From the NCBI GenBank assembly GCA_030619925.1, contig JAUXAL010000014.1, forward strand, positions 1 to 57,479: DNA of 57,479 nt, read 5' to 3'. Origin of the DNA: Phycisphaerae bacterium (GTDB lineage Bacteria; Planctomycetota; Phycisphaerae; Sedimentisphaerales; Anaerobacaceae). Below, piece after piece: positions 1 to 57,479 of this stretch. Position 1 is the first letter of the stretch; the number at the start of each line of letters is the position of its first letter. The position numbers and the translations under genes were made by a program. The notes below the pieces were generated by a model that was not told where the DNA came from, made no database searches, and saw only the letters and a list, made by a program, of their open reading frames with translations.

Positions 1-389
1 AAGTTCGAGGCCAAGGCGGCAGGCCAAAAATGCTCGCCAGAAGTGGTTTTCTCCACGTTGAGAACGTTTTTGGCTGACAACGCAGGCATCGGGCTTTGCA
101 GCCGGCCGCAATAGAGCGGGTTATTTGGATAGGCTCTAAGAAAGGAACGCGTTTTTTTCCCCTTAGACTCCAATAGCCAATCACCATTCACTAATTATCT
201 GTTGCGGAAAACAAAAACTGACGATGTCACCCCTGCGAAAGCAGGGGTCCAGAGCGAAAAAGCTGGATTCCCGCTTCCGCGGGAATGACAAATACTGTTT
301 CCGCAACAGGAACTAATAACCCAATTCACGATGACTGAAACAATACCGGCGGGTTTAACAGGGCGATATTAAAGAAACTTCTAATGGCC
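1..389. other. Left-edge non-coding stretch with palindromes
   Basis: No gene is supported here. Frame 1 is open from the window edge to a TAG at 112-114 (37 codons); it could be the tail of a gene lying outside the window, but I recognise no family. Two perfect hairpins follow: a 7-bp stem with a GAAA tetraloop at 230-247, and a dRS3-like palindrome at 267-286 described separately. The rest is AT-rich spacer. Confidence 0.4.
267..286. repeat. dRS3-like palindrome, copy 1
   Basis: ATTCCCGCTTCCGCGGGAAT is an 8-bp perfect inverted repeat with a TTCC loop. It fits the ATTCCC-N8-GGGAAT pattern known from neisserial dRS3 repeats. Further copies are at 19200-19219 and 23289-23308, all between genes. 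Confidence 0.8.
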
Positions 390-418
390 TTGACATAGTT
401 AACCTGGGCTAATATACT
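390..418 (+). promoter_or_regulatory. Sigma-70-type promoter of ppdK
   Basis: TTGACA at 390-395 and TATACT at 413-418 are separated by 17 bases, close to the bacterial housekeeping consensus. Transcription would start near 425, leaving a leader of about 145 bases that contains the palindrome at 442-480. Confidence 0.7.
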
Positions 419-441
419 ATCCGGTCTTATTTTCCCGGCTG

Positions 442-480
442 AATTGCTACTCTGCGAAGCACTCGCTACGTAGCACGAGT
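442..480. repeat. Cruciform-type repeat, copy 1, in ppdK leader
   Basis: The outer arms TGCTAC and GTAGCA enclose the core CTGCGAAG and a short inner stem. A second copy at 50534-50577 has the outer stem changed on both sides (GTACTAC with GTAGTAC) and a longer inner stem. A truncated core lies at 57321-57332. The paired changes support a folded RNA or DNA element. Confidence 0.6.
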
Positions 481-570
481 TGCCGTGTGGATGTGCTAAA
501 ATGATTGGCATCATCCAACGGTTTTTAAGGTTTTGCAAATATATAATTTTACTTGGAAGGAGTTTTTCGA

Positions 571-3300
571 ATGGCAGAAAAAGTGAAAGCTTCCGCATCG
601 TCTGCGAAAAGCGTCTATTTTTTCGGCGACGGTAAAGCCCAAGGCAACGCAAAAATGAAAGAGCTTCTGGGCGGTAAGGGTGCTAACCTGGCCGAGATGT
701 CCAAGCTGGGCATCCGCGTTCCTCCCGGGTTTACCATTACGACCGAAGTTTGTACGCACTTCATGAACACCGGCGGAAAGTACCCGAAAGGGCTCAAGGC
801 AGAGGTGGACACAGCTTTGAAAAGGGTCGAGAAAATCATGCCGAGCCGTTTCGGCGACGCTCAAAACCCTCTGCTTTTCTCCGTACGCTCCGGAGCTCGT
901 ATTTCGATGCCTGGGATGATGGAGACCATTCTGAACATCGGTCTGACTTCCGCTACCATCCCTGGCCTCATCGTCAAGGCCGGCAACGAGCGGTTCGTCT
1001 ACGATGCATACAGACGCCTTATCACGATGTATTCCGATGTGGTTATGGAAAAGGCAGCGGGGATCGAGCCCAAGGAAGGCATGGGTATTCGACAGCAGCT
1101 CGAAAGCCAGATGCGAAAGATGAAAGACGACAAAGGCGTAAAGGATGACACTGACCTGGACGTTGATGACTTGAAAAAATTGGTGAATATCTTCAAGAAA
1201 AAAGTCAAGCAAGTCCTTAAGAGAGATTTTCCGGACGACCCTTACGATCAGCTATGGGGTGCCATCTCGGCTGTCTTTCACTCCTGGAACGGCAAAAGGG
1301 CTGTGGCGTATCGCAGGATCGAAAACATTCCCGACCACTGGGGAACCGCAGTAAACATTCAGACGATGGTTTTCGGCAACATGGGCGATGACTCGGCCAC
1401 AGGGGTTGCGTTCACTCGCGATCCCGCTACCGGCGAAAATAAATTCTACGGCGAATTTCTCGTAAATGCTCAAGGCGAAGACGTCGTAGCGGGCATCCGC
1501 ACACCCCAGGCGATCAACGCCGCCTCAAAAACAGAGGCCTCCAAGCACCTTCCCTCTCTGGAGGAGCTAATGCCCGGCCCCTACAAGCAGCTGGCTAAAA
1601 TCCGCACGAAACTGGAAAAACACTACCGCGATATGCAGGACGTCGAATTCACTATCCAGGATGGCAAACTTTTCATGCTCCAGACGCGAACCGGTAAGCG
1701 CAACGGCACAGCCGCTGTGGCAATGGCCGTGGAAATGTGCGAAGAGGGCCTTATCTCCAAAAAAGAGGCGCTCTTGAGGGTCAAGCCGGAGCAGCTCGAC
1801 GAGCTTCTACATCCGATGTTGGACCCCAAGTCCGAAAAGACCGCCGAAAAGCTGGCCCGTGGCCTGCCGGCAGGACCCGGCGGTGCGATTGGCCAAATCG
1901 TTTTCACCGCTGATGATGCCGACGCCTGGGCCAAAAAGGGCAAACAGGTCATTCTCGTTCGCGACGAGACCAGCCCCGAGGACGTACACGGCATGCGCGC
2001 CGCTCAGGCAATTCTCACAGCTAAAGGCGGTATGACCAGTCACGCTGCGCTGGTTGCCAGGGGCTGGGGTAAGTGCTGTATCGTCGGCTGCGGCGCCTTG
2101 AACATTAACGCTCGCAGCAAGGTCCTCTCTGTGAACGGAAAGAAACTTCGCGAGGGCGACTGGGTCTCTCTCAACGGTACCAGAGGTGTAGTATATGAAG
2201 GTACGGTCGGTCTGACGCCCGCCGACCCAACAAAGAACGTACACTACAAAAAACTCATGTCGTGGGCCGACAAGTTCCGCAAGCTTGGTATTCGAACCAA
2301 TGCTGATGACCCGAAGGACGCCAAATTGGCAAGGAGTTTCGGGGCCGAGGGCATCGGTCTGACACGCACCGAACACATGTTCTTTGGCCCGGACCGCATC
2401 AGAGCTATGCGGGAGATGATCTTGGCAGACGATGAGGTCGGCCGGAAAAAAGCCTTGAAAAAATTGCTTCCACTTCAGAGAAAAGATTTTATCGGCATCT
2501 TCAAGGCCATGAACGGACTTCCGGTTACCATTCGCACCCTGGACCCGCCGCTGCACGAGTTCCTGCCCAATGACCTGACCAGCCAGAAAGAGATGGCCAA
2601 GCAGATGGGAGTTTCCGTAGAAGCAATCAAGGCCAAAGTCCAGTCTCTCCACGAGCTGAACCCCATGTTGGGCCACCGGGGCTGTCGTCTCGGTATTACA
2701 TACCCGGAAATTACCGCTACGCAGGTACAGGCCATTATGGAAGCGGCTTGCCGTGTGGCAAAACAAGGCGTGAAGGTCTACCCCGAAATCATGATTCCGC
2801 TTATAGGAACTAAGGCGGAACTGGAGAACCAGCGAAAATTGGCGGTCGATACCGCCAAAGCCGTCATCGCCAGAACTGGAATACGCGTCAAATATCTTGT
2901 TGGCACGATGATTGAAATCCCAAGAGCGGCCATTACGGCAGATAAGATCGCCGAGGTCGCGGATTTCTTCTCTTTCGGGACCAATGACCTGACGCAAATG
3001 ACCTTCGGATACAGCCGTGACGACGCTGGAAAATTCTTGCCTGATTACCTCTCAAAAAAGATTCTTCCTGCAGAGCCGTTCCAAACACTCGACCAGGAAG
3101 GTGTGGGGCAGTTGGTCAAGATGGGCATCGAACGTGGAAGGGCTGGCCGGCCCGGCTTGAAAATCGGTATCTGCGGGGAGCACGGCGGCGACCCTAAGTC
3201 CATCGAGTTCTGCCACAAGGTGAAAATGAACTATGTTAGCTGCTCTCCTTATCGGGTGCCGATTGCAAGACTGGCCGCTGCACAGGCAGCAGTTAAGTAA
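571..3300 (+). CDS. ppdK: Pyruvate, phosphate dikinase
   Basis: This enzyme interconverts pyruvate, ATP and phosphate with phosphoenolpyruvate, AMP and pyrophosphate in the cytoplasm. At 909 residues it is a little longer than the usual 870-900. The N-terminal ATP-grasp part begins with a KGANLAEM motif. The phosphohistidine domain has GGMTSHAA with the catalytic His near residue 491. The C-terminal PEP-binding barrel has GICGEHGG with the catalytic Cys near residue 868. The ATG at 571 is chosen because GGAAGGAG (555-562) lies 8 bases upstream; an in-frame TTG at 553 would place the start before that site. It stands alone behind a strong promoter. Identification is secure. Confidence 0.97.
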   Translation: MAEKVKASASSAKSVYFFGDGKAQGNAKMKELLGGKGANLAEMSKLGIRVPPGFTITTEVCTHFMNTGGKYPKGLKAEVDTALKRVEKIMPSRFGDAQNPLLFSVRSGARISMPGMMETILNIGLTSATIPGLIVKAGNERFVYDAYRRLITMYSDVVMEKAAGIEPKEGMGIRQQLESQMRKMKDDKGVKDDTDLDVDDLKKLVNIFKKKVKQVLKRDFPDDPYDQLWGAISAVFHSWNGKRAVAYRRIENIPDHWGTAVNIQTMVFGNMGDDSATGVAFTRDPATGENKFYGEFLVNAQGEDVVAGIRTPQAINAASKTEASKHLPSLEELMPGPYKQLAKIRTKLEKHYRDMQDVEFTIQDGKLFMLQTRTGKRNGTAAVAMAVEMCEEGLISKKEALLRVKPEQLDELLHPMLDPKSEKTAEKLARGLPAGPGGAIGQIVFTADDADAWAKKGKQVILVRDETSPEDVHGMRAAQAILTAKGGMTSHAALVARGWGKCCIVGCGALNINARSKVLSVNGKKLREGDWVSLNGTRGVVYEGTVGLTPADPTKNVHYKKLMSWADKFRKLGIRTNADDPKDAKLARSFGAEGIGLTRTEHMFFGPDRIRAMREMILADDEVGRKKALKKLLPLQRKDFIGIFKAMNGLPVTIRTLDPPLHEFLPNDLTSQKEMAKQMGVSVEAIKAKVQSLHELNPMLGHRGCRLGITYPEITATQVQAIMEAACRVAKQGVKVYPEIMIPLIGTKAELENQRKLAVDTAKAVIARTGIRVKYLVGTMIEIPRAAITADKIAEVADFFSFGTNDLTQMTFGYSRDDAGKFLPDYLSKKILPAEPFQTLDQEGVGQLVKMGIERGRAGRPGLKIGICGEHGGDPKSIEFCHKVKMNYVSCSPYRVPIARLAAAQAAVK

Positions 3301-3703
3301 TTTACTATTGACTATTTATGATTGACTATTGATTATTGGGGAGAGCCGTCGAATCGCTTTTGGCGAATGGCGGGAAGCGGTTAACCGGGAAAATGGGCTT
3401 CAGTTACGTGTAGGCTGAAGCCCATTCTAATTTACTGGAGGCGGGGTCTCGATGCTCGTAAGAAAGCGATTAGTGAATTGTGAATAAACAGCCAAGAGAG
3501 CCGCGACTGTAATGGAGCGGTAACTGTGAGGGAGCGGTAACTGTAAGGGAGCGGACAATTAACCAATTAACTAATCAACCAATTAACTGACAACAGACAT
3601 TCCGAGCCCTTCGCTGCGCTTCGGCCCTTCGCAATAGCAGGACCACTGCTACGGAGGATTTGTCCAGAGAATTTCTGCCGGAGAAAACAGGCAAAGACAG
3701 ACA
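3301..3703. other. Intergenic repeat-rich stretch
   Basis: No gene is seen. It holds three tandem 17-bp units at 3506-3522, 3523-3539 and 3540-3556 (ACTGTRAGGGAGCGGTA-type), and runs of the AT-rich filler ACCAATTAACT that recur elsewhere in the window. Confidence 0.6.
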
Positions 3704-3732
3704 TTGACACAAACCAGCAGGCCTGATAAAAT
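3704..3732 (+). promoter_or_regulatory. Promoter of the tRNA-His gene
   Basis: TTGACA at 3704-3709 and TAAAAT at 3727-3732 have a 17-base spacer and lie about 27 bases upstream of the tRNA. Confidence 0.75.
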
Positions 3733-3758
3733 TCACATTCGGCGGGGGGAAGGGTTGT

Positions 3759-3833
3759 GGTGAAAGTAGCTCAGTTGGTTAGAGCACCAGATTGTGGATC
3801 TGGGGGTCGGGGGTTCGAGTCCCCTCTTTCACC
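3759..3833 (+). tRNA. tRNA-His (anticodon GTG)
   Basis: A complete cloverleaf can be drawn. The acceptor stem pairs GTGAAAG (3760-3766) with CTTTCAC (3826-3832). The anticodon stem CCAGA/TCTGG holds loop TTGTGGA with anticodon GTG at 3794-3796, and a GGTTCGA T-loop is present. The extra G at 3759 facing C at 3833 is the G-1:C73 pair typical of histidine tRNA. The terminal CCA is not encoded. Confidence 0.97.
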
Positions 3834-3958
3834 CTTTCGCATAAGCCGGCCAGCCCGTCTTGGCTCGGCCAAGCCGAGACAGGCAGCGACCGGTGGAAGG
3901 CAGCTACATTCCAAAAAGTAACGAGTAAAGAATAAAAAAACAAGAAAAGGAGAAAGAA

Positions 3959-5314
3959 ATGAAGAAACTAACAGTGGGTCTAAACCTATCGTTCACCATT
4001 GTTTTGTTCGTTGTTTTAGTTAATGGTGGGTATGCGAAGCAAAGAGTGTTGAACCGGCCGCCAAAGGGATTTAAGGCGCTGTTCAACGGCAGGGACTTAA
4101 TCGGCTGGAAAGTGCCGGCCGGAGACAATGGGCATTGGAAAGTAATTGACGGCGTGATCGATTATGACGCTCAGTCTGAGGCGAAAGGTGACAAGAACCT
4201 CCGGACAAAGGAGTCGTTTGAAGATTTTACCCTTCATATCGAGTGGCGCTTCAAACGCACAACGGGTTTGTATGCGATGCCGACGGTTCTACCGGACGGC
4301 TCAGAGAAAACCGACGCAAACGGCCAGGTCATAAAAGTGTTGCAAAACAACGCCGACTCGGGCATCTTTCTGCGTGGATCGAGCAAGGCGCAGATAAATA
4401 TCTGGTGCTGGCCGATAGGTTCCGGTGAGATTTGGGGCTATCGACGTGACAAATCGATGCCGCCGGAAGTACGGGCCGGGGCTGTGCCAAAAATGCGGGC
4501 AGACAAACCCGTCGGCCAGTGGAACGCATTCGACATCACGATGAGAGGTGAGCGGCTGACCATCGTGCTTAACGGCAAAACCGTGATCGATAATACCAGG
4601 CTGCCCGGCGTTCCAGAAAGCGGGCCGATTGCATTGCAGCATCACGGCGGCTTTAACGAGAAAACCGGCGAGTTCAGACCGGCCTCAAGCTTGATTCAGT
4701 TCCGTAATATCTGGGTCAAGAAGCTCGATGGGGATGAAAAAGGTTTCGTTTCTTTGTTCAACGGCAAAGACCTGACCGGCTGGACAGGTGACACTAAAGG
4801 CTACGCGGCCAGAGACGGCAAGATCGTTCTCGACCCAAAGCTTGGCGGCGGGAACCTCTTTACAGTGGGTGAATATGGCGATTTTATCTTTCGCTTTGAA
4901 TTCAAACTGACACCCGGGGCCAACAACGGCCTTGTGATCCGTGCACCTCTGTCAGGCACCCCGGCGTATGACGGCATGGAACTTCAAATTCTTGACAACA
5001 CTGCCGCCAAATATAAAACTCTCAAGCCCTATCAGTTTCACGGGTCCATCTACGGCGTCGTTCCAGCGAAGCGCGGTTACCTTAAACCTACCGGCCAATG
5101 GAATTCGCAAAAGGTCATCGCCAAGGGCCGGCGCATCAAGGTAATACTCAATGGCACGACCATCGTCGACGCGGACATCGACGAGGCCGGCATACCCCAG
5201 ACGATGGATGGAAGAGACCACCCGGGCCTCAAACGCAAAAAGGGCCACATCGGCTTTGCCGGGCACGGGGACTATCTCGAATTCCGTAACATAAGTATCA
5301 AGACTCTTGATTAG
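3959..5314 (+). CDS. Exported protein with two DUF1080 (3-keto-disaccharide hydrolase) domains
   Basis: The 451-residue product starts with a signal peptide (residues 1 to about 26, ending near GGYAKQ). It then has two concanavalin-like DUF1080 domains (PF06439), each opening with an LFNGRDLIGW or LFNGKDLTGW motif (near residues 41 and 264). This family includes hydrolases that cleave 3-keto-glycosides after a Gfo/Idh-type dehydrogenase has oxidised C3 of the sugar. The next gene, 39 bases downstream on the same strand, is such an oxidoreductase, which supports a shared periplasmic pathway. The start has a good AAAAGGAG site. The tandem architecture is clear; the substrate is unknown. Confidence 0.88.
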   Translation: MKKLTVGLNLSFTIVLFVVLVNGGYAKQRVLNRPPKGFKALFNGRDLIGWKVPAGDNGHWKVIDGVIDYDAQSEAKGDKNLRTKESFEDFTLHIEWRFKRTTGLYAMPTVLPDGSEKTDANGQVIKVLQNNADSGIFLRGSSKAQINIWCWPIGSGEIWGYRRDKSMPPEVRAGAVPKMRADKPVGQWNAFDITMRGERLTIVLNGKTVIDNTRLPGVPESGPIALQHHGGFNEKTGEFRPASSLIQFRNIWVKKLDGDEKGFVSLFNGKDLTGWTGDTKGYAARDGKIVLDPKLGGGNLFTVGEYGDFIFRFEFKLTPGANNGLVIRAPLSGTPAYDGMELQILDNTAAKYKTLKPYQFHGSIYGVVPAKRGYLKPTGQWNSQKVIAKGRRIKVILNGTTIVDADIDEAGIPQTMDGRDHPGLKRKKGHIGFAGHGDYLEFRNISIKTLD

Positions 5315-5353
5315 ACGGCAAAGACTTGCACAAAATAAGATGAGGAAAAAACA

Positions 5354-6644
5354 ATGAAAAGCAGAAGAACTAAAAAGGCAAAGACAATAAGCCGTCGGGA
5401 ATTTTTGAAAGGCTCGGCGGTTGCCGCAGGAACGGCTATAGCCTGGCCGACAATCGTTCCTTCTTCGGTGTTCGGTGCGGCTGCACCGAGTAATCGCATC
5501 ACGATAGGCTGTATCGGCGTGGGACGAAAGGGCTCAGGTAATATGAAGGCGTTCCAAGGTAATTCCGGCGCTGAGGTGGTGGCGGTTTGTGATGTCGACG
5601 CCGGCTACCGCGAGAAGGCACGTCAAACGGCCGGCCTCGACGCCAGGTCGACCTACCGTGATTTTCGCGACTTGTTGGCCCGGGATGACATCGACGCGGT
5701 GGTCGTGGTTACGCCGGACCATTGGCATGTGCCGATTTCGATTGCCGCAGTCAGGGCCGGCAAGGATGTATTTTGTGAAAAGCCGCTGACTCTGACCATA
5801 GCCGAGGGCCGTGCCCTTGCCGACGAGGTGAAACGGTACGCCCGCGTATTCCAGACCGGCTCTCAGCAGCGCTCATCCGACAATTTCCGCTTTGCCTGCG
5901 AGCTGGTTCGCAACGGCAGAATCGGCAAACTCCATACCGTGCGTGTCGGCATCCCCGGCAATAATAGAACGTGCGAGCCCACCTGGAGGCCCGAGCCGGT
6001 GCCGGAGGGCTTCGATTACGACTTCTGGCTGGGGGCCTGCCCCGTGGGCCCCTTACCATACGCAGCGATGCCACTACCAATTCCGCTTTATATTAGATTA
6101 CTCCGGCGGCCAGGTAACCAACTGGGGCGGCCATCATCTGGACATCGCCCAGTGGGGCATGGGCATGGATGATTCCGGGCCGGTTGAGATATTCGGCGAA
6201 GGTGAGTTTCCCAAGACGGGCCTTTTTACCACCGCGACGAAGGTGCACTTCGAGGCCAAATACGCCAACGGCGTGAAGCTGGTCTGCCAGACCGACGGCT
6301 CGAATACGAAGTTCGAGGGCACCGACGGCTGGGTGGATGTGAGCCGGGGCGGCCTGAAAACCGGGCCGGAGTCACTGAAAAACACCACTATAGGCCCGAA
6401 TGAGATACACCTTTACGAAAGCAATGACCACAACCAAAACTTCCTGGATTGTATTAAGAGCCGAAAGGACCCGATTACTAACGCGGAAATCGGACACCGC
6501 ACTTCCACTCTCTGTCACTTGGGCAACATCGCGATGCTGCTTGGCCGAAAACTGAAATGGGACCCGAAGAACGAACGCTTCACCAATGACTCGGCGGCGA
6601 ACAGTATGGTCACGCGTGCCATGCGCGCGCCCTGGCGGCTGTGA
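5354..6644 (+). CDS. Gfo/Idh/MocA oxidoreductase with Tat signal, broken by one extra G
   Basis: Predicted NAD(P)-dependent sugar dehydrogenase. A Tat signal (SRREFLKGSAVAAG) opens the protein, followed by a Rossmann fold with GCIGVGRKGSG near residue 55 and the CEKPLT motif near residue 140. The reading frame breaks at the five-G run at 6031-6035. Upstream the frame gives FDYDFWLG; removing one G continues it as GPAPWAPY and then DYSGGQVTNWGGHH, the normal family sequence, through to the stop at 6644. The corrected gene is exactly 430 codons. The break may be an assembly error in a homopolymer or a recent mutation. With the DUF1080 gene just upstream it may form a 3-keto-glycoside pathway. 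Confidence 0.85.
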
Positions 6645-6715
6645 AAAAATTAAATATCAAAGTGTAAAATGTAAAATTAAGGAAGTCATCCAGCACCAAT
6701 TTTTTCAAAGAAAGT

Positions 6716-6733
6716 GGTGCGAAATATCGCACC
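6716..6733. repeat. REP palindrome 1 (AAATAT loop type)
   Basis: GGTGCGAAATATCGCACC is followed by CTACATGG, so it lies in inverted orientation relative to the next two copies. Part of the seven-copy family around the RAYT gene. Confidence 0.9.
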
Positions 6734-6764
6734 CTACATGGTTGTGGTCGTTCCCGTTGGGTAG

Positions 6765-6782
6765 GGTGCGATGAATCGCACC
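6765..6782. repeat. REP palindrome 2 (TGAAT loop type)
   Basis: GGTGCGATGAATCGCACC is preceded by GTAG. It forms a BIME-like pair with copy 1. A short spacer (CTACATGG and GTCGTTCCCGTTRG) recurs between copies 1, 2 and 3. Confidence 0.9.
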
Positions 6783-6810
6783 TACATGGCTAGTCGTTCC
6801 CGTTAGGTAG

Positions 6811-6828
6811 GGTGCGATGAATCGCACC
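6811..6828. repeat. REP palindrome 3 (TGAAT loop type)
   Basis: Same sequence as copy 2, ending 20 bases upstream of the RAYT start codon. Confidence 0.9.
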
Positions 6829-6848
6829 AACCATGGGAGAATAGATAC

Positions 6849-7421
6849 ATGCCGGACTATAAACGATGGTTTTGTGTTGGCGGGACATATTTCTTTACCG
6901 TCGTGACATACAACCGGCGAAAGATATTTTGTGATGCTCATGCCCGTACATCTTTGCATCGGGCCATGGCTGAAGTCCAGGCCTTGCGTCCTTTTGAAAT
7001 GCTGGGTGTTGCGCTTTTGCCCGACCACTGTCACTGTATATGGAAGATGGCGTCCGATGACGACAATTTCTCTGTGAGATGGGGAATGATAAAAAGGAGA
7101 TTCACGAAATTATGGCTTACCAGTGGCGGCCAAGATGTGCCGGTATCGGCATCGAGAACCCAAAGAGGGGAACGCGGCATTTGGCAGAGGCGGTTCTGGG
7201 AACACCTGATTCGCGATCAGCAGGATTTTGCCCGACATATGGATTATATCCATTACAACCCGGTAAAACACGGATATGTGACATGTCCTCATCAATGTAA
7301 GCATTCGAGTTTTCATCGTTGGGTCAAAGAGGGAGTTTACAAGTTTGATTGGCTTTGCCAATGCCAGGAAAATCGTAAACCTCCTAATTTTGAGGTTATT
7401 TCTCATACTGTAGGAGAATGA
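6849..7421 (+). CDS. REP-associated tyrosine transposase (RAYT, Y1_Tnp family)
   Basis: The 190-residue protein belongs to the HUH single-strand transposase-like family (PF01797) that is linked to spreading REP palindromes. The HUH motif is LPDHCHCIW with His60 and His62. The C-terminal YIHYNPVKHG holds the candidate catalytic tyrosines (133 and 136). IWQRRFWEHLI is the usual preceding motif. Its length is normal and the frame is intact, so the gene is probably functional. Palindromes GGTGCGA...TCGCACC flank it on both sides, three upstream and two just downstream, as expected for a RAYT and its substrates. Confidence 0.93.
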   Translation: MPDYKRWFCVGGTYFFTVVTYNRRKIFCDAHARTSLHRAMAEVQALRPFEMLGVALLPDHCHCIWKMASDDDNFSVRWGMIKRRFTKLWLTSGGQDVPVSASRTQRGERGIWQRRFWEHLIRDQQDFARHMDYIHYNPVKHGYVTCPHQCKHSSFHRWVKEGVYKFDWLCQCQENRKPPNFEVISHTVGE

Positions 7422-7441
7422 AGCGATATAATTAAAGGAAG

Positions 7442-7459
7442 GGTGCGATGAATCGCACC
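7442..7459. repeat. REP palindrome 4 (TGAAT loop type)
   Basis: Exact copy of REP 2, starting 20 bases after the RAYT stop codon. Confidence 0.9.
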
Positions 7460-7478
7460 AATTCCGTGAGAATAGTAG

Positions 7479-7496
7479 GGTGCGAAATATCGCACC
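7479..7496. repeat. REP palindrome 5 with fully symmetric flanks
   Basis: The AAATAT-loop palindrome has GTAG before and CTAC after it, so the inverted repeat extends over 26 bases (7475-7500). It abuts a truncated coding fragment. Confidence 0.9.
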
Positions 7497-7503
7497 CTAC
7501 ATA

Positions 7504-7608
7504 GTGGCTTCAGGCACCGCATCTGCCCATTGCGATACCTTAGACGGCCCCGTGGTGACGGAAGCCGTGGCCGCTCTGAAAAAAGGGGATATAGGTTATG
7601 GCCATTGA
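7504..7608 (+). pseudogene. Fragment of a DUF6448-like exported protein
   Basis: This frame reads VASGTASAHCDTLDGPVVTE and then AVAALKKGDIGYGH before a TGA. AHCDTLDGPVV followed by an ALKKGD-like stretch is the N-terminus of small exported DUF6448 proteins as I remember that family. The signal peptide is missing to the left, exactly where REP 5 begins, and most of the protein is missing to the right. The tail overlaps the cupin start. I infer a remnant left by REP insertion and deletion. The family assignment is from memory. Confidence 0.5.
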
Positions 7609-7942
7609 GAAAGAAAAAGGGTCCAAGATCCAGGTGAGTCAAGTTCTTGATTTGATAAAGCTTGTTGAATACGGCCAAGGTGCTATCGTCAGTCGCACCC
7701 TGGTTGAAAACGAAGCAGGCACTGTGACATTGTTCGCTTTTGATGCCGACCAGGGCCTCAACGAACATACTGCGCCGTTTGATGCCCTGGTACAGGTCGT
7801 AAACGGTGAGGGCGAGTTCATCATTGGTGGAAAATCGCACCAGGTGGGCGAAGGTCAACTCATTCTGATGCCCGCTAATGTTCCTCATGCGGTACGGGCC
7901 AACAGGCGTTTCAAGATGATGCTAACGATGCTCCGCAAATAA
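7598..7942 (+). CDS. Small single-domain cupin protein
   Basis: A 114-residue cytoplasmic cupin (Cupin_2 type). Motif 1 is visible around residues 48-68 (NEHTAPFDALVQVVNGEGEF), although the classical second His is replaced. Motif 2 is near residues 88-92 (PANVPHAV). Proteins of this size bind a metal and may act as small isomerases, dioxygenases or sensors; the sequence does not say which. An AAGGGG site lies upstream. It lies between REP palindromes 5 and 6 and starts within the DUF6448-like remnant, so it may be the surviving part of an older operon. Confidence 0.85.
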   Translation: MAIEKEKGSKIQVSQVLDLIKLVEYGQGAIVSRTLVENEAGTVTLFAFDADQGLNEHTAPFDALVQVVNGEGEFIIGGKSHQVGEGQLILMPANVPHAVRANRRFKMMLTMLRK

Positions 7943-7966
7943 GGCAAACGGTAAAAGGTCAGGTAG

Positions 7967-7984
7967 GGTGCGATGAATCGCACC
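7967..7984. repeat. REP palindrome 6 (TGAAT loop type)
   Basis: Exact copy of REP 2 with GTAG before it, lying between the cupin and DinB-like genes. Confidence 0.9.
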
Positions 7985-8108
7985 AATTATGGGTGCTGAA
8001 TCCACCCTCGCCAAGGCTTCGGCGGACAAGTACTTTGGGTTCGACACTTCGACAAGACTTATCTGTGCTCACAGCAAGAAGGTGAAGTGGAACCTGAAAG
8101 GAGCAATT

Positions 8109-8588
8109 ATGAATGAATTTGAATCAATTAGCCAAGAGTTATTATCCCTAATTGAAGAATGGGAACCAAAACTATCAACTCTTGGGAATGATGTTATTAC
8201 TGAACGACGTAACAGTCAAAATCGCACCATCAAGCAAATTGTAGGACACATGGTGGATTCGGCCTCTAATAACACGCATCGAATAATTCACTTGCAATAC
8301 CAGGAAAGTCCCTTGATTTTTCCGGACTATGCAAATCTTGGGAATAATGACAGGTGGATTGCCATTCAGAACTATCAGGAGAAAGAATGGAACAGCTTGG
8401 TCCAATTATGGAAATATACCAACATGCACATTGTCCACGTGATTGGGAATATAAACATTGAAAAATTGGACAATGTTTGGATATCTGCTTTAAATGAAAA
8501 GATATCACTCAAAGCCATGGTCGTTGATTTCCCACGGCATTTCAAACTACATCTTAACGAAATAAATGAATTAATAAACAAAGAATAG
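8109..8588 (+). CDS. DinB-like four-helix protein, AT-rich
   Basis: The 159-residue protein has the length and pattern of the DinB/DfsB superfamily of metal-binding four-helix bundles. VGHMVDSASNNTHR (near residue 45) and DFPRHFKLHLNEIN (near residue 140) place histidines as in that family. The biochemical role is unknown; members include thiol-dependent transferases and stress proteins. ATG 8109 is chosen because AAAGGAG lies at 8097-8103; an upstream in-frame start at 7989 would read through REP flanking DNA. Base composition is clearly more AT-rich than neighbours and the gene sits between REP 6 and REP 7, suggesting acquisition. Confidence 0.75.
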   Translation: MNEFESISQELLSLIEEWEPKLSTLGNDVITERRNSQNRTIKQIVGHMVDSASNNTHRIIHLQYQESPLIFPDYANLGNNDRWIAIQNYQEKEWNSLVQLWKYTNMHIVHVIGNINIEKLDNVWISALNEKISLKAMVVDFPRHFKLHLNEINELINKE

Positions 8589-8592
8589 AAGT

Positions 8593-8610
8593 GGTGCGAA
8601 ATATCGCACC
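8593..8610. repeat. REP palindrome 7 (AAATAT loop type)
   Basis: Last copy, immediately after the DinB-like stop codon and followed by CTACATGAC. It marks the right edge of the REP island. Confidence 0.9.
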
Positions 8611-8658
8611 CTACATGACTGCGAATTAATATTTGGTTAAACATAAGGCGAAGAAATC

Positions 8659-9507
8659 ATGCGAAGAGCAATTGGTAAGGTAAAATCATTGTTATGGCTG
8701 ACTATTTGCCTTGCGGTGGTTATCTCACCGTCTGCACGGCCGAAAGGTAATTCAAATGCGCTGATTTTTACCGGAGACTTCGAGACCGGCAACCTTAAGG
8801 GATGGGGCAGGGAGTTAGGATGTGACTATTCGGCCACCGTTGTGAAAGAACCGGTGCGTGCCGGCAAATACGCAGCTCGTTTCGAGCTTCACAAAGACGA
8901 CCCGATCGTCGCAAACAGCAGACGAGCAGAGTTGACGCTAAAGAAAGAGCCGGGGGGCAAGGTGGAGCGATGGTATGGATTCAGTATCTTCCTGCCGGAA
9001 GATTACCAACGTGACCCCACGCCGGAGATTGTCACCCAATGGCATGCGTCGCCGGACCTCGACGATGGCGAAGTCTGGCGCAGTCCGCCCCTGGCTGTCC
9101 TGACCCGGGACGGCAATTGGCAGGTCAATTGGCGCTGGGATGCCGACCGAATTATGAAACGAAGTAGGCCGGACGGCCTGAAAGAGAAAAACCTGGGCAA
9201 GTATAAGACCGGGACATGGACGGATTGGGTGTTTCACGTGAAATGGTCGTGGCAGGCAGACGGTCTGCTGGAAGTCTGGAAAGACGGTAAGAAGGTCATT
9301 CAATACGAAGGACCTATCGGCTACAACGACAAACGCGGCGTCTATTTCAAGACCGGCATTTACAAATGGGTCTGGAAGAGGGCACCGGAACGAGACCGTT
9401 CCACGACCACAATGCGAATCACGTATGTGGATGAAGTCCGCATAGGCAACGAGAAAGCTGCTTATCGGGATGTCGCACCGGCAGACGTCAGAACAATAAA
9501 CAAGTAG
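8659..9507 (+). CDS. Exported polysaccharide lyase-like protein
   Basis: A 282-residue protein with an N-terminal signal peptide (to about residue 30) and a jelly-roll fold resembling PF14099 (heparin lyase I / glucuronan lyase-type polysaccharide lyases). Supporting stretches are GDFETGNLKGW near residue 37, WYGFSIFLPEDY near residue 107, VTQWHASPD near residue 125, and a C-terminal strand set ending YVDEVRIG. In the family such enzymes cleave uronic-acid polymers by beta-elimination. It precedes the cellulase-like gene by 37 bases on the same strand, so the two are probably co-transcribed and act outside the cytoplasm. The substrate cannot be read from sequence. Confidence 0.8.
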   Translation: MRRAIGKVKSLLWLTICLAVVISPSARPKGNSNALIFTGDFETGNLKGWGRELGCDYSATVVKEPVRAGKYAARFELHKDDPIVANSRRAELTLKKEPGGKVERWYGFSIFLPEDYQRDPTPEIVTQWHASPDLDDGEVWRSPPLAVLTRDGNWQVNWRWDADRIMKRSRPDGLKEKNLGKYKTGTWTDWVFHVKWSWQADGLLEVWKDGKKVIQYEGPIGYNDKRGVYFKTGIYKWVWKRAPERDRSTTTMRITYVDEVRIGNEKAAYRDVAPADVRTINK

Positions 9508-9544
9508 TTACCGAGCTTGAGAAAGGTAAGGAAAGGAAGAACTT

Positions 9545-11158
9545 ATGGATACCCGTGTTTCCTTCATCGCTTTAGTTAAAACTCTCACAACAAAACGCAT
9601 TTTGACCGGCCTGGTGACAACATTTGTGTTATTAGCGGCTGGAGCGTCGGCGGACGAAGGTCTGAAGCTCGAAAAAGTCGGCACTGAAAAAGTTTACTTT
9701 ACCCACAACGGCAAGCCGCTGCTGTCGTTCGGAGGCCTATCGGATTTTATCTTTTATGCGGCAGAGGATGCTTATGACTATAAGCTATGGGCCGACTGGG
9801 CGGTAGAGCACGGCATTAACCACGTTCGCCCTTATCCGCCGCTGAGCTGGAAGCATATCGAAAAGTTTACGAAAGAAAACGGCGGGTCTTTGGAAAATAT
9901 GTTGTTCCCGTACGAAGAGACAAAGCCCGGCAGCCGGAAGTTCGATTTGACCCGCTTTAACAAAGACTACTGGAAGCGCTTCCGCCGGCAATGCGAATAC
10001 CTCCAGTCAAAGGCCATTTATATTCACCTGCTGATGTGGAACGGCTGGCAGCTGCGGGCGAGTGATACTCCCGGCCGAGACAGGTCGGATATTGACTGGC
10101 CGGGACACTTCTTCAATCCTGCGAACAACGTGAACTCATTTACGGACCATCTGGGGCCGGATTTGGAGAATCGCTTTGCAATATATCATTCTGTAGCGGA
10201 TAAAAAGAACGGCCTTGTCAATGCGCAAAAAGCCTGGTTTTGCAAGCTCGTTGAAATGACGGCTGATTTGGACAATGTTTACTACGACCTCATTCATGAA
10301 ATTAAGGAGCATCATCACAACTGGGCGAAGATGCAGCCGTGGATAAAGCAGATGTCGCTGACGGTACACAACCATAGCGCCAAGCTCCAACCGGGTAAGC
10401 TCGTGATTCTCGGAATGGATACCGGCGGATTCAGCGAGACGCAGAGAGACTGGATTTTCACCCGGCCCTACTTCAATCTCTTGATTTATGGCAAGAAGCA
10501 TACGGTTGGGAACGCCAGAGAGTGGCGAATAAAGTATAAGAAGCCCTACATCCCCCAGGAAAGCTGGGACGACGACGGCCAAAAGTACAGCTATATACAC
10601 CCGGAGCAGCGCGTACACACCAGAAAGTATATGTGGAAATTTATGATGGCCAAATGCCAACAGATGGACTTATACATGAAGCCGAGAATAGGCTTCTCCT
10701 CGGACAACCTCCCGGACTTCCCGCACAATTACAATCCGAACGGCCGGAGCAAATTCGAGGACGATGCGCTGGTGCTGAGGACGTTCTGGGACAACCTGAC
10801 GGATTATCCGAACCTGTGGTTCAACGGCACAATCGAATCCGGACCCGGACTTCAGCGAGCTCAGTCGAGCCGCAGCCGCCGGTATGTGCTGTCCTCGAAG
10901 AAAGAGGCCGTTGCGTATTGTTCCTCAGCAACCGCCAAAGAGGGTGTGAAATTTAAAAGCGAACTTTTGAAACTCAAGAACCTTTCCTTGGCGAACGGCA
11001 CTTATACCGTAGATATCATAAAGCCCGATAGCGGCGTCCTGGCTACCCGTACCGTTACCGTCAAAGGCGGCACTTTGTCGGTCGCCCTGCCGGCGTTTGT
11101 CGATGACATCGCAGTACACATATACAGAAGCAGCCGATCCCGGCAACGCCGACTCTGA
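9545..11158 (+). CDS. Exported cellulase-like (TIM-barrel) glycoside hydrolase candidate
   Basis: The 537-residue product has a signal peptide (about residues 1-36, ending GASADE). It then has a domain with features of (beta/alpha)8 glycosidases: GKPLLSFGG and GINHVRPYPPLSW early on, IYIHLLMWNGWQ in the middle, and YYDLIHEIKEHH near residue 243. In that last motif the Glu could be the acid/base residue, with His replacing the usual Asn before it. A beta-sandwich-like end (residues about 440-530) resembles the C-terminal domain of such enzymes. A GGAAG site precedes the start. I cannot assign a GH family; catalytic activity is an inference. Confidence 0.65.
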   Translation: MDTRVSFIALVKTLTTKRILTGLVTTFVLLAAGASADEGLKLEKVGTEKVYFTHNGKPLLSFGGLSDFIFYAAEDAYDYKLWADWAVEHGINHVRPYPPLSWKHIEKFTKENGGSLENMLFPYEETKPGSRKFDLTRFNKDYWKRFRRQCEYLQSKAIYIHLLMWNGWQLRASDTPGRDRSDIDWPGHFFNPANNVNSFTDHLGPDLENRFAIYHSVADKKNGLVNAQKAWFCKLVEMTADLDNVYYDLIHEIKEHHHNWAKMQPWIKQMSLTVHNHSAKLQPGKLVILGMDTGGFSETQRDWIFTRPYFNLLIYGKKHTVGNAREWRIKYKKPYIPQESWDDDGQKYSYIHPEQRVHTRKYMWKFMMAKCQQMDLYMKPRIGFSSDNLPDFPHNYNPNGRSKFEDDALVLRTFWDNLTDYPNLWFNGTIESGPGLQRAQSSRSRRYVLSSKKEAVAYCSSATAKEGVKFKSELLKLKNLSLANGTYTVDIIKPDSGVLATRTVTVKGGTLSVALPAFVDDIAVHIYRSSRSRQRRL

Positions 11159-11255
11159 TACCCGCCTTCGGCGGGCTCCCGGACGCTAACTGTTTATCTA
11201 TCACACTTATAAAACCAGCGGACAGCAAGGGTTGTTTTCAGTCTCACCTCTTCTA

Positions 11256-12647
11256 TCAGTGGAACTCATGACCCTTGAATCTTTTTTCTTTATCGAGAAC
11301 GTCCCCTATAAGGTTCTCGGTGTGCGATTGCTTCGCATAGGCTTTCATTTTCGCGAGGATGTCCGGATGCTCATTTGCTATGTTATTCTGTTCGCCAATA
11401 TCCTTGCTGAGGTCATACAATTCAAATGGTTTGTTTCTGCCCGGTTTGACGGCCTTGAAGTTACCCATTCGCACGGCGACCTGCTCACGGTGCTCCCAGT
11501 AGAGGAATTTGTGCTCTTTTTGCCTGCGGCCGGCAGCAGCCCGGCCCAACAGTGTTGGAACAATCGAAATTCCATCAGTATTGTCCGGCGGCTCAACTCC
11601 GGCAAGTTCAGCCAAGGTCGGCATAACGTCCGGAAAATACCACAAATGGTCGTTGACAACCCCGGCCTTTATCCTGCCAGGCCAACGCACAATCATCGGG
11701 ATACGCAGACCGCCTTCGTATAGATTTCCTTTTTGCCCTCGAAAATGTCTGTTGGGGTCGAAGAAATTATTGAATCCTCCTCTGCCGCCGTTATCGCCGC
11801 AGACGAACACAATCGTGTTATCGTCTATTTCCAGTTCCTTGAGCAAAGCGAAAATTTGCCCGGTTTGACGGTCAACCATTTTCACCATAGCAGCGTACAC
11901 CTTAGCGTCTCTGCTGGGCCATTGCTTGTCCTTGAATTGGAGCCAGGCCGGTTCATCTTCCGGAATCCCCCAGCGGCCGTGCGGCGGAGTCCACGCACAG
12001 TAGCAGAAAAACGGCCTGTCCTTATTCTCACGAATGAACTTCATCGACTCATCAAATATCAGATAGTGTGAGAATTGCTTTCCTTTGTAGAAGTCTCCGG
12101 TGTTACCTTCGAGAGGTACTTTCTCGCCGTTGCGCACAAGATAGTTTGGGAAAAACGAGTGAGCATGAGTTTGATTATAGTAGCCGAAGAAAATATCGAA
12201 GCCGTGTTTCTCGGGAACGCCGGTCGTGCCGCGGTCGCCACAGCCCCACTTGCCAAATCCGCCGGTGGCGTAGCCGGCCTGTTTGAGCACCTCTGCGACG
12301 GTTACATCCTCGGCCCGCATCGGCCAGACTTGACTGTTCCTTCGCACCGTGGCGTGGCCTGTATGCTGACCGGTCATCAGTACGCAACGCGTCGGCGCAC
12401 AGACCGGGCCGCCTGCCAGGGCCTGTGTGAAGCGCATGCCCTCGGCCGCCGTCCGGTCGATGTTTGGAGTCTTGAGATACTTGTTACCCATACAGGACAA
12501 TTCAAAGTAGCCAAGCTCGTCCAGCATTATATAGATGATATTCGGCTTTTTGCCTCTTGCGTTGCGATGTAGCGTGTGAGCACATCGCGGCATCGCCAGT
12601 GCCGCTGCACCAAGGCTCACGGCTTTTAGGAAGTCACGACGTTTCAT
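11256..12647 (-). CDS. Arylsulfatase-type sulfatase with Tat signal
   Basis: A 463-residue formylglycine-dependent sulfatase. The Tat signal is MKRRDFLKAVSLGAAALAM and the mature domain begins KKPNIIYIMLDELGY. The modified cysteine is Cys83 in VCAPTRCVLMTG (CxPTR type). The usual DD metal pair reads DE here (residues 43-44). A second metal site is FVCGDNGGRG. ATG 12647 is chosen because TGGAG sits 7 bases upstream; the in-frame ATG at 12653 is only one base from that site. It starts 17 bases after the stop of the fucose-isomerase-like gene, so they form a two-gene operon. Close in type to the sulfatase at 53715. Confidence 0.93.
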   Translation of the reverse strand: MKRRDFLKAVSLGAAALAMPRCAHTLHRNARGKKPNIIYIMLDELGYFELSCMGNKYLKTPNIDRTAAEGMRFTQALAGGPVCAPTRCVLMTGQHTGHATVRRNSQVWPMRAEDVTVAEVLKQAGYATGGFGKWGCGDRGTTGVPEKHGFDIFFGYYNQTHAHSFFPNYLVRNGEKVPLEGNTGDFYKGKQFSHYLIFDESMKFIRENKDRPFFCYCAWTPPHGRWGIPEDEPAWLQFKDKQWPSRDAKVYAAMVKMVDRQTGQIFALLKELEIDDNTIVFVCGDNGGRGGFNNFFDPNRHFRGQKGNLYEGGLRIPMIVRWPGRIKAGVVNDHLWYFPDVMPTLAELAGVEPPDNTDGISIVPTLLGRAAAGRRQKEHKFLYWEHREQVAVRMGNFKAVKPGRNKPFELYDLSKDIGEQNNIANEHPDILAKMKAYAKQSHTENLIGDVLDKEKRFKGHEFH

Positions 12648-12663
12648 ATACATACTCCAATCG

Positions 12664-14124
12664 TCAGATATGGACGACTTTGATACCGGCGAGCTGGCAG
12701 TAGGCTTTGAACCCAAGTTCGAGGTCGCCGTATATAAATAGCTGGTGGAAGCCCTTTGCGTCGCGTGAGTCGGCCAAATCATCCATCTCAAGCTCAACAG
12801 ACGTGCGGCAGCCGCCCGCCGGCGGAGTCTCGATGTTGCGAAGCACGCGGCCTGTACCGAGGATGATCTTGCCCGGGCCGTCGAAGTCCATAACGGTAGC
12901 CTTCTGGCCGATGCGCCAGAGTACCTGCGGCGAGACGCCGGTATCCGACTCGGAGTGGCTGCGAAGGATAAAAGGCTCAGGAGGTTTGTCAAAGCCATCG
13001 AGTTTTGTCGGGCACGAGCAGTGAGCACCCATCAAGGTATTTTTTATGGTGTTAGGCGCCGGGTCCTGCATAAAGCCAGGCCGGTCAAACAGAAGGCTGG
13101 TTAGCCGCAGAGAAATGGCGGCGTTCCAGTCGGCCTCGCAGGCGCCGACAGAGCCCTCATCATTCAGACGCAGCCAGGCGATGCAGGGTGGGCAGGGAAT
13201 CAGCCGGTTTTCAACCAGGGGCAGGCAATCGACGGATATGCCCTGGCAGTTTTCAGCGGCCATGATTTGCCGGGCTACAACGTAGCTCTTCGCGGCGTTA
13301 AGAATATCCTGCCTTTTCGGCTCGACTATCTTCTTAGCATTCTTGGTATAGTAGTCGGCCAGTGCACGGACCTCATCGGTTTCCCGAACCTTCCTGAACT
13401 GCTCTGGCCAGCGCTTACGGCTGATATAGTGCAGCGTGGTGCCGATGACGTCGAGCACCCGGTCCTCAGTCTTATCGCCCTTGACGACGCAGATGCGCGT
13501 GTTCTTCATATCCCATATTGTTCTGAGCATTCTTATTCCGAAAGAGAGCCAGTCGATGTCCTGTGTCGCGGCAACAAAGACGCCGTCGATACCGCGCGTT
13601 CCCTGCAGGTGTCCGGTAAATGAAGTCCCCATCGGGCTGAACACTATCGTCGGGATTTTCCCCCGGTTCTTGGCAATATTGTTAACCAGCCCCCAGGAAC
13701 TAAAGCCGCTATAGTGCAGGCACATGCTGGTAACCACCAGGCCGTCCGGGGGTCGTTTTTTGATCTGCTCAAGGTAGGCACTAACTGCACTTTCGTTATC
13801 GAGAGGCTCGGACCTGACATCAAGTCGGACCCCGAACTTCCTGGCAGCTTTTTTGAGAGTCTTGGTGTAGTCGGCCTGGCGTGCCTTTATATCGTAGGCG
13901 GCGCCCGGCCAGCCCATCCAGTATCGGTCAACCTTCGGGCGCACGAACACGACCTGGACAAGCGGTTTTTTGGCGGATTTGAACTCAGCAGCGAACAGCG
14001 ATGAGGCAAAATCGAGCAGCCCGAGCTCCGCAGCCGCCGCCACAGCGCCGGTGCCGGCCAGAAAACGCCGACGACTCAGCATGAAGGGACAGCCCGATTT
14101 GGTACAGGTTTTATTAGTTTGCAT
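12664..14124 (-). CDS. Tat-exported protein related to L-fucose isomerase-type enzymes
   Basis: A 486-residue protein with a Tat signal (SRRRFLAGTGAVAAAAELG, starting near residue 17). The body resembles the sugar-isomerase fold of the L-fucose/L-arabinose isomerase family. Regions consistent with that are an N-terminal Rossmann-like half (DGLVVTSMCLHYSGF near residue 124), CQGISVDCLPL near residue 288, ACEADWNAA, and a C-terminal barrel segment with HCSCPTK. An exported isomerase-fold protein is odd and the activity is uncertain. It is translated just ahead of a sulfatase, suggesting work on the same sulfated deoxysugar polymer. The family call is moderate. Confidence 0.6.
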   Translation of the reverse strand: MQTNKTCTKSGCPFMLSRRRFLAGTGAVAAAAELGLLDFASSLFAAEFKSAKKPLVQVVFVRPKVDRYWMGWPGAAYDIKARQADYTKTLKKAARKFGVRLDVRSEPLDNESAVSAYLEQIKKRPPDGLVVTSMCLHYSGFSSWGLVNNIAKNRGKIPTIVFSPMGTSFTGHLQGTRGIDGVFVAATQDIDWLSFGIRMLRTIWDMKNTRICVVKGDKTEDRVLDVIGTTLHYISRKRWPEQFRKVRETDEVRALADYYTKNAKKIVEPKRQDILNAAKSYVVARQIMAAENCQGISVDCLPLVENRLIPCPPCIAWLRLNDEGSVGACEADWNAAISLRLTSLLFDRPGFMQDPAPNTIKNTLMGAHCSCPTKLDGFDKPPEPFILRSHSESDTGVSPQVLWRIGQKATVMDFDGPGKIILGTGRVLRNIETPPAGGCRTSVELEMDDLADSRDAKGFHQLFIYGDLELGFKAYCQLAGIKVVHI

Positions 14125-14439
14125 TGTGATTCCTCCTTATATGCGGTGTTACCTTTAACCTTTCTACAAAACAGTTAAACCTATAAACCTATGCAATTTT
14201 ACCCCGTCAGAAACTTTATAACAAGAAATAACATGGTTCAAAAAGCGAAGATTTCCAACGGGGGTTACTATCGGTTTGCTGAAATAATCAAGCGAATAGT
14301 CTTTTATGCTTGTTATTGAGCATTGCGGTTGCTATATTCTCGCTGGTTATAGCGTTTAGCGTATAGCGTTTAGCGTATAGCGTAATTTCAAATTTGAAAT
14401 CTCAAATCTAAAATTCTATATGCTTAAAGGAGTGGAGAA
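14125..14439. other. Divergent intergenic region before dapB
   Basis: No gene. It contains the putative dapB promoter and, at about 14348-14386, a tandem degenerate AGCGTTTAGCGTAT repeat in what would be the dapB leader. Confidence 0.6.
14310..14338 (+). promoter_or_regulatory. Possible dapB promoter
   Basis: TTGTTA (14310-14315) and TATATT (14333-14338) are separated by 17 bases. The -35 box is weak, so support is moderate. Confidence 0.45.
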
Positions 14440-15237
14440 ATGAAATCCAAGCTTATAGTTGTCGGTGCCGCCGGTCGAATGGGAAGGCGCATTCTTTCGT
14501 TGGCCGCCGAGTCCGGCCGGTTCGATATTATTGCAGCGGTCGAAAGGCAGGACCATCCCGATATCGGCAAAGACGCCGGCCTTGTGGCGGCAGCAGGGCC
14601 AATCAATGTTAAGCTGGCCGATGTTTTTCCCGCTGGCGGTGATGTGGCAGTCGATTTTTCGCAGCCCGAAGCAGCGGACAAAACTATCGATCACTGTCTC
14701 GAAAATAAGGTGGCTTTGGTATCAGGTACTACAGGCTTAAGCAGCCGGCAGCGAGAAAAAATCGAAGCCGCCTCCCAAAAAATTCCCATTATATACGGCA
14801 CTAATATGAGCGTCGGTATGAATGTTCTGTTCAATCTTGTTGGCAAGGTCGCAACAATGCTCGGCGACGAATACGATATAGAGATAGTCGAGCAGCACCA
14901 TCGCTTCAAAAAGGACGCCCCAAGCGGCAGCGCGCTTACATTAGCCGAGAATATCTGCAAAGCGACCGGCCGGGATTTCAGCGAATCTATAACTTACGGC
15001 AGAAGCGGCAAAGACGCGTTGAGGCGGAAGGGCGCTATCGGCGTGCACGCCGTCCGTGCCGGTGACATCACCGGCGTTCATTCGGTAGTCTTTGGCACAC
15101 TCGGCGAAAAGCTCACACTAAACCATTCCGCCCACAGCAGGGACACTTTCGCGCGAGGGGCATTACGAGCGGCAGAATGGCTTGTCGGCAAAAAACCGGC
15201 CTTGTACTCAATGGCTGATGTGCTGGGACTGAAATAG
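14440..15237 (+). CDS. dapB: 4-hydroxy-tetrahydrodipicolinate reductase
   Basis: NAD(P)H-dependent reductase of lysine and meso-diaminopimelate synthesis, acting in the cytoplasm. The 265-residue length is typical. The N-terminal nucleotide-binding loop is VGAAGRMGRRI. VSGTTGLS lies near residue 94, and the catalytic and substrate-binding motif EQHHRFKKDAPSGSAL lies near residue 150. GVHAVRAGDITG follows as in the family. AAGGAGTGG lies just upstream of the ATG. It stands alone, with no other lysine genes beside it. Confidence 0.96.
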   Translation: MKSKLIVVGAAGRMGRRILSLAAESGRFDIIAAVERQDHPDIGKDAGLVAAAGPINVKLADVFPAGGDVAVDFSQPEAADKTIDHCLENKVALVSGTTGLSSRQREKIEAASQKIPIIYGTNMSVGMNVLFNLVGKVATMLGDEYDIEIVEQHHRFKKDAPSGSALTLAENICKATGRDFSESITYGRSGKDALRRKGAIGVHAVRAGDITGVHSVVFGTLGEKLTLNHSAHSRDTFARGALRAAEWLVGKKPALYSMADVLGLK

Positions 15238-15590
15238 GCTCTCGATACTCGATGCCGGATTCTGGATTCTCGATGCTCGATTCTGGATGCTCGTAATTAA
15301 CTAATTAACCAATTCACTAATTCTCTAATCCACTAAAATTCTTTTGCTTTTTCCCTTCCTTTGTGTTATTTTACTTCCCTAAAGGCGTGATGCGGACATC
15401 TTGAAGCGAAATACGAGAGACGAGCCACAGATACCTTGGGCATAAATTTCACTGATTACGCAGGATTTTTTGTTTTGACGGGGATTGTGTTGTCTGGTAC
15501 ATTTTTGCCTAAAGGCGTGATGCATCCGGGAGCGGAAACAACACGAGTTTACCCTGAGCGCAGTCGAAGTATGAAAAAATAGTAAGACTA
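15238..15590. other. Intergenic region with direct and inverted repeats
   Basis: No gene is supported. CTCGATRCTGGATTCTCGATGC-type filler lies at 15241-15293. A 16-bp direct repeat CCTAAAGGCGTGATGC occurs at 15378-15393 and 15508-15523. The second copy runs into GCATCCGGGAGCGGAAAC (15522-15539), which has an inverted partner beyond the other end of the next gene. Confidence 0.6.
15522..15539 (+). repeat. Left arm of an imperfect inverted repeat around the HD-Hsp90 gene
   Basis: GCATCCGGGAGCGGAAAC. Its reverse complement matches the segment at 18875-18892 at 16 of 18 positions. Confidence 0.55.
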
Positions 15591-18500
15591 TCATTCCAAG
15601 CACCATTCTTTGGATGGCTTTTTTAGAATATCAGACAAAGCATCTCTATCTGTCTCGAATCGATAGGAATCAGGGCTGATTATGTGAACACCATCTTTCT
15701 CTTGACTTTGCTCGAAGAAGTATAATTTAGTTTGGTATTCCTTTGTTAGACTTGAACTCGGGTAAACCAAGTTCCATACCTTTTGAAGAAGTTCTTTGTG
15801 CTCCTCTATAAGTCCTTGAAAGAATTCGGAGTCACAGCGTAGAACTACAGATGCAAGCCAAATTATTGCCTCTTTTCTATTATTCGTGAAGTCCTTTAGG
15901 TACTTGCATGGGTTCAGTTCCGATTGTGTCTCCAGACCCAACTCAGTTGCTTCGCCTGCTTCCGCAATTGGGTGGCTTTTGTTCCAAACAACCTGATCTT
16001 TATAAGACCAGTTATCAGCAGGACTGTAAATGCTCAAACCAGCAACATGTTCCCATTCGGTTGGGAAATCAAGTATTATTCCTCCAAGATATATGTTAGG
16101 TTTTCTGCAGGGCATACTTGTCCATAGACCCGTTACACGTAAAACCCTCTTGTTAGTGTATAGAGCAATGCGATCAGGAGGTAAACCATTCTTCCATGAT
16201 AATTCCCATTTGTTCCAACCTTCAGTCCAACGAAACAAAGGCAATAGTTGGACACCTTGGTCTTTCCACTTAAGGTCAGCCTTTCGAGTTGTAATGATGC
16301 GTTCTAAGGATTTGAGGGAAGTTGCAGGAAAATGAATTGGCGTCCAGATTTGTGCCCCCGATTCGAAAGAATCTCCAACTAACCAACATAATTCACTATC
16401 TGGGTAGCCTGAGCTTTGTGATAGAGCAAGACCAAGACTTGCGAACGGCGAGTCAACATTCTCAGTGTAGAAAGCGTTGTACATCTCATTTCTCCTATTC
16501 TGGAGCCATTTTATCATCTCCCTTCCCTTATCAGATAAAGAGAATTCATTTCTGTTGATAGATAAAGTTCCTACTGCTCTATCATTCCAAATTACTTCTA
16601 TTACTGCATGCCATTCATGCAGACTCTCTCTTTCTGGCCAAGTAACTATCATCCCCTGCCAACTCATCTGAATTCGCCCCACTGGCTTATAGGCATGATA
16701 CTTGCCAATCATGGATATGATAATATTTCTGTTTTTATCTTTGAAACGCAGGAAAAAGGGTGATACTCCTTTGTTGGTCGTGAAATAGGGAAGTTGTATT
16801 CGATACCGACCTAATTCCTCCGGAAGAACGCCTTCTTCAACCTGCCACTTGATAGAAGCCTTAACTTCTTCATCCAATTCCTTAGTAATAGTATCGTACT
16901 CTGATAATTTTGCTTTTAAGTGCTGGGGAAGTATATCTGTCTTACTTTTGTATCTAATTTCTTCAGGCTTAAATTTTGTGTAATCGAAGATCGCCATTTC
17001 CTCAGCGTTTTTGAGCCATCCAGGAAGGTAAGTTTGTGAATTTCCGCCCACAACTTTATCTCGGAAAGTAAAGCGACAACAGACCCAGCATAATGTCTTA
17101 CTTAAGAAATCTTTCATTTGTTCGATCCAGGTATTAATATCATCTGCGATGTTTTTGCGCAAGCGAATCGAAACTTCTGTTCCACGGTGTTTAGACATAT
17201 CCCGTCTCAGTTCACCAAACGAACCGACACCTTCTGTTTCGAAGTACCATCCGTTAGACTCTGAATCTATCGTCAATGAACTGCGCTTTGTTTTGATTTC
17301 TACCCTGTCCGCAAGCATGAAATAGCTCAGCACTCCAATTCCAAACATGCCGGTCCTAAATAACTGGAAACCAGCCTCCTTACAACGTTGTTCAAGTTTC
17401 TTAATCTCATAACGTTGATTTGCGCCGCTAACCAAGAGATGATCCTTTATTATTTGCTTGCTCATACCTACGCCGTCGTCGGTACATACTAACCACAAAC
17501 GTTCGTCACGTTCTTCTATAGCAAGTTCAACTTCATGGAGATTTCCTAACGTCGACTCAAGCTTCGGATCAGACGGATTAGGTTGTTCAAGCCGTTCAAG
17601 AGAGATTTGCTCAGTTACAGCGTCAAATGCGTTGCTCAGAAGCTCTCGAATAGAAGTTAATTCTTGTCCGTAAAGTTGCTTGCCGGAGAGTAGCTGAAGG
17701 AGCTTCTGCGTATCAGGACGAAAAGCTCCATCAATGTATTCATAGGCATTGTTTTTAGGGCGCAAATCTTTTCGAATATCTGGTAGGATTGTCCACTGAT
17801 GATATAGTGGGGCTTCCTGAAACCGTGAATTCTCAAATGGAAGTTCATCGTCAATTCTTCTTGCCAATCGCAGTTCTGTCTCTATATCATTAATCAGCAA
17901 ATCGATGGCTCGATGGATACGAGCATCTGGGGGTTCTGCAGATATTGTCAGGCGATTGTTTTCCAACAAGTAGTTGATATAATGGTCCTTGTGCCAAAAT
18001 ATTTCACTGCCCGGATCAATCTGTCGATGATTGAAGAGAACATCTGGAGTCCTTTCCGGATCAAATTCGATGATATCAGCTATACGCAAAAGCACTGCCA
18101 AATAACGAAGATGAACTACAGTTGGCGTTGCTCCCACTATCTTTGGATCAAAGCAGTCACCAATAAGATCCTGGTATCCTTGATGATGGCTAGCGCATAA
18201 CAAAGCGAGATCGTGAGACCAGTGAACATAGCTGCCAAGCTGTTCACTCGATAGCTCGTTCTGAATCCAATCATTCCCCCAAGTAACATGCTTGGAACGA
18301 CAGTAATGCATTATGGCTAAGTTCGCAATATGAAGGACCTCGCGCGAAGGGGTCTCCGAGCATATTGGAACTACAATTTCTGAATTCCAATCATACAGCC
18401 ATCTATCAAATTCTTCTTTATCTTCGTCGGAAAGCATATCTGAACTACCTGTAAGAAGATATTGATAATGATGAGTGATCCTTACTTGCTTTGGGCACAT

Positions 18501-18803
18501 ACCTATGTCATGCAAGTAAGCAGAAAAGAGCAGCAATGTGACTTCATATAGGGAGAGGTTTTCACCGACGTTTGTGGGCATGATTTCGACAATCCTTTGG
18601 GCAACTCTATACGCGTGTTGCGAATCGTGTAATGTAAAGTCCAAGGGCGAAGTAGAGGCTTGTGATAGAATAGTCTGAATCTTATGCATCCACTTACTTA
18701 GTAAAGCACGTATCTCATCACCCTCGGGATGTACAATATCCTCTATATTCTGCCAAAGGGTTGACTCATTCCAGTTATGAAGAGTACCTGTCCTATTAGT
18801 CAT
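15591..18803 (-). CDS. HD phosphohydrolase domain fused to an Hsp90-like GHKL ATPase
   Basis: A 1070-residue cytoplasmic protein. The first 250 residues form an HD domain: His59/His63, His98-Asp99 in AYLHDIGM, His206-His207 and Asp243 in RIADIIEF. From about residue 380 comes an Hsp90-type ATP site: N-box IRELLSNAFDA (Glu387, Asn391, Asp394), DDGVGM (442-447), GMFGIG (485-490) and HRGTEVS (540). The remaining 500 residues are unrecognised. HD-Hsp90 fusions (HD-CE-type) are known from computational surveys of bacterial conflict systems. The gene stands alone, is visibly more AT-rich than its neighbours, and lies between an imperfect inverted repeat. A role in phage defence or stress is an inference. 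Confidence 0.8.
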   Translation of the reverse strand: MTNRTGTLHNWNESTLWQNIEDIVHPEGDEIRALLSKWMHKIQTILSQASTSPLDFTLHDSQHAYRVAQRIVEIMPTNVGENLSLYEVTLLLFSAYLHDIGMCPKQVRITHHYQYLLTGSSDMLSDEDKEEFDRWLYDWNSEIVVPICSETPSREVLHIANLAIMHYCRSKHVTWGNDWIQNELSSEQLGSYVHWSHDLALLCASHHQGYQDLIGDCFDPKIVGATPTVVHLRYLAVLLRIADIIEFDPERTPDVLFNHRQIDPGSEIFWHKDHYINYLLENNRLTISAEPPDARIHRAIDLLINDIETELRLARRIDDELPFENSRFQEAPLYHQWTILPDIRKDLRPKNNAYEYIDGAFRPDTQKLLQLLSGKQLYGQELTSIRELLSNAFDAVTEQISLERLEQPNPSDPKLESTLGNLHEVELAIEERDERLWLVCTDDGVGMSKQIIKDHLLVSGANQRYEIKKLEQRCKEAGFQLFRTGMFGIGVLSYFMLADRVEIKTKRSSLTIDSESNGWYFETEGVGSFGELRRDMSKHRGTEVSIRLRKNIADDINTWIEQMKDFLSKTLCWVCCRFTFRDKVVGGNSQTYLPGWLKNAEEMAIFDYTKFKPEEIRYKSKTDILPQHLKAKLSEYDTITKELDEEVKASIKWQVEEGVLPEELGRYRIQLPYFTTNKGVSPFFLRFKDKNRNIIISMIGKYHAYKPVGRIQMSWQGMIVTWPERESLHEWHAVIEVIWNDRAVGTLSINRNEFSLSDKGREMIKWLQNRRNEMYNAFYTENVDSPFASLGLALSQSSGYPDSELCWLVGDSFESGAQIWTPIHFPATSLKSLERIITTRKADLKWKDQGVQLLPLFRWTEGWNKWELSWKNGLPPDRIALYTNKRVLRVTGLWTSMPCRKPNIYLGGIILDFPTEWEHVAGLSIYSPADNWSYKDQVVWNKSHPIAEAGEATELGLETQSELNPCKYLKDFTNNRKEAIIWLASVVLRCDSEFFQGLIEEHKELLQKVWNLVYPSSSLTKEYQTKLYFFEQSQEKDGVHIISPDSYRFETDRDALSDILKKPSKEWCLE

Positions 18804-18874
18804 AGGGTTCCTCTATTTCATTAAAAAACTAGGGACAGTCACCTAATTTCTGCTTTCTCGTTATTTCGATGAAG

Positions 18875-18892
18875 TTTTCCGCTCCCGGGTGC
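18875..18892 (+). repeat. Right arm of the imperfect inverted repeat around the HD-Hsp90 gene
   Basis: TTTTCCGCTCCCGGGTGC pairs with the arm at 15522-15539; together they bracket 3.3 kb containing only the HD-Hsp90 gene. Confidence 0.55.
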
Positions 18893-19199
18893 GGTTGTCT
18901 TTCTTTGGAAAGAATATCGGAAGAGAAGGGAAAAGTCAAAGGGGATAAAAAATTATGAGATTGAGGTGCCGGTGAGATAGAAGGTAATCATCTCACGGGG
19001 TAAAAAAAAGGTGCATTTTTGGTCGTTTTTATGTTGATTTTTGTTTGAAAATGTGTTAAAATACCCGCATGTTTGCCAGAAGGCTAACATAAACCGCCCG
19101 GATTCGTCGCTCGTGACTCGTATCTCGCATAAGCACGAAATCCTAAGCTCTAAATCCTAAACAAATTCAAAGGTTCAAATTTTCAAATGACCAAAATGG

Positions 19200-19219
19200 A
19201 TTCCCGCTTTCGCGGGAAT
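19200..19219. repeat. dRS3-like palindrome, copy 2
   Basis: ATTCCCGCTTTCGCGGGAAT, differing from copy 1 by one loop base. Confidence 0.8.
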
Positions 19220-19329
19220 GTCAGGAGGTTACCCAAATTGCCATCGTTTAACAAAACGCCGGAAAACAGTGCTTTTTTGTCATATCAGGCCGAAATAGCG
19301 GAAAAACTACGAAGTTTTGACTACTTTTT

Positions 19330-19620
19330 ATGCAAAACAAAGCCAATTTCCGAAAAAGTCAAATGAACGTAAATCTATATAATACAACGGATTATGAAAA
19401 TAAATCCAATTGGACACTTGGTGAAAACAAACCCAATTCAAAGCCAATCAAACCCAATTTCCGAAAAGCCCAAATGAATGTAAACTCACTTATAACAAAG
19501 GATTACAGAAAAAACGACGCTTTCGCAGTCCAAAAAAACAAACCCAATTCAAACCCAATTCAAAGCCAATCAAAGCCAATCTCAAAAACAGAAGTCAGAA
19601 GACAGAAGACAGAGTACGGC
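19330..19620 (+). repeat. Repeat block with open frame (NKANF/NKPNSNPI type)
   Basis: Two related units of about 58 bases start at 19343 and 19454, each beginning CCAATTTCCGAAAA, then several AACCCAATTC and AAGCCAATC motifs. One frame reads MQNKANFRKSQMNVN and later NKPNSKPIKPNF, but the composition follows the DNA repeat, and no ribosome site precedes it. I treat it as a dispersed repeat rather than a gene. Confidence 0.55.
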
Positions 19621-19654
19621 CCTTCGGGCCTGGTTCCCGCCGGGCGGGGTCCCT

Positions 19655-20407
19655 CTAACGTGGCCAATCTCTGCCCTTGATGCCGTGAATTGTCAGGTTC
19701 GCATCCGGAAGGCCGTCGCGGGCGGGGCGAATCTGCTTAGCGTCAAGCAAACGGACATGGCCGTCAACGAAGAGGTAGTTGCGGCTGCCTTGCCAGCACC
19801 ACCATCCTTTATCATCATCGATGGGTGGATGATTGCTGAGCCATTCGCCGATGAGAATCTTGCCAGACGGCCTGGCTACATTCACGCTTCGCTGCGGCAC
19901 AGAGGGCTGAGGATTTGCGTACGTGTCGGCCGGGCTGTTCATATCGTCAATCTGCTCGGGGCTGTGGTAGAATGCCATCGAGTAGGCGTAACTGGTGGAC
20001 TCGTATTTGTCCTTGGCGATGTGGTCTTGTGGACAAAACAGAGCCGAAGGATTATTCGCATCGATATTGCCGCCCAGATAAGGCTCGACAAAGCCCCGCC
20101 AGCCCCGTCCCATCCACAGCCAGTAGGCCGGGGCCGTTGAGACAGGGTCCTGGGCACAGGGATACGTGTTCTCGTTGCCGTTGAGGTACAGGTTCATAGC
20201 CAGACTGATTTGTTTGAGGTTGGACGCGCACGCCAGGCGCATCGCTATAGACCTGGCTTTTCTAAGCGATGGCATAAGTATGGAGAGCAAAAGCGCGATG
20301 ATCCCTATGACAACAAGTAGCTCGACAAGGGTAAAACCACCGCGAAGCCTCTTGGCCGCTGAGCCGGGGCAACGCCGGCCTGTATCGGATGTTTTGGGTC
20401 TAATCAT
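19655..20407 (-). CDS. Prepilin-like secreted protein (N-terminal methylation motif, H-X9-DG type)
   Basis: A 250-residue pseudopilin-like protein. It has a basic leader, the cleavage motif RGGFTLVELLVVIGIIALLLSI (cut after the second Gly, near residue 23) and the long hydrophobic helix of type IV pilins and type II pseudopilins. The C-terminal NYLFVDGHVRLLDA contains the DGH box typical of the H-X9-DG family, which is greatly expanded in planctomycetes. It starts 14 bases after the glmS stop on the same strand, so it is probably co-transcribed. ATG 20407 is the first start after glmS; no strong ribosome site is seen, so translational coupling is possible. Function of the family is unknown. 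Confidence 0.85.
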   Translation of the reverse strand: MIRPKTSDTGRRCPGSAAKRLRGGFTLVELLVVIGIIALLLSILMPSLRKARSIAMRLACASNLKQISLAMNLYLNGNENTYPCAQDPVSTAPAYWLWMGRGWRGFVEPYLGGNIDANNPSALFCPQDHIAKDKYESTSYAYSMAFYHSPEQIDDMNSPADTYANPQPSVPQRSVNVARPSGKILIGEWLSNHPPIDDDKGWWCWQGSRNYLFVDGHVRLLDAKQIRPARDGLPDANLTIHGIKGRDWPR

Positions 20408-20420
20408 CAAGCGAAACAGT

Positions 20421-22319
20421 TTACTCGACTGTAACGCTTTTTGCAAGGTTTCGAGGTTTATCAACATCGTGCCCGCGCAGCACAGCAGCGTGATAGGCCA
20501 GCAGTTGCAGCGGCACAACGGTCAGCATCGGCTGCAAAAGCTCCGGAGCATCGGGAATGGTGATCAAATGGTCGGTCCGCCCAAGGGCCGATTTGATATG
20601 CTTATCGCCTTCGGTTGCGACGACGATGATTTTGCCGCCGCGCGCCCTGACTTCGGCAATATTGCCCAGAATCTTGTCATATTGCGGCCCGGATGTGGCA
20701 ATGAAAACCACAGGCATACCGTCAACAATCAAAGCGATCGGCCCGTGCTTCATCTCCGCGGCAGGCAGACCCTCAGCGTGAATATAGCTTATTTCCTTTA
20801 GTTTCAAGGCCCCTTCAAGAGCGACCGGATAATTAAAGCCTCTGCCCAAAAAAAGCCAATTGTCCCGGTCGATATTCGCCGACGCAATTTCTTTAATATG
20901 GTCGGATTGCTGGAGTATTCGGCTTATCTTATCCGGTATCTGCGAAAACTCATTGATGTGCTTGTCCGCCTCGTTGCTGCCGATATGTCTTCTTCTGCCC
21001 AATTCAATCGCCAGCATTGTCAGGACCGCCACCTGTGCAGTGAATGCCTTTGTGCTGGCGACGCCGATTTCGGGGCCGACGTGCAAATATATCCCTGCGT
21101 CGGTGGCCCTGGCGACCGAAGAGCCGACCACATTAACGATACCGAGCACCGTAGCTCCACGTTCTTTGGCCTGCTCTACCGCTGCAAGGGTATCGGCCGT
21201 TTCCCCCGACTGGCTTATTGATACCACGACGGTGCCGTCCTCGATAATTGGGTTGCGATACCGAAATTCACTGGCGTATTCCGTTTCTGTCGGGATACGC
21301 GCCAGCAGCTCAAACAAAAATTCTCCCACCAAACTGGCATGGAATGCCGTTCCGCAGGCGGTCAGGATGAGCCGTTTGGTACGCGTCAATTCACGCAGAT
21401 ACGATGCAATACCGCCGAGTTTAATCCTGTTGTTCCGGCGGTCGATTCGTCCGCCCATACAAGTGCTTAAAGCCTTGGGCTGCTCAAAAATTTCTTTGAG
21501 CATGTGGTGCTGAAAGCCGCCTAATTCGATTTGTTCTAATGAAAACTCAATTTGCTTGAGGTCTTTGGCCACAGTGACATTGTCAATCGTTTTGGTACCA
21601 AACCCGTCCGCCCTGACGGTAACCATCTCGTTGTCGGCGAGGTATATTGCCTGGGTTGTATGCTCTACAATTGCAGCCGCATCCGAGGCTAAGATATATT
21701 CGTTATCGCCGACGCCTAAAATCAGGGGACTTCCCTTTTTGGCACCGATGAGGGCATCGGGAAAATCGCAGCAGACAATCGCCAGGCCGAAAGTGCCGTG
21801 TATCTTCTGAAGAGCCCGCTGAACAGCCCATTCAAATTTGTTCTCCGTAAGGAGTCCATAGGACTGCCCGTAGGATTTCTTTGCCTCCCGGTCCTGATTG
21901 CCTTCGGCATAAAAATAGCCAATTAAGTTTGCTATCACTTCGGTATCGGTTTCGCTCGCAAATTCGACTCCTTCGTTTTGGAGCCACGTTTTCAATGTGG
22001 TGTAGTTTTCGATAATGCCGTTATGAACAACAGCGATTTTGCCGGTATAGTCCAGATGCGGATGTGCATTAACGGTGTTTGGCTCGCCGTGTGTGGCCCA
22101 GCGGGTATGGCCGATGCCGAGGCTCTCGCCGCCGGCAGGCTCATCTAAAATCCCTTCCAGAGCGCTAATTCTGCCGCTGGTTTTTTTGATCCTTATCGCG
22201 CCGCCGCCCAATAGCGCCACACCAGCCGAATCGTAACCACGATACTCCAGCCGCTTTAGCCCTTCTATAAGAATTGGCTGTGCGCTCTTTTTACCAAGAT
22301 AAGCTACTATGCCGCACAT
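20421..22319 (-). CDS. glmS: Glutamine--fructose-6-phosphate aminotransferase, with an in-frame repeat insertion
   Basis: Makes glucosamine-6-phosphate from fructose-6-phosphate and glutamine, feeding peptidoglycan and amino-sugar synthesis. The N-terminal glutaminase domain has the nucleophile Cys2 in MCGIVAYLG, then two SIS sugar-isomerase domains (SISQSGETADT near residue 360), ending LAKSVTVE. At 632 residues it is about 20 longer than usual. The extra residues fall near 143-161 (KKSYGQSYGLLTENK) in the glutaminase domain and are encoded partly by a 31-bp sequence that also occurs inside hisH. The frame is intact, so the enzyme presumably tolerates the insert. Confidence 0.96.
   Translation of the reverse strand: MCGIVAYLGKKSAQPILIEGLKRLEYRGYDSAGVALLGGGAIRIKKTSGRISALEGILDEPAGGESLGIGHTRWATHGEPNTVNAHPHLDYTGKIAVVHNGIIENYTTLKTWLQNEGVEFASETDTEVIANLIGYFYAEGNQDREAKKSYGQSYGLLTENKFEWAVQRALQKIHGTFGLAIVCCDFPDALIGAKKGSPLILGVGDNEYILASDAAAIVEHTTQAIYLADNEMVTVRADGFGTKTIDNVTVAKDLKQIEFSLEQIELGGFQHHMLKEIFEQPKALSTCMGGRIDRRNNRIKLGGIASYLRELTRTKRLILTACGTAFHASLVGEFLFELLARIPTETEYASEFRYRNPIIEDGTVVVSISQSGETADTLAAVEQAKERGATVLGIVNVVGSSVARATDAGIYLHVGPEIGVASTKAFTAQVAVLTMLAIELGRRRHIGSNEADKHINEFSQIPDKISRILQQSDHIKEIASANIDRDNWLFLGRGFNYPVALEGALKLKEISYIHAEGLPAAEMKHGPIALIVDGMPVVFIATSGPQYDKILGNIAEVRARGGKIIVVATEGDKHIKSALGRTDHLITIPDAPELLQPMLTVVPLQLLAYHAAVLRGHDVDKPRNLAKSVTVE
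21838..21868 (-). repeat. Coding palindromic element, copy in glmS
   Basis: Read on the minus strand this 31-bp segment is identical to 22912-22942 in hisH. It contains two small hairpins: AGTCC-TAT-GGACT and CTCC-TTAC-GGAG. In glmS it is translated as part of GQSYGLLTENK. Confidence 0.9.
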
Positions 22320-22587
22320 TCATATCTTCCTTAATCACAGCAAACCCACGTGAATAAATCGGCAAAAAACACCGCTGTCATAATATAAAACGCAATGTAA
22401 AAAAAACGCCTTTTAGCAAATTTCGCTCAAGGTTCATTGATTATCGGCGGATTTGCTCACTGGGCAAATCAATCCTACTTAATCGCCCTATCAAGTATTC
22501 TTATTTGACGTTTCAGCTTGAATAGTTAATGTATAGTCCGGCGAATGGTAAATCGAGCGACGAGTCACAAGCCACGGGTCACGAATT

Positions 22588-23226
22588 ATGATAGTTGTTA
22601 TCGACTACGACGTTGGTAATGTCAAAAGCGTATGCAACGCATTTCGGCATATTGGCTGCGAGGTGGAGCTTAGCTGCGAGCCCGGGTCCATCGAAGCCGC
22701 CGCCGGCATCGTTTTGCCCGGCGTTGCAGCCTTCGGCTATGCTGTCAGCGCCTTAGGCCCCCTTGCTGAGCTGATAAAAGAGAGCGCTTTAAGCGGCAAA
22801 CCACTTCTGGGTATTTGTGTCGGCTACCAGATGCTTTTCGACCAAAGCAGCGAATACGGCCGACACAGCGGACTCGGATTAATCTACGGCAGTGTTGTCC
22901 CTATCCCGTCCGGCAGTCCTATGGACTCCTTACGGAGAACAATCCCGCACATGGGCTGGAATCTGGTAAAGCTGCCCGAAAATATGGATTTGTTTGCCGG
23001 CCTTGGAGGTGAAAAACATTTCTATTTCGCACACTCTTTCTATGCCGATGTCACCGACCCGCGGGCCAGGACCGCATTTACCGACTATGGCTTTGATTTG
23101 CCTGCATCGGTGCAGAAGGAAAACGTATACGGCACGCAATTTCACCCTGAAAAAAGCGGCAAGGCCGGCTTGAAACTCTTGCAGAATTTCTATGACATTT
23201 GTAAAAAAATAAACTCTAAATCCTAA
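22588..23226 (+). CDS. hisH: Imidazole glycerol phosphate synthase glutaminase subunit, with an in-frame repeat insertion
   Basis: Class I glutamine amidotransferase that supplies ammonia to HisF in histidine synthesis. The nucleophile Cys lies in LGICVGYQMLF near residue 76, and the His-Glu pair in QFHPEKSG near residue 188. At 212 residues it is about 10 longer than usual. The additional stretch SGSPMDSLRRT (near residues 107-117), just before the conserved PHMGWN, is encoded by the 31-bp element shared with glmS, read in a different frame. HisF follows 175 bases downstream on the same strand, separated by repeats. No clear ribosome site is visible before the ATG. Confidence 0.95.
   Translation: MIVVIDYDVGNVKSVCNAFRHIGCEVELSCEPGSIEAAAGIVLPGVAAFGYAVSALGPLAELIKESALSGKPLLGICVGYQMLFDQSSEYGRHSGLGLIYGSVVPIPSGSPMDSLRRTIPHMGWNLVKLPENMDLFAGLGGEKHFYFAHSFYADVTDPRARTAFTDYGFDLPASVQKENVYGTQFHPEKSGKAGLKLLQNFYDICKKINSKS
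22912..22942 (+). repeat. Coding palindromic element, copy in hisH
   Basis: Identical over 31 bases to the glmS copy, about 1.1 kb away and on the opposite strand, but in the same orientation relative to the gene it interrupts. Translated as GSPMDSLRRT. Confidence 0.9.
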
Positions 23227-23288
23227 ACTCTAAATCCTAAACAACATCTAATGACCAAAATTCAAATGACCAAAACGCCGCCCCTGTC

Positions 23289-23308
23289 ATTCCCGCTTCC
23301 GCAGGAAT
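23289..23308. repeat. dRS3-like palindrome, copy 3
   Basis: ATTCCCGCTTCCGCAGGAAT, with one mismatch in the stem and flanking GTC/GAC that extend the pairing; located between hisH and hisF. Confidence 0.75.
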
Positions 23309-23401
23309 GACATATTTGAGTAAGTTTTGAAAATTTGAACATTAGGATTCTGAATTTGTTTAGGATTTAGGAATTAGATATTAGGATTTAAGAAAGTTCT
23401 T

Positions 23402-24166
23402 ATGCTGACAAAAAGAATCATTCCCTGTCTCGACGTTAAAGATAACCGTGTGGTCAAGGGCGTTAAGTTCCGCAATCTTCGCGACGCGGGCGACCCCGTA
23501 GAGCTTGGCGCCGGATACAGCGACGCCGGCGCCGATGAGCTGGTATTCTTGGATATTACCGCCACCATTCGCTCTCGTAAAACGATTGTCGAGCTTGTCG
23601 AAAAGGTTGCGGAGAATGTCTTCATTCCTTTTACCGTAGGCGGCGGCATACAGACAGTTGACCAGATCGACGCGTTACTGCGGAGCGGTGCCGAAAAAGT
23701 CTCTGTAAATACCGCTGCCGTTGGAAACCCCAACCTGATTGCCGAAGCCGCTCAGCGTTTTGGAAATCAATGTGTGGTGCTGGCCATTGACGCCCGCCGG
23801 TCAAAAAAACACGAGCACAAATGGCAGGTCTGCGTAAAAGCCGGCTCAGAACCGACCGATATTGACGTCGTTGATTGGGCTGTTAAAGCCGAAAAGCTCG
23901 GCGCAGGCGAAATATTGCTGACATCTATGGACGCCGATGGCACTAAGGCAGGCTATGATAACGAATTGAATAAAGCCGTAACCGAAGCGGTCAATATCCC
24001 CGTAATCGCGTCCGGCGGAGCGGGAAAACTCGAGCACCTTTACGATGCTATTGTCCTCGGTGGCGCAGACGCAGTGCTTACCGCTTCAATCACGCACTTT
24101 GGCAATCACACTATAAAACAAATGAAAGAATACCTCGCCAGCCGCGGCATACCCGTAAATCTATAA
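23402..24166 (+). CDS. hisF: Imidazole glycerol phosphate synthase cyclase subunit
   Basis: A TIM-barrel cyclase that uses ammonia from HisH to form imidazole glycerol phosphate and AICAR. The 254-residue length is standard. MLTKRIIPCLDVKDNRVVKG holds the catalytic Asp11 and VLAIDARR the second catalytic Asp (near residue 130). VGGGIQT and ASGGAGK are the two phosphate loops. The C-terminal SITHFG replaces the more common SIFHFG. The last codons and the downstream 60 bases are duplicated 172 bases further on. Confidence 0.97.
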   Translation: MLTKRIIPCLDVKDNRVVKGVKFRNLRDAGDPVELGAGYSDAGADELVFLDITATIRSRKTIVELVEKVAENVFIPFTVGGGIQTVDQIDALLRSGAEKVSVNTAAVGNPNLIAEAAQRFGNQCVVLAIDARRSKKHEHKWQVCVKAGSEPTDIDVVDWAVKAEKLGAGEILLTSMDADGTKAGYDNELNKAVTEAVNIPVIASGGAGKLEHLYDAIVLGGADAVLTASITHFGNHTIKQMKEYLASRGIPVNL

Positions 24167-24483
24167 CGCAAAGATATAAATAATATCATGGGTGGCACGC
24201 TCAAAATCTTTTTGGGCGCGCTCCTACGTGAGCTCAACCACCTCCAAACAAGTTTGAAGGTGCCACCCGTCGTTAGGTTATTTGTCCTTGTGGTTGGCAC
24301 CCGCGCCCACTACCTTTGTCATACCCGTAAATCTCTGAGGTGAAGATATCTATAGTCTCATGGGTGGCACGCTCAAAATCTTTTTGGGCGTGCTCCTACC
24401 GAAAAAACCAGCTGAAAAAGGGTTAATCGCCGGATTTGGCCTTGAAGTCTCGGCGGCACCGCCGCAGAAGTCTGCCGACGTCA
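24167..24483. other. Spacer with duplicated hisF end and GGGTGGCAC repeats
   Basis: No gene. Bases 24148-24227 recur at 24320-24399 without gaps. GGGTGGCACGCTCAAA lies at 24190 and 24362, with an inverted GGTGCCACCC at 24259-24268. This also separates the convergent hisF and GNAT genes. Confidence 0.65.
24320..24399 (+). repeat. Duplicate of hisF 3' end
   Basis: Aligns without gaps to 24148-24227 at a fixed offset of 172, with roughly ten mismatches. The first part encodes IPVNL plus a stop, mirroring the hisF C-terminus; the second part carries the GGGTGGCAC repeat. Confidence 0.7.
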
Positions 24484-24933
24484 TTACTTTAGCCATTCGT
24501 ATAGCTCGTAATGCTCTTTGTTCATACCGAGTCTTTCGTACACTTCTTGTGCCGGCTTGTTTGTCTTGTCCACGTACAGACGCAGCCCCATCAGCTCCGG
24601 TGACTGCTCCACTTGTTTCTTCAAGTTCAGATACAGCTTCTTAAACACCCCGCGTCTGCGGGCTTCGGGAATGACGTAGAGTGAATGAATCCACAGGACC
24701 GTTCCGTTTCGCCAGTCGCTCCATTCCGGTATAGCCAAAAGCATTCCCAGAATCTCGCCCTTTTCCTCGGCCACCCAGTAGGTCCCCCGCGCCGGCTCCT
24801 GGAAAACACCACGCACCCCCCTGCTCACCACGTCCCTGTCGAGCCCGAGTCCCTCCGTCTCCTGCGCCATCCGCAGCTGCAGCTCAACGATGCGCTCTAA
24901 ATCACTCAACCTGCCTTTGCGAATCTCAATCAT
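24484..24933 (-). CDS. GNAT-family N-acetyltransferase
   Basis: A 149-residue acetyl-CoA-dependent acyltransferase of the GNAT fold. The central strand WIHSLYVIPEARRRGVFKKL (near residue 80) holds the R-R-x-G-V acetyl-CoA loop, and LRLYVDKTNKPAQEVYERLG is the usual final helix and strand. Substrate unknown. ATG 24933 is preferred over an in-frame TTG 12 bases upstream. It begins 21 bases after the glnA stop on the same strand, so it is probably expressed with glutamine synthetase; a functional link is not shown. Confidence 0.9.
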   Translation of the reverse strand: MIEIRKGRLSDLERIVELQLRMAQETEGLGLDRDVVSRGVRGVFQEPARGTYWVAEEKGEILGMLLAIPEWSDWRNGTVLWIHSLYVIPEARRRGVFKKLYLNLKKQVEQSPELMGLRLYVDKTNKPAQEVYERLGMNKEHYELYEWLK

Positions 24934-24954
24934 AACAAGGACCAACCAGGCAGT

Positions 24955-26283
24955 TTAAAAAATGTCCAGGTAGGTCTCTATTTCCCAGCCGGTAACTTGC
25001 TTTTTGAACTCGTCCCACTCTTTTGTCTTTACGTCAATGTATCTTTCAAACAAATGCTCACCCAGAACATCCTGTATCACCTTGTCTTTTTTCAATTCAT
25101 CCAGGGCTTCCGATAACGATGTTGGCAGAACGTCAATATTTTTCTGAACCAGACTTTCACCATCGAGGGTGTATATATTTTCTTCAACCGGCTCAGGAGG
25201 CTGTAAATTATTTTTGATTCCGTCCATGCCTGCTTTTAACATAACGGCAAATGCCAGATATGGGTTGCAGGCAGGGTCAGGACATCTTAGCTCGATTCTC
25301 GCTGCCTCTTGCTTGGCCTTGAACCATTTGGGCACCCTCAAAAGGGCCGAGCGGTTCATTGCAGCCCAGGTAATATATACAGGTGCCTCGAAGCCGGAAA
25401 CCAGTCTCTTGTACGAATTTACTGTCGGACAAAGAATTACGCACATCGCGTTGATATGCTTTATTTGCCCGGCAATGAAATTGTAGGCGATTTTCGACAG
25501 ATTGTATTTGCTGTCTTTGTCATAAAATGCGTTTGTTTTTGCTTTAATGTCAAACAGGCTCTGGTGAATGTGCATTCCGGAGCCGGCCATATCCATTATC
25601 GGTTTCGGCATAAAGGTAGCGTGCAAATTATGGGTTTGAGCGACTCTTTTTGCACAATACTTCAGCGTCAGCACCTTGTCGGCTATATCCAGGCAGTGCC
25701 CGTAATTAAAATCTATTTCGTATTGCCCGAACCCGACCTCATGGTGAGACGTTTCAACCTTGATTCCAAAATTCTCGAGAGCGCCTACTATCTTCTTTAT
25801 GACCTTGTATCCTTCGTGAGAAGAAAGGTCGAAATAGCTGTCATAATCTATGGGCGCGGTCCTTCTTTCGTCATCGGCTCTGAACAGATAGAATTCCGGC
25901 TCAGGCCCGACGTTATATTCAAAACCATCTTTTGCAGCTTCGGCGGCGGCCTGTTTGAGAATAAATCTGGGGTCTCCTTCAAAGGGTTTACCGTCCGAGC
26001 GGTAGATATCACATATCAGCCTTGCGGTCGTGCCGTTTTCCGTCAGCCAGGGCACGACAGCGTAAGTCGCCATGTCCGGCTTTAAGAACAGGTCGCTTTC
26101 CTGTATTCGAGCAAAGCCTTCCACCGAGGAGCCGTCAAACCAGACGCCGTTGCGTGATGCGTCCTCTAATCCTTCGACCGGTATGATGAGCTCCTTTATA
26201 ACGCCTAATAAATCGGTAAATTGCAGGGTAATGAATTTTATATTGTCTTTTTTTACCTGCTCTAAAACCTTTTGAACTGCCAT
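24955..26283 (-). CDS. glnA: Glutamine synthetase, type I (GSI-alpha)
   Basis: Forms glutamine from glutamate, ammonia and ATP. At 442 residues it matches the short Bacillus/archaeal GSI-alpha class. The N-terminal beta-grasp contains WFDGSSVEGFARIQESD, whose Arg corresponds to the feedback-sensing residue of the Bacillus enzyme. Metal and substrate motifs are VGPEPEFYLF, HHEVGFGQYEID and GSGMHIHQS. The adenylylation loop tyrosine motif of GSI-beta enzymes is not present. AAAGGA precedes the ATG. Close in context to glmS, hisH and hisF, all of which use glutamine. Confidence 0.97.
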   Translation of the reverse strand: MAVQKVLEQVKKDNIKFITLQFTDLLGVIKELIIPVEGLEDASRNGVWFDGSSVEGFARIQESDLFLKPDMATYAVVPWLTENGTTARLICDIYRSDGKPFEGDPRFILKQAAAEAAKDGFEYNVGPEPEFYLFRADDERRTAPIDYDSYFDLSSHEGYKVIKKIVGALENFGIKVETSHHEVGFGQYEIDFNYGHCLDIADKVLTLKYCAKRVAQTHNLHATFMPKPIMDMAGSGMHIHQSLFDIKAKTNAFYDKDSKYNLSKIAYNFIAGQIKHINAMCVILCPTVNSYKRLVSGFEAPVYITWAAMNRSALLRVPKWFKAKQEAARIELRCPDPACNPYLAFAVMLKAGMDGIKNNLQPPEPVEENIYTLDGESLVQKNIDVLPTSLSEALDELKKDKVIQDVLGEHLFERYIDVKTKEWDEFKKQVTGWEIETYLDIF

Positions 26284-26397
26284 TTAGATTCCTTTCTCGT
26301 ATCTCGTTATCGCATTGCGTTTATCGTACCGAATTATTCTGGCCTTTGCGGGAAAAACTGCAAGATAAATTTCAAAAACGCAGGTTTTTTGGGTTAA

Positions 26398-26832
26398 TCA
26401 AGGAACATAATCAGAGACAAAATCAAGATAACCCCTCGAGCCTGGTTTTAAGCTGGAGTGCTTGTGAACGGATTCAAGAACAGTTCGCAGTCCGTCTCGC
26501 CATATATCATCCGAGATATCGGAACGAAGCACACGGATGTTCTCCAAGCTCTCATTCAACGATCGAGCACGGCTATCCTCCGGTTCGGCATCAAGAATGG
26601 CTGCTATCAAGACATCGGCAACAATGCGATCGTCGATACTCCGCTCGCTGCGATATCCCGAGACGAGGACGAACTCGATGTTTTGGAGTACATCGAGGTG
26701 GTCTCTGGTCATGTGTTTCATCGACTTTTGGGGCCTTAGTGTTGCACCGAACTTTTTTTGTAAAGCCATCTGGCGGATATTGGACTTCTTTTGCAAGGCC
26801 CGTTTTCGCTTTAATCGCTTTACCTTTGACAT
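26398..26832 (-). CDS. Small basic protein of unknown function
   Basis: 144 residues, not recognised. The first 40 residues are strongly basic (SKVKRLKRKRALQKKSNIRQ) and could bind nucleic acid. The rest is acidic and helical, with DHLDVLQNIEFVLVSGYR and ADVLIAAILDAEPEDSRAR. It has no signal peptide or membrane helix. A very good AAAGGAG site precedes the ATG by 7 bases, which argues that it is a real gene. A 6-bp hairpin (26859-26873) lies in its leader. Confidence 0.7.
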   Translation of the reverse strand: MSKVKRLKRKRALQKKSNIRQMALQKKFGATLRPQKSMKHMTRDHLDVLQNIEFVLVSGYRSERSIDDRIVADVLIAAILDAEPEDSRARSLNESLENIRVLRSDISDDIWRDGLRTVLESVHKHSSLKPGSRGYLDFVSDYVP

Positions 26833-26923
26833 GTTAAGACTCCTTTCCGCCAGCTATTATCGTTTCGAACGATCAAGCTTCAGCAAATCGGGGAAACAGT
26901 CACCTACTTCCCATAGCTAATCT

Positions 26924-28414
26924 TTACTTCTTTGATTTTTTGGCCTTGTCGGGATTATAGTCTGGATTTGGCGTGAGCATCTGTGCGTTTACCTCGCTTC
27001 GCCAGTTTGCCAGCAGCTTTTTTAGTTCGCGGGTTTTTCGCGGCATCTCTTTAGCTAAGTTGTTTTGCTCGCCAATGTCTTTTTTTAGATTGTAAAGCTC
27101 AAACCTTTTACCGGGGCCGCAAATAGTCTCGTCGAACCATTCAATCAGCTTGTAATTGCCCTTGCGAACAGCGCCACAAGGGCCGATACTGCTGCTATGA
27201 TAATGCGGATAGTGCCAGTAAATGGCCTTGCGGTTAAGTGGGCCGGTCTGCTTGAGAAGCGGCACCAGGCTGACCCCATCCGGCTTTTTCGCCTTATTTT
27301 CTAAGCCGAGGATTTCCAGAAAGGTCGGGAAAAAATCCACGCTGCTTACAGGTTCGGCGCAGACGCTGCCCGGCCTCACCACTCCCGGCCACCGTACAAT
27401 TAAAGGTTCTCTTATGCCGCCTTCGTACAAATTCGCTTTGCCGCTGCGCAAGGGAGTCTGTTTAGCGGCACTTTCCAATCCACCATTGTCTGAAAAAAAG
27501 ACAACAATAGTCTTATCGGCAATCTTCAGTTCTTCCAGCTTTTTCAGTAGTCCGCCTGCGCTGTTGTCCAGCTCCTCAATCATCGCTCCAACAACAGGAT
27601 TGTTCTGGGGCAAATCAGAACCGGGTTTGTTTTTATATTTTTCAACCAGCTTTCTCTTGCCCAAGAGCGGGTTATGTATGGTATTGTGGGTGACATAGAG
27701 GAAAAAGGGTCTATCCTTATTCTTTTCCAAAAATTCGAGGGACTTTTTCGTAATCGCTTCTACATTATGAGCATCTTTCTCAGGGTCCTGATTACTCTTT
27801 GGCTTATAGGTAATTATTGATTCGTCAAAACCCTGTTTATCGGGATTATACGGCCTGCTTTCCGGAGGTTGTTTGGCGATGCTGAGGTGCCACTTTCCGA
27901 AACTGGCGGTCGCGTAGCCCGCAGTCTTGAGGACCTCTGCAATCGTTGTTTCTTCCAGTGGCAGGTATTTTTGCCATTTCGGTTGTTTGAGTTTTTCGTA
28001 TGGAAAGCTGCCGCCGGCAATAAAATCGGTCACGTGCAGGCGGGCGGGATACTTGCCGGTCATAATGCTGGCGCGGGTCGGCGAGCAGACGGGGCATGCG
28101 GCGTAGGCGTCGGTAAATTTCATCCCCTCGTCGGCCAGCCGGTCGATATTGGGAGTTTCATAGAAATCACTGCCGTAGCAACCAATCTGTGACCAGCCCA
28201 AATCATCGGCGAGGATAAAAAGAACGTTCGGCTTTGGATTAATGTCTTTGCCAGCCTTCGGAAATCCTGATGTCCCGGCCGAACATCCGGGCAGTGCAAA
28301 TATTGCTGCTGCGAAGCCTACTGATTTGAGAAATTCCCTGCGGTTCACTCCATTAGAAATATTTGGTTTGTGCCTCATATTCTTGCCACGATTGGAATTT
28401 CTAACGGGGTTCAT
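26924..28414 (-). CDS. Sulfatase with Tat signal and inverted-repeat leader
   Basis: A 496-residue formylglycine sulfatase. The modified Cys is Cys110 in VCSPTRASIMTG; FILADDLGW (near residue 67) and FFSDNGG are metal sites. The Tat motif NRREFLKSVGFAAAI is followed by a lipobox-like LPGC, so the mature enzyme may be a lipoprotein. The N-terminus before the Tat motif reads MNPVRNSNRG...NISNGVN and is encoded by an inverted repeat. ATG 28414 has AAGGA 9 bases upstream; the internal ATG at 28378 has none. It lies downstream of the clpB cluster on the same strand. Substrate unknown. Confidence 0.93.
   Translation of the reverse strand: MNPVRNSNRGKNMRHKPNISNGVNRREFLKSVGFAAAIFALPGCSAGTSGFPKAGKDINPKPNVLFILADDLGWSQIGCYGSDFYETPNIDRLADEGMKFTDAYAACPVCSPTRASIMTGKYPARLHVTDFIAGGSFPYEKLKQPKWQKYLPLEETTIAEVLKTAGYATASFGKWHLSIAKQPPESRPYNPDKQGFDESIITYKPKSNQDPEKDAHNVEAITKKSLEFLEKNKDRPFFLYVTHNTIHNPLLGKRKLVEKYKNKPGSDLPQNNPVVGAMIEELDNSAGGLLKKLEELKIADKTIVVFFSDNGGLESAAKQTPLRSGKANLYEGGIREPLIVRWPGVVRPGSVCAEPVSSVDFFPTFLEILGLENKAKKPDGVSLVPLLKQTGPLNRKAIYWHYPHYHSSSIGPCGAVRKGNYKLIEWFDETICGPGKRFELYNLKKDIGEQNNLAKEMPRKTRELKKLLANWRSEVNAQMLTPNPDYNPDKAKKSKK
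28343..28413 (-). repeat. Inverted repeat inside the sulfatase leader
   Basis: Arms at 28344-28360 and 28397-28413 are inverted copies at 13 of 17 positions, with 36 bases between them. On the coding strand they read TGAACCCCGTTAGAAAT and ATTTCTAATGGAGTGAA. The same arrangement occurs at 53725-53833. Confidence 0.7.
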
Positions 28415-28737
28415 GTGGGCATCCTTAACTACTGCTCTATCACATATGATTCGAGGGGTGGTCATGCTGAGCCGAAGGCGAAGCATCTGGCTTTCGAAAA
28501 GAAATCAAGCTTTCATTGCCCAGATTCTTCGCAGAGTTTATCCTTGAGCACAGCGAAGGGCTCAGAATAACACCCATCATTTCGCCTGTGACGGCACACT
28601 ACAGTCCAGAGTCTGATTCTGTGCATAGGATAAACGATTTTCCGGCTGTAGTTAAGAACATTCGGTAGAAAATATGCTTATGCAGTCTCTATTTTCTCGA
28701 ATGTGAATTTGTGGGCATAATGATAAGTAACTGCCCC
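28415..28737. other. Spacer containing a copy of the clpB 3' end
   Basis: No gene. Bases 28577-28716 repeat 29634-29773, including the last codons of clpB. The right-hand remainder is CTGAGC...GCGAAG-type filler. Confidence 0.65.
28577..28716 (-). repeat. Duplicate of the clpB 3' end and downstream region
   Basis: Aligned without gaps to 29634-29773 at a fixed offset of 1057; I count about 16 mismatches in 140. On the minus strand the copy still encodes [11 protein letters not shown] and a stop, as in clpB. It brackets the gene at 28738-29475 together with the true clpB end. Confidence 0.8.
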
Positions 28738-29475
28738 CTACTTCCTTCCTCCTCCCTTGCCTCTTGCTCCCTTGGGATGGGAGGGACGGTGTTTACCCAC
28801 ATCCTTTTCTCGTTCTTCTCCTCTCTTCTCGAGGGACTTCCTCTTCTGAGGATTTCCTAACTGTTTTTTCTCCTTCAATCCCTCACGCAGTCTCTTATGC
28901 TCTTCATGGCGCTGCTTGACCCTTTCGCTCATTTTCTCACGCAATCTCTCGCGCTCTCGTTGGCGCAGGTTGAGCTCTTCATGAATCGCCTTGGAGAGCC
29001 CTTTGCCTTTTACCCCCGCTCTCACTCTTTCAACCACAAACTTCCCGAGCGGGTCAAAATCGATTGGGCCTAACCCACGCTCCAGTCCGGTCTTAGCCAT
29101 ATTCTCCGCCTCTTGCAGCGGCACACCCTTTCGTGCAGCCATTTCAAGGGCACGCAGTGACGCGTTAAGGCGGGCCTCAGTGTGCCTGCGTACTGCATTC
29201 TTTGCGCGGTCTAAGCCATGCTTCCACTGCTGGCGTTTAGCATCATCCCAGTTTTTCCACCCCGGGGGCAGTTCGCTTTCCCAGCCTTCCTTCTTGCCCT
29301 TGCTCCAACCACGGGGACGGCCTTCCAACTGCCCCGTTTTCTTTCCCTCGCCTTGATTCGTGGCTCTACGTGCGCCGCTGTTCTTGCCAAGAGCCTGTTC
29401 GCCAGGCAGCAAAGCCGAGAGAGCGACAGCCAACGCAACTGGCACCGCTAAGGATACAAAACATCGCTTATTCAT
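28738..29475 (-). CDS. Exported Lys/Arg/Glu-rich protein of unknown function
   Basis: 245 residues, not recognised. A signal peptide covers about residues 1-30 (SLAVPVALAVALSALLPGEQ). The mature part is highly charged, with ELPPGWKNWDD near residue 68, a helical middle (KNAVRRHTEARLNASLRAL) and a long basic/acidic helix rich in Arg, Glu and Lys (LRQRERERLREKMSER), ending in KGARGKGGGRK. ATG 29475 has GGAAGGAG 8-9 bases upstream; longer in-frame starts lack a site. It lies between the two copies of the clpB 3' end. Possible roles include binding acidic polymers; nothing specific can be claimed. Confidence 0.7.
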   Translation of the reverse strand: MNKRCFVSLAVPVALAVALSALLPGEQALGKNSGARRATNQGEGKKTGQLEGRPRGWSKGKKEGWESELPPGWKNWDDAKRQQWKHGLDRAKNAVRRHTEARLNASLRALEMAARKGVPLQEAENMAKTGLERGLGPIDFDPLGKFVVERVRAGVKGKGLSKAIHEELNLRQRERERLREKMSERVKQRHEEHKRLREGLKEKKQLGNPQKRKSLEKRGEEREKDVGKHRPSHPKGARGKGGGRK

Positions 29476-29734
29476 CTGAATATCTCCTTCCGTATAACCC
29501 GCTGACAATTCGATCTCTGTTTTAACTAACTCTTTTTGCCACAATCGGCCAAATTTACCAACGACTTTAGCTGACAAGCACGCCAAGTTCGAGTTTTCTA
29601 TCTATATTACTCAAGCTGACCAGTTTTGAGCTGTCATTTCGCCTGTGACGGAACACTACAGTACAGAGTCTGATTCTGTGCATAGGATAAACGATTTGCT
29701 GGCTGTACTTAAGAACATTCACGCAGAAACTTGC

Positions 29735-32326
29735 TTAGGCAGTCTCTATTTTCTCGAATGTGAATTTGTGAGCGTCGGCGTCGATTTTTATCTTGTCGCC
29801 GTCGGTGAACTTGCCGGCTAAAAGCTCGGCGGCAAGCTGATTCTCTAATCGCTGTTGAATCGTACGCTTTAAAGGCCTTGCGCCAAAAACAGGGTCGTAA
29901 CCCTCGTCCATAATTTGCCTGCGGGCACTGTCGGTGAATTCAATTTCAATCTTGCGTCCGTTCAAACGCTCAGCTAAATAATTCAGTTGAATATCGACGA
30001 TCTTTCTTAAATCCTCCTTTGTGAGCATATGGAAAACGATTATCTCATCGACCCGGTTCAGGAATTCCGGCTTAAAGACCTGCTTGAGCGCATCCTTAAC
30101 GTGGGCCTCGATTTCCCAGTCGGCACCGGATTCTTCGGTAAGCTGCTGAATCTGCTGGCTGGCGATATTGCTGGTCATAATGATAACGGTGTTTTTGAAA
30201 TCCACGGTTCTGCCTTTGCCATCGGTCAATCGGCCATCGTCGAAGACCTGCAGCAGCACATTGAAGACGTCCGGATGGGCCTTTTCAATCTCATCTAACA
30301 GAATCACCGAATACGGCTTGCGCCGAATAGCTTCTGTCAATCGTCCGCCCTCTTCGTAACCGACATAGCCCGGCGGCGAGCCGATAAGCCGTGCGACAGA
30401 GTGCTGCTCCATAAACTCGCTCATATCAATCCGAACCATAGCAGCCGGGTTGTTAAAAAGAAAATCTGCAAGCGCTTTGGAAAGCTCGGTCTTGCCGACG
30501 CCTGTCGGCCCGAGAAATAGAAATGTCCCTATGGGTCGATTTGGGTCCCCCAATCCCGACCGGCTCCTGCGAACCGCATTGCAAAGCGCCGCAACCGCTT
30601 CATCCTGCCCAACTACGCGACGACGAATCGACTCCTCCATCTTTAGCAGACGCTCGCGCTCTCCGCTCAATAATTTCGCAACCGGTATCCCCGTCCATTT
30701 GGATACAACGCCGGCGATATGTTCTTCGGTCACTTCGTTCCGGATCATTTTGCCTTTGCTGGATTTGGCAAGCTGTGCCTCTTTTTCCTCAAGCTCCTTC
30801 TTCAAATTTGCAATCGTCTCATATTTCAAACGAGCAGCGGTTTCCAGCTCACCCTTGCGCTGAGCATCTTCGAACCGGTTTTGAGCATCTTCAATTTTTT
30901 CTTTCAATTGTTTGATATGGTCGATGTGGCCCTTTTCGCCTTCCCACTGTGCCGTGAGTTTTTTGTCCTGCTGTTGCAGCCCGGCCAACTGCTTTTCGGT
31001 ATTTTTTAATCGTTCCTTACTCGCATCGTCACTTTCCTTTTTCAGTGCCTCGCGTTCGATTTGAAGCTGAACAATCTTTCTGCGAATACTATCCAGCTCA
31101 GCAGGCAGCGAATCGTTCTCAATCCGCAGCTTCGAGGCCGACTCGTCGATCAAATCTATCGCCTTGTCCGGCAGCCATCTGTCCGTTATGTACCGATTTG
31201 ACAAAGTTGCAGCCGCAACAAGCGCCGAGTCCGTAATCCGAACCCCGTGGTGCGTGTCGTAGCGGCTCTTTAGTCCTCGAAGAATGGCTATGGTTTCTTC
31301 AACGCTTGGCGGGTCAATCAGAATCGGCTGAAAACGCCGCTCGAGCGCAGCATCTTTTTCCACATACTTTCGATAATCGTCGATGGTAGTCGCTCCAATA
31401 CAACGCAGATCGCCCCGGGCAAGTGATGGCTTTAGCAGGTTACCCGCATCAACTGCGCCTTCAGCTTTGCCTGCACCTACTACGGTATGCAGCTCATCAA
31501 TGAAAAGTATTATTTGTCCTTGGGCGCCGATGACTTCCTTGAGCACCGCCTTGAGCCGGTCCTCAAATTCGCCCCTGAATTTTGTCCCCGCTATCAACGC
31601 CCCCATATCCAAAGCAACAATCCTTTTATTTTTCAAACCCGTGGGGACGTCACCTGCAATTATCCGCTGAGCAAGGCCTTCGACGATTGCGGTTTTGCCC
31701 ACCCCCGGCTCGCCGATTAGTACCGGATTATTTTTCGTTCGGCGGTTGAGGACCTGCATACATCGCCGAATCTCCTCGTCTCTGCCGATAACAGGGTCAA
31801 GCTTTCCCTTCCGGGCCATCTCCAGAAGGTCAATCCCGTAGCGCTCCAGGGCCTTGTATTTATCTTCCGGGCTTTGGTCGGTTATCTTTTCCGGCCCCCG
31901 AATCTCTTTTAGAGCGTTTTCGATTTGTTCCGGCGCAATCGAGTTAAGGCGCAGGATTTCTTTCGCATCGCTTTGCACCGAAGCAAGCGAAAGAAACAGA
32001 TGCTCGACGCTCAAGTATTCGTCACCCATCGCATCAGCCCGGTTCTGGGCATCCAGAACAACCTGATTAAAGGCCGGGTCAGGCAGAAGCTGATTACTAC
32101 TGTTGCCTTGTGGCAGCCGACCAAGTTCGCTTTCCGTCATCTCTTTAATCCGCGAAACATTAGCGCCAATCTTTTTCAAAATCATAACCGCAATGCCCGC
32201 ATCGTCGCCGCAAACAGCGCTTAATAAATGCAATGGTGACAGAACAGTGTGCGATTTAGCCATCACAATCTGTTGAGCAGTTGCTAACGCCTCTTGAGCC
32301 TTCAATGTGAATTTGTCGAATTTCAT
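29735..32326 (-). CDS. clpB: ATP-dependent disaggregase ClpB
   Basis: An 863-residue Hsp100 chaperone that, with DnaK in other bacteria, resolubilises aggregated protein. The N-domain begins [18 protein letters not shown]. The first AAA+ module has Walker [10 protein letters not shown] (near residue 204) and Walker B ILFIDELH. The coiled middle domain (about 410-530) is present, which separates ClpB from ClpA/ClpC. The second AAA+ module has [10 protein letters not shown] and [14 protein letters not shown]. The length is standard and the C-terminus is complete. The last codons recur as a duplicated fragment about 1 kb downstream. No CIRCE operator is visible upstream. Confidence 0.97.
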
Positions 32327-32985
32327 AGCTAAACCCTTTTTCTACGCAGACGAAATTGCAATTACAGATATACCCTAATGCTCAATAACAGTGCAAACAG
32401 CGTGCCCAAATAAATGAAAATTATAATTGCTGTAATAACAAGTTGTTACAGTTTTCTTGCCCTTCCGGCTCTGTGCCAATTTGGCAGTTATTTGCGTGCA
32501 TTCTCGCCTGGACGTCTCTCGTTCGGTGTTTCTTTCAAGCTTAGCATTTTATCGAGCTTTGCGTTTTATCGAGCTTTGCGTTATTAACCGAACCCTGGGT
32601 GGCACCCTCAAAATTAATGGAACCCCGGGTGGCACCCTCAAAATTAATGGAACCCCGGGTGGCACCCTCAAACTTGTTTGGGGGTGTTGTCAGCGGTAAA
32701 ATCTATGTTTTTGTGAATTTATCAGTTTCATTTGTTTTACAAAGATCGATAGCTCTAATCATTTGCATAGCTGCACGCCCGGCGCATCTGAATAAGGCAG
32801 CGGATTTTTGAAACCTGCCCAAATCAGCTTTTTCTTGCAAGTGTCGGCTATCTCAGCACTTAGCAGGCCGTAAATATCCCGGTCTTCTACCAACACTTAA
32901 GCTTTGGGCTTTCTCACCGATGGTTTGTAGAGTTGATCATCGCCAATGTTTACCAGGCGGCGTTTTCCAAAAGAGCTCCGCTCAA
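32327..32985. other. Intergenic region with tandem GGGTGGCAC repeat
   Basis: No gene is seen. Two and a half 30-bp units at 32591-32680 each contain GGGTGGCACCCTCAAA and AATTAATGG. A TTTATCGAGCTTTGCG direct repeat precedes them. The right half is plain spacer. Confidence 0.65.
32591..32680. repeat. 30-bp tandem repeat, GGGTGGCAC family
   Basis: Units start at 32591, 32621 and 32651; the third diverges after CTCAAA. The same core is found at 24190, 24362 and, altered, 53584. Confidence 0.85.
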
Positions 32986-33381
32986 CTACGGCGAAATGTT
33001 GTCCGATCTACGCCAACCTGTTTTCACATTGTAGATGAAGTTACCCCTCAGGCGAGTACCGATGTACACATCATCACCATTGGCAGCAAAAACGACCTCC
33101 ACCTTGTCGTCTACCTTGATTTGTACTGCTCCCGATTCTAACATTCCGTCGTGCACGTCTGTTCCGAGCTCCAGAATCTGATTATCAGAAAAGCCGGCTC
33201 GGCGCATCACTTGTACAACATCGTCGGAGCTTAGGGCAAGTACGTACCGGTTACTCACGGGTACGACCTCAAAGCCCCTACTATGATGCATACAACCGAC
33301 CACGCCTGAAGCCAGAAGCGCCAGCAGCAACAACACAATATTCACGCCACCATTTCTCGACTCGTACCTAATTGACTTCAC
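32986..33381 (-). CDS. Small lipoprotein of unknown function
   Basis: 131 residues. A hydrophobic signal (VNIVLLLLALLASGVVGC) ends in a lipobox with Cys near residue 30, so it is a probable lipoprotein. The mature part has SSDDVVQVMRRAGFSDNQIL, a short domain seen in exported proteins of unknown role. Stretches QIKVDDKVEVVFAANGDDVYI suggest a small beta domain. It follows the secretin-like gene by 35 bases on the same strand; lipoproteins often act as secretin partners (pilotins), so such a role is possible but only from context. Confidence 0.75.
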   Translation of the reverse strand: MKSIRYESRNGGVNIVLLLLALLASGVVGCMHHSRGFEVVPVSNRYVLALSSDDVVQVMRRAGFSDNQILELGTDVHDGMLESGAVQIKVDDKVEVVFAANGDDVYIGTRLRGNFIYNVKTGWRRSDNISP

Positions 33382-33416
33382 AGCTCTTGTCTCCTGCCAA
33401 TATGTTTTTCATCCGA

Positions 33417-36400
33417 TCAGAAACGTGACATGCTTTCTCGAAGACGCATCTTAAATCCCTGCTCCCCGCCCACCTGGGGTCGGGTCGGAGCCCGACGAAC
33501 TCCGGACGACGGCTCGCCGAAATTGATGGGTCGGCCGGTCTCGGGTACCAGGTGTGCCGTGACGAACACAGCGATCTCCCGCGTAGACTCATCAGTCTCG
33601 TTATTCTTAAACAGATATCCCACTATTGGGATGCGGCTGAGCCCTGGGACCCGCTTTCGCTTTAGAATTGTCCGGTTCTCCGATAGGCCGGCCAGTGCAA
33701 CCGTTCCGCCGTCTCTGATACGCACGACGTTACTGACTGTTCGTCGCGTAACAACGGGAAGATCGCTTCCTCTACCGCGCGGTATGCTGTCACTGACCTC
33801 GACAGCCACCTCCAGTGTAATATCGTTATTATCCCCGATGCGGGGTGTGATAGTTAATGTCGTGCCGGACGTGATTTCCTGTAGTTCAGAACGGCCGTAC
33901 CCATAGTAGCCCGTATCCGGCGCGGTCAGCATATAGTACTCTTCGGTCAAAACCTGGATTTGCGACTGTTTGCCATCCTGGGCTAACACCTGAGGCTTGG
34001 ACAGTATGGTCGCTTCGCCGTTCTCGGCAAGAAGGTTCAGCGTCATCTCCAGCGAATTGGTGAATGTCGCATCAGGCGTATACCCGATCGAGACGCCCCA
34101 CGGCGATTTGCCGCCGAAGTCGGACAGCGTCCCAACCCCACGCCCGTACAGGTCGTTGCTAAAAAGTCCGGCGCTAATCTTGGGCCAACCCCACTCGATA
34201 CCCAGGTTCAGCAGGTCACCGCGTTCCATAATGACAATGCGCGCATCCAGTAAGACATGACGCGGCGGCAGGTCCATCTGTTTCAGGTCCGAGACGATAC
34301 GATTCATCAAAGTCGGCGGTGCGGTAACAGAGACTGTGTGGGTGTTGGTTTCGCCCTGAACGTATAGCTGAAAAGCGGTCGATAGAAGTGCCACTGCTGC
34401 GTCGGCCGCGATATAGTTCAGTTTTATGTGACGCGTTTCGCTCACGACCGGGAACATCGTGTCATTTATGCCTGCTGAGCAAACCAGGTAATAATACGGC
34501 GTTCTCTTCACAACATACGGAGTGCCGGCCAGGACGATTTCCAGTGCTGTTTCGAGCGGCACCTCTCTGAGGTCGCAGGTTACCGTCCCAACGATGGTCT
34601 CATCCGGAATAATCGCAATACCCGCCTGCGATGCGAGGGTCTGGAGCACCTCCGTGGGAAGGTCATTATCGACAAACGTATTAGTAATAAGCACTTCTTC
34701 TGGAGCCATTGGTCCTTCTATTGCCGGAACTGTTGGTGCGGCTGCCTGAACCAAAAGTTCGGCCAATTGCGCTTGTATCCTGTCTATCTGCGCCTCCAAA
34801 GGCGTTTTCGGTGGCCCAACCTCCTCAGGGGGCTCGACTGTGGGCAAAGTGGGCTCGCGCACCGGGGGCAAAGTGGGCTCCCGCGCCGGCGGCAAGGTGG
34901 GCTCCCGCGCCGGGGGCATGCGCCCCACCGGGGGCCTACGCCGCCCTATTGTTTCCGGCGCACCGTCCCTATAATTCTGGGTAATGTTAGTGTACGGCTC
35001 GCTGGGTGGACTGAATACGAACCCTTCTTTTGTGGGCGTAATCTCCCCGGTCCAGCCATAGGGCACCGTGACAATCCACTTGCCTTTACTGTCGGTGATA
35101 TCGGAGCCTCCGCCTTCGCTTGCTGTCACCAATACACCATCGATGGGTGTCCCCCCAATAATCACACTGCCGGAGATAGTAAACGTCAAGACTTTCGCAG
35201 TGTAGCTTTGATTCGTCTGATCCCTGGTAACAGAAGGGTATCGTTTATTAACCGGGGCGAAAGTGTAACCTTCCTTTGTCGGCGTAATCGTGCCCTTCCA
35301 GCCATAATCCACCGGGAGTTCATACCGGCCGCTCGCGTCGGCCGTAGCGGAACCTCCTCCCATATCTGCTACTACGAATACATCTTCGACGGGTCCTCTG
35401 TCAGAGATTATCGTACCGGAGATGATATGCTGTGCCAGCGTCGCGGTGTAGTCCTCATTAGCCAGATCGCTGATAACATCATCGTATTGCCGCTTAGGCG
35501 GGTCAAAGCTGTAACCTTCCCGCCTCGGCGTGACCGTACCGCTGAAGCCGTACCTAACGATGGCTCTGTAAATGCCGGCCCTATCGCTAACCGGATTACC
35601 CGGCAGCCCGTTCATTACTACGCCTTCCTCTCCAACTGAACCGGAAATTGTATAGGTAATCTCTGTCGAAGTGTAGTTCTGATTCGTCTGGTCCCTGGTA
35701 ATGTAACCGTATGGTTTACTATCCGGCGAGAAAGTGTAACCTTCTTTTTCCGGTATAACCGTGCCGCTCCAGCCGTACTCAACCGTGACTTTGTAAGTGC
35801 CGCTCCTGCCCGTAACCGGATTACCCGGCAGACCGTTCATTACTACGCCTTCCATTCCAGTCGTACCGGCAATGGTTAACATCTTCACTGTCGCAGCGTA
35901 GTCCTGATCACTCTTGTCGCTGGTAACTTTACTATAGGTCTTGCTGGCTGGTTTGAAGCTGTAACCTTCCTTTGTCGGTGTAACCCTGCCGGTGAAGCCG
36001 TAGTCAACGCTGGCACTGTAATACCCGGTTGCATCGGTAACAGGATTGCCCGGCAGGCCGCGCATTTCTACACCGTCTATATCCGCCGTACCGGAAATTG
36101 TATACGTCATCACTGTCGCAGTATAGTCCTCATTAGGCTGGGCGCTGAAAAGTTCAGTGTATTGCCGCTCAGCCGGCTCAAAGGTGTAACCCTCTTTCCT
36201 CGGCGTAACCGTGCCGCTGAAGCCGTAATCAACGCTGGCGCTGTAAGTGCCGTTCCTGCCGGTAACCGGATTACCCGGCAGACCGCTCATTACTACGCCC
36301 TCCACGCCGACTGAACCTGAAATTGTAAAGGTAACTAATGCCGGTTTGTAGTTCTGATTTGTCAGGTTCCTGGCAACCAGGTCGTACGGTCTACTATTCG

Positions 36401-36917
36401 GTGTGAAAGTGTAACCTTCTTTTTCCGGTATAACCGTGCCGCTCCAGCCGTACTCAACCGTGATGCTGTAAGTGCCGTTCATGCCGGTAACCGGATTACC
36501 CGGCAGGCCGTTCATTACTACACCCTCCATACCATCTACTGTACCCGAAATAGTAAAGGTCTTCACTGTCGCAGTGTAGTCCTCATTACTCTGGTTGCCG
36601 GTAACCTTACTATAGGTCTTGCTGGCCGGTTCGAAGGTGTAACCGTCTTTTTGCGGTATAACCCTGCCGCCCCAGCCGTACTCAACGGTGGCGCTGTAAC
36701 TCCCGTCAATGCCGGTAACAGGATCATTCGGCAAACCCTTCATCGTCACGCCGTCCAGACCTCCTGAACCGTCGCTCAGAGTTACTGAACCGGAGATAGT
36801 ATAGGTTACTTTGGTCGCCTCGAACGCCTGGACGTCGATGTCCAGCGCGCAGAGCACAACGATGCAGAATATTATCGCACCGCCCGATAAAATCCGACCG
36901 ATATTTTTCCTCGCCAT
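33417..36917 (-). CDS. Secretin with eight N-terminal beta-sandwich repeats
   Basis: A 1166-residue exported protein. After a signal peptide (to about residue 31) come eight repeats of 70-80 residues up to about 642, each starting TFTISGSV and containing GLPGNPVTG...YGWSGTVIPEKEGY, like carboxypeptidase-regulatory or Ig-like surface repeats. A Pro-rich linker follows (residues 662-705, with REPTLPPAREPTLPP), then a short helix, an STN-like domain (about 735-790) and a secretin domain (about 880-1140) ending in VPGLSRIPIVGYLFKN, the signature of GspD/PilQ pores. A secretin would form an outer-membrane ring, with the repeats in the periplasm. I know no standard system with this order. Confidence 0.88.
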   Translation of the reverse strand: MARKNIGRILSGGAIIFCIVVLCALDIDVQAFEATKVTYTISGSVTLSDGSGGLDGVTMKGLPNDPVTGIDGSYSATVEYGWGGRVIPQKDGYTFEPASKTYSKVTGNQSNEDYTATVKTFTISGTVDGMEGVVMNGLPGNPVTGMNGTYSITVEYGWSGTVIPEKEGYTFTPNSRPYDLVARNLTNQNYKPALVTFTISGSVGVEGVVMSGLPGNPVTGRNGTYSASVDYGFSGTVTPRKEGYTFEPAERQYTELFSAQPNEDYTATVMTYTISGTADIDGVEMRGLPGNPVTDATGYYSASVDYGFTGRVTPTKEGYSFKPASKTYSKVTSDKSDQDYAATVKMLTIAGTTGMEGVVMNGLPGNPVTGRSGTYKVTVEYGWSGTVIPEKEGYTFSPDSKPYGYITRDQTNQNYTSTEITYTISGSVGEEGVVMNGLPGNPVSDRAGIYRAIVRYGFSGTVTPRREGYSFDPPKRQYDDVISDLANEDYTATLAQHIISGTIISDRGPVEDVFVVADMGGGSATADASGRYELPVDYGWKGTITPTKEGYTFAPVNKRYPSVTRDQTNQSYTAKVLTFTISGSVIIGGTPIDGVLVTASEGGGSDITDSKGKWIVTVPYGWTGEITPTKEGFVFSPPSEPYTNITQNYRDGAPETIGRRRPPVGRMPPAREPTLPPAREPTLPPVREPTLPTVEPPEEVGPPKTPLEAQIDRIQAQLAELLVQAAAPTVPAIEGPMAPEEVLITNTFVDNDLPTEVLQTLASQAGIAIIPDETIVGTVTCDLREVPLETALEIVLAGTPYVVKRTPYYYLVCSAGINDTMFPVVSETRHIKLNYIAADAAVALLSTAFQLYVQGETNTHTVSVTAPPTLMNRIVSDLKQMDLPPRHVLLDARIVIMERGDLLNLGIEWGWPKISAGLFSNDLYGRGVGTLSDFGGKSPWGVSIGYTPDATFTNSLEMTLNLLAENGEATILSKPQVLAQDGKQSQIQVLTEEYYMLTAPDTGYYGYGRSELQEITSGTTLTITPRIGDNNDITLEVAVEVSDSIPRGRGSDLPVVTRRTVSNVVRIRDGGTVALAGLSENRTILKRKRVPGLSRIPIVGYLFKNNETDESTREIAVFVTAHLVPETGRPINFGEPSSGVRRAPTRPQVGGEQGFKMRLRESMSRF

Positions 36918-37024
36918 AAGTCAACGTCCCTTTCTGTAACAATTTACCGGCAATCTTACGGCTCTTCTGCCTTGTATCGGCAATCCAGCACCTTTCTTTA
37001 GCAAAAAATCCCTCTGCCGGCCTA

Positions 37025-38809
37025 TTACCATTGAACCTCTATCTTCTGTGCGAGTTCCTCCTCTAACTGCATGATTTCAACGAATCTCTGCTCCCCCGCC
37101 CCGCCCGAGACACGTATAGCCATTTGTTTCGTTGCTCTCACGTCTGGGGCGTATTCTAAAGCCGCTGTAACACGGTACGAACCGGCAGGGACCCTGGAAA
37201 AATCAAGAATTTCGGAGAAGTCCCTGGCTTCAAACGGCAGCATCAGACCCGACCTGTTGCTGCTGAGCAATTTCCTTATCCTGGATCTTCCCGTATCAGG
37301 CTCTGTAACTGCGATCCTGCACCTGGGCGTGAAGTGGACGCTTCCGAAATTACCGCCCCTGACGGCAACAAGATACTCGGATGGCTCCGCCACCGTGGCA
37401 AGGGTTAGCTTCTGTATGTGGGCCACAGGGCTGGCCTCGACGTTACTGTTTGCGACACAGGTGTACGCGGTTGTTACCCCGGCGTTCTGACCGTCAGGAT
37501 AGGTGGACTGCAGACGCAGAACCGCATAATAGCAGGGATGCGCCGCTACGGCGTTCGGCATCGTTGCAACAATACGGATGCTCTGCTGGGCCCCGCTGCG
37601 GAGCGTGAATTTGTCAGGCATTATCTTCAGCCACTTGGAGCAGTCCAAATCATCTCCCCTCACGTTACCGAAGACTACGTTCATAAGACCAGGCGGTAAT
37701 GCCAAAGACGCCTGGACATTGACCGTTTCATCCGAACCGTTAAATACTCTTAGCACTCCCGTGCGCGTAGCCCCCGGCAGCGTGCTTATGAAAACCTCGC
37801 TCGGGTTCAGGATAAGTGGCGCATCGCCCGCGACCTCCTTAACACTCGGGTGGCCGGCAAAATCCACTTCCTTTCCAAACATCTTTGCACGTCGGCCATC
37901 CACATAGAGCACCCCGTTTATTCTGTATTTCCCGGGCGAAAGAGGCCGCTCCATGTTGCCTTTTAACTTCAATTCGACACCCGGCAGGATGCCAGCCCCC
38001 GAAAATTCTGTTTCTGTAATTTGCCGCCAGTGCCCACCCGAAAAACCTCTAAGCCTTGTGAAGACCTTCAGGCTGGAGTACGTCCCACCATTATTTGCAA
38101 CATTCACTGAGACCAGCGTTGTTGCCGGGTAGTCTCCAGTGCTCTCAATGGACTCCAGCCCAACGTCGAGATATTCTACGTTGTGACGCATCGGCCGACC
38201 CTGTATCTCAACAAGAACAGGAACCAAAAATTGTATGACCACACCAATTCCTTCTATGTCCGGCCTGGCGCGCAACGAAGCAACAATCCCCGCAGCGTAG
38301 AATCCACGGATACCGCGAGGAACTCTTAAACTTACCTCTATTTCATCCATCCCCAGCGGGCCGAGCTCAATAGTCTCACGGCTCAGGCTTATCCACTTGA
38401 GGCACGAGGACAGCTTTGATGTATCAAAACCAAAATCAGGGTCATTAGGGTCAGTAGCGTTAGGCTCAATCATTCGCCACGAGCCATCCTCCCACTGGGT
38501 CAGCTCGACTAAAAAGAAATCTATTGTGTGGACCACGTTGGGATCAATGCTGCTAAGCTTCAGCGGCGTCTTGATTATCCGCCCGGGGCGGACTGGAATG
38601 TTCATCCTCATTGGCTGGATGATAAACTGTCCAAATGCAGGTCCAGCGGACAAAACTACAGCCAGCACAATTGCGGTAACCCAAACAAGACCGGAACCGT
38701 TAAAAAACAGGGTTTTGGCGGGCGGACGCAGCCTGCCATTACCGCAGTCCTTTTCCTCTCCAGCCAAGCAGCAATCTACTCTATTATTTTGGCCATTTTG
38801 GCTCCCCAT
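37025..38809 (-). CDS. Exported PapD/DUF916-like beta-sandwich protein
   Basis: 594 residues with a long basic leader and a hydrophobic signal near residues 40-60 (VWVTAIVLAVVLSAGPAFG). The mature part resembles DUF916/COG1470 or chaperone-like proteins with several Ig-like domains: FIIQPMRMNIPVRPGRIIKT at the start, PRGIRGFYAAGIVASLR near residue 165, LSPGKYRINGVLYVDG in the middle, and VPAGSYRVTAALEY near the end. GGGAGGTG just upstream fixes the start. It precedes the secretin gene on the same strand (107-base gap) and may assist its export or surface assembly. That link is from context. Confidence 0.65.
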   Translation of the reverse strand: MGSQNGQNNRVDCCLAGEEKDCGNGRLRPPAKTLFFNGSGLVWVTAIVLAVVLSAGPAFGQFIIQPMRMNIPVRPGRIIKTPLKLSSIDPNVVHTIDFFLVELTQWEDGSWRMIEPNATDPNDPDFGFDTSKLSSCLKWISLSRETIELGPLGMDEIEVSLRVPRGIRGFYAAGIVASLRARPDIEGIGVVIQFLVPVLVEIQGRPMRHNVEYLDVGLESIESTGDYPATTLVSVNVANNGGTYSSLKVFTRLRGFSGGHWRQITETEFSGAGILPGVELKLKGNMERPLSPGKYRINGVLYVDGRRAKMFGKEVDFAGHPSVKEVAGDAPLILNPSEVFISTLPGATRTGVLRVFNGSDETVNVQASLALPPGLMNVVFGNVRGDDLDCSKWLKIMPDKFTLRSGAQQSIRIVATMPNAVAAHPCYYAVLRLQSTYPDGQNAGVTTAYTCVANSNVEASPVAHIQKLTLATVAEPSEYLVAVRGGNFGSVHFTPRCRIAVTEPDTGRSRIRKLLSSNRSGLMLPFEARDFSEILDFSRVPAGSYRVTAALEYAPDVRATKQMAIRVSGGAGEQRFVEIMQLEEELAQKIEVQW

Positions 38810-39377
38810 TCGTCACCTCCCAATGAGAGACTCGAAATAGCATTAAGAATGCCAACTGTTTCAAAATTTTTGAATTTTGCTCTATAATCCTGATACCACT
38901 GTAAGAGCTCCACCCGTGGCACATATCCATGTTTGATATTCAATCCTTGATTTATTCCTCCTGGTTGATTTCCTTAATTTTGCGCCAATATTACGGCTTT
39001 TACCTTGTTCGGCGATTTATCCTCTTTACTTCTTGTAAATCCTTCTAAAATCCTCATAACGACCGCCAACCAGCAATCCTATGGCTTTTCTGGCAACTTA
39101 ACGTCCTTGCTTCTGATAAGGGCATTCGCACTTACTTCGCCTCTGCTTATCATAAGATATTGCCCAATCTTACCATTTTTCTACTTGAATGTCAAGTCTA
39201 ATTTGCCTATTTCGCCCAAATTGACGATTTTTTGTAAAAATTTAGGGAGGGATGGATAATCCATCCCTCCCTTCCTTTTCTTAGCAGTCACCAGAACTGC
39301 AGCAGATTACAGACGTTCGTCACCAACTTAATAAACGCTATCCCTGCTGGGTGACTTACACTTCTTCAAAGGCTCTA
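38810..39377. other. AT-rich spacer with one strong hairpin
   Basis: No gene. Apart from the hairpin at 39244-39272 nothing stands out. Confidence 0.6.
39244..39272 (-). terminator. Rho-independent terminator of the small secreted-protein gene
   Basis: A 13-bp perfect stem (AGGGAGGGATGGA with TCCATCCCTCCCT) and a TAA loop, about 105 bases past the stop of the gene at 39378. On the minus strand it is followed by a T-rich tract, so it probably ends that transcript; the plus side also has a pyrimidine tract. Confidence 0.8.
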
Positions 39378-39929
39378 CTACAGCGGGTCGCCTGTCGGCT
39401 TTATCCTTACCTTAAGGTAACCAATTTCCTCCTTGACACCGCCTGCTGTCTCCTTCCAGAGCTTGAAGTTGTAGGCTATGACACAAGCTTCGATTTCGTG
39501 CCAGTCACCATCGCCGGCGATTACCAAAGGCTCTTTGCCGTTGAACTTCTCCTTATGGCTCATGTCCCATCCGCTATGGCTCACGTCACCATCGATGGAT
39601 GCCTCGAAGTTGGTCCTTATCGCAATGTTCGCACATCCTGTGTAGCATGGCCAGTTGTCATCATCTCTGTTGACATCTTTGCATTCCACCTGCACCAACA
39701 AGATCTCGGCGTCTTCACAATCCCTGATCTCCACCCAAAAACCTACCTCCATCCATATCGGGATACGACAGATCTCGATCTTCTTGTACTCGACGGGCCA
39801 GGGATAAGGATGGCCTTTGTACACCCACGTATCATCACAGCTACCATAGGGGTCGGTTTCAACTCCTGCCTGTACCATAACTGCCAGCAAAGCTGTCACT
39901 GCAATTGCAAATAAACATTTCTTTAACAT
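39378..39929 (-). CDS. Small secreted protein, cysteine-containing
   Basis: 183 residues, not recognised. The signal peptide is MLKKCLFAIAVTALLAVMVQAG. The mature part has several Cys (GSCDDTW, EICRIP, EIRDCED, QVECKD, WPCYTGCAN), probably paired in disulfides, and a beta-rich pattern. ATG 39929 follows a GAGGG site; longer in-frame starts lack one and would run through possible structured DNA. It sits alone between terminator-like and repeat-rich spacers, in the block of exported proteins next to the secretin. Confidence 0.7.
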   Translation of the reverse strand: MLKKCLFAIAVTALLAVMVQAGVETDPYGSCDDTWVYKGHPYPWPVEYKKIEICRIPIWMEVGFWVEIRDCEDAEILLVQVECKDVNRDDDNWPCYTGCANIAIRTNFEASIDGDVSHSGWDMSHKEKFNGKEPLVIAGDGDWHEIEACVIAYNFKLWKETAGGVKEEIGYLKVRIKPTGDPL

Positions 39930-40371
39930 CTTTATTTCCCTCTCTAAAACCGTTGCTCCGTAAAGGCCCATATAGGCCTGTGGGGCTAACACAGTTCTTT
40001 CTCGCCCAGGCCCAAACATGCCTGAGCTGCACAATCACAATAGCGGGCAAAAATCTGTTTGGCCGACTCCAGCGGGTATGCCCGCTTTGGCACCCACCTC
40101 GCCGGGGCCCATGAGGTTTACTATTTCCAACCTCTGATTATCATTTCCAGTGACAATCGTTTTGATGCCTAAAGTCTGGGCCAGCCTCTTCAGGCGGCTC
40201 GCAAACGCTGTTCTGCTCGCGAGTTACGAATTTTTCACTACCACACCTCCTTTCTCCCCTGTCCCTTAGAAGGGGATTTCTCTTTTTGTACAGCACCTAT
40301 CCATGGGTCCTGGGCTTATTCAATTTACCAATCAACGCGCCATATACGCAGCGCACTCCTCCTCTCTTGTT
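39930..40371. other. Spacer with a possible structured leader or broken small ORF
   Basis: No intact gene. The feature at 40035-40238 on the minus strand is described separately; the rest is spacer. Confidence 0.5.
40035..40238 (-). other. Nonsense-interrupted small ORF or structured leader RNA
   Basis: A perfect AAGGAGGTG lies 7 bases before GTG 40238, yet the frame stops at its fifth codon (TAA, 40224-40226). It then stays open for 62 codons (LASRTAFASRLKRLAQTLG to GQTDFCPLL). The same stretch contains hairpins, for example AGCGGG-CATA-CCCGCT and GCCT-GAAG-AGGC. It may be a decayed gene, or a leader RNA of the secreted-protein gene 106 bases downstream. I recognise neither. Confidence 0.3.
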
Positions 40372-40860
40372 TCATCGCCATCTGTAACCCGGCATTGACG
40401 GCGGCGTTGACGGCGGCATCAACATAAGTATAAGGGTTCCCGTATATTTTCCCTCATGGTGCTGGGGCCCGGTCTGCACCCTGAAATTTAGCATAATGTT
40501 ATGGGACCCAAACACCGTCTCCGATATAGCCACCGGCTTTGTCATCAGGACAAATCCACCCGTTACCGGTGCTTTTATGGAAATGTGCTCAGGTGGTATG
40601 AAACCGCCCGGATGCCTAAACCCATCCGTAGAGGCAAAGATCGAGCCGTGTAAGCAGTTAGATTCCACCTGCACCGTTAATACCGATTTTAAATCATGAA
40701 TGCCTGGGAACCCAGCGGTCCCGAGGCTATCTTCATTCGACGTAGTGGATATTTTGACGAATGCCTCAGCAGGAGTTGGCTTAATAATTTGCACCTTCGC
40801 CCGGCCAATTCCAGCGGACAGCACCATCGCCACCACACACGTCATTACTAATTTCTTCAT
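40372..40860 (-). CDS. Small exported beta-sandwich protein, pilin/adhesin-like
   Basis: 162 residues with a signal peptide (MKKLVMTCVVAMVLSAGIGRA). The mature part is beta-rich. The C-terminal FRVQTGPQHHEGKYTGTLIL resembles the final strands of pilin-like or spore-coat-U-type beta sandwiches (G-x-Y-x-G-T-L), though I could not confirm a family. The start is set by GGGGAGGA 6 bases before ATG 40860. The neighbouring DUF916/PapD-like protein makes a surface or fimbria-like role plausible; this is inferred. Confidence 0.6.
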   Translation of the reverse strand: MKKLVMTCVVAMVLSAGIGRAKVQIIKPTPAEAFVKISTTSNEDSLGTAGFPGIHDLKSVLTVQVESNCLHGSIFASTDGFRHPGGFIPPEHISIKAPVTGGFVLMTKPVAISETVFGSHNIMLNFRVQTGPQHHEGKYTGTLILMLMPPSTPPSMPGYRWR

Positions 40861-41661
40861 CGTTTCCTCCCCCAATTTCTAACGACATTCTCTCTGCTGC
40901 CGACCGCCCGCAGCAACCTTAATTGCTTCCCAATCCGTTGTCCTTCAGGCAGTCCGTTTTGATTTGTTCTCTCGGCGTCTCTTCCGTTAGTGCCGACCGC
41001 TGTTAGCTACTCAGCGGTTCCTGCTCATCTAACTCAAATCAGAACCCAGCGTTGCTGGGTCGCCAGAGGGGTTAAAAGTGGGGCGTAAAGATAAGGAACG
41101 TTTGATGTCTTTTCATCTCTCCTCACTTTCACTCTCCTCACTTTCACTCCAGCACCAAAGAAAAATTGGTGCTGGACAAACAAATTATCACCCGCCAATA
41201 AAGCTGGCATACACGGCTACGCGCTTTAGCTAATGAATCTTACCAGTTTTCTTCCTCCATGTCAACAACTAATTTCTAAATTAACTTTGCGATTTTGCCG
41301 ATTTCCCCTATTTTACCTACTTTCTTGTAAGATGTCAATAATTAATTTCAAAAATTCAGCTTTTTTTTTATTTTGCATTTTAGCTGATTTTCATTATTTT
41401 ACCTAATTCTCCCCCAAAAATCAATGGCTAAATTGCCGAAATTTCCTAATTTAGCTATTTTTTTTCGGGTTTTTTGCCTTGATTTTCTCACCCCTGCTTA
41501 TACCTGAGAATTCGAGGAATCCCTAAATTCGCATAAGGTATTACAGCACAAGGAGATATGATATACAATGTCCGGCCTCGATTGTGGCTTTGCCGGCTGG
41601 CGAAATCCGCGTAGTCTCCTCATCAGGTGCGATTGGTATCAGCTATTTTCTTACACCGACC
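40861..41661. other. AT-rich spacer
   Basis: No gene seen. A CTCCTCACTTTCACT direct repeat lies at about 41122-41154, followed by poly-T-rich filler. Confidence 0.55.
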
Positions 41662-43977
41662 CTAATACCATTTAACTACCGCGTAGATGTAATTTACCAG
41701 TGTTTTTCTCTTGCCAACATTGTCATTATTCTTAATCTGTAACTGAAAGGAATTTACCTTTTCAGGTGTATCCACAAAACTCGTAACATCCCACGAGTCT
41801 ATCGCCTCATTCCATTGCCCTTCACGCACCGGAGCATCTGTTGACGTCCAAACCACCGGATTACCTGGCCAGCCCGTCCCTATGCCCCATTGCAATTTTC
41901 CCGAGGAAAATCGTTCTTCCTCGAAGTGTTCCACATTAATAACGACCGACGCTATTGTCGCACCTGCTGGGATAGATACGTCCGAAAAATCGTAGGATGT
42001 ATATGAATCAAACCCGGTTTCCCACCAGCTGTCGTTACTGGCCTGGACAACGCTGGTTTTACCGTCCTCTAACAATGTTTTTTGGTCTTTTTCATCGTAG
42101 CCATCTGCTATGGTCAAGGTTATTATCGGGGGTAAGCTTGCTGGATTTACTGTGATGGTAAATGATTGGGTATCTGAAGCTGGAATATCACTGCTATCTA
42201 CAACCTTGACCACTATATCATTAGTCCCTACGTGAGCATCTTCCGGTGTCCACTGTATCAATCCGGTATCCGGTTCTATGGTCATACCTGCAGGTTTGGC
42301 GGTTAAGGAGTAAGTCAGCGTATCTCCCATATCCGGGTCCGTGGCATTAACATCATAAGTGTATAACGCACCGACTTCAACTGCGGTTACAGGTGCCGAA
42401 ATGATCGCCGGCTCAGCATTGACCGCCTTGACCTTGACTGCAATATTCACCGTGGCGATTTCGATTCCGCCTTCACCCTCGCTGCAGGTCTCAGTGACCA
42501 CATCGGTACTGCAGACGTTTGCGTCGGGTACACAACTCAGCGTGCTATCGGTCTTAATGGCCGCTAAGCCCTCGATGTCCTGGGCAACAGCGGTTACCGT
42601 GAGCGGTTCTTTGTCCACGTCAGTGTCGTTCACCGGTACATCAATCGTTACTACCGGCCTGTCCAACTGCGTCGTCGCACTGTCATAAGTGACCACCGGT
42701 GGGTCGTTGACCGCCGTTACCGTAATCGACACCGTTGCAACATCGCTGTCTGCCGTGCCGTCGTTAACCTTAAAGGTAAAGCTGTCCGACCCATTGAAAT
42801 TCGCCTCTGGCGTGTAGATAAGGTTTGGCGCCGTCCCATTCAGGCACCCATGGCACGGACCTGTTAACACACTGTAGATAAGCGGATCCCCGTCAAGGTC
42901 ACTGCCTGCCAAGGTAATCGGCACCAGCGTGTCCTCCTGTATCGTCACACTGTCATCATTAGCCATCGGTGGGTCGTTGATCGCCGTCACCGTGATCAAC
43001 ACGGTTGCAACAGCGCTGTCTGCCGTGCCGTCGTTGACCTTGAAGGTAAAGCTGTCCGACCCGTTGAAATTCGCCCTTGGCGTGTAGATCAGGTTTGGCG
43101 CTGTCCCACTCAGGCACCCATGGCACGGACCTGTTACCACACTGTAGGTCAGCGGATCCCCGTCAATATCGCTACCGCCTAAGGTAATCGACGCCGCCGT
43201 GTCCTCCTGTATCGTCGCACCGCCGGCGTCACAGGCCTTTACGCCGGCGGTCGTACCCAGCGCATAGTTGACCGCCGCTTCCAGCAGGTCATAACCTTGC
43301 AGAAACAACAATGCCTGTGCCTTCGGAGAAGCAGCAAAGAAACCAATGCGAATATCCGCCGCTACCCGGCCGCTGCCGTCTCCCGCAGGCCGAGCCAGGG
43401 CAGCTCCCTTGTCATACACAAAATAAACATCCGCGTTCTTTTGTCTGTCCCCCGAACCTTTCGCAATGACAACCGCGTCGCCGCCGGCCCTTGATGGTCC
43501 CGGTATAAGCATGCCCTCGTCGGGTTCCGTCAGAACAGCTACATTGCCACTATATCCGGCTGCCAGAGGATGGTCGGGCTCGATGATCCCGATACTCACA
43601 GAATCGAGAGTCTGATCTGCAGCCTCAACAGATGACATCCCCATCTCATAAAAGCAATAAGGCTCGGCCACGATAATCGGAGTTTCGATCTCTGTGATTT
43701 CGTTTTTTATTTTCTCAGAACTCACCGACTCCGAAATATAGACCAAATCCACGGCAGCGGCGGCGCACTCAGTGGTTACTTCATCTTCATCGTCATCAAA
43801 ATACATCACCGTGTGCCCAAGCCCTTCAAAGAAGTGTTTTATCACAGCGTCACCGCCGTGGATGTTAGCCAGATCGTCTATTACAAATAGGATATCGCCC
43901 CCTCTGGCTCCGGTAGCTGAAAAACCAAGTACCACCGCCAGACAGACTAAGTATCTTACAAGCTTTGTCTCCAACAT
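41662..43977 (-). CDS. Exported ThuA-like and cadherin-like multidomain protein
   Basis: 771 residues. Signal peptide at about 1-27 (LVCLAVVLGFSATGARG). Then comes a Rossmann-like domain, ThuA-like in appearance (DILFVIDDLANIHGGDAVIK and LVYISESVSSEKI). Next are two nearly identical Big_9/cadherin-like units of 90 residues (each with PNLIYTPxANFNGSDSFTFK), two further Ig-like units (one He_PIG-like, with AGMTIEPDTGLIQWTPEDA), and a C-terminal lectin-like domain rich in Trp. It is probably secreted or surface-bound. ATG 43977 has GGAGG 8-9 bases upstream; an earlier ATG overlaps that site. The two repeats are 270 bp each, indicating recent internal duplication. Confidence 0.8.
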   Translation of the reverse strand: MLETKLVRYLVCLAVVLGFSATGARGGDILFVIDDLANIHGGDAVIKHFFEGLGHTVMYFDDDEDEVTTECAAAAVDLVYISESVSSEKIKNEITEIETPIIVAEPYCFYEMGMSSVEAADQTLDSVSIGIIEPDHPLAAGYSGNVAVLTEPDEGMLIPGPSRAGGDAVVIAKGSGDRQKNADVYFVYDKGAALARPAGDGSGRVAADIRIGFFAASPKAQALLFLQGYDLLEAAVNYALGTTAGVKACDAGGATIQEDTAASITLGGSDIDGDPLTYSVVTGPCHGCLSGTAPNLIYTPRANFNGSDSFTFKVNDGTADSAVATVLITVTAINDPPMANDDSVTIQEDTLVPITLAGSDLDGDPLIYSVLTGPCHGCLNGTAPNLIYTPEANFNGSDSFTFKVNDGTADSDVATVSITVTAVNDPPVVTYDSATTQLDRPVVTIDVPVNDTDVDKEPLTVTAVAQDIEGLAAIKTDSTLSCVPDANVCSTDVVTETCSEGEGGIEIATVNIAVKVKAVNAEPAIISAPVTAVEVGALYTYDVNATDPDMGDTLTYSLTAKPAGMTIEPDTGLIQWTPEDAHVGTNDIVVKVVDSSDIPASDTQSFTITVNPASLPPIITLTIADGYDEKDQKTLLEDGKTSVVQASNDSWWETGFDSYTSYDFSDVSIPAGATIASVVINVEHFEEERFSSGKLQWGIGTGWPGNPVVWTSTDAPVREGQWNEAIDSWDVTSFVDTPEKVNSFQLQIKNNDNVGKRKTLVNYIYAVVKWY

Positions 43978-44091
43978 GATTTTTTCCTCCATATAGAACA
44001 CTATAGCGCAACTCGCATCTCAAAACATCCCTTTTTTTCGCTGAAATTCGAAATAATTTCGAGATTCAAATCCCAATGTATCCCGAAACGC

Positions 44092-44160
44092 TCAAAGCAA
44101 AAAACTTGTGCATCCGCCGGCCAACGCAACAGAAACCAAACAGAACAATTTTCTTGACAT
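44092..44160 (-). pseudogene. Tiny lipoprotein-signal ORF, probably truncated gene start
   Basis: AAGGAGG lies 6 bases before ATG 44160. The frame gives MSRKLFCLVSVALAGGCTSF and ends two codons later. This looks like a signal peptide with lipobox ALAGGC and almost nothing after it. It is probably the decayed 5' end of an exported-protein gene, or just possibly a short lipopeptide. Confidence 0.35.
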
Positions 44161-44518
44161 GATATGCCTCCTTCCAAGATTTAAAACACTCCTCAAATAC
44201 CCAGACGCTTATAAGATAACGCCTTACAGGCTCACTTTTGCTTAACTTGTCCTCCAGTTGGTCACTAAGAATCTGAGCGTTGCGAGTAATATACTTCTGT
44301 TTTCCCTTATCTGCAAACATATTTCTTAATGAACTTTCAATAAAAAAGTGGTTTTTGACCTTGGCGAAACGCTGTATCCTTAATAACAGCCTATGACAAT
44401 TGAACTTATCGCAATTCGGCACCGGCAAAAGCCACGCAAATTTTGAACACAATTATGACCTCTCATTCCTGTCAATCGCCGAAATTACAGGATTTCATCC
44501 GACTTGCTCCTTTTGCCC

Positions 44519-44547
44519 TTGCAAAATCACCCCTCTGGTCTTACAAT
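44519..44547 (+). promoter_or_regulatory. Promoter of ffh
   Basis: TTGCAA (44519-44524) and TACAAT (44542-44547) with a 17-base spacer, about 48 bases before the ffh start codon. Confidence 0.65.
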
Positions 44548-44594
44548 TCTCGCTTTGCCGGAATGATTAAAGCTCAAGAAACGAGAATCGAGAC

Positions 44595-46022
44595 ATGTTT
44601 GAGTCACTAACCGAGAAATTCAACTCAGTTTTCCGGTCGTTGGCCGGCCGAGGACGGATTACCGAAGCGAACATCTCGGACGCTATGCGAGACGTCCGCA
44701 AGGCCCTTCTGGAGGCGGACGTCAACTACAACGTGGTAAAGAAGTTCTGCAAAGACGTTACGCAGGCCGCCATCGGCGCTGAGGTAATAAAGAGCCTTCA
44801 TCCCAGCCAGGTTCTGGTAAAAATCGTCAACGATGAGCTGACAAAGCTGATGGGGCCGGTCGATACCCGCATCTATTTTGTCTCACCCGGACCTACTATA
44901 ATTATGTTAGCCGGCCTGCAGGGCGGCGGCAAGACCACCACCGCCGCGAAACTTGCCAAATATCTGGTCGCAAACGGCAAAAAAACACTTTTAGTGGCTG
45001 ATGACCTGCAAAGACCGGCTGCTATCGAGCAACTGATTGTTCTGGGCCGGCAGATAGAAACCGAAGTTTATAGCGAGGACAGCAAAAATTCCATAAAGGT
45101 AGCAAAAAATGCTGTCAAGCACGCCCGAACAAACAACTACGACGTGGTGGTGCTCGACACCGCAGGCCGGCTGCATATAGACCAGGAGATGATGACTGAG
45201 CTGGCCAATGTCGCAAAAGCAGTCAACCCGCACCAGATTTACTTAGTCTGTGATGCGATGACCGGCCAGGATGCCGTAAATTCGGCCAAAGAGTTCAACA
45301 AGCGGCTTGAGCTTGACGGCGTCATCCTTACAAAACTGGATGGTGATGCCCGCGGCGGCGCCGCCCTGAGTGTGAAGGCCGTAACCGGAAAGCCCATCAA
45401 GTTCGTCGGAGTCGGTGAAAAGCTCGACAAACTCGAAGAGTTTCACCCCGACCGCATGGCCGGCAGAATCCTGGGAATGGGTGATGTGGTAACGCTGGTG
45501 GAAAAGGCTCAGGAGCATTTCGAAGCCGAGGAGGCACAGAAGCTACAAAAGAAAATGGCCAAAGGTAGCTTCGGCTTTGATGATTTTCTAAAGCAACTGC
45601 AGGCCGTCAAAAAAATGGGCGGTATCAGGGATATACTCAAAATGATGCCTGGGATGGGGAGCCAGCTCAAAGATTTGGACTTCGACGGCGTAGAGCTCCA
45701 GCAGACCGAAGCTATTGTCTATTCGATGACGCCCCAGGAAAGACGCGAACCGGACATTATAGACCCGTCCAGGCGAAGACGAATAGCTGCAGGCGCCGGT
45801 GTAGAAGCGCATGATGTTTCCGGTTTGGTAAAGACATTCAGGCGCAGCCGGGATATGATCAAAGCCATGAGCGGCGGAGGTATCGGTGGCCTTAAGAATC
45901 TGTTCGCAGGCGGACTCAGTATGGACTCGCTCGGTGCGGCTATGGGGGCACGCAAAAAAATAAAGCAGCGCTCAAAGAGAAAAAGAGTCATAAAACGAAG
46001 GGGCAAAACTAAGCGACGATAA
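44595..46022 (+). CDS. ffh: Signal recognition particle protein Ffh (SRP54)
   Basis: A GTPase that binds 4.5S RNA and signal peptides for co-translational membrane targeting. 475 residues, slightly long. The N-domain starts MFESLTEKFNSVFRSLAGRG. The G-domain has GLQGGGKTTT (near residue 106), DTAGRLHID and TKLDGDARGGAA. The M-domain (from about residue 300) has the RNA- and peptide-binding MPGMGSQL, then RRRRIAAGAGVEAHDVSGLV, and a very basic tail (KRKRVIKRRGKTKRR). It begins a plus-strand block of translation and targeting genes that is interrupted by sulfatases. Confidence 0.97.
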   Translation: MFESLTEKFNSVFRSLAGRGRITEANISDAMRDVRKALLEADVNYNVVKKFCKDVTQAAIGAEVIKSLHPSQVLVKIVNDELTKLMGPVDTRIYFVSPGPTIIMLAGLQGGGKTTTAAKLAKYLVANGKKTLLVADDLQRPAAIEQLIVLGRQIETEVYSEDSKNSIKVAKNAVKHARTNNYDVVVLDTAGRLHIDQEMMTELANVAKAVNPHQIYLVCDAMTGQDAVNSAKEFNKRLELDGVILTKLDGDARGGAALSVKAVTGKPIKFVGVGEKLDKLEEFHPDRMAGRILGMGDVVTLVEKAQEHFEAEEAQKLQKKMAKGSFGFDDFLKQLQAVKKMGGIRDILKMMPGMGSQLKDLDFDGVELQQTEAIVYSMTPQERREPDIIDPSRRRRIAAGAGVEAHDVSGLVKTFRRSRDMIKAMSGGGIGGLKNLFAGGLSMDSLGAAMGARKKIKQRSKRKRVIKRRGKTKRR

Positions 46023-46034
46023 TGTTCAGTATTG

Positions 46035-46255
46035 ACCCCCCAATTTATGGGGGGTCGTTTAGCCGTCGCCGGAACGGCGACGCAATATATTCAAAAATAT
46101 TTAGCCCCCCAATTTATTGGGGGGTCGTTTAGCCCCCAAATTTATTTGGGGGTTTTACCCGAATTTATTCGAGGGTCGTTTAGCCCTCAAATTTATTCGA
46201 GGGTCGTTTAGCCGTCGCCGGTAAGCCTGCCATGAGCTTGCCGAAGGGGCGACGG
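46035..46255. repeat. Hairpin ladder 1 (before sulfatase)
   Basis: A series of inverted repeats: CCCCCC-AATTTAT-GGGGGG (46036-46054), GTCGCCG-GAA-CGGCGAC (46065-46081), then four AATTTATT-loop hairpins spaced 25-28 bases by TCGTTTAG. It ends in a larger palindrome GTCGCC...GGGCGAC (46214-46253). From 46096 on, the same ladder recurs at 47794-48003. Confidence 0.85.
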
Positions 46256-46309
46256 TGTTCAGGAAAACACAAATCAATAGCGCAAGTATTTGTGGGCAAG
46301 AAGGTCATT

Positions 46310-47779
46310 ATGAAAAAGAATCTAACGACACCGGAGTTTTCTAACGGGGTAAACCGTCGCGATTTTTTGGCGATTGCCGGTGCAGCTATGGCAGGGACTA
46401 TCCTGCCAGGCTGCACGGAAGTACTTTCCTCAGCAAAAAACGAAAGCTCCCTTAAGAAACCGAACTTCATCATCATCTTCTGTGACGATTTGGGCTACGG
46501 CGACCTCGGCTGCTTCGGTTCGAAGAAGCACCGCACGCCGAACATCGACCGCATGGCTGCTGAAGGCATGCGTTTTACCAGCTTTTATGTAACCAGCGGT
46601 GTATGCACGCCATCCCGGTCGAGTCTGATGACCGGCTGCTATCCCCGGCGCGTTAATATGCACGAAAGCGGCGCGCACGAATGGGTGCTCTTCCCGGTTG
46701 CCGAGAAGGGACTAAATCCGAATGAAATCACCATCGCTGAAGTGCTCAAAGAACAGGGCTACGCCACCGCCTGCGTTGGCAAGTGGCATTTAGGAGACCA
46801 ACCCGAGTTTCTGCCCACAAGGCAGGGCTTCGACTACTATTACGGCATCCCCTACAGCAACGATATGGGAGCCGAGCAACGGCCCAAAAATCCGCCGCTG
46901 CCGTTGCTGCGAAACGAAAAGGTCATCGAAGCGCCGGCTGACCAGAACACCCTGACAAAGCGCTACACAGAGCAGGTGATTAAGTTCGTCACCGCCAATA
47001 AGGACAGACCCTTCTTTGTCTACCTGCCGCACACGATGGTACACAATCCGGTGCATTCGAGCGAAAGGTTCCGCGGCAAGAGCGCCAACGGCGGCTACGG
47101 CGACGCAGCCGAAGAGATTGATTGGTCAACCGGCGAAATCCTGGCCACGCTCAAGAAGCTCGGCATTGACGGCCGCACGTTAGTTGTGTTCACCTCCGAC
47201 AACGGCGCAGCTAAACGCTGGGGCGGCAGCAATCTGCCGCTTTCAGGATTCAAAGGCAGTACAATGGAAGGCGGTATGCGTGAGCCGTGCGTAATGCGCT
47301 GGCCCGGCAGGATTCCGGCAGGCAAAACATGCGACGAATTGACCTGCACGATGGACCTGATGCCCACTTTCGCTCGACTGGCCGGCACAAAACCACCAAG
47401 CGACCGCATCATAGACGGCAAGGACATCCGGCCGCTTATGGCCGGCAAACAAAGCGCCAAATCGCCGCACGAGGCCTTCTACTATTATAGGGTAGACCAG
47501 TTGCAGGCCGTGCGCTCCGGCAAGTGGAAACTTCATCTGCCGTACAAGATTAAAAAACGCGACCAGGCAAAGGCTACATCTATGCCGTTAAAACTATACG
47601 ACCTCGAAGCTGACATCGGCGAAACAAATAATGTTGCCGACCAACATCCTGATGTAGTGCAACGTCTTCTTGCCTTAGCTGAAAAAGCCCGCGACGACCT
47701 TGGTGACCTCGATAGAAAGGGTAGAAACCAGCGTCCAGCCGGATGGGTCGTAACCCCAAAGCCATTAAGGAAAAAATAA
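46310..47779 (+). CDS. Sulfatase with Tat signal between ffh and rpsP
   Basis: 489 residues, arylsulfatase type. The modified Cys is Cys99 in VCTPSRSSLMTG. FCDDLGYGDLGC (near residue 58) and VVFTSDNGAAKRW are metal sites, and GKWHLGD follows in the middle. The N-terminus FSNGVNRRDFLAIAGAAMAG combines the coding-repeat arm and a Tat motif, and LPGC is lipobox-like. ATG 46310 has an AAGAAGGT site; an in-frame ATG at 46232 lies inside the repeat (reading MSLPKGRR) and is rejected. Hairpin ladders flank it on both sides as direct repeats. The location inside a translation operon is unusual. Substrate unknown. Confidence 0.93.
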   Translation: MKKNLTTPEFSNGVNRRDFLAIAGAAMAGTILPGCTEVLSSAKNESSLKKPNFIIIFCDDLGYGDLGCFGSKKHRTPNIDRMAAEGMRFTSFYVTSGVCTPSRSSLMTGCYPRRVNMHESGAHEWVLFPVAEKGLNPNEITIAEVLKEQGYATACVGKWHLGDQPEFLPTRQGFDYYYGIPYSNDMGAEQRPKNPPLPLLRNEKVIEAPADQNTLTKRYTEQVIKFVTANKDRPFFVYLPHTMVHNPVHSSERFRGKSANGGYGDAAEEIDWSTGEILATLKKLGIDGRTLVVFTSDNGAAKRWGGSNLPLSGFKGSTMEGGMREPCVMRWPGRIPAGKTCDELTCTMDLMPTFARLAGTKPPSDRIIDGKDIRPLMAGKQSAKSPHEAFYYYRVDQLQAVRSGKWKLHLPYKIKKRDQAKATSMPLKLYDLEADIGETNNVADQHPDVVQRLLALAEKARDDLGDLDRKGRNQRPAGWVVTPKPLRKK

Positions 47780-47793
47780 CGATCGATAATATA

Positions 47794-48004
47794 AATATTT
47801 AGCCCCCCAATTTATTGGGGGGTCGTTTAGCCCCCAAATTTATTTGGGGGTTTTACCCGAATTTATTCGAGGGTCGTTTAGCCCTCAAATTTATTTGGGG
47901 GGTTTACCCGAATTTATTGGAGGGTCGTTTAGCCCTCAAATTTATTTGATGGTTTATTTAGCCGTCGCCGGTAAGCCTGCCCTGAGCTTGCCGAAGGGGC
48001 GACG
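47794..48004. repeat. Hairpin ladder 2 (after sulfatase)
   Basis: The same order of hairpins as ladder 1 (CCCCCC/GGGGGG, CCCCCAAA/TTTGGGGG, CCCGAA/TTCGAGGG, then further CCCTCAAA units), with two extra units, and the same terminal palindrome with a single base difference. With ladder 1 it brackets the sulfatase as a direct repeat. Confidence 0.85.
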
Positions 48005-48046
48005 TTACCTTAAAAAAGGAGAAAAAACAAAACGGCAATAATAAAA

Positions 48047-48355
48047 ATGATTTCAATTGAGCAATACCTGGATAAAATAGCTCGGTTTTCTGATAACGAA
48101 TTCGGCAAACTCGTAAGAAACCAATTTAAAGACATCCAGGGCACCAGCGAATTGGCAATGCTGGCGGCCCCGAGCGCCGAGGAATTAGAGCAGTTGAAAA
48201 AGGCAGTGGCGATAATGACGCCGGCCGAAAAACAAAACGCTGACAGTCTGACTGACCAGCAGATACAGAGAATCGCAGCTGACGCCCGGATTGACCCGGC
48301 GAACCTGGCGATTTTCATAAATGGTTACGCCTTACATTGCAAACGTGTTTCGTGA
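48047..48355 (+). CDS. Small protein resembling the end of the SRP54 M-domain
   Basis: 102 residues, no signal or membrane helix. The C-terminal half, MTPAEKQNADSLTDQQIQRI followed by AADARIDPANLAIFINGYALH, aligns by eye with the end of the Ffh M-domain here (MTPQERREPDIIDPSRRRRI then AAGAGVEAHDVSGLVK). The N-terminal half is helical and unrecognised. Its place between ffh and rpsP, which are adjacent or nearly so in many bacteria, supports a link to SRP function. No homology search was run, so the call is tentative. It begins 43 bases after ladder 2. Confidence 0.6.
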   Translation: MISIEQYLDKIARFSDNEFGKLVRNQFKDIQGTSELAMLAAPSAEELEQLKKAVAIMTPAEKQNADSLTDQQIQRIAADARIDPANLAIFINGYALHCKRVS

Positions 48356-48409
48356 TTTGCAGTGGGCAGATCACGGGAATTGATTATAAATTAAAGAAAG
48401 GAAAAAATT

Positions 48410-49762
48410 ATGGCAGTAAAGTTGAGAATGACCAGGATAGGCAGGCGGCATCGGCCGTTCTTTAGAATCAACGCGGTCGAATCGCGCACGCCGCGTGACG
48501 GCAAAATACTTGAAAAGCTGGGCCATTACGACCCGATTGAAAAAGACCCGGCCAAGCAGGTCGTGCTCAACCTCGAGCGCGTCCGGCACTGGCTCGATAA
48601 AGGAGCGATACCAAGCGATACGGTCTCGCAAATCCTGCTTCGCGCTGGGCTAAAGCACAAATATGCTGAAGAAAAAGCTGCCCGTCTGGCAAAGGCCAAG
48701 GCCATAGCCCGCGCTAAGGGCAAGCTGTTTACAAAAGCTCAAAGAATTGCCGCTCAAAAAGAGGCTGAGGCATCCAAGGAAAAGGCCGAGGTAGTCGAAG
48801 AAAAAGTCGAAGCTCCGGCAGTCGAAGAAAAGGTCGAAGCTCCGGTAGCTGAAGAAAAGGTCGAGCCCGAACCCGAGGCCAAAACCGAAGCTATGGAGGA
48901 AAAGGCCGAGGTAGCCGAAGAAAAAATCGAAGCTCCGGCAGCCGAAGAAAAGGTCGAAGCTCCGGCAGCTGAAGAAAAGGTCGAAGCTCCGGTAGCTGAA
49001 GAAAAAGTCGAAGCTCCGGTAGCCGAAGAAAAGGTCGAAGCTCCGGCAGCTGAAGAAAAAGTCGAAGCTCCGGTAGCCGAAGAAAAGGTCGAAGCTCCGG
49101 CAGCCGAAGAAAAGGTCGAAGCTCCGGCAGCTGAAGAAAAGGTCAAAGCTCCGGTAGCTGAAGAAAAAGTCGAAGCTCCGGCAGCTGAAGAAAAGGTCGA
49201 AGCTCCGGTAGCTGAAGAAAAAGTCGAAGCTCCGGTAGCCGAAGAAAAGGTCGAAGCTCCGGTAGCTGAAGAAAAAGTCGAAGCTCCGGTAGCCGAAGAA
49301 AAGGTCGAAGCTCCGGTAGTCGAAGAAAAAGTCGAAGCTCCGGTAGTTGAGGAAAAAGCCGAGCCCGAACCCGAGGCTAAAACCGAAGCTGTGGAGGAAA
49401 AGGTCGAGGTAGCTAAAGAAAAAATCGAAGCTCCGGCAGCTGAAGAAAAAATCGAAGCTCCGGCAGCTGAAGAAAAGGTCGAAGCTCCGGTAGCTGAAGA
49501 AAAAGTCGAAGCTCCGGTAGCCGAAGAAAAGGTCGAGCCCGAACCCGAAGCCAAGCCCGAGACCGAAGCAGTGGAAGAAAAAGTCGAGGCCAAAGCCGAA
49601 GCCGTAGAGGAAAAGGCCGAGGCCGAACCTGAAGCAAAAGCCAAGGTTGAAAAAAAGCCTAAGGCAAAGGCTGAAAAGAAACCCAAAGCAAAAGCTGAAA
49701 AGAAGCCTAAGACAAAGGCCAAAGCAGAGGTTGAGAAAAAACCGCAAATCGAGAAAGAATAG
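48410..49762 (+). CDS. rpsP: 30S ribosomal protein S16 with very long repetitive tail
   Basis: Residues 1 to about 85 are a normal S16 ([40 protein letters not shown]). S16 is usually 75-100 residues, but here the frame continues to 450. After a basic helix ([17 protein letters not shown]) comes a low-complexity tail: about 20 copies of AEEKVEAP-type nonamers, including a run of 15 units at 48938-49342. It ends in a lysine-rich part ([17 protein letters not shown]), like a histone H1 tail. The repeat is 27 bp at DNA level. GAAAGGA precedes the ATG. The tail would stick out of the ribosome; its role is unknown. Confidence 0.95.
48938..49342 (+). repeat. 27-bp tandem repeat within rpsP (15 units)
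   Basis: Fifteen exact-length units of the form G(C/T)AGC(C/T)GAAGAAAA(A/G)GTCGAAGCTCCG, each encoding (A/V)(A/V)EEKVEAP; only unit 8 has KVKAP. Exact periodicity makes it liable to expand and contract. Confidence 0.95.
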
Positions 49763-49775
49763 AGCCCATATTCAA

Positions 49776-49798
49776 CCCCCCAATTTATTGGGGGGTTA
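49776..49798 (+). terminator. Hairpin after rpsP
   Basis: CCCCCC-AATTTATT-GGGGGG followed by TTATA, 14 bases after the rpsP stop. Same sequence type as the ladder hairpins; the T-tract is short so it could be a weak terminator or only a repeat. Confidence 0.55.
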
Positions 49799-49835
49799 TA
49801 AGCACGTAATAATGCAAACCAACAGTGACGTGATT

Positions 49836-50528
49836 ATGCGTATCGATATTCTTACGCTTTTTCCGCAAGTCTTTGAATCACCTTTGAGCTGCTCAATATT
49901 AAAGAGAGCGCAGGACGAGGGGCTGATTGAAATTGTTCTCACCGATATAAGAGATTTCGCAACCGACAATTATAGAAAGGTTGACGATAAGCCGTATGGC
50001 GGCGGCCCCGGTATGGTCATGATGCCCGGCCCGGTCTTTGACTGCGCCGAACATGTCCGGAAGTTATCGCCGGACAAAGGCCGCGTCATCCTGCTGACCC
50101 CCCAGGGACAGAAATTTAATCAGGCAAAAGCAATCGAGCTAAGCGCCGAAAAGCGCCTCATCTTGATCGCCGGCAAATACGAAGGATTTGACGAGCGAAT
50201 TCGCATAGGCCTCGATGCCGAGCAAATCTCAATAGGCGATTATGTCCTAAACGGCGGCGAGCTGGCGGCTATGGTAATCATCGATGCGGTTGTCAGATTA
50301 TTGCCCGGCGCGCTTGGTGATGAAGACTCAGCGAAGGACGATTCATTCAGCGCCGGCCTTTTGGAATATCCGCAATATACAAGGCCGGAGGTCTTTCGTG
50401 GCATGAAGGTCCCTGAGATTTTGTTAAGTGGCGACCACGCCAAAATAGCCGAATGGCGCAAACAGCAGGCCCTCGAACGAACAAAAAAATGGCGACCCGA
50501 TTTACTAAAAGACAACAATAAAAAATAG
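49836..50528 (+). CDS. trmD: tRNA (guanine37-N1)-methyltransferase
   Basis: Methylates G37 of tRNAs ending codons of the CNN type and prevents frameshifting; a SPOUT-class knotted enzyme. 230 residues as expected. Motifs are [37 protein letters not shown] (near residue 44), [10 protein letters not shown] (near residue 112) and the knot region [15 protein letters not shown]. The end [19 protein letters not shown] is standard. Start is taken at ATG 49836; an in-frame ATG at 49812 is possible. rimM, commonly present between rpsP and trmD, is absent here. Confidence 0.95.
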
Positions 50529-50533
50529 GGTAT

Positions 50534-50577
50534 GCTGTACTACTCTGCGAAGTAGCCTTCGCTACGTAGTACGAGTG
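50534..50577. repeat. Cruciform-type repeat, copy 2
   Basis: GTACTAC and GTAGTAC form the outer stem; GCGAAG-TAGC-CTTCGC forms a perfect inner stem. Located just after trmD and before the next sulfatase. See the copy in the ppdK leader. Confidence 0.65.
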
Positions 50578-50603
50578 CATACCGTATCCCTAAGAGGAGA
50601 AAA

Positions 50604-52061
50604 ATGAAGAAGATGAATCGACGCGAATTTCTTAGTCTCGTAGCCGGCGGTTCCGCCGCGGCACTAACACCTTTCACCGGTTGTAGCTGGGTGGCAGCTT
50701 CAAAGCCGAAGGCTTTGGGGATGGCTCAGCCGAACATCATTTTGCTATTGACCGATGACCATCGAGCCGACGCGATGGGTTGTGCCAACAATACTATTAT
50801 CCAGACCCCGAATATGGATGCCCTGGCGGCAAACGGCATAAGATTTACCAATGCCTTTGTCACCACCTCAATATGCGCGTCCAGCCGTGCCAGTATTTTT
50901 TCGGGCCAATGGACACGCCGGCACGGCATAGACAACTTCAGGAAGAATTTTTCACCGGAGGCACTGACCCAGACTTATCCGATGCTGCTTCGCCAGGCCG
51001 GATACCGAATCGGCTTTATAGGAAAGTATGGAGTGGGACCAAATAAAGAACTGCCGGTTGACAAATATGACTACTGGAAGGGCTTTGCCGGCCAGGGCAA
51101 ATACGAACACAAAGACGAGGACGGCAACTACAAACATCTGACGCAGATTATGGGCGAGCAGGCGATTGAATTCCTGCAGAGCTGCTCACCAGGGGCAAGC
51201 CCCGGACCGGACAAACCCGGCTTCGCCGGCCAGCCGTTTTGCCTGTCGGTAAGTTTCAAGGCCCCTCACGTTCAGGATAGAGACCCGCGCCAGTTCATTT
51301 ACGACCGGGCCTATGAGAATCTCTACAAGGATGTAACCATTCCAACTCCGAAGACGGCCGAGACGCGCTATTTCCAAGCCCTGCCGGAATTCCTTCAGAC
51401 TTCCGAGGCCCGCAGGCGATGGCAGATACGTTTTCCGAACCCTCAAAAGTTTCAGGAATCCGTCAAGGGCTATTACCGTCTTATTACCGGCGTCGATGTC
51501 GTTATTGGGCGAATCCGGGACCAGCTAAAGCAACTCAATCTCGACGATAACACAGTCATAATGCTCATCGGTGACAATGGCTTTTATCTCGGCGAGTACG
51601 GCCTTGCCGGAAAATGGTTCCCTCACGAGTTATCGATTCGCGTACCGCTTCTCGTCTATGATCCCAGAGCAGACAGAAAACGCCGCGGTGTCACGCTCGA
51701 CCAGATGGCGCTTAACGTGGACATTGCTCCGACAATCCTGGAACTGGCCGGCTTGAAAGTGCCCCAACAGATGCAAGGCCGCAGCTTAGTTCCCTTGCTG
51801 AACGGGAAACGACCGAAGTGGCGAACTGATTTCTTTTACGAGCATTTGTTCGAACACAAAACGATTGCCAAAAGCGAGGCCCTCCGCACGCAGCGATGGA
51901 AGTACGCCCGCTATGTTGATTTTGATTATGAGGAACTTTACGATTTGGACAACGACCCGGCCGAAACAATCAACCTGGCAAAAGACGATAAATACCAAGG
52001 AATCCTGAAGTCTCTGCGAAAACACTGCAACGAACTCGCCGAAAAGGCCAAAGGCACCTAA
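50604..52061 (+). CDS. Sulfatase with Tat signal, CASSR type
   Basis: 485 residues. Tat motif NRREFLSLVAGG and lipobox-like FTGC. The modified Cys is Cys91 in ICASSRASIFSG, a CxSSR variant in place of CxPSR; LLLTDDHRADAMGC provides metal ligands and MLIGDNGFYLGEYG the second site. GRSLVPLLNG and ELYDLDNDPAE are standard late motifs. An insert with internal palindromes falls before PFCLSVSFKAPH. AGAGGAG precedes the ATG. It is the first of three sulfatases lying between trmD and rplS. The type suggests a glucosamine- or heparan-like target, but this is only a family impression. Confidence 0.92.
   Translation: MKKMNRREFLSLVAGGSAAALTPFTGCSWVAASKPKALGMAQPNIILLLTDDHRADAMGCANNTIIQTPNMDALAANGIRFTNAFVTTSICASSRASIFSGQWTRRHGIDNFRKNFSPEALTQTYPMLLRQAGYRIGFIGKYGVGPNKELPVDKYDYWKGFAGQGKYEHKDEDGNYKHLTQIMGEQAIEFLQSCSPGASPGPDKPGFAGQPFCLSVSFKAPHVQDRDPRQFIYDRAYENLYKDVTIPTPKTAETRYFQALPEFLQTSEARRRWQIRFPNPQKFQESVKGYYRLITGVDVVIGRIRDQLKQLNLDDNTVIMLIGDNGFYLGEYGLAGKWFPHELSIRVPLLVYDPRADRKRRGVTLDQMALNVDIAPTILELAGLKVPQQMQGRSLVPLLNGKRPKWRTDFFYEHLFEHKTIAKSEALRTQRWKYARYVDFDYEELYDLDNDPAETINLAKDDKYQGILKSLRKHCNELAEKAKGT
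51192..51229. repeat. Palindromic insert inside sulfatase gene
   Basis: GGGGC-AA-GCCCC (51192-51203) and CCGGC-TTC-GCCGG (51217-51229) lie within a stretch encoding SPGASPGPDKPGFAGQ that is extra to the usual sulfatase sequence. No second copy is seen in the window. Confidence 0.45.
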
Positions 52062-52118
52062 CAAAGTAGTAGGGTGGGTTTTGGCCCACAAGTTATCTTA
52101 AAATTAGGAAAGAAAAAA

Positions 52119-53567
52119 ATGGAACGACGCGAATTTCTCAATCTGATGGCCGGCGGTGCCGCCGCAACGGCGATGTCTTCAGCCGGCTGTGAGAGTGAAC
52201 TTGCCGGATATAGAAAACCAGCAAAGCAGCCGAACATCATCTTCATAATGGTCGACGACCTCGGCCCTGAGTGGCTAAGCTGCTACGGCGGCGAGGAAAT
52301 GGAAACGCCCAACCTTGACAGGCTGGCTGAAGGAGGAATGCGCTTTCTCAATGCCTACTCAATGCCCCAGTGCACACCTACCCGCGTTACGCTCTTGACC
52401 GGGCAGTACCCGTGGCGGCACGGCTGGGTCAACCACTGGGATGTGCCGCGTTGGGGGGCCGGCTGCCATTTCGATTCCAAGTACAATATCTCTTTTGCGC
52501 GAGTGCTCAAGACCGCCGGCTACGTTACCGCCGCAGCCGGCAAATGGCAAATCAGCGATTTTCGCGTCCAGCCGGACGCGATGCAAGAACATGGCTTCGA
52601 CGAGTACTGCATGTGGACCGGCTATGAATCCCAGAACCCACCCAGCGCAGAACGCTACTGGGACCCGTACATCCACTCCGCCGGCGTCAGCAAAACCTAC
52701 GAGGGCAGGTTCGGCACCGATGTCTTTGTGGACTTTCTGATTGACTTTATGAAACGCCACAAGGCCGAACCCATGATGTTGTACTTCCCTATGGCCCTGA
52801 CGCACGGGCCGCTGACCAACACGCCGCTTGACCCCGACGCCGAAGACAAACTCGACCGGCACAAAGCAATGGTTCGCTACACCGACCACGCCGTCGGCCG
52901 ATTGGTCAAGGCGCTGGACGAGCTGAAAATTCGTAACAACACAATCGTATTCTTTACAACCGACAACGGCACGAGCAAGGGCATCAGCGCGCGGATGAAC
53001 GGACGCAGCGTCAGAGGCGGTAAAGCTACTCTGGGCGAACCCGGCGTCAACGCGCCGTTCATTGTCAACTGTCCCGGACTTGTCCCGGCCGGCGTAGTAA
53101 CCGACGCCCTGACCGACTTCACCGACATGATACCGACATTTGCAGAACTGGCTGGAGCTGAACTGCCGGCAGATGCCGTCATTGACGGTCACTCCATCGC
53201 AAAGCTTATATTAGGTAAGCAAAGCGATTCTCCCCGTCAGTGGATTATGGCTATGGGCTTTGGCGGCGCGAAACTTACTGACGCCGGTGTCGTGCCCAAA
53301 GTGCAATTCGCTGATCGTGTCGTACGTGACAAGCAGTACAAACTTTGGGTCCTCGACGGCAGCAGTGCAAAGTTGTTTGACCTGCTCGCCGACCCGGCAG
53401 AGGCCAATAACCTGCTCGACAGCAAAGACCCGAAGGTCCTCGCCGCACGCAGAAGACTTGAGGCGGTCGTACAATCCTTTCCCGCCAAGGACGCCAGACC
53501 AAAGTATGACCCGACGCCGCCTCAGCCCTGGGATAAGAAGCCGGACAGTAACACGAGGCGGAAATAG
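52119..53567 (+). CDS. Sulfatase with Tat signal, CTPTR type
   Basis: 482 residues. The start is MERREFLNLMAGGAAATAMS with SAGC lipobox-like. The modified Cys is Cys85 in PQCTPTRVTLLTG; FIMVDDLGPEW holds the first metal pair, and VFFTTDNGTSKG is the second site. GKWQISDFR replaces the usual GKWHLG, so the middle catalytic His is Gln here; that residue matters for catalysis in most sulfatases. The N-terminal 45 residues closely resemble those of the next gene (GYRKPAKQPNIIFIMVDDLG), indicating duplication. AGGAAAG precedes the ATG. Substrate unknown. Confidence 0.92.
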   Translation: MERREFLNLMAGGAAATAMSSAGCESELAGYRKPAKQPNIIFIMVDDLGPEWLSCYGGEEMETPNLDRLAEGGMRFLNAYSMPQCTPTRVTLLTGQYPWRHGWVNHWDVPRWGAGCHFDSKYNISFARVLKTAGYVTAAAGKWQISDFRVQPDAMQEHGFDEYCMWTGYESQNPPSAERYWDPYIHSAGVSKTYEGRFGTDVFVDFLIDFMKRHKAEPMMLYFPMALTHGPLTNTPLDPDAEDKLDRHKAMVRYTDHAVGRLVKALDELKIRNNTIVFFTTDNGTSKGISARMNGRSVRGGKATLGEPGVNAPFIVNCPGLVPAGVVTDALTDFTDMIPTFAELAGAELPADAVIDGHSIAKLILGKQSDSPRQWIMAMGFGGAKLTDAGVVPKVQFADRVVRDKQYKLWVLDGSSAKLFDLLADPAEANNLLDSKDPKVLAARRRLEAVVQSFPAKDARPKYDPTPPQPWDKKPDSNTRRK

Positions 53568-53714
53568 AAAGGAAAATAATGACGGGTGGCAGCCTCAAGC
53601 GAGTCCCGAAAAACCGGGACGAGCTTGGGGATGGCTTGGAGTAACTACCAGTAACCACCACGCATTTATCGGGTGACAGACTACTAATACCACATAACAG
53701 AAAGGAAAAAACTC
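53568..53714. other. Spacer with a strong RNA hairpin
   Basis: An altered GGGTGGCA repeat lies at 53584. The hairpin at 53596-53627 has stems CAAGC/GCTTG and GTCCCG/CGGGAC separated by facing GA/GA bases. A short frame MTGGSLKRVPKNRDELG with a GGAAA site runs through it but is probably incidental. Confidence 0.5.
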
Positions 53715-55232
53715 ATGGAACGATTGAACCCCATTAGAAATTCGAAAATGGACAAGGACACAGAACAATCCCGGTTAGAAGCGAACAATCAATTCCCAAA
53801 AGAACATGAAGCGAAATTTTCTAACGAGGTGAACCGACGCGAATTTTTATCTCTCGCAGCCAGCGGTACCGTGGCAGTGGTGATACCTTCAGCCGGCTGT
53901 AAGATTGAACCTGCCAGATATAGAAAGCCAGCAAAGCGGCCGAACATCATCTTCATCATGGCCGACGATTTGGGCTACGGTGACCTTGGTTGCTATGGCC
54001 AAAAGGAGATTAAAACGCCGAACATCGACCGGCTTGCCGACGAGGGCACACGCTTCATGCAGTGCTACGCCGGTTATACGGTTTGCGCGCCGTCGCGCAG
54101 CGTCCTGATGACCGGCCAGCACACCGGCCACACCCGTGTTCGCGGTAACACCGGCAGAGTGGGAGGTACCCTGGTTCTGGATAACGGCGGCCCACAGCGC
54201 CGTGTTCCGCTTCAACCCGAAGACGTCACCGTCGCTGAAGTGCTAAAACAAGCCGGCTACGCGACCGGTATCACCGGCAAATGGGGCCTCGGCGAACCGG
54301 GTAATACCGGCATCCCAAACCGGCAGGGCTTCGGTGAATGGTTCGGGTATCTCAACCAGAGACGTGCACACACCTACTATCCGCCCTACTTATGGCGCAA
54401 CGAACGAAAAGTAATCCTTGAAGCAAATAAGGACGGCCAGCGAAAGCAGTACTCGCACGACATGTTCACAGATTTTGCCCTGAATTTCATTCGCCGCCAC
54501 AAGGATAAGCTGTTCTTTCTCTACCTGCCATACACCATCCCGCACGCAAAGTACGAGATACCAAGCACAGAACCTTACACCGACAAGCCCTGGCCCGATG
54601 ATGCAAAGGTGCACGCGGCAATGATTACACGATTGGACGCAGATGTGGGGCGCATTATGTCGCTGCTGAAGGACCTGGTCATCGACGAGCAGACACTCGT
54701 ATTCTTCTGCTCGGACAACGGTGCGGCCAGACGCTGGGAAGGGATTTTCGACAGCTCCGGGCCCCTGCGGGCAAACAAGGGCAGCCTGTACGAAGGCGGC
54801 ATTCGCACGCCCATGATTGTCCGCTGGCCGGGCAAAGTGCCCGCAGGAAAGACCAGCGGCGCGCCCTGGTACTTTGCCGACGTCATGCCGACCCTGGCCG
54901 AACTCGCCGGCGTTAAACCGCCGAACAATATCGACGGCATCAGTGTCCTGCCTGCGCTGCTCGGTAGAAAGCAGGCTACGGACGACCGCTTCCTTTACTG
55001 GGAATCGCCCGCGAAAAATCTCGGGCAGGCAGTCCGCTGGCGTAACTACAAGGCCGTGCGCCCGGCGCTGGACAGGCCGCTGGAGCTTTACGATTTGGCT
55101 AAAGACGGCGCCGAGACTAACGACATCGCCGCTCAATGTCCCGACGTGATTGCCACGATTGAGGACTACCTCAAAACCGCCCGCACCGACTCGCCGAATT
55201 GGCCCGTCAAAACTGACGCCAAGCAAGGATAA
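53715..55232 (+). CDS. Sulfatase with Tat signal and inverted-repeat leader
   Basis: 505 residues, arylsulfatase A-like. The modified Cys is Cys124 in VCAPSRSVLMTG; FIMADDLGYGDLGCYG and VFFCSDNGAARRW are metal sites. The Tat motif NRREFLSLAASG comes unusually late (residue 40), because the 39 residues before it include MERLNPIRNS and FSNEVN, encoded by an inverted repeat. SAGC is lipobox-like. AAAGGA precedes the ATG. GHTGHTRVRGNTGR resembles the sulfatase at 11256. It is the last sulfatase before rplS. The substrate is unknown. Confidence 0.93.
   Translation: MERLNPIRNSKMDKDTEQSRLEANNQFPKEHEAKFSNEVNRREFLSLAASGTVAVVIPSAGCKIEPARYRKPAKRPNIIFIMADDLGYGDLGCYGQKEIKTPNIDRLADEGTRFMQCYAGYTVCAPSRSVLMTGQHTGHTRVRGNTGRVGGTLVLDNGGPQRRVPLQPEDVTVAEVLKQAGYATGITGKWGLGEPGNTGIPNRQGFGEWFGYLNQRRAHTYYPPYLWRNERKVILEANKDGQRKQYSHDMFTDFALNFIRRHKDKLFFLYLPYTIPHAKYEIPSTEPYTDKPWPDDAKVHAAMITRLDADVGRIMSLLKDLVIDEQTLVFFCSDNGAARRWEGIFDSSGPLRANKGSLYEGGIRTPMIVRWPGKVPAGKTSGAPWYFADVMPTLAELAGVKPPNNIDGISVLPALLGRKQATDDRFLYWESPAKNLGQAVRWRNYKAVRPALDRPLELYDLAKDGAETNDIAAQCPDVIATIEDYLKTARTDSPNWPVKTDAKQG
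53725..53833 (+). repeat. Inverted repeat inside the sulfatase leader
   Basis: TGAACCCCATTAGAAAT near the start codon and TTTTCTAACGAGGTGAA just before the Tat codons form inverted arms, with about 72 bases between. The arms match those of the sulfatase at 26924-28414. Confidence 0.7.
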
Positions 55233-55349
55233 CTGGAGGTAGTCGCCGGTTTTGACCCTATCAAGACACAGGCCAGCCCGCACAACAGGCTTGTATCTAT
55301 GCAGATTTGTGCCCGAAACGCCCAAAAGCTGCAATTTTTGAAAAAGTCC

Positions 55350-55378
55350 TTGTTCTTAGACACAAAAGCAAGTATACT
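55350..55378 (+). promoter_or_regulatory. Separate promoter of rplS
   Basis: TTGTTC (55350-55355) and TATACT (55373-55378) with a 17-base spacer. The RNA would start at about 55385, exactly at the 8-bp hairpin. Confidence 0.6.
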
Positions 55379-55384
55379 TCGTAC

Positions 55385-55404
55385 CGTATCTCGAACGAGA
55401 TACG
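55385..55404 (+). promoter_or_regulatory. Leader hairpin of rplS
   Basis: CGTATCTC-GAAC-GAGATACG, a perfect 8-bp stem at the predicted RNA 5' end, 8 bases before the AAGGAG site. It may stabilise the RNA or serve in control. Confidence 0.55.
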
Positions 55405-55425
55405 AATTGATAAGGAGATAGATCA

Positions 55426-55794
55426 GTGAAAACAGAAATGTTGGATGCGGTTGAGAGCAAAAGTCTCAAGAAGAAAATACCGCACTTCGAAATAGGCGAT
55501 ATTGTTGATGTCCACTGCCTTATCAAAGAAGGTGACAAAGAGCGCAAACAGGTATTTACCGGCACGGTAATCGCACGCAAGGGCCGGGGCATTAACGAAA
55601 CGTTCACAGTGCGGCGAATTGTCAATAACGAGGGCGTCGAGCGGATTTTCCCGCTTCATTCACCCAACGTCCTCGATATCAGGCCGGTTCGAAGTGGCAA
55701 AGCAAGGCGTGCAAAATTGTATTTCCTCCGCGAGCGAACCGGCAAGGCCGTCAAGCTGGCCCATCGCCACAGCGGCCACACCATCTCCAAATAA
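55426..55794 (+). CDS. rplS: 50S ribosomal protein L19
   Basis: 122 residues of the L19 family, at the interface of the ribosomal subunits. Motifs are PHFEIGDIVDVHCLIKEGDK, the conserved FTGTVIARKGRGINETFTVR and GVERIFPLHSPNV, with the basic end RSGKARRAKLYFLRER. GTG at 55426 is chosen because AAGGAG (55412-55417) lies 8 bases upstream; ATG 55438 would be too far. In many bacteria rplS follows trmD directly, but here three sulfatase genes (4.7 kb) separate them. It has its own promoter-like site. Confidence 0.96.
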   Translation: MKTEMLDAVESKSLKKKIPHFEIGDIVDVHCLIKEGDKERKQVFTGTVIARKGRGINETFTVRRIVNNEGVERIFPLHSPNVLDIRPVRSGKARRAKLYFLRERTGKAVKLAHRHSGHTISK

Positions 55795-55806
55795 CAAATC
55801 GTTTAG

Positions 55807-55831
55807 CCCCCCATTTATTTGGGGGTTTTAT
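55807..55831 (+). terminator. Rho-independent terminator after rplS
   Basis: CCCCC...GGGGG stem with an ATTTATTT loop, followed by TTTTATTT. It lies immediately before the yraN start, so readthrough must occur or yraN has another promoter. Same family as the ladder hairpins. Confidence 0.65.
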
Positions 55832-55836
55832 TTACT

Positions 55837-56235
55837 ATGGTGGGCATAGTATTAAACAAACGCAGGTTATTGGCCGACAGGACACTGCTCGGCCGGTGGG
55901 GTGAAAAACGCTGCCTGAGGTTTTTGAAAAGAAAAGGCCTCAAAAAACTCACTCGCAACTTCTCCTGCAAGACCGGCGAAATCGACCTGATTATGGTTGA
56001 TGCCGACAGCACCATGGTCTTTGTTGAGGTCAGAACCAGAGCCGACGAAACCTTTGGACCAGCCGAATCGTCCATCACACATTCTAAAAAAGCCAGGTTG
56101 CTCAGGACTGCTCAGTATTTTCTTGCAACCAACAATATAGAAAACCGCCCTTTTCGCTTTGATGTTGTTACGATAGTGCTGGCGCCAACAGGCCGCCCGC
56201 AGATAAGACATTACGAAAACGTTTTTGTGCCATAA
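55837..56235 (+). CDS. yraN: YraN/UPF0102-family endonuclease-fold protein
   Basis: 132 residues with the nuclease-like fold of the YraN family, whose function is poorly known. Motifs are LLGRWGEKRCLRFLKRKG, the catalytic-type NFSCKTGEIDLIMVD and MVFVEVRTRADETFGPAES (Glu, Asp and Glu of the PD-(D/E)xK-like core), then FDVVTIVL. ATG 55837 is preferred over an in-frame TTG at 55819 that sits inside the terminator hairpin. It is followed by the TatD-family gene after only 5 bases, so the two form an operon. yraN near rplS is common in bacteria. Confidence 0.93.
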   Translation: MVGIVLNKRRLLADRTLLGRWGEKRCLRFLKRKGLKKLTRNFSCKTGEIDLIMVDADSTMVFVEVRTRADETFGPAESSITHSKKARLLRTAQYFLATNNIENRPFRFDVVTIVLAPTGRPQIRHYENVFVP

Positions 56236-56240
56236 GAACA

Positions 56241-57068
56241 ATGGAACTGATTGATACACACTGTCATTTGACCTTTGAACAATTGGCCGACGACGTCGAG
56301 AATGTTTTAGCACGCAGCAGGGCCGGCGGCGTTACCGGGTGGATAACCATAGGCACCGACCCGCAGCACAACCGAAAAGCCATCGAACTTACCGGCAAAT
56401 TCGAGAATATGTACGCGGCCATTGGAATTCACCCGCACGATGCAAAGGATGTAACCGCTGATGCACTAACAGAATTGAAAGAGCTTGCACAAGGCGAAAA
56501 GGTCGTCGCCATCGGCGAGGCAGGCCTGGATTTTCATTATAATTTTTCGAAACAGCCTGACCAAAAACGGGCCTTCGCTCAGCAGCTAAAAATCGCCCGA
56601 GAGCTGAACCTGCCGGTGATTGTGCATTGCAGAGAGGCCTTCGATGAGACGATGGACATTTTAGAGCAGTTCGGCCCAGGTGTAAAACCGGTGGTTTTTC
56701 ATTGTTTCAGCGGCTCGCCGGAGCAGGCAAAGATTGTTCTCGATAAAGGTTTTTACATCTCTTTTACCGGCGTAGTTACTTTCAAAAATGCCGAGCTTAC
56801 CCGCCAGGCCGCCAAAATTGTGCCGGTTGACAGATTGATGCTCGAGACTGATTGTCCGTACATGTCGCCGGAGCCGATGCGAAAGCAAAAGGTAAACGAG
56901 CCGGCCCTTATGGTCCACACCGCCAAGTATTTAGCCGAATTAAAGCAGATGGACTTGGCTGATTTCGCCCAGGCCGTAACCGCCACCAGCAAAGCCTTTT
57001 TCAGTTTGCCAGAGGCTCCGAGCACAAGAGCACAAGACATAAGAGTCAAGCGGGATCTTATAAAGTAG
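56241..57068 (+). CDS. tatD: TatD-family metal-dependent hydrolase (deoxyribonuclease)
   Basis: 275 residues of the TatD/YcfH metallo-hydrolase family, TIM-barrel nucleases with two metal ions. The motif DTHCHL (His7, His9) opens the protein. GEAGLDFH near residue 94, IVHCREAFDE near residue 129, VFHCFSGSPEQ near residue 153 and LETDCPYMSPEP near residue 205 supply the metal ligands. The end (APSTRAQDIRVKR) is variable. It starts 5 bases after yraN. Members act on DNA or tRNA ends; the exact role here is unknown. Confidence 0.94.
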   Translation: MELIDTHCHLTFEQLADDVENVLARSRAGGVTGWITIGTDPQHNRKAIELTGKFENMYAAIGIHPHDAKDVTADALTELKELAQGEKVVAIGEAGLDFHYNFSKQPDQKRAFAQQLKIARELNLPVIVHCREAFDETMDILEQFGPGVKPVVFHCFSGSPEQAKIVLDKGFYISFTGVVTFKNAELTRQAAKIVPVDRLMLETDCPYMSPEPMRKQKVNEPALMVHTAKYLAELKQMDLADFAQAVTATSKAFFSLPEAPSTRAQDIRVKRDLIK

Positions 57069-57087
57069 AAGAAAGGATGAACATAAA

Positions 57088-57300
57088 ATGTCTATTGATA
57101 AAGACGAAACGCAAAAAGCTGAGCAATTCGGAGTAGTTACCCGAATTTTGGCGGGTTATTGTCATGGATGCAAGATATGTCCCTATGCAGACCGCAGGCC
57201 AGATTCGGCTCTTGGCAAGCTCATGCGCTGGCATCGCACATGGTGTCCAGCCTGGGCCGCTCATACAAGAGTTTACGGTGAGAAACCGCTTTCACGATAG
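57088..57300 (+). CDS. Small Cys-rich protein of unknown function
   Basis: 70 residues. Four cysteines ([11 protein letters not shown] and RTWCPAW) with His and Trp ([20 protein letters not shown]) suggest a metal-binding or redox motif. No signal peptide. AAAGGATGAA precedes the ATG by about 10 bases. It follows tatD by 19 bases on the same strand. I do not know a named family. Confidence 0.65.
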
Positions 57301-57334
57301 TTCGGCAGAATCGGCCTGTTACTCTGCGAAGCAG

Positions 57335-57479
57335 CTCTTCTGTCTTCTGCCTTCTGCCTTCTGCCTTCTGCCTTCTGCCTTCTGCCTTCTGCCTTCTGCC
57401 TTCTGCCTTCTGCCTTCTGCCTTCTGCCTTCTGCCTTCTGCCTTCTGCCTTCTGCCTTCTGCCTTCTGCCTTCTGCCTT
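57335..57479. repeat. 7-bp tandem repeat (CTTCTGC), reaching the window end
   Basis: More than eighteen near-perfect CTTCTGC units run to the last base of the window; a partial cruciform core lies just before (57321). Related AGACAGAAG units occur at 19590-19612. The window may end because assembly broke at this microsatellite. Confidence 0.9.

Follow-up and report, generated by a model that had tools for sequence, protein, structure and literature searches.

A 21-bp unit that lies in frame in both glmS and hisH of this planctomycete is likely a non-autonomous, very small mobile repeat built of two tandem mini-hairpins. It occurs twice in the window, by which we mean the whole stretch of DNA analyzed (JAUXAL010000014.1, positions 1 to 57,479, forward strand, 57,479 nucleotides; assembly GCA_030619925.1), and belongs to a family dispersed over the genomes of related bacteria, where nearly all aligned homologous genes lack it at the same positions.

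Two Copies in glmS and hisH

The preliminary description of this DNA claimed that a stretch of 31 bp is repeated in glmS and hisH and read in two frames. Both claims are borne out: bases 21838-21868 (minus) and 22912-22942 (plus) form an inverted pair identical at 31/31 positions (100% complementary), read as GQSYGLLTENK in glmS and as GSPMDSLRRT in hisH. The 20-base core has two occurrences in the window and gave no match of any kind in 100 shuffles. The features are as follows.

20421..22319, minus strand: glmS, 632 aa, host of the first copy (match to solved GlmS 4amv, 1.5e-143)
21838..21868, minus strand: 31-bp identity in glmS, the element with flanks GGCAG (21864-21868) and AACAA (21838-21842)
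21843..21863, minus strand: 21-bp copy in glmS, TCCTATGGACTCCTTACGGAG, coding for SYGLLTE, an in-frame gain relative to relatives
22588..23226, plus strand: hisH, 212 aa, host of the second copy (match to solved HisH 4gud, 1.4e-33)
22912..22942, plus strand: 31-bp identity in hisH, the element with flanks GGCAG (22912-22916) and AACAA (22938-22942)
22917..22937, plus strand: 21-bp copy in hisH, the same DNA as the glmS copy in another frame, within the codons of SPMDSLRR
22915..22927, plus strand: hairpin 1, AGTCC-TAT-GGACT, read from the sequence, its CT common to hairpin 2
22926..22937, plus strand: hairpin 2, CTCC-TTAC-GGAG, read from the sequence

When relatives are aligned, the insertion comes down to the 21-bp TCCTATGGACTCCTTACGGAG, seven codons in both genes. 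The earlier claim that both genes are longer by about the size of the insert stands for the extra length and fails for the unit, which is 21 and not 31 bp; the remaining 10 of the 31 bp, GGCAG^AACAA, are target-like at both sites. An origin by chance or misassembly can practically be dismissed: the host assembly is a draft (141 contigs, 92.76% complete), but 31 identical bases far exceed chance, and the exact 21-mer turns up again in 33 stretches, which represent 22 accession prefixes and bear planctomycete titles in all but one case.

Homologous Sites in Relatives

We aligned hisH and glmS each with 29 relatives (the 30 best loci, own gene included). The window's hisH has exactly 7 extra codons relative to the alignment, and all 29 relatives are without the insert. 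Its glmS also has exactly 7 extra codons, and 28 of the 29 relatives are without them, the exception being the genome G012, which carries TCCCATGGACTCCTTCCGGAG at the same codon. In 9 of the 28 uninserted glmS relatives, CAG-AAC is already present at the insertion point. A lysS-type gene of another genome, G014, shows the same kind of exact 7-codon gain, absent from 29/29 aligned relatives, and in the LpdA-type protein of G014 the peptide SLGLLTE faces a 7-residue gap in the solved structure 2eq7; gaps in other solved homologs are not cleanly 7 residues (3 in 6uzi, 6 in 4gud, none clear in 1xzp). Homologs bearing the same residues, which would have spoken against an insertion, were thus not found in the aligned relatives save for glmS of G012. 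The relatives compared belong to different genera, and movement within one species was not seen among them.

In poorly supported trees, G012 is not the sister of the window genome, and to account for its insert at the same site one must assume that insertion happened in parallel, that copies were lost elsewhere or that the tree is wrong. We considered and rejected a local conversion of glmS between G000 and G012, identity around the insert being not raised (0.747 vs 0.816 for G035). If G012 and the window genome inherited the glmS insert from a common ancestor, the copy in hisH is probably younger than that in glmS.

Distribution of the Family

A search of the own genome allowing at most 3 mismatches over 26 bp returned the glmS and hisH copies only. 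The wider family appears once the loops are left free in the search pattern, TCC-NNN-GGAC-TCC-NNNC-GGAG, that is, two tandem mini-hairpins with variable loops. This pattern is found on either strand in 23 of the 37 genomes of the host family (212 copies; 0 for a reversed-pattern control) and in 3 of 24 genomes from other families of the order. The own genome holds 11 exact copies and 1 with one mismatch, hence 12 places with the glmS/hisH pair included, and 20 more copies of a sister subfamily (GCC-type), so that the lack of any further copy in the genome, which the preliminary description had named as grounds for refutation, did not occur. The other nine exact copies have loops unlike those of the glmS/hisH pair. 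Two more own-genome pairs, on different contigs, have identical cores, so core identity is not special to the pair in the window.

In a phylum sample of 392 genomes, in which the own family had no other member, 7 had one match each with unlike loops, compared with a control match in 4; these 7 were excluded from the copy counts (158 to 151), and 3 of them pass the coding screen described below, as expected of chance matches inside genes. A viral carrier was considered and rejected: among viral contigs, the exact 22-mer and the GCC-type gave 0 matches and the freed-loop pattern hit 2 contigs. The 21-bp element is unnamed among the literature matches listed (in two cases the best 20 and the best 10 of thousands), which covered few subscription journals.

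Copies also cluster: 15 pairs lie within 2.6 kb vs 1.7 expected, 12 of them in G014, in a count limited to nine genomes without G035, which has the most copies, and with a cut-off chosen post hoc. Instead of by transposition, the second copy in the glmS/hisH pair could have been produced by a local template switch, or by conversion between the two genes, over the 10-bp microhomology GGCAGAACAA on opposite strands, which we regard as possible without favoring it. The two sites share these 10 flanking bases, 1 kb apart and inverted, and the LpdA-type gene of G014 has another inverted pair, 105 bp apart; yet the GCAG^AAC consensus of 151 copies accounts for 7 of these 10 with no need of microhomology, and a local event leaves the family in 23/37 genomes unexplained.

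Structure, Flanks and Nesting

The two small hairpins claimed earlier can be read in the sequence, but they are thermodynamically weak (z -1.3 and -0.9). The case for structure is made instead by the sister subfamily, in which stem 2 is compensated (TCC/GGA vs GCC/GGC, one pair in one stem only), and by the loops, which differ among copies found with a pattern whose stems were fixed. Over the 151 fetched copies, the flank consensus is GCAG^AAC, more loosely GCAG^RRC, with information limited to positions -4 to -1 and +1 to +3; CAG^AAC occurs at 17/151 copies vs 0.04 expected. Palindrome arms around the site with stems of at least 8 are present in 6 of 150 cases, compared with a mean of 0.27 and a maximum of 2 in 200 re-pairings. 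Moreover, further double hairpins interrupt 26 copies, spread over 9 of the 61 genomes (control 0), although several of these are one multiplied composite and another (18 bp) reflects a tandem duplication. Duplication of a 2-bp AG target, as in the GC clusters of yeast, fits glmS and hisH, which have AG on both sides, but not the lysS-type site (CG...AG), and was rejected; all that can safely be said is that the element ends are ambiguous by one base, a G.

The flanks also bear on the proposal that the element is a REP family moved by RAYTs (REP-associated tyrosine transposases, PF01797), which we consider improbable. Like REPs and REPINs, it is a small hairpin repeat that lies both within genes and between them; REPs located in genes, and other REP families in Planctomycetes, have been described (PMC3733652), and PF01797 is found in 53 of 61 genomes. 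Unlike the tagged REPs, it has neither GTAG nor CGTC as its consensus: just 4/151 copies have GTAG on their 5' side, and CG precedes TC in 10/151. G014 holds 27 copies and no PF01797 match; 11 genomes of the host family have PF01797 but not the element; and in the other families of the order PF01797 is present in 21/24 genomes and the element in only 3/24. Given this lack of correlation, RAYTs were rejected as a simple account of mobilization.

Reading Frames and Host Genes

In a coding-score screen, 26 of the 151 fetched copies lie in open frames with coding signal on both sides, in five frames. Of the 151, 84 can be read without a stop in five or six frames, and every copy in at least three; for the copy in the window the number is four. 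One 625-codon open reading frame (L151) carries four copies, each in a different frame. The peptides by frame are SxGLLTE, SPxDSLR, LGTPYGE, LRKESxG and SVRSPxD. Among the host genes, an assignment of L161 as HemA was ruled out, Pfam and solved structures identifying it as MnmE/TrmE. The preliminary description had held that many more in-frame copies, together with homologs lacking the insert, would support a mobile coding element; the 26 copies and the uninserted relatives of hisH, glmS (G012 excepted) and the lysS-type gene do support it.

That the insert is itself selected, as a functional peptide, a regulatory RNA hairpin or a protein-binding site, seems very unlikely. The stems are kept and some copies sit in housekeeping genes, but the peptide changes with the frame, the host genes are unrelated, both strands are used, and aligned orthologs of other genera are without the insert, no one site being conserved across many genera; there is also no Rfam match in positions 20400-23300 of the window. 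The seven added residues would then represent no selected sequence, and a benefit to the host would not be required as an explanation.

Comparison with Known Repeats

The small dispersed repeats (SDR) of Nostoc punctiforme, reportedly described by Elhai et al. in 2008 in Genome Res, are dispersed units of 21-27 nt with compensated stems and nested copies, confined to one clade. The 21-bp element resembles them in size, dispersal, stem compensation, nesting and restriction to one clade, and appears to work like these cyanobacterial repeats. It differs in its planctomycete phylum, its GCAG^AAC flank and its exact in-frame gains in conserved genes. Mitochondrial GC clusters and double-hairpin elements are larger than the 21-bp unit and lie mostly in spacers. 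Precise insertion into a short target recalls SDR5, which enters between bases 3 and 4 of HIP1 (PMC4390886). The GC42 clusters of yeast mitochondria are short hairpins whose loops vary more than their stems and whose target is AG (PMC4478555); the element shares with these clusters, and reportedly with the double-hairpin elements of Allomyces, the short GC-rich hairpins, the more variable loops and the AG target nucleotides, but those are mitochondrial.

Behavior like that of Rickettsia palindromic elements (RPE), suggested in the preliminary description, is supported, as a likeness of behavior only. RPEs of about 150 bp also insert in frame into unrelated genes and add a peptide (PMC10969869), and in-frame gains are what we observe. 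Their defining features are not shared: the unit has 21 bp instead of about 150, and the CGTC tag of RPE-4 and RPE-6 (PMC3733652) is not its consensus.

Mechanism and Implications

We propose that the unit would spread by copy and paste, with a single-stranded hairpin of RNA or DNA as intermediate and an enzyme acting in trans as mobilizer. Selection would then purge copies that stop translation or hit structured protein cores, and survivors would be left in variable loops, linkers, signal peptides and spacers. The copy in hisH may have been made from the one in glmS, 1 kb distant, or in the burst that also produced the latter. An invertible switch between these two copies was rejected by inference, since they are read in different frames. 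No mobilizing enzyme was found among the candidates, Y1 transposases and reverse transcriptases: over 37 genomes, neither the Y1 transposase count (rho 0.25, p 0.14) nor the reverse transcriptase count (rho 0.20, p 0.23) is significantly correlated with element density. An RVT_1 match is absent in 10 of the 23 element-bearing family genomes (incomplete drafts), the own genome included, which weakens a simple retro-copy route.

It is still to be explained how DNA units of about 20 bp move when they encode nothing themselves. In this family, the fixed 21-bp length, the target motif, the nesting and the clean empty sites make insertion size, target and loop variation exactly readable. Tentatively, and with less confidence than in mobility itself, we suggest that the double hairpin may enter GCAG^AAC sites and hairpin loops as a single strand and, with its length of seven codons and few frames closed by stops, may act as a natural genome-wide generator of in-frame heptapeptides that does not depend on the tested Y1 transposases or reverse transcriptases. 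If so, it would rank with the smallest known mobile elements and, to our knowledge, be the first of comparable size for which repeated, exact entry into conserved genes is shown. The family also shows how mobile DNA can supply proteins with seven-residue segments, beyond the case of Rickettsia.

Insert size and empty sites

Two identical 31-bp stretches lie on opposite strands of the window, 1,043 bp apart, in the divergent genes glmS and hisH, just as the preliminary description had claimed.

21838..21868, minus strand: 31-bp identity in glmS
21843..21863, minus strand: 21-bp double-hairpin element in glmS
22912..22942, plus strand: 31-bp identity in hisH
22917..22937, plus strand: 21-bp double-hairpin element in hisH

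A 20-base core has 2 matches in the window compared with 0 in 100 shuffles, and a 26-base core at up to 3 mismatches recovers only the glmS and hisH copies in the whole genome, a draft of 4.02 Mb in 141 contigs at 92.76% completeness. We compared 61 genomes, 37 from the host family and 24 from elsewhere in the order. Of these, 55 yielded a HisH and 60 GlmS-like matches, paralogues included; the 30 best loci of each, the own gene among them, were aligned. The hisH gene has exactly 7 extra codons that are missing from all 29 aligned relatives, one of which (locus L017) is itself two residues longer at this position. The glmS gene also has exactly 7 extra codons, missing from 28 of 29 relatives; the remaining relative, in genome G012, also carries 21 extra bp at this codon, differing from the window's copy by 2 bases, both in hairpin loops, and its hisH is without the insert. 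Of the 28 glmS relatives without the insert, 9 already have CAG-AAC at the insertion point. The exact 7-codon gains and these preexisting sites point to a mobile unit of 21 bp and assign the other 10 shared bases, GGCAG^AACAA, to the site, the element ends being uncertain by one base because a G stands on both sides. The in-frame gain described earlier is thus upheld in both genes, and its size is revised from 31 to 21 bp. Solved HisH 4gud shows a 6-residue gap at the insert and solved GlmS 4amv a 19-residue gap in a stretch of varying length among relatives; in both, the place agrees and the exact size does not.

The glmS insert common to the window's own genome (G000) and G012 may reflect parallel insertion in a favoured site, or it may be an old insertion followed by losses. 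In trees of glmS and of hisH, whose support is low, the two genomes stand apart, and identity between them is not raised around the glmS insert.

Structure and distribution

The unit consists of two tandem mini-hairpins, (G)TCC-NNN-GGA(C) and (C)TCC-NNNC-GGA(G), with the central C common to both. Among 158 fetched copies the first loop is TTG in 51, TAT in 37, TAG in 14, TAA in 13 and TCG in 11, and the second is mostly TTAC; stem conservation in this tally is by construction, since the stems were fixed in the pattern searched. When the fetched DNA, a set biased to TCC/TCC by the manner of fetching, was scanned for two-hairpin units in general, a second loop like TTAC went with TCC/TCC 142 times, TCC/GCC 4 times and CCC/TCC once; dropping the loop condition added AAA/GGT and AGA/GGT, 3 times each, and the reversed control reached 17 in all. 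A sister subfamily (GCC-type, GTCCNNNGGACGCCNNNNGGCG), with both bases of one pair in the second stem replaced, is represented by 20 copies in the own genome and found in 11 of the 61 genomes (control hits, 3 in all). Folding energies are by themselves unimpressive, and no Rfam match was found in window positions 20400-23300.

With the loops left free, the pattern TCCNNNGGACTCCNNNCGGAG matches in 26 of the 61 genomes (23 of 37 in the host family, 3 of 24 in other families), and its reversed control in none. The 37 host-family genomes hold 212 copies. The own genome has 11 exact copies and one with a single mismatch, so the further copies sought after the preliminary description were found; besides the window pair, two further copy pairs there, on different contigs, have a common core. 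In a phylum sample of 392 genomes, in which the own genome is the sole member of its family, seven others had one match each, with unlike loops, and four had a control match; outside the order-level set the pattern is at chance level in this sample. The exact 21-mer, searched across 84,980 species at one genome per species, was found in 33 stretches with 22 accession prefixes, some evidently the same records as our compared genomes. Their titles read planctomycete, Planctomycetes, Planctomycetota, Phycisphaerae, Phycisphaerales or Sedimentisphaerales, with one exception, 'uncultured bacterium'. Two viral contigs, 32.7 and 38.9 kb long and possibly from viruses of the host family, also contain the element (L340:7752-7772 and L341:9424-9444).

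The window holds other repeats as well.

6747-7987: unit containing a GGTGCGATGAATCGCACC palindrome, present four times
19317-19588: CAAACCCAATTCAAAGCC-type repeat (compare CAAACCCAATT, the commonest 11-mer of the sampled genome)
46028-47953, 49768-49796 and 55798-55826: second palindromic repeat, with 10 units resembling TTTAGCCCCCCAATTTATTGGGGGGT, identity at least 72%
48763-49563: tandem repeat of 27-bp period, about 19 units, perhaps coding, judging from period and sequence
57309-57476: tandem CTTCTGC heptamers up to the contig end (compare the words CAGAAGACAGA and CAGAAGGCAGA, which rank with the most frequent 11-mers in the genome sample)

Probable target site, nesting and movement

Excluding 7 chance matches from the 158 fetched left 151 distinct copies, whose flanks carry information only at -4..-1 and +1..+3, as GCAG^AAC or, more loosely, GCAG^RRC; CAG^AAC flanks 17 of them against 0.04 expected. 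Among the 150 copies with enough flank, six lie between palindrome arms of at least 8 bp (mean 0.27, maximum 2 in 200 re-pairings). These six are not all independent, since L209 and L210 have one repeated palindrome, also seen in the 7-bp case L252, and L241 resembles the 7-bp case L244. A larger repeat, TCGAGGGCG...CGCCCTCGA, has the element at its centre at three places in one genome, G007 (L209, L210, L252).

TCC-type (main form) copies split at loop 2 number 26, in 9 of the 61 genomes, with none in the control. Their inserts measure 24 bp (13), 23 bp (6), 32 bp (2), 21 bp (2), 18, 40 and 42 bp; most of the 24-bp inserts are versions of a single composite that has multiplied in its own right, a tandem duplication accounts for the 18-bp insert, and one of the 21-bp inserts is the same element, inverted. 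Three GCC-type copies inside TCC-type loops were seen by eye (L260, L272, L273).

Copy pairs at most 2.6 kb apart, a cut-off set after looking at the data, number 15 in nine genomes (G035 left out) against 1.7 expected; 9 are inverted and 12 come from genome G014. Neither Y1 transposases nor reverse transcriptases tracked element density significantly across the 37 host-family genomes.

Copies inside genes

To screen for coding copies (ORF of at least 120 codons, coding signal on both sides), we used a codon score with 357 long ORFs as its training set, a screen that excludes stop-containing frames and misses genes with weak scores. It gave 26 candidates among 151 copies, in 22 ORFs, most copies being outside ORFs that pass. 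The 26 are read in five frames: SxGLLTE (7), LGTPYGE (5), SPxDSLR (3), LRKESxG (7) and SVRSPxD (4). The number of stop-free frames is three for 24 copies, four for 43, five for 71 and six for 13; for the copy in the window it is four. Pfam searches covered 19 of the 22 host ORFs and one lower-scoring ORF, and four of these 20 had no match.

Host genes of the element include:
class II tRNA synthetase, D/K/N group: taken as lysS
dihydrolipoamide dehydrogenase type: Pfam; in G014 (L216:694-2163), two inverted copies 105 bp apart
MnmE: Pfam
MutL: Pfam; element between two domains
sugar oxidoreductase: Pfam
ABC transporters: Pfam
GH116-type enzyme: Pfam

The lysS reading of the synthetase is based on weak matching by paralogues of aspS and asnS size; exactly 7 codons of the gene are missing from all 29 aligned relatives (37 genomes searched). 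In LpdA, a 7-residue gap in solved 2eq7 faces SLGLLTE (three residues in 6uzi), and gaps of 2 and 4 stand opposite the second copy in both. Oxidoreductase L194 shows a 7-residue gap against 4fb5, but somewhat upstream of the element, and MnmE shows no clear gap at the element against 1xzp. In G014 one 625-codon ORF (L151:3228-5102), with only a sub-threshold TPR match in Pfam, holds the element four times, each time in a different frame, all of them open.

Relation to known repeats

The nearest known kind would be the small dispersed repeats of Nostoc, reportedly treated by Elhai in 2008. The in-frame behaviour of Rickettsia palindromic elements (RPEs) is like that of the 21-bp element (PMC10969869), and yeast mitochondrial GC clusters likewise have short hairpins, variable loops and an AG site (PMC4478555). 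GTAG and CGTC REPs can be inside genes and are reported in Planctomycetes (PMC3733652), but their tags are not the consensus in our copies. Of the RPE-like behaviour first claimed, in-frame insertion stands. From the comparison with Nostoc repeats, RPEs, GC clusters and REPs, we would file the 21-bp element with the very small mobile repeats.
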